From Prasinococcaceae sp. CCMP 1430 (taxonomy: Eukaryota; Prasinodermophyta; Palmophyllophyceae; Prasinococcales; Prasinococcaceae): a stretch of 29,209 nucleotides of DNA. The stretch covers positions 9,424 to 38,632 of the forward strand of contig RQSC01000697.1 of NCBI GenBank assembly GCA_013416795.1. Reading direction: 5' to 3'. Shown in pieces: positions 1 to 29,209 of the stretch (the first letter of the stretch is position 1; every line of letters begins with the position of its first letter). Below the pieces are notes generated by a model. It was not told where the DNA came from, searched no databases, and was given only the letters and a program-made list of their open reading frames with translations. A program made the position numbers and the translations under genes.

Positions 1-1033
1 ATGCGGCGCGTGCGGCGGCCGCAGCCACGCGCACCGGCACGGCGCCACTGCGTGCGCCGCCGCAACGCGGCGCGCACTGATATTTTACGCGGTGCCGTTT
101 CATTTTTCCGTTTCCTCCATCAGTTTCCCATTGCGGTGGCCCCTCCGCACCCGCACCGCAATTGCGGCGATCGGCCGGCAAAAGATCCAAATCGTGCCAA
201 TCGCATTCCGTTCGGTGCCCCCTCGCAGTCGAGGCCATCGACAGCTCGGCGCGGCTCGACTGGCGTCGATTCGCGTCGATGACGAGCGTGACCGCCGCCG
301 GGCCCTCGATCGGCTGCACGGCCGCGTCGCTGCGCGTTGAATCCGAACGGGCGGCCCTTCGTGGCCCATCGCGCGACGCGTTGACTGAATCGAATCGACG
401 CATCCGCATGGACGCTCTCCAAGAAGCCAATCACGCTCGAGCGGGGCCCCGATTCCGTCCCTGACATCGATGGTACGGCGGCGTTGCGAGGGCACGCTGA
501 TTCGTGCCCCTCGGCAGCATCGTGTGCCAATGCGGGCACCGCGCCTGTTTCGATCAATGGCTCCTTGATGACAGTGCGCTCGCAACTCAATTTGATGAAA
601 GCCGATGCCGCGCAGGATTCGGTCCTGCGACGCCAGCCGTCGACAGCTTGCGGGTCAACTCGTCAAGAAAGTCAAACGCATGCGCACGTGCGCCTGAACG
701 AGCGGCTGCTGGCTGCCGGGCGACTCGCAGGTGACGCGGTGCGCGGGGGTTTCACTGCACCAATGGCCCGCACGTGCCCACGTGGATGGCATGCACGCTC
801 GTACGTGACACGTGTGCACGTGCATATGTGCCTCCGAGTGAAGGGGTCCGATTGAAAATTGGGAATCAGTCCTTCCTTGGTTGAGGCACGCAAGTTCGCG
901 GGGCGGACGGAGACTGGCCGACGAGCTGGCCGAGCAAGTGTGTGATGGATTGCAAGGCGGACATGTTACAGTACGGAGGGTGCGGTGCACCTCCCCTCAC
1001 CCCCCCTTCCCAGCCCGTGCCACCCCGCGCTTG
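1..1033. other. Left-edge stretch without a recognisable gene
   Basis: No open frame here resembles a known family or shows the strong codon bias of the neighbouring genes. The frames present are short, mutually overlapping and rich in Arg, Ala and Pro, as expected by chance in GC-rich DNA. The last 70 bases form the 3' flank of the tRNase Z gene. The rest may be intergenic or the end of a gene outside the window. Confidence 0.5.
966..970 (-). terminator. Candidate TGTAA polyadenylation signal of the tRNase Z gene
   Basis: On the minus strand TGTAA lies about 64 bases past the tRNase Z stop codon. TGTAA is the common poly(A) signal in green algae. The assignment rests on motif and position only. 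Confidence 0.4.
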
Positions 1034-3679
1034 TTAAGCTGCCGCCGCGCCGCCGCCGCCGCCGCCGCCGCCGTTGCCGGCGATGGCCTCCGCGCCGAAC
1101 GTGGCGTCGCCGTCGTCGCCCTCGTCGGCCATGCCATCCATCTCGGCCTGGAAGAGGGCCTCGAGCTTGGGGAGCGAGGACGTCAGCCGCCTGGCAGAAC
1201 CTGGGGCGTCGGCGCGGCCACCACACACGACGCGCATCAGGTCGAAGGCCACGCCAACGGCCATGCCGTTGGGGTCGCTGCCCACATCCCTGAAGTTAGG
1301 CACCTTCGGGTAGCGCTGCGAGAAGTGCGTGAGCAGCAGCGCACCAACGCCCGCGTCGCGCCCCGTCTGCAGCGCTTCGGTGGTGGTCGAGTGGCGCTTG
1401 GCCATCGCCTCGCTCAGCAGGCCGTCTTCAAAGGTCGCCTCGTGGATGAGCAGGTCGACGGCGCGCGCCGCGCGCACGAGCTTCGGCGTCGGGCGCGTGT
1501 CACCGCTGTACGCGAGCGACCACGCGTTGGCATCGCCGCCCGACACAGCGTCGCCGTCCGCGGCCGCGCTCTCCCCGCCGTCCGCACCGCGCGCCACGGC
1601 GCCGGCTGACCGAAGCACGATGCCGTAGGCGTGCTGGCAGTGGTCAACGAGCACACTGCTCAACTCGCCCACACCCGCGCGCCGCATGGCGTCGGCAAGC
1701 TCCACCGGCGGCCAGTCGCCGCTTTCGTCGCTTCGGGCGTCGGCGCTCGCCATGGCGTCGGACGTCGTGCCCTCGATGGGAATGATCGTCGCACTGAGCT
1801 TCTCCAACGCGCCGTACCACTCGAGGTACCTGCGCACGAGCGGCGGCGCCACGACGGCAAGCGGAGGCACACGCTCGTCGGGACCAAGCCCGAGCCGCCG
1901 CTGCAGCTCGCGCCTGCGCTCGGTAAGCAGACGCTGCAGCCCCGCGTGGTGGTCGGCGTGCACATGGCTGATCCAGACCATCGCCATGTTCGCGAGCACG
2001 TCAAGCATGCCGTCTCTCCCGAGGGCGCGTGTGAGTTGCACCACGGTACCCTCGCCGCAGTCCAGCAGCAGGCCGCCCGCCCCGTCCTCGCGCGGTCTCA
2101 CCAGCAGCGCACTGACGTTGCGATACTTGGAGGGCATCGCAGAGCCCGTGCCCAGGAAGAGCACCTCAGCCCCGCCAACCTTGGCTCCGACGCGCTCAGA
2201 CCCGACCATTGCGCCATCCGCGGCGCCGGAGGCCCCTTTCGCGGCGACCTTGTCCGCTGGGCCCACCTCATCCTTTGCACCGCTCGTGCCCGCCATGGCA
2301 AGCTCCTCGAAAGCCTCGGCGCGGAGAGCATCTCGGTCGGGCATGGCAGGCACGCCGCTCGAGTCCAAACCGCGAGAAGCAGCTGGGCGAAGCGTGAACT
2401 TCAGCATGGTGCTGCCTTGCGCGACGACGGTGGGCTCGCCGGCACTCGCCCGCCGCGCTGCAACACCATTCTCGACGCTGTGCGTCTCGACGAAGAACTC
2501 GGGCACGGCCGCAGCGAGCCGCGTCGCCATCGCCGCCGAGAAGCCGTAGGCGGGCGGCACGGGCGCCGCGCGCGCGGCGCACAACACGTGCGTGGCAGCG
2601 TCGCCTTCGCCGAAGCCTTGGGCGACCCAAAGCCTATACGCGTCGCTTTCGATCACAGCGGCGGGCGAGAGGTGCACCGCGCACGACGACGTGCGCGCGA
2701 GTGCGCGGAAGGCCTCGCACGCTCGCAGCTGCTCGAGGTGGCCCAGGGTGGGGCAGTCAATGATGAGCGCCTTAGGCCCCGGCTCGCTGGCCTCGAGCAC
2801 CTGCTCTGGCGCAATTTGCGTTCCATCGTCGAGCGTGATGGTCTGGCCGCGCACGAGCGCGCCTCGCCGCGAGTCGCGGGGCACGCCCAGCGCCTCGGCT
2901 CGCCGCATGTCGAACTTGCCAGGTGCCGTCGGCAGTTCGATGGCGTACGAGCAAGCGGCCTCCCCTCCTATCATGGCGCCAGGCTGCAGGCGGGGGCGCT
3001 TGGCCGGCCGCTGCGCTTGCTCTGGGGCTGGGCTGCTGCTGTCCTGGTCACCCTGAAGCCGCCGCTGCTGCTGCTGCTCGTTGGCACCCGCTGCCCCGAC
3101 GGCGGCAGCCGCCGCAGCTCTTGCGCGCTGCGCGTCAGTCAGGGTGCCCTCAGGCGTCACCGTGAATGCGGTGATGGTGACTTCGCGCGTGCGCACCACC
3201 TCATTAGCACGCACGCCCGCGCCGGACGCGTCCGCTGGGCTCGCTGTCTCATGCACGGTCGCAGCACCCCGCGCGCGCCCGTGCACGTACGGCGCCATCG
3301 ACCCAACCGCTGCTCGCAGCGGTGGTGGGCCTGTGAGCGTCACGCCGCCTGCAACCCCACCTGCCTCGGAGCCTCGCCCGTGCAGGTCGGCAAGCGTGAG
3401 CAGCAGCCCCGGCAGGCCGCCGAGCGTCTCCGTCGACGCGCGCGTCATCAGGTAGTTTCCGACGCGTCCCACGCGCACCTTGTGCTCCACGCACAGCCGC
3501 TGGAAGCCCTCACCCACGTTGAAGACGTAGCGGTCGCCGTCGAAGAAGAGCATCACCGAGGGGGGCGCGTCGGCGTCCGAGTCGCCCCCGCACCCGATGA
3601 TCTGCAGGTAGCATGCCGTCGATGTCGTGCCGCCGTTAGCAGAGGCGACCTCTCGCTCGCGCGCCGAGCGACGGCCCAT
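1034..3679 (-). CDS. ELAC2: Long-form tRNase Z (ELAC2-type 3' tRNA processing endonuclease)
   Basis: This 881-residue protein is encoded in one exon. It should cut the 3' trailer from precursor tRNAs so that CCA can be added. The N-terminal half (about residues 20-430) is the degenerate metallo-beta-lactamase half of the long form, with YLQIIGCG, FNVGEGFQR and the GGLPG loop. The catalytic half begins near 505: GTGSAMPSKYRN at 510-521, the zinc-binding HVHADHHAG at 572-580, VDHCQHAYG at 678-686, SGDTRP at 725-730, HEATFED at 746-752, KRHST at 761-765 and LTHFSQRYPK at 783-792. All metal ligands appear present. The frame stays open 64 codons upstream but only to a GTG, so the ATG at 3679 was chosen. 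An upstream Arg-rich extension could still be an organelle presequence if an unseen start exists. The C-terminus is a Gly/Ala run encoded by a CCG microsatellite. It is divergent from the TMEM87-like gene. Confidence 0.93.
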   Translation of the reverse strand: MGRRSAREREVASANGGTTSTACYLQIIGCGGDSDADAPPSVMLFFDGDRYVFNVGEGFQRLCVEHKVRVGRVGNYLMTRASTETLGGLPGLLLTLADLHGRGSEAGGVAGGVTLTGPPPLRAAVGSMAPYVHGRARGAATVHETASPADASGAGVRANEVVRTREVTITAFTVTPEGTLTDAQRARAAAAAAVGAAGANEQQQQRRLQGDQDSSSPAPEQAQRPAKRPRLQPGAMIGGEAACSYAIELPTAPGKFDMRRAEALGVPRDSRRGALVRGQTITLDDGTQIAPEQVLEASEPGPKALIIDCPTLGHLEQLRACEAFRALARTSSCAVHLSPAAVIESDAYRLWVAQGFGEGDAATHVLCAARAAPVPPAYGFSAAMATRLAAAVPEFFVETHSVENGVAARRASAGEPTVVAQGSTMLKFTLRPAASRGLDSSGVPAMPDRDALRAEAFEELAMAGTSGAKDEVGPADKVAAKGASGAADGAMVGSERVGAKVGGAEVLFLGTGSAMPSKYRNVSALLVRPREDGAGGLLLDCGEGTVVQLTRALGRDGMLDVLANMAMVWISHVHADHHAGLQRLLTERRRELQRRLGLGPDERVPPLAVVAPPLVRRYLEWYGALEKLSATIIPIEGTTSDAMASADARSDESGDWPPVELADAMRRAGVGELSSVLVDHCQHAYGIVLRSAGAVARGADGGESAAADGDAVSGGDANAWSLAYSGDTRPTPKLVRAARAVDLLIHEATFEDGLLSEAMAKRHSTTTEALQTGRDAGVGALLLTHFSQRYPKVPNFRDVGSDPNGMAVGVAFDLMRVVCGGRADAPGSARRLTSSLPKLEALFQAEMDGMADEGDDGDATFGAEAIAGNGGGGGGGGAAAA
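1041..1072. repeat. CCG trinucleotide microsatellite in the tRNase Z C-terminus
   Basis: A nearly pure run of CCG/GCC triplets encodes the poly-Gly/poly-Ala tail just before the tRNase Z stop. Because the unit is three bases, length changes would alter the tail without breaking the frame. Confidence 0.8.
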
Positions 3680-4256
3680 CGCACAGGCCCGCGTCGACGC
3701 GGTGAGCGTGCGCGCACGAGCGACCGCCGCCGCGCGCCGTAAATGCGGCGCCACAAAGACCGAGGCAAAGGCTAGCCGAGGGCGCCCACGCGGCCGTGCG
3801 GCGCCGAGCGCCTCTGCGGCTGCCGGAAGCGGTCGCCACGCCGCCGCGGCCTCGGTTGCGCAGCGCGCCACCCGCTGGCAGGTGCCGCGCCCGCGCGTGC
3901 GGTGTGGTGCCCGGCGGCCGCTGCCGCAGCGCGCGCGCGCGGCCCGGAACCTCTGCGAGATTACCCCGGTCTTTAGTGTTGTGGGACTGGGGTTATCTCG
4001 CCCAGCGGCAGACTACAAGCCGATAGACCGGGTGAAAAGATGGAAGGGGGACGTCGCGTATCGGGTCTTCTGCTTCAGGGAGTTCAGACATGGCGCGCGA
4101 GCGCCACAGGGCGCGCTGGGTGCGTCCACCCCCGCCCCTCCCTGGAGAGCGCGCAGCGCGGCCAACGGCGGGCGCGCCGCTCGCAAGGAGGGGAAGGGGA
4201 AGAGGGGGGGGGGGGGTGTGCCAAGCCAGTGGCAGGCAGTGCTCGTTGCGGGCGCG
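3680..4256. promoter_or_regulatory. Bidirectional promoter region, tRNase Z / TMEM87-like
   Basis: This 577-base interval separates two divergent start codons and must hold both promoters and leaders. The TMEM87 reading frame stays open across it, but the predicted residues are low-complexity and match no family. A G-run at about 4205-4216 lies roughly 40 bases before the TMEM87 ATG. No TATA-like box was recognised. Confidence 0.5.
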
Positions 4257-5873
4257 ATGGCGCGCGCAGAGCGGGCTTGCGGGGCGGCGCGGGGGGCGCG
4301 AGCGGCGCTGGCGGTGGCCGTTACGCTGCTGCTGTGCGCCCCCACAGCACTGGGCGCCATCCACAGGTACCACGGCGAGCGCTTCCTCGCGGTCGGCGAC
4401 GCGTTCATATTCCGCGGGGGGCGCGAGGGGCTCGTCGCGCGCTCCAACGAGGCTGACCTCGCCGACGAGGAGGCGGCCGCGACGGCCGCGACGGCGCGCG
4501 TGGGCAGAAACGTAGGCAACGGCAACACCTTCATCCGCTTCTCAAGGGTGCACTTCCACAGGACGCAGCAGGTCGCCAACGAGTACGCCGCCGGCCGCGT
4601 AACCAACGGCAAGCAGAACTACGTCGGTATGGTGCAGGCCGTCGTCTTCGAGGTCGGCGACCGCGACCGCATCGGCCACGTGATGCCCGATGGCCGCACG
4701 CGCCGCTTCTGCTGCACGCCGACGCTGCAGGCGCAGACGGGATGCGAGGCCGACCGCCTGATCGTCAAGCAGCGCGAGGACGAGCCCGGCTGGCCGTGGG
4801 TGACGGAAATATTCTACGAAGACAACGCCACCGTGGCCTACGCGGTCGATGACGCCGTGGTCATTGACACCACGGGCATGTACTACCTGTGGTTCGTGGT
4901 GTGTGACCCCAACCTCGCCAGCGTGTCCATTGACGGCCAGACGACGTGGAAGAACCCCACCGGCTACCTGCCAGGGATGATGGCACCAAACCTCGAGCTC
5001 TTCAAGTGGATGAGTGTCGCATACGGTGTTCTGGGCGTCGGCTGGTTTCTGGCGTACGCCTTTCACTGGCGCAACACCATGATGCTGCAGCACTTCATAA
5101 GCGCGGTCATCCTCCTCTCGCTTGTTGAGGTGACGGCCTGGTACTTCGACTTCCAGAAGTTCAACACGTCCGGCCTGCGCCCCGAGGGCATCACCACTTT
5201 CGCGGTGCTCGCCGGTGCGTCCCGCAAGAGCGTCTCGCGCCTCCTCGTACTAGTGGTGTCCATGGGCTACGGCGTCGTCAAGCCCACGCTCGGCGGCATC
5301 ACGCAGCAGGTGGTCTCCCTCACGGCAGTATATGCCGTGGCCACGGCCTTGCTGGACGTCATGACCAACGTCGGCACAGTCGACGACCTGGATTCGAGCC
5401 TACGAGTCATTCTGGTGCTCCCTGTGGCCGCCCTGGACGCCGTCTTCATCCTGTGGATCTTCACATCGCTCAGCCGCACGCTCGCTCAGCTGCAGGCGCG
5501 CCGGCAAAGCGCCAAGCTGGCAATGTACCGCAAGTTCACCAACGCACTCGCGCTGATGGTGCTCTTCTCGATCGCCTTCATCGCCTATGAGATGATCTTC
5601 AAGATCAGCGACAAGTACAACGAGCGCTGGCAGGAGGATTGGGTCCCCACGGCGTACTGGCAGGTGCTCTCGTTCGCGCTGCTGCTGGTCGTCTGCGTGC
5701 TGTGGGGGCCTGCTGCCAACTCACGCATGTACGCGTACCACGAGGACGACGTGGCAGAGGTGTGGGACGAGGCCGACGTTATCACCGAGAACTTCGGCGA
5801 AGACACCGGCAAGACCATTGCTACAGACGTTTTCTCCCTCGAGGAGGAGGACGGCAACGCCAAGCTCGAGTAG
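4257..5873 (+). CDS. TMEM87: TMEM87-like GOST-family seven-transmembrane protein
   Basis: This 538-residue protein is encoded in one exon. Residues 1-33 form a signal peptide (Arg-rich start, hydrophobic core ending CAPTALG). A lumenal domain follows to about 245, matching the GOLD-like region, with paired cysteines at 152/153, 163 and 216. Seven membrane segments then run between about 249 and 484. Family signatures include SRLLVLVVSMGYGVVKP at 327-343, the loop around MYRKFTNAL at 423-431 and VLWGPAANSRMYAY near 481-494, which align with animal TMEM87A/B better than with GPR107/108. The tail is acidic (EDD, EEED) and faces the cytosol. TMEM87 proteins reside in the Golgi and are linked to membrane trafficking and mechanosensitive conductance; the role here is inferred. 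The ATG at 4257 was chosen because it gives a complete signal peptide; the frame is open further upstream. Confidence 0.88.
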   Translation: MARAERACGAARGARAALAVAVTLLLCAPTALGAIHRYHGERFLAVGDAFIFRGGREGLVARSNEADLADEEAAATAATARVGRNVGNGNTFIRFSRVHFHRTQQVANEYAAGRVTNGKQNYVGMVQAVVFEVGDRDRIGHVMPDGRTRRFCCTPTLQAQTGCEADRLIVKQREDEPGWPWVTEIFYEDNATVAYAVDDAVVIDTTGMYYLWFVVCDPNLASVSIDGQTTWKNPTGYLPGMMAPNLELFKWMSVAYGVLGVGWFLAYAFHWRNTMMLQHFISAVILLSLVEVTAWYFDFQKFNTSGLRPEGITTFAVLAGASRKSVSRLLVLVVSMGYGVVKPTLGGITQQVVSLTAVYAVATALLDVMTNVGTVDDLDSSLRVILVLPVAALDAVFILWIFTSLSRTLAQLQARRQSAKLAMYRKFTNALALMVLFSIAFIAYEMIFKISDKYNERWQEDWVPTAYWQVLSFALLLVVCVLWGPAANSRMYAYHEDDVAEVWDEADVITENFGEDTGKTIATDVFSLEEEDGNAKLE

Positions 5874-6163
5874 GAAGCTGCCGCGGTCTAGAACTAGAGT
5901 CGGATGGAATGCACGCTGCTGTACCTCGCCACCACGTCACTCGCGTCGGCGCTCGCATGGCAGCGCGCGCGGGAGCGCGGATGCGGGCGAGCGCCACGGC
6001 AGACAGCGGTGCAATCGCCGCGCCGCCCCTGCCGCGCGGGAGGAGCGAGCGCATTGCGCGAGCATGCCGCCGCCGCCACGGCCGCGGTGTCCGCTCTTAT
6101 TCCCGGAGATTTGACAACACATGCTGCCAGCCACAACGCGTGCCGCGCGCGGGCGGGCGGGCG

Positions 6164-6838
6164 ATGGCGGGGGATGCCGCGTGCCGGCTGGTTCTCGTGC
6201 GCCATGGGGAGACGGACTGGAACGCCGCGCACCGCATTCAGGGACAGCTCGACGTGCCGCTCAATGCGCGGGGCCGCGCGCAGGCCGCTGCCGTCGCAGC
6301 GCGCCTCGCGCGAGAGCTCGCCGGCGCCGGCGCCAGCGTGCTCTCGAGCGACCTCTCGCGCGCTGCCGACACAGCACGCGCGATTGCGGCCGCGCTAGGG
6401 GTTGAGATGGAGACGAGTCCCGCGCTTCGCGAGCAGCACCTTGGTGAGCTGCAGGGACTCGAGAAGCGTGAGGCGGAGAGCTCGGCTCCGGCCTCATGGC
6501 GAGCGCTGCGCGGCGGCGACGCGCCTGGCGGCGGTGGCGAGAGCGACGAGGATGTGTACAAGCGCGTCGTGCGGTGCCTGAGCGAGATCGCGAGCGCGAA
6601 TCCTGGGCGGACGGTGGTCGCTGTGTCGCACAGTGGCGCGCTGCAGCAGGTTCACACGCACGCGCGCGGCACGCGGGCTCGCGAGAGTGTGCGCAACACA
6701 GCTGTGAGCGTGCTCGAGATTCGCGCGCGCGGTGAGCGCGGCGGCGAGGAGTGGCGGGTGCTCGCCTGGAATAGTGACGAGCACATCCGCGGAACCGCGC
6801 ACTTGGAGGGTGGCGCCGCATTCAACGAGGCGAGATGA
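6164..6838 (+). CDS. Histidine phosphatase superfamily protein (phosphoglycerate mutase-like)
   Basis: This 224-residue protein begins with the catalytic signature LVLVRHGETDWN (nucleophile H14, R13) followed by RIQGQLDVPLN at 24-34. SSDLSRAADTARAI at 61-74 and LREQHLGELQG at 88-98 (acid residue E90) match the core of the superfamily. The second catalytic histidine is H156 in VAVSHSGAL, where most relatives have SHGG. The length suits cofactor-dependent mutase-like phosphatases rather than glycolytic mutase. The substrate cannot be read from the sequence. An in-frame ATG at 5957 would add 69 Arg-rich residues that could be an organelle transit peptide; the ATG at 6164, next to the conserved domain, is the conservative choice. 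It lies in tandem 290 bases after the TMEM87-like gene and converges with the metal transporter. Confidence 0.82.
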   Translation: MAGDAACRLVLVRHGETDWNAAHRIQGQLDVPLNARGRAQAAAVAARLARELAGAGASVLSSDLSRAADTARAIAAALGVEMETSPALREQHLGELQGLEKREAESSAPASWRALRGGDAPGGGGESDEDVYKRVVRCLSEIASANPGRTVVAVSHSGALQQVHTHARGTRARESVRNTAVSVLEIRARGERGGEEWRVLAWNSDEHIRGTAHLEGGAAFNEAR

Positions 6839-6864
6839 CACCGGCAGTGCGCTACGGGCGTACA

Positions 6865-6905
6865 CGCGCGCACACGCACACCATCACACGCAGACACACA
6901 CATGC
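6865..6905. repeat. CA-rich simple sequence between convergent genes
   Basis: An irregular run of CA and CACG units lies in the 155-base gap between two convergent stop codons. It is probably 3'-UTR sequence shared by the two genes. Confidence 0.5.
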
Positions 6906-6993
6906 GCAGGCAGCGCGCCGCCACCATTGGTGCGTCAAAGTACTACAAAAAAGGCAACACATCGAGAGTGCAGCGCGCGGTCGAGTGCGCCGA

Positions 6994-8373
6994 TCAGTGC
7001 GCGTGGCTGTGCTTGGGGGTGTGGTTGTGCGTGTGGTTGTGCGCGTGGCTGTGATCGTGCGCGTCCCCGACCTGGTCGGCCTCCTCGCCGAGCACAACCT
7101 CAACGACGACGTCGGAGCAGCGCGGCACAGCTGTGGTCACCGCCGCACGCACCGCCGTGGCAGCGGCCGCATACTCAGCGGCGGTGGCATGCTTGCCACC
7201 ACTGAGCGTCACGCGCAACTCGGCCGCAACTTTGCCACCCACACCCCGGCAACGCGCGCGGCGCACCGTGGCCACGCCAGCAGCGTTCGCTGCGGCTTCG
7301 ACCACTGCCGCCCGTACGGCCGCATCGGGGGCGCGGTCGACCAGGTCGCCAAACGCGGCGCTCATGATGGACCAGCCCATCGACCACAGCAGCGCCGCGA
7401 TGAGCAGGCCGCATACGGGGTCGGCGAACTCCAGGCCGAGCGTGTGTGCCGCGAGCCCAACGAGCGCGAGCACCGAGGTGAAGGCGTCGGAGCGGTGATG
7501 CACGGCGTTTGCCATGAGCACGGGCGAGCCCAGCGAGCGTCCCACTGCGGCGGTAACCCTGTAGAGCACTTCCTTGGCCACGATGCTCACTGCCGCGACG
7601 GTGAGTGCGGGCGCGCTCGCGACCACCACGTGCGTGTGCGCGAGCCCGATGCCGTGCGCGTGTGCACCCGCAAGCGCGCCGCTGGCCCCTCCGCCGCCGA
7701 GCGCCCACAACGCCCACTGCGGCAGCACCGCACCGAGAGCGCTCGCGAGCGCCAGCGCGGCGTGCTGTGCGATGCCGAGCGTGCCCACCAGCACCAGCGC
7801 ACCGATGGCCAACGCCGCGACCGACTCATACTTGCCGTAGCCGAAGGGGTGGGCCTCGTCGGCTTCCTGGCCGCCCATGCGGACCGCGACGAGGGTCACG
7901 CCGTCTGAGACCAGGTCCGACGCGCTGTGGAGCGCATCTGCCAGGAGGCCTGCGCTCCCGCACGCAGCGCCCACCACGGCCTGCGCGGCCACGGATTCCA
8001 GAGCAGGCGCGAGCTCGCGGCGTCAGCGAGCTGGCGCGGCGCGCACGCTCCCTCCACTCGCAACATCAGCGCAGGCGCCCTTGCGCGCGAACGCGCTCCG
8101 CCACGCACCTTTGCCCCCGCCAGCATTGCGTTTATCGCGACCGCCGCCCACGTCACAGCCACGGCAGCCGCGCGGTCGTCGGCCTCGCCGCTCCCGTGCG
8201 CGTGCGAGTGGCCGCCGTGCCGCTAACGCTCGACGAGGTGGGGGAGCCCACAGCCGCCACCGCGACGACCGCCGCTCCGTACCGCCGCCGCGCCCGAGGC
8301 GCGCCTTCCCGCCTTCCCGCCGCCGCCGCGCGCGGATGCGCGGTGCACTCACCACGACGGCGTTTCGGCGCAT
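6994..8373 (-). CDS. Cation diffusion facilitator (metal tolerance protein, MTPC2-like), three exons
   Basis: The modelled exons are 8373-8353, 8222-8109 and 7980-6994, all phase 0, giving 373 residues. The protein should move Zn2+ (or Fe2+/Mn2+) out of the cytosol in exchange for protons. TM2 carries the metal-site ALHSASD (H63, D67) and TM5 carries NAVHHRSDAF (H206, D210). HPFGYGKYES at 89-98 is the conserved TM2-TM3 loop, and these segments resemble plant MTPC2. The extremes are His-rich: HGGHSHAHG near the N-terminus and a 23-residue tail of alternating His at 351-373, a possible metal buffer. The intron joining exons 2 and 3 is well supported (GTGCGT donor, CTGAC, CAG acceptor). The first intron (GTGAGT donor, TTAG acceptor) is less sure because it lacks the branch motif. 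The leader exon exists in two similar copies. Confidence 0.83.
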
Positions 8374-8375
8374 CG
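8347..8375 (-). repeat. Leader-exon duplicate, copy A (used in the model)
   Basis: This 29-base block matches 8455-8483 with three mismatches. On the minus strand both copies carry ATG, seven codons beginning M-R-R-N-A, and a perfect GTGAGT splice donor in the same phase. Confidence 0.8.
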
Positions 8376-8454
8376 GTGCAGTCCCGGGCGCGAGCCCGGA
8401 TCAAACGGCCCCTAGCGCAGATATTGGTGGGAGTAGCAACGCTTCAGCAAATGG

Positions 8455-8483
8455 ACTCACCGCGGAGGCGTTTCGGCGCATCG
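8455..8483 (-). repeat. Leader-exon duplicate, copy B
   Basis: This is the second copy of the 29-base block. On the minus strand ATG at 8481 opens seven codons (M-R-R-N-A-S-A) and runs into GTGAGT at 8460. It could act as an alternative first exon of the metal transporter, joining 8222 in phase. Confidence 0.75.
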
Positions 8484-8665
8484 AACGCGGGCGTGTGCCG
8501 GGCGCGCGCCGCGCCGAAAACGCGCGCGCGGGGCGCCTTCCCGCCCATCATTTCCAGGGGGGCCGCGCGCGGTTCCCGCCCGCGGGGCGAGCGCGGCGCG
8601 CGCGCGCAGATTTTTTGCGAACCCGCCCGCGGACGCGCCGCGCGCGAAAATGGGAACCCAGACAC

Positions 8666-8679
8666 AAACCCTAAACCCC
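8666..8679 (+). promoter_or_regulatory. Telobox-like motif
   Basis: AAACCCTAAACCCC contains two units of the plant-type telomere repeat. In plants such short interstitial units act as promoter elements of housekeeping genes. It lies about 600 bases upstream of the importin start and 290 upstream of the transporter start. Two units are too few to indicate a former telomere. Confidence 0.45.
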
Positions 8680-9281
8680 AACCACAACCGACCGACGCGC
8701 GCGCCGGCGCCGGGCGATCCATGGGGCGATCCGATCCACACGCGCGCCAAACCGCCGCGTCTCTATCCGTCCGCGATCGCCTCGGGGTGATCTCCCGTGG
8801 GTAGGTGTATACAGTTGTACAGTGCATCCATGGCGGGCGGGCGTGTCCGCCACACCGGCCGTCAGAAGCTTCGTCATCACACGGTGCGAACGCCGGGAGG
8901 TCCTGCTGTACTGTCTGACACCTGGCAGGTGCCAGGCCTGTCTGTGGCCGCACCTTCCACCCTTGAACCTCGGTTGGACGACGAGAAAGGCGTTCTTACA
9001 TAGGGTTCACATAGAGGATTCAGTTTGGGCAGCGCCGCGCCGGCGTTCGCATCTCTGCCATCTCATGCACATTGGGTTTAGACTGGCCACACACGTACAC
9101 AGTGCCATCTGATGGTATCTTATCTTGTGTGCGAGGGGGACTGGCTGAGGGGAGCCGCCGGCGGCCGCCAGAGTGCGCGCGCGCCGCGCGGGGAGGCGCG
9201 CCGCGCCCCCTTCCCCCCTTCCAGCGCTGCCCCTTTCCTTGCACCACTGGTCCTCTCCTTCACTCGGCCCCCTCCGTGGCG

Positions 9282-12200
9282 ATGGCGGCGCCGACGGGCG
9301 CGCTCGGCGCGCTCGTGGCGGTGCTCGACGCGGTGATGTCGCCCGACCGCGACGTACGCAAGGCCGCCGAGCAGCAGCTCGTCGCGCTGCGGTACACGCG
9401 AGGCCACCTCGTGCAGCTGCTGCAGGTGGTGTACGCGGGGGAGCGCGAGATGGCGACGCGCCAGATCGCGGCCATCACGCTAAAAAATCTTTGCGGCGCC
9501 GCTTGGGACAGCGAGGGCGCCGAGGAGTCGGGGCGCGCCGTCCTGCACGAGGAGGATAAGGTGAGCGCGCGCAGCGCGTAACGGGGCACGCTCGATGGAC
9601 CGCGGGAGGCGCCTTGGCCTGCCACGAAGCGGGCGCGCGGCCGGGCGCGGGAGCGCTTGCTAACGGCGTCGCTGCTCGCCTGCGACGCGCACCCGCGTGC
9701 GCTGCCGCCGCTCCGCGCCGCACGTGCGCAGACCGCGGTGCGCTCCGCGCTGCTCGAGGCGCTCGTGCAGCTGCCTCCGAACCTGCGCTCGCAGCTGCAG
9801 GAGGTGCTCAGCTCGGTGGTGTACGCCGACTTTCCCGAGCGCTTCCCCGAGCTGCTGCCGGCCGTGCAGGCGGGCCTCGGCTCGGGCGACGGGCCGCGCA
9901 CGCGCGCGGCACTTCAGGCGCTGCGCGTCATCGCGCGCAAGTACGAATTCCGGACAGGTGACGACGAGAAGGGTCCCATGCGCGACATGATGGCCGCCAC
10001 CTTCCCCGCGCTGCTGGGCCTCTTCCGCGCGCTGCTCGAGCAGCCCAGCGCCGACGTCGCCATCGCCGAGATGCTCAAACTGGTGTGCAAGGTGTTCTGG
10101 AGCGCATCCTTCCTCGAGCTTCCGCCAATGCTGCGCGACCCGCGAGGCGCTGACACGGCCATGTGGCTGCAGTGCTTCCTCGTCGCGATCACCAAGCCCG
10201 TGCCCACCGAGGGCGCGCCTGGCGCGGACGATCCGGAGGGGCGCGCGAAGTGGCCATGGTGGAAGGCCAAGAAGTGGGCCCTGCACGTGGCGGGCAGGCT
10301 GCACTCGCGCTACGGCGACCCCAAGGTTCGTCATAGTGATCGCTGCACCCGCTCTTGCGCGCACGTCGACGTGCTCGCGCGCTGACTCGCGCGGACGCGC
10401 GCGCTCGCAGGTTGCGCCCAAGGACCGCAAGGAATTCGCCGAAGTCTTTTTGGCCGAATGGTCGCCGCGCTTCCTCGAGGCACACATGCAAATGCTGGCG
10501 CCGCTGCGATGCCCTGCGGGCACGCTGACGCCGGTCGATCCGAACGCGTGGCTGCCGCCGCGCTGCGTCAACTTGTGCATGCAGTTTCTCCAGAACTGCC
10601 TCAACAAAAAGGTGACGTACGAGCTCATGCGTCCACACATGCAGACGTTGCTGCTCGAGCTCGCCTTCCCAGAGCTGTGCTTCAATGCCGAGGACGCCGA
10701 GCTGTGGGAGGAGGACCCGCATGAGTACGTGCGCAAGGGCTACGACATCATCGAGGACATGTACTCGCCGCGCATGGCCGCCATGAACCTTATCTCGGAG
10801 GCGTGCAGCGTACGAAAGAAGGATGCCGTCGGTTTGATCCTCCAGTTCCTGGCGCAGGCCTATCAGGGCTGCGCGCAGGCTGTCGCCGCCGGCGACCCCG
10901 CTGCGCTGCCCACCGTGTACCGACTCAAGGACGGCGCCATGCTGCTCACCGGGACCATTTCGCAGCTGCTTAAGTCCAAGCGCCACCGCGAGCACCTGCG
11001 TCCGCTGCTCCAGCAGTACGTCCTTCCCGAGTTCAGCTCGCCAAGGGGGCATCTGCGCTCCAAGGCGGCATACGTCGTGGGCAAATTCGCCGATCCGAAA
11101 CTGCTCGGCGATGAGATCTTCACCAAGTGCATGCAGCGCATCGTGGAGCGCCTCACAGACCACGAGCTTCCCGTGCGAGTGGACATGGTCGTTGCGCTCC
11201 GGCCCTACGTGGAGGAGGCCGAGCTCGACATGCTGCGGCCCGTCCTGCCAAAGCTGCTCAACGACCTGTTTGGCCTGATCAGCGAGGTGGAGAACGAAGA
11301 CCTGGTCCTCACGCTGGAGACCATCGTGGAGCGCTTCGGCGAGGAGATCGCGCCATTTGCGCAAGGTCTCACTACGTCACTGTGCGGCGTCTTTTGGCGC
11401 TGCATGGGGGAAGACGACGAGGACGACAATGACGATGCCGACTTCGACGACAGCGGCGCGCTCGCGGCGATGGGCTGCCTGCGCGCCATCGCCACCATCT
11501 TGGAGAGCCTCAGCTCACTGCCGCACCTGTACGCGACGCTTGAGCCCACGCTGGTGCCCATGCTGGACAAGCTGCTCACGGCTGAGGGCCAGGACGTCTA
11601 CGAAGAGGCGCTCGAGATCACCTCTTATCTGACGTACTTCTCGCCGACGATCTCGCCCGCTTTGTGGTCGCTCTGGCCGCGGATCTGCTCGGCGCTCACC
11701 GAGTGGGCGGTGGACTACCTAGAGAACGCGCTTGTGCCGATGGACAATTTCATCTCGCGTGGAACTGAGACGTTCCTCGCGCCCGGCGCGCCGTACATGG
11801 CACAGCTTTTCGCCGTTGCGAGGCACGTTCTGGTGGATGCCAAGGTACCCGACGAGGACGCGGCGCCCGCAGCGAAGCTGCTCGAGTGCGTTCTGCTCAA
11901 CTGTCCCGGGCGCGTGGACGAGTGGGTGCCGCACATGGTACAAGTATCCATCACGCGGTTGGCCGACGCGCGCGCCAACTTTTTCAAGGACCAGCTCATG
12001 TGCGTGGTCGCCGCGGCGATCTACTACAACGCGCCGCTCGCGCTCAACGTCATCGCCTCGCAGCAGGGCAGCCTCGCACAGATATTCACCGCATGGTTTG
12101 GCATGATCTTCGAGACAAACAAGAAAATGCGCGCCACGCACTTCAAGAAAGAGTTCAACAAGAAGCTGTGCGCACTGGCGCTCGTGCGACTTATGGCGTT

Positions 12201-13262
12201 GCCCGCCGCGCAGCTGCCGCAGGAGATCCTCGCGGCGGAGGGGCAATTGTTGCAGGGCACGCTGCGACTCCTTGTCGAACTCAAGACGCAGATGGCGCAG
12301 CGGAAGCTCGACGAGGAGGCGGAGGAGAGCGACGAAGAGGCCGACGACGATGATGAGGTGTGTTTGTGGGCAGCGCATCCTCGCCCCCGTGTCTCCCGCG
12401 CGTGCGCGCTCCAACGGCCTCCTTTACTAGAGTCACCCATCCGCCTCGCGCGACACTCGTCGCGCGAACCTCCCCATGGCGGCATGAGGCGCTCAGGGGC
12501 GCCTACACGCCACAAGCGAGCGGCGTAACCAGCCCCACGTGCCTGATCGGTGGCATGCTGGATTAGATGAGCCGCAGATCCCGAATAGCCCTCGCTCCAA
12601 GAGCGAGAGCTCTTTCGGCTCTCTCAGCCTGTCGTGTGCGTGCGATGTCATGCGGTGGCCAATACTGACGTAAGCTCGCGCGTGTTGGGCGGGCAGGATG
12701 AGTGGGACGGGGGTGAGCAGGAGGATGTCGAAGATGACGACGGCTACCTGGAGAAGCTCGCGAAGCAAGCGCGCAGTTACCAATGGAAGGGCGGTGAGGA
12801 TACACACGACGCGGACGACGACGACGACGACGATGATTATGACGCATTCTTTGGCACAAGTGGCTATGACGACGACATGAGCACACCCCTGGATAGCGTG
12901 GACGCCTTCGCGACCTTCAAGGACGTTATGGTGGCGCTGCAGGGGGCTGATCCAGCACGTGCGCAGGCTATGGCGGCGGGACTCGCGCCGGAGGCCATGA
13001 CAACGGTAAACGAGCTAATGGCATATGCCGAGGTTCGCCGCGTCGAGATCGTGCAGGAGGCTCAGGCCAAGATGAAGGTACGTACGAGAGAAGGCGCGCG
13101 CGTGCTGCAGCCGTCGCAATCGCATGTGGCTGCGCCCGTGGGCACGTCCGCTGTGCATGGGTGCGCATGAGCGCTCGTTTGCGACAGCATGCCTCTTGGC
13201 TAACCCGCGCACGTGTGCCGATGCAGGGTGGGAACGCGACGGCCGCCACGCCACATAATTAA
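9282..13262 (+). CDS. IPO7: Importin-7/8 family nuclear import receptor, five exons
   Basis: Exons 9282-9560, 9732-10325, 10411-12357, 12697-13077 and 13227-13262 are all phase 0 and give 1078 residues, close to human IPO7. The protein is a HEAT-repeat karyopherin that carries ribosomal proteins, histones and other cargo into the nucleus with Ran-GTP. The importin-beta N-terminal domain spans about residues 15-95 (KAAEQQL, ITLKNLCG). Strong family matches are WPWWKAKKWALH near 266, the EFAEVFL block at the start of exon 3, EDAELWEEDPHEY and AKLLECVLLNC. An acidic stretch of Asp/Glu from about 925 to 990 spans the exon 3-4 junction, followed by a conserved C-terminal helix region. Introns are GT-AG with CTAAC or CTGAC before the acceptor. 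Intron 3 (339 bases) carries a copy of the 156-nt repeat. Yeast counterparts are Sxm1 and Nmd5. Confidence 0.93.
12413..12580 (+). repeat. 156-nt intronic repeat, copy 1 (core 12421-12576)
   Basis: The core is identical, base for base, to 20213-20368 and 21663-21818. It lies in importin intron 3, about 60 bases after the donor and 120 before the acceptor, in the sense orientation. Within the core are three consecutive hairpins: a 9-bp stem with a 4-base loop at core positions 26-47, a 6-bp stem at 67-84 and a 5-bp stem at 87-106. Similarity extends to about 12413 on the left (two differences) and to 12580 on the right. No clear target-site duplication is seen for this copy. Confidence 0.95.
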
Positions 13263-13430
13263 ATAATGATTGAATCTGTACCTCAGCGCGCACAGCGCAC
13301 ATGCGCGCGCCCGTGGCATCGCGTGCACATGAACATGCTCCTCTCGAAGGTCTCTCTAGTGTACTATGGTACTCTGTATGATACATCACCCGATGGTAGA
13401 CGCCTAAGCTTTGAGGAGACTGCACACGTA

Positions 13431-14929
13431 CTACAAGCCGAGCCGCACGAGAATGGCCGGGGCACCCTCTGCGATGACCCAACCCATGGCCGAATACTGC
13501 AGGTAACGAGCGGCGACCGCCGGGGCGAGCTCGCGCTCGTGCACGGGCGCTGTGCGTGGGCGCAGTGCGGGTCGCAAGCACTGAAATGTCAGCACTGGGG
13601 ATCTTCGCATGCGCGGAGATGTGCAGTACTACCTTCGAGCGCACATACCTGCACCCCTCTTTCTTGCGTCCCTCCCGCACATCCCAAGCAGCTTGGCTGC
13701 CGTTTTGGCAACCTCCTTGGTGGCGAGCGCCATGGAGAGCCCCGCGAAGAAGCGCGCGCCTGCCATGAGAACGGGCGGTACACCGCTGCTCAGGACAAGT
13801 GGAGTGTTGAAGAACACTGCAATGGCGCCACGCTCGCTCATCTTCGCAGCGCGCAGGGGGCGATGGCGCAGAGGGATGGACACGCGCGAACGCGTGTCAG
13901 CTGTGTGCGCACGTTGACTGAGGAGCAGCGAAGAGCTAGGCACCACAACACCGGATGAATTGGCGCATGAGCGCGGTCGGTGGCCACGCGCTTGCTTGTG
14001 CGTGCGCGCCTACTTACCACGCGCGCGAAGCCCACCGCCACGCCCGCAGCCGTTGCAGTTAGCGAGCGCGCGTACTTCTTGCTAGGCGTGGGCATCGGCG
14101 GCGTCGTGTGTGCCAAGTCGAGCAGCGCCGCGCAAAGGCACACTGTGCACGTCGCTGCAAGCGCGGGGTGCTCACACTCCATCAGCAATGCCGCCAGCGG
14201 GCCAAGCGCCGCGTACACGAATGCAGTTGTCAACATTCCCATCACCAAGCCGCCCATGATGTCCACTAGCGTGTGCGCTCCCACGTACAGCCGCCCGAAG
14301 GCCACAAACGCCACCCACGCGCCCGCGCACATGCCCGCCGTGAGCGGGCCTACGCCTAGCTCGGCGACTGCGAGCAGCGCGAGCGACGTCCCTAGGCACA
14401 GGCCATTCCATGAGTGCGTTGAAGGGAATCCGTACTCGTCCATCACCGGGCACGAGCCGACCTGGTCGATGGCCACCACGTCCTTGGCGAGCTGCCAAGG
14501 CCTCGGGCACGCGAAAGTGTCCTTGAGCGCGTTTCCCAGGGCGAGCGAGAGCGCCTGCGCGCACAGCGCGTACGATGCCCAGCGCCAGCGGCCTATCCAC
14601 ATTGCGGCGGGCAGCGCGGTGGCGTAGAACTCCTCCGATACAGCGAGCGCATTGGCGGCCACCAAAATGCGCAGCAGGGCGTGCCAAGGCGTGCTGCCAT
14701 GAAACGCGCGCTGAACCCACCGCACGAGCGGGACGCCTCCACGCGCAGCTGCGTGCACGTGCGGCCGCACGCGACGGCGCAGGAGCGACACCAGAGCGGT
14801 GGAAGAGGATGATTCTGACGGCGACAGCTTGATGTTCACCACAGCAGGCGCCGCCGCGTGCGCCGTCTTGCCCGGCGCCGTCTGCACGCGTCCAGGCGCA
14901 GCCGCGGCAGCGGACGCGTTCGGCGGCAT
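13431..14929 (-). CDS. Sphingosine-1-phosphate phosphatase-like PAP2 enzyme, three exons
   Basis: Exons 14929-14018 (phase 0), 13841-13649 (phase 1) and 13549-13431 give 407 residues. The protein should be a multi-pass ER enzyme that removes phosphate from long-chain base phosphates such as sphingosine 1-phosphate. The three PAP2 motifs are present: KDTFACPRP (K136, R143, P144), YGFPSTHS (S170, H172) and GRLYVGAHTLVD (R213, H219, D223). The order, spacing and C-terminal membrane segments match animal SGPP and yeast Lcb3/Ysr3. In particular a D-A-R-K block before the last exon and RYLQYSAMGW near the end align with SGPP. The residues before about 45 are low-complexity. Upstream codons are open only to GTG, so ATG 14929 was taken. 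Both introns have CTGAC upstream of the acceptor. It converges with importin, 168 bases apart. Confidence 0.85.
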
Positions 14930-15623
14930 GGCGAGGCTCTGAGCAGCAGCAGTCGCGGCACACGCTTGCTCACGCCACCCGGGCCGGCTGGGCCCGCGGC
15001 GTGGCCTGCGCTCGCGCGCCTGCGCAGGTTGGGCGAATGACAGGCTCGCAGCAGCGGGCGAGAGGAGTGCGTGCGGGGTGCCAGCCCGCCGCCGCCGCGT
15101 CGCGGCGCCCAGGCCTGTGGCGCCGCGCCGCACGGGCTCGCAGGCGCGCCGCGCGCGGGCCGCCCTCCACCACACGCCCAGCTAGAGCATCTGGCCGGCG
15201 ATTCCGATTTCTCTTTGCTGCAACGCGGGAATACACACGAAAGGTGGAGGCAAAGCGAGCGCGCCGCACGCGCCGCGCCGGACGCATGCGTCATGACCTC
15301 CATACGTATGTTTGTGATTGTTTCCGCCTTCGAGTTCGCGCGCGGCAGCCGCGGCGGATGATGACACATTCAGAAACATTTTGAGGGAGGTCAGGAGGCG
15401 TTACGGTACTGGAGGGGCACGGCGCGCGGAATCGAGCGGAACTGCGCGAATTGCAATTGAATGATGGAGCAGCGTGAGGCTTGATGAGCCGCGTGGTGTG
15501 TTTGAAAAGGCGCCAAAGCTGCGCGCGAAACGCGCGCGCGCTCGCGCGCGTCAGGGGGCGGGCGGGGAGGGTGTTGTAGGGGGGCGGGGGGGCGGCTATC
15601 CCCCTCCTCCGGGGCGCGCCGCG
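14930..15623. promoter_or_regulatory. Bidirectional promoter region, S1P phosphatase / GCP4
   Basis: This 694-base interval lies between divergent starts. It is GC-rich on the left, with a less GC-rich patch at about 15290-15500. No RNA gene, conserved motif or convincing reading frame was seen. Confidence 0.45.
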
Positions 15624-17737
15624 ATGCTTCACGAGCTGCTGCTGGTGCTCTCCGGGCACGCGTCGGACGTGTTCGTCGATGCCGACGAGCGGGACGCGCG
15701 CGCCGCGCGCGGCGGCGGCGGCGGGACTCCGCCTTGGCGGCGGGCGCAGGCGCGGCGGAGGCGCGCGCGCTGAGGCCGCTGCTGCGCCTGGCGCACTGCT
15801 ACCGAGCCCTGCGTGCCTTCTTGGGGAGCCACGCGGGCGGTGTGGGCGCCGGGGGGTCGCCTGCGGCGCCGGCACCGGCGGCGCTCGCACGCGGCATCGA
15901 TGAGGTGCTGGGTGGCTACCGGGGCACGCTGCTAGCGCTCGAGCGCACTGCGCTGAGTGAGGAGGGCATCCTTCTGAGCGGGATGACCGCCGCGCTCACT
16001 GAGGCGGAAGAGGTCCTGCCGAGGCTGTATGCGCTGTGCGGCGCTGCGGCGGAAGCGATGGCCGACGCAGACGCCTCGGGCATGGGCAGCACAAGCGCCG
16101 CGATCTCGCGAGCTCTGCGCGGCGAGGCATTCTGCGGCCTGCCGTCCGCGCAGCGCGCGGCGCTCCGGTGCGAGTGGCACGTTAACCAGCTCATGCTCAA
16201 GCATGTGGGTGCATGGGTCGTGCACGGTCTCCTGACGGACGAACGTGCGGACTTCTTCATCGTGCGGAGCGACACCCAGCGTGCCTCTCAGCAGGCGCGG
16301 CAGAGAGACGAGAGCGGTGAGCAGCAGGAGCAGCAGCAGCAGCGGCAGGACAGTGCGGACGATCTTGATGGCACCGTGCCGGACGCGAGCGGCGCGAACC
16401 TGCTGCGTGTGTGGGACGCCTACGTAGTCGACCTCTCAGCGCTGCCCCCGGCGGTGAGCGCCGCCGCTGCCGAGGACTTGTTGTTCGCAGGCAATGCCGC
16501 GCGCCTCCTATTGAGCCCGCCGTCCGCCACGCGCAAGCTATTGAAGGGACCCATGGATGAGCTGCTTCCCGCGGCCGACCGCCGCGCGTTCGCGACGGCG
16601 CTCGCGCGGCTCGGCGAAGCACCCGAGCTGCGACGTGACATGCTCACGGCCGTGGCGGCCGCCCTGAAGCGGCGCGCCGCCGCTCGGTTGTGGCAGCTCA
16701 TGCAGGGCCGCGCGGGGCTTGAGGCCCACCTCGGGGCTCTCAAGAGCTTCTTTCTGATGGCGCGCGGTGACTTTTATCACACGTTCCTCGAGGGTGCCGC
16801 TGGGCTCATGGCGCTGCCGCCGAGGCGCTCGACAGCAGAGACAGACCTGCAAGCGCACTTCAGCGCTGCACTGCAGCGCTCGTCCGCGTTGGATGACGCG
16901 CTGGCGAGCCGAGTGACTGTCCGAGTGTCGACTGGCAGCGAGGCCGGCGCTGACGCCGCGCTGGTCGGCGAAACTGCGCGCGTGGGGCTTTCGGCGCAGG
17001 GCTCGCTCGCCTCCAGCTCCGCCAGCGGTGCGCTGCGCCTTCCGTCGCTCGACGGCTGGGATGGCGTGTGCCTCGAGTACGAACCCGACTGGCCGCTGCA
17101 GCTGCTGCTCACACCCGCTGCCATGGGCGTGTACAATAGCGTGTTCCGCTACTTGTTCCGCCTACGACGCCTTCAAATGGCGCTCGACAGCGCGTGGCGG
17201 GCCGCGGCGGACTCGCCTGCGTGGCACTTACGGCAGCACATGGCTTACCTCATCAACAATCTCCAGTACTACCTGCAGATCGACGTCATCGACGCTCAAC
17301 ACGCGGAGCTCATGGCCGCAGTGGCGACCGCGACTGACTTTACTGAGCTGCAGCGTGCGCACGAGCGCTTTCTCGGCGCACTCGTTTCGCAGTCCTTCCT
17401 GGACGTAGTTGCCATTGGTGCGCAGATCGAGACGCTGCTTGCGCTTTGCTCGGCGCTTTGCGGTGTCGTGGACCGGGCGGCGACGCAGAACGTCATGTGC
17501 GACACAAGCGCGGTAGAGACGCTGACGGAGCAGTTCGACCGTTCGAGCTCTCAGCTCTTCATGATCCTGCATGGATCTAAGCTCTCAGGATCTTCGCGAG
17601 CGCCCTCGCTGCGCCAGCTGCTGCTGCGCCTAAACTTCAACGGCTTCGTCGCGCGCACCGCACGCCAGGCTGCACGTGCGGCAGCGGCCAAGAGTGGGCT
17701 CGTGCCGCCACCAGCCGCCCATCCAGGCGGCGGGTGA
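15624..17737 (+). CDS. TUBGCP4: Gamma-tubulin complex component 4 (GCP4), one frame change near the N-terminus
   Basis: About 704 residues match GCP4 along the whole length. This is a Spc97/Spc98-family protein that helps arrange gamma-tubulin into the ring template for microtubule nucleation. The start MLHELLLVLSG is the GCP4 N-terminus. GRIP1 follows (LLRLAHCYRALRAFL, CEWHVNQLMLKHVGAW, HGLLTDERADFFI). GRIP2 holds YNSVFRYLFRLRRLQ and the segment ending NNLQYYLQIDV, and the C-terminus keeps LRQLLLRLNFNGF. An insertion rich in Gln lies near 16310-16350. The first about 30 codons are in the frame of 15624, while everything from about 15734 on is in the next frame. The switch falls in a GGC/GCG run near 15700-15725 where no good splice pair with the correct phase was found, so a one-base sequencing or assembly error is likely. 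It converges with the next gene. Confidence 0.88.
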
Positions 17738-17793
17738 TGGCTCGGCGGCCATGCGTCTGCGTATGCTAAAACCCGTACGGGATGTGACCCGCG

Positions 17794-17798
17794 TTACA
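17794..17798 (-). terminator. Candidate TGTAA polyadenylation signal of the F-x-P motif gene
   Basis: TGTAA on the minus strand lies about 117 bases past the stop at 17915, in the gap between two convergent genes. The call rests on motif and position only. Confidence 0.35.
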
Positions 17799-17914
17799 GC
17801 AAAACTGCCAATTGCGCGCCTCTCGGCGCGCGGCACGACGACGTGCGTCTGCAGAGAGACCCACTCGAGTGCGGTCGCTGCTTCGGCGGGCATGTCCTCA
17901 GATTCGCGTTTCCC

Positions 17915-19803
17915 CTAGTTGCCTACGTAGTGATAGTACGCAAGCGGCTTGGGGCCCAGGTCGTCCAGCACATCCGCGTACTTGGGCTTGGTGCGAGCAG
18001 GTGCATCGCCGCCGCCGCCGCTGCTGGTTGCTGCGCCCTCAATTATCCCCTCGCCCTCAAAGACGGGCGAACTCGCGTCTGTGACATTCGGATGCGCACT
18101 CAGCGCGGCAGTGGCCGCGTCGCGCTCGGTGTGGGTCGCCGCGCGACGGTCAGTGTCTAGGTCGAACGGGACAGGCTCGGTGAGCTCGCCGGTGAAGCCG
18201 TCGCCATTGAACCTGTCGTTTGGATGACGATGGCAGCGGAATAGGTCAGCTGCACCGATCGGTGAACGCGTGCGCCCGAGCGCATGCATGAGCGCTACGC
18301 GCACCTTTTGAAAATGCTCAGCAGGCGTGCGTGCGCCTTGCGCGCGCTGGCCATCCGTTCCTGATGGCGCGCGGCCGAGTCCAGCAGCCGCGTCGAGCTT
18401 GCTGCTAAGAAGCCGCCGCCGGGAGTCACATGCTCGCACGCCTCCTGCACGACGCCCGTGTCAGCTGCAGGTCCCTTGCTGAGGAGCACGGGGGTGCCCA
18501 TCAGCGCCAGCCCGCTGCCATCCTCTATGAGAAGAGGCGACGGCATCATCGCCAACCCGGTGCTGTCCTTCTCTGCCTGCCCGACCGTGAATTCGAACCC
18601 TCCCTCAAGGTCGACGGCGTCTCCTCCGCACGAGATTGCGTTCGACTCGTGTGCGTCCTCGGTGTCCGAGTCTGCAATCTCGCTGTCGTGCGCATTCAGC
18701 GACGGCGAACCTGCGCAGCTGCCGGCAGCGGAGGCACCCGAGTTTGAGAGCCCAGCGCTCATGTCCGACTGCTGCTGCGACAGCGACTGTCCATGCGACT
18801 GCGCACTTGCGTCGAGCAGTGCCTGCGCGCGCGCAGTCACCTCAGCCGCCTCCTTCACAGCCACAGCAGCTGGCGTCGACGGAGGGGCGTTCGCCCCTTC
18901 CGAGCTAGGAGCAATCTCCCCGCCCGCACGCGCGCGTGTGGCACCTTTCCCGCCATACCCGCCACTGTAACCCCCACCGCTCCCGCCGCTTCCGGAAGCT
19001 CCACTGCCGCCTGCCTCCTTCCGCACACGCCGCGTAGCCCCCACTATGGCGGCACTGGCGCCCTGCGGCCGGGGTGGTGCGTTGCGCGGCCTCGCGGCGA
19101 TCATTTTGGGCTTGAACGTGCACTCCGCGACAGCCTCGGCCGCGGCCTCGGCGCGCAGCGCCTTCGTCTTGGCCTCAGCACGCGCACGCCATCCCCCCGT
19201 GCGCTCCCACACAGCCTCAGCGCGCCACGACCCAATCTCATCGCCGTGTGCGGCCTTGTCGGTGATGACAGGCGCAAAGGTGCACTCGCGGACCTCGTCG
19301 GCAGCCTCCTGCGCCGCGTACTCGGCGCGAATCGCCTCCGCGCGCTCGTGGAACAGGTCCACGTCGACGCCCTGCGCGGCGAGCCTACGGCTACGAGCGT
19401 TGATTGTCGGCTGGAATGGTTTGGACCCGCGCGGCCGCGCCGCGTGCTCTTCGTTTGCAGACGGCGCTCCTGCCGCGCGTGCCTTCGTGGCGCCGCGCAC
19501 TGCGTTGGGCTTTGCCCCGTTGGCACTGGCGAGGCGGCGCAGGGCTCGATCGGCCGTGCGCTTGGGTCGCATGGCGGGAGTCGACGCCGCGCGCAGCGCG
19601 TCATCGCGAGCCGCAGACGGTGCGGCGGTCCCGTCAGACGTGCCCACGCGCGCGCGCTCGCGGCGCGCGAGACTTTCCTCCCGTGGTGCCAGCGCCAGCG
19701 CCACCGCCGCTGCGAGCGCTGGCGGCGGCCGTGCCGCCACGCGGCACGCGGGGTCCGCGCGCGAGCCGTCCGCCATCTCACGCTGGAGCATCGTCGCCGG
19801 CAT
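17915..19803 (-). CDS. Unknown protein with repeated F-x-P motifs, two exons
   Basis: Exons 19803-18305 (phase 2) and 18212-17915 give 598 residues. The intron has a GTGCGC donor, CTGAC and a CAG acceptor. I do not recognise the family. Three related motifs are visible: KPFQPTINARSRRLA at 128-142, ECTFAPVITDKAA at 173-185 and ECTFKPKMIAARP at 227-239. Charged Glu/Arg/Ala-rich helical stretches, possibly coiled coil, lie between them. Similar F-x-P-x-I patterns occur in cilium and basal-body proteins of protists, so a cytoskeletal role is a guess only. Residues about 267-285 form a Gly/Ser-rich linker. The middle is Ser- and acid-rich, and the C-terminus (KYADVLDDLGPKPLAYYHYVGN without its first and last residues) looks well ordered. 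The gene converges with GCP4 and is divergent from AGMO. Confidence 0.7.
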
Positions 19804-28169: not shown

Positions 28170-29209
28170 GCATGCCGCGCGGCGATGGCCATATCGTCCA
28201 ACAGCACTGCCTGTCCAGGCGGCGACGCATGACGGACTGCGGGCGAGAACACCGCGGACTCTACAGACCTTTACTTGCACGAGTGCCAGCAGGCGCAGGC
28301 ACCTTCGGTGCCAGCCCGGAGCAGCGCACTGATCGAAGATCGACCCCAGAACATTCCTTGCTACTGTACCAAGGCTGGCAATAAATGGCGTCCTTACGCC
28401 ACTCTCATTTGTCATCACTGCCCTGAAACATTTCCACCCGAGGCGCATGAACGCCACTTGCATTTCTGAGACTTTCTGTGCACGAATCCCGAGCCGATGC
28501 GCCGCTTGCGAATCAGATCTGCAATCTCGCAGTTCTGCAAGCCTCGCGCGAGCGAGTCGGCCCCGCACGAACGCCTCGCAGCCCCGCGGCGCCTTCCGAG
28601 CTCCGACACGTGCCACTGTGCGGCGATGAAGTTGGCAGGGGTGCTCGACACCGAGCATGCGCCCCGCCAGCCCATGGTAGCAAGGCAAACTCGCCACCTG
28701 TTGCCTGCCTCCGCCGGCCAGCTTTTCTTTCTGTTTTCTCGGTGTCCTCGTGGGCGTCCGAATCCTCGACGAACGCAGGTCACGGGCCTCGCGGCACTCA
28801 GCGCGGTAGCCTGAGTAACGGGCGCCGTGGGCACGGAAGTGCAGGCGCTCGGCTCGATGCATCACATGGCAAGCAGCGCGGCACACCGCCCGCCACCTGT
28901 CGATGGCCCGCCCGCTCGCCCGTCGGTCTGCCCCCGCCAAAACGCGTGCGAAGGGTCCTCGAGAAACGGACGGTCGCCAGGGCGCCGTCGCAACGAGGCG
29001 TGGATGTGCGGCCTTCGTCAGGTTTTCGACGTTTTTCGCCGGCCGCGAAGTCGGCGTTTCGCAGTGCGTTGTCAACACGCGCGCCGCTCTTTTGTTTTGC
29101 CGCGCTCTTCTGAGATCGCCGCGGGCCCGAGCGTCGCGCGCCACACCGCACACTGCACCGCACGCGCGCGCGCGCGGTGCAGGGAGCAGGGCGCCCGCGC
29201 GGGCCGTTG
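28170..29209. other. Right-edge stretch without a confident gene
   Basis: The first 300 bases should include the 3'-UTR of the preceding gene. AATAAA at 28380-28385 is a possible poly(A) signal. A 79-codon open frame lacking ATG (28233-28469) ends with a Cys/His cluster and is discussed as a finding. Beyond it only low-complexity frames and a terminal CG-alternating tract at 29161-29176 were seen. Confidence 0.45.
28380..28385 (+). terminator. Candidate AATAAA polyadenylation signal
   Basis: AATAAA lies 211 bases past the stop of the unknown nuclear protein gene. Motif and position are the only support. Confidence 0.3.

What the first reader, a model, noticed from the sequence alone, without database searches (positions are those of the whole stretch)
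12413..12580. Three base-for-base identical 156-nt sense-oriented repeats in or near introns
The cores at 12421-12576, 20213-20368 and 21663-21818 show no difference. Two lie inside well-supported introns of unrelated genes, and the third lies in a gene leader. All are in the transcribed orientation. Perfect identity in non-coding DNA means very recent spread, ongoing homogenisation, or strong constraint. The element does not carry the splice sites, so it differs from classic introner elements, which form the whole intron. It may be a short non-autonomous mobile element inserted in introns.
Basis: partly seen in the sequence, partly recalled or inferred. Interest (0 to 1): 0.75.

Follow-up and report, generated by a model that had tools for sequence, protein, structure and literature searches.

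The report
Intronic H/ACA-type snoRNA, three local copies
The three identical stretches look like three copies of a small RNA gene that guides a chemical change in the ribosome's RNA, sitting in introns of neighbouring genes; this is an ordinary kind of gene whose copies moved a short way, not a new mobile element.

Summary
In detail: three 156-nt cores are identical. The real unit is about 170 nt (12412-12581, 20204-20373, 21654-21823, all +) with a few differences at its ends. Searches of the 24.5-Mb assembly found only these three; their flanks are unrelated. Best reading: an H/ACA-type guide snoRNA gene. Copies 2 and 3 fold unaided as hairpin-hinge-hairpin-tail, and identity stops where an AGA/AUA box plus 3 nt predicts the mature end. 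The 5' pocket pairs 9+5 without mismatch to 28S rRNA UGAGC[UU]GACUCUAGU, the yeast psi2416 (snR11) site. The 3' pocket pairs 7+7, one wobble, to 28S CAUCUAG[UA]GCUGGUU. Narrow-geometry controls: 0 and 9 of 2000 shuffled rRNAs do as well; loose geometry: 26 and 56 of 1000. Weak points: no strict H box (5 of 6), copy 1 prefers another fold, no expression data, copy 2's intron only predicted. A new member of a known kind; modest interest.

The parts
12412..12581 (+). Copy 1 of the H/ACA-type RNA unit, in the importin-7-like intron; C-C mismatch and U-G pair in the lower 5' stem
12358..12696 (+). Intron holding copy 1 (GTGTGT...GGGCAG)
   Evidence: spliced protein aligns to importin-7 chain 6n88, query 43-765 of 776, E 3.7e-84
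20204..20373 (+). Copy 2 of the RNA unit, in a gene leader
20001..20495 (+). Putative leader intron holding copy 2 (unverified)
   Evidence: splice-like motifs only
21654..21823 (+). Copy 3 of the RNA unit, in the alkylglycerol-monooxygenase-like intron
21610..21956 (+). Intron holding copy 3 (GTGAGG...TCTCAG)
   Evidence: spliced protein 208 of 392 identical to P0026 across the junction
21658..21745 (+). 5' hairpin, copy 3 (copy 1 12416-12503, copy 2 20208-20295)
   Evidence: unconstrained fold of copies 2 and 3; columns
21668..21676 (+). 5' pocket, left guide ACUAGAGUC, copy 3 (copy 1 12426-12434, copy 2 20218-20226)
21733..21737 (+). 5' pocket, right guide GCUCA, copy 3 (copy 1 12491-12495, copy 2 20283-20287)
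21746..21761 (+). Hinge UACACGCCACAAGCGA with H-box-like ACACGC and ACAAGC (5 of 6 to ANANNA), copy 3 (copy 1 12504-12519, copy 2 20296-20311)
21762..21817 (+). 3' hairpin, copy 3 (copy 1 12520-12575, copy 2 20312-20367)
21769..21775 (+). 3' pocket, left guide AACCAGC, copy 3 (copy 1 12527-12533, copy 2 20319-20325)
21805..21811 (+). 3' pocket, right guide UUAGAUG, copy 3 (copy 1 12563-12569, copy 2 20355-20361)
21818..21820 (+). ACA-box position: AGA in copy 3 (copy 1 12576-12578 AGA, copy 2 20368-20370 AUA), 3 nt before the predicted 3' end
   Evidence: alignment columns 165-167; box variants and 3-nt rule in PMC7991803 passages

Best explanation
The repeat is a gene for a box H/ACA-type small nucleolar RNA in three nearly identical local copies. 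It would be transcribed with its host gene and released from the spliced intron by trimming (inferred). Bound by the H/ACA proteins (dyskerin and partners; inferred), it would pair through two internal-loop pockets with 28S rRNA and direct pseudouridylation: at the first U of UGAGC[UU]GACUCUAGU (yeast 25S psi2416 equivalent, snR11 site) through the 5' pocket, and less surely at the U of CAUCUAG[UA]GCUGGUU through the 3' pocket. The copies arose by recent copying of just the RNA unit into nearby introns, or are kept alike by gene conversion. Shown: identity, copy number found, two introns, fold of copies 2 and 3, complementarity. Inferred: expression, protein binding, modification, copying route.
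For: Copies 2 and 3 fold unconstrained as hairpin-hinge-hairpin-tail, z -3.62 and -3.83, with 0 and 1 of 200 shuffles as good. Identity ends one base before the end predicted by an AGA/AUA box plus 3 nt (rule and variants in PMC7991803 passages). 5' pocket: 14 contiguous Watson-Crick pairs flanking UU at one 28S site, present in L009 and L012 and in the L008 sequence; 0 of 2000 shuffled rRNAs and 1 of 2000 random placements reach this. That U is yeast psi2416 by recalled numbering, listed with snR11 and marked conserved in human (PMC8307265). 3' pocket: 7+7 pairs with one wobble; 9 of 2000 and 6 of 2000 controls. Sense fold z -4.16 versus antisense -1.90 for copy 1. Two of three copies in supported introns.
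Against: No strict H box: ACACGC and ACAAGC match ANANNA at 5 of 6. Copy 1's best fold is another one (-74.8 kcal/mol; H/ACA lower stems have pair probability 0.00). With 35-nt flanks the 3' lower stem falls to 0.39 in copy 2 and 0.00 in copy 3. Without wobble pairs the 3' pocket has no qualifying match. Under loose geometry controls reach the scores more often: 26 and 56 of 1000 shuffles, 55 and 201 of 2000 placements, and the narrow borders were set after the match was seen. The 3' site is not a pseudouridine in the yeast table. Rfam shows nothing credible. The organism's own rRNA was not available, and no 18S was tested.
Confidence: 0.88

Rival explanations
1. A short non-autonomous transposable element (MITE-like, SINE-like or introner-related) that inserted into introns.
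For: Three identical units with unrelated flanks; no Rfam match.
Against: Only 3 copies found, all within 9.4 kb. Border direct repeats of 3, 4 and 5 nt are within chance: 696 of 5000 random placements have 5 or more. No inverted repeats of 40 nt or more in the window; by eye only CGGC/GCCG near the ends (shorter ones were not searched). Two rRNA-complementary pockets in the right geometry are unexplained by a TE.
Confidence: 0.06
2. Another structured RNA (for example a cis-regulatory RNA or a small-RNA precursor) whose likeness to an H/ACA guide is chance.
For: Stable sense fold in all copies; missing strict H box; copy 1 prefers a different fold.
Against: Joint fit of fold, tail length and two 28S-complementary pockets, one at a known pseudouridine site.
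Confidence: 0.06
3. Sub-question on origin: the copies are old and identical only because of strong constraint, not recent copying or conversion.
For: Likely functional RNA; flanks show no remaining similarity.
Against: Apical loops, the 10-nt bulge and the hinge, which are not guides, are as identical as the guides, so some drift would be expected.
Confidence: 0.1

Closest known systems
Yeast snR11, H/ACA snoRNA for 25S psi2416
   Same: Same predicted target uridine for the 5' pocket (PMC8307265 table passages; position by recalled numbering)
   Different: No sequence relation was tested or found by Rfam; the 3' pocket site is not in the yeast table
Intronic snoRNAs of green algae (Ostreococcus tauri; Chlamydomonas)
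   Same: snoRNA in introns of protein genes: 72 of 131 in O. tauri (PMC7671301 passages)
   Different: O. tauri snoRNAs are single-copy but for 3 exceptions; here three copies. The Chlamydomonas paper was not held; multigene families there are cited second-hand
snoRNA copies moving between host introns (snoRTs and 'constrained drift')
   Same: snoRNA copies in introns of unrelated genes; identical copy pairs occur in 13 of 217 human families (PMC8178906 passages; PMC3511168 passages; P. knowlesi PKS11 in PMC2656528 passages)
   Different: No A tail and no border repeat beyond chance here; copies lie within 9.4 kb
Introners
   Same: Repeated sequence found in introns
   Different: Introners create the intron and have 5 to over 2,000 copies per genome (PMC9860276 passages); here the two supported introns extend 44-54 nt upstream and 115-133 nt downstream of the unit and 3 copies were found. 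Some introners carry no splice site of their own, so lack of splice sites alone does not exclude them

Membership tests
Box H/ACA snoRNA | Hairpin-hinge-hairpin-tail fold | tested here: met
   Unconstrained fold of 2 of 3 copies; copy 1 prefers another fold; flanks weaken the 3' stem
Box H/ACA snoRNA | ACA box or variant 3 nt from the 3' end | tested here: inconclusive
   AGA/AUA/AGA, variants named in PMC7991803, at the place where identity ends; the true 3' end was not measured
Box H/ACA snoRNA | H box ANANNA in the hinge | tested here: not met
   Strict consensus absent; ACACGC and ACAAGC match 5 of 6. For this reason I claim 'works like an H/ACA guide' and leave formal filing to RNA evidence
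Box H/ACA snoRNA | Bipartite pocket pairing with rRNA on both sides of an unpaired UN | tested here: met
   5' pocket 9+5, 3' pocket 7+7 with one wobble; 3' pocket weaker
Box H/ACA snoRNA | 14-16 nt from pocket to box | tested here: inconclusive
   14 nt for the 5' pocket, 13 (14 with one unpaired A) for the 3' pocket by columns; 14-16 in PMC2780460, 15-16 in PMC7991803
Box H/ACA snoRNA | Binding to dyskerin and partner proteins; expression | not testable with these tools
   No RNA or protein data
Retroposed snoRNA (snoRT) | Target-site duplication and A-rich tail | tested here: not met
   Border repeats 3, 4, 5 nt, within chance; no A-rich tail in the sequence
Introner | The element makes the intron, in many copies | tested here: not met
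   Introns extend beyond the unit on both sides; 3 copies found
DNA transposon / MITE | Terminal inverted repeats and target-site duplications | tested here: inconclusive
   No border repeat beyond chance; inverted repeats searched only at 40 nt or more, 4-nt CGGC/GCCG seen by eye

The most novel reading that the evidence does not exclude
A mature-sized guide-RNA unit is being copied from intron to intron over short distances, with borders at the RNA's own ends and without tail or target-site duplication: a local, possibly RNA-templated or conversion-driven route that keeps identical snoRNA genes in unrelated introns.
Probability: 0.3. Interest if true: 0.45.

Novelty: new member of a known kind. 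Interest (0 to 1): 0.22.

Why it matters
It explains a striking identical repeat as a guide-RNA gene that Rfam misses, predicts two testable pseudouridines in 28S rRNA, and gives a clean case of a snoRNA unit copied between introns of unrelated genes with borders at the RNA ends. It also shows that identical intronic repeats need not be transposons.

Tried and rejected
tRNA genes in the window: 0 found. Rfam: one weak hit elsewhere in the window, one antisense hit at E 1.5 on copy 1, none on copy 3; copy 2 was covered only by the whole-window scan. Plasmid records: no match. The one 17-mer match in viral contigs (L007) lies in a 38%-GC contig with no further useful similarity and was dropped as chance. 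Box C/D snoRNA: not supported by eye. Target-site duplications: none beyond chance. Of seven loci, L009 and L012 scored as eukaryotic 28S and were scanned; the other five (L010, L011, L013, L014, L015) gave no Rfam hit at gathering score and were dropped. L008 is chimeric: its first 240 nt were scanned, and the 5' site, visible, sits too near its end to be scored there. An 18S pattern in viral contigs found nothing. A covariance model was built but not used for any search. Organism not identified: the near-identical proteins are unnamed clusters; Prasinoderma coloniale was considered from size and GC and not established.

Full report
What is there. The three cores named in the finding are exact copies. 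Aligning outward gives a 170-nt unit at 12412-12581, 20204-20373 and 21654-21823, all +, differing only in columns 2, 8, 9, 166 and the last base 170. Flanks of 400 nt share only short matches, lowest E 0.19 over 6 pairings, so this is not a segmental duplication with recognisable flanks. In the 24.5-Mb, 145-contig assembly the searches return these three places and no other, at E<=0.001, at E<=10, and with a 22-mer allowing 3 mismatches. The tool warns that counts for repeats are lower bounds and that very common words are skipped.

Where it sits. Copy 1 lies in intron 12358-12696 of an importin-7-like gene: the spliced protein aligns to PDB chain 6n88_A over query residues 43-765 of 776, E 3.7e-84. 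Copy 3 lies in intron 21610-21956 of an alkylglycerol-monooxygenase-like gene: the spliced protein is 208 of 392 identical to P0026 across the junction, and Pfam FA_hydroxylase matches its main exon at 6.9e-24. Copy 2 ends about 217 nt before an ATG at 20591 that appears to start the same gene. A leader intron 20001-20495 is plausible from splice-like motifs but not verified.

What it looks like. As sense RNA, copies 2 and 3 fold without constraint into two hairpins, a hinge and a short tail: -77.1 kcal/mol each, z -3.62 and -3.83, 0 and 1 of 200 shuffles as good. This is the H/ACA snoRNA plan. The second hairpin is followed by AGA (copies 1, 3) or AUA (copy 2), and identity stops one base short of the third nucleotide after that box. 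A review says the box is strictly 3 nt from the RNA's end and may read AUA, AAA or AGA (PMC7991803, passages seen). The copied unit thus coincides with a predicted mature RNA.

What it would guide. In the 5' pocket, ACUAGAGUC (left) and GCUCA (right) pair without mismatch with 28S UGAGC[UU]GACUCUAGU. The site was scored in L009 and L012, both eukaryotic 28S by Rfam, and is visible in L008; most of it also stands in an arthropod 28S primer (PMC8571607 passage). By recalled yeast numbering the first bracketed U is 25S psi2416, listed with guide snR11 and marked conserved in human (PMC8307265 table passages). The table's Um2417 and Um2421 also fall on U, which agrees with that placement. In the 3' pocket, AACCAGC and UUAGAUG pair, with one wobble, to CAUCUAG[UA]GCUGGUU in L009, the only one of the three 28S pieces that covers it. 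That site is not in the yeast table.

Controls. With pocket borders limited to a few bases around the folded stems, the 5' pocket's 14 contiguous Watson-Crick pairs were reached by 0 of 2000 dinucleotide-shuffled L009 sequences and 1 of 2000 random placements in the window. For the 3' pocket, one wobble per arm allowed, it was 9 of 2000 and 6 of 2000; with no wobble allowed the real 3' pocket has no qualifying match. With loose borders and a softer score, shuffles reached the real value in 26 and 56 of 1000, and random placements in 55 and 201 of 2000. The narrow borders were fixed after seeing the match, guided by the fold, so the strength lies between these.

Against it. There is no strict H box: ACACGC and ACAAGC match ANANNA at 5 of 6. 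Rfam recognises nothing credible. Copy 1, at the finding's coordinates, has a C-C mismatch and a U-G pair in the lower 5' stem and prefers another fold; it may be a weak or decaying copy. With 35 nt of intron on each side, the 3' lower stem drops to 0.39 (copy 2) and 0.00 (copy 3). Pocket-to-box distances are 14 and 13-14 nt, at or just below the 14-16 nt of PMC2780460 (passages) and short of the 15-16 nt of PMC7991803. The rRNA strings searched are absent from the assembly, so targets were checked in other eukaryotes, and 18S not at all. Because the strict H box is missing I claim that it works like an H/ACA guide and leave formal membership to RNA evidence.

How the copies arose. Loops, bulge and hinge are as identical as the guides, so recent copying or gene conversion is more likely than constraint alone. 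No A-rich tail follows the copies, and border repeats of 3, 4 and 5 nt are within chance, 696 of 5000 random placements having 5 or more. snoRNAs are known to change host introns (PMC3511168 passages; PMC8178906 passages), and in O. tauri 72 of 131 are intronic (PMC7671301 passages). The local, tail-less, exactly bordered copying is the only unusual note.

Verdict. Observation confirmed. Best reading: an intronic H/ACA-type pseudouridylation-guide snoRNA in three local copies (0.88). A transposon or introner family is not supported.

Noticed in passing
window 22471-25740 (-): Long ORF with an AAA_16/nSTAND-like NTPase part and TPR repeats: a STAND-type protein; identical to an unnamed cluster of 16 sequences (P0001).
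   Followed up: no
G000 (whole assembly): A universal 18S string (exact) and a 28S string (up to 1 mismatch) are absent, so nuclear rDNA seems missing from the assembly.
   Followed up: partly
L009, L012 (bacterial MAG records), L008 (IMG/VR contig): Eukaryotic 28S rRNA in records titled as bacteria or virus: contamination or chimeras.
   Followed up: no
window 12590-12630 (+): Downstream of copy 1 in the same intron, two adjacent small hairpins (CTCGCTC..GAGCGAG and AGAGC..GCTCT) seen by eye.
   Followed up: no
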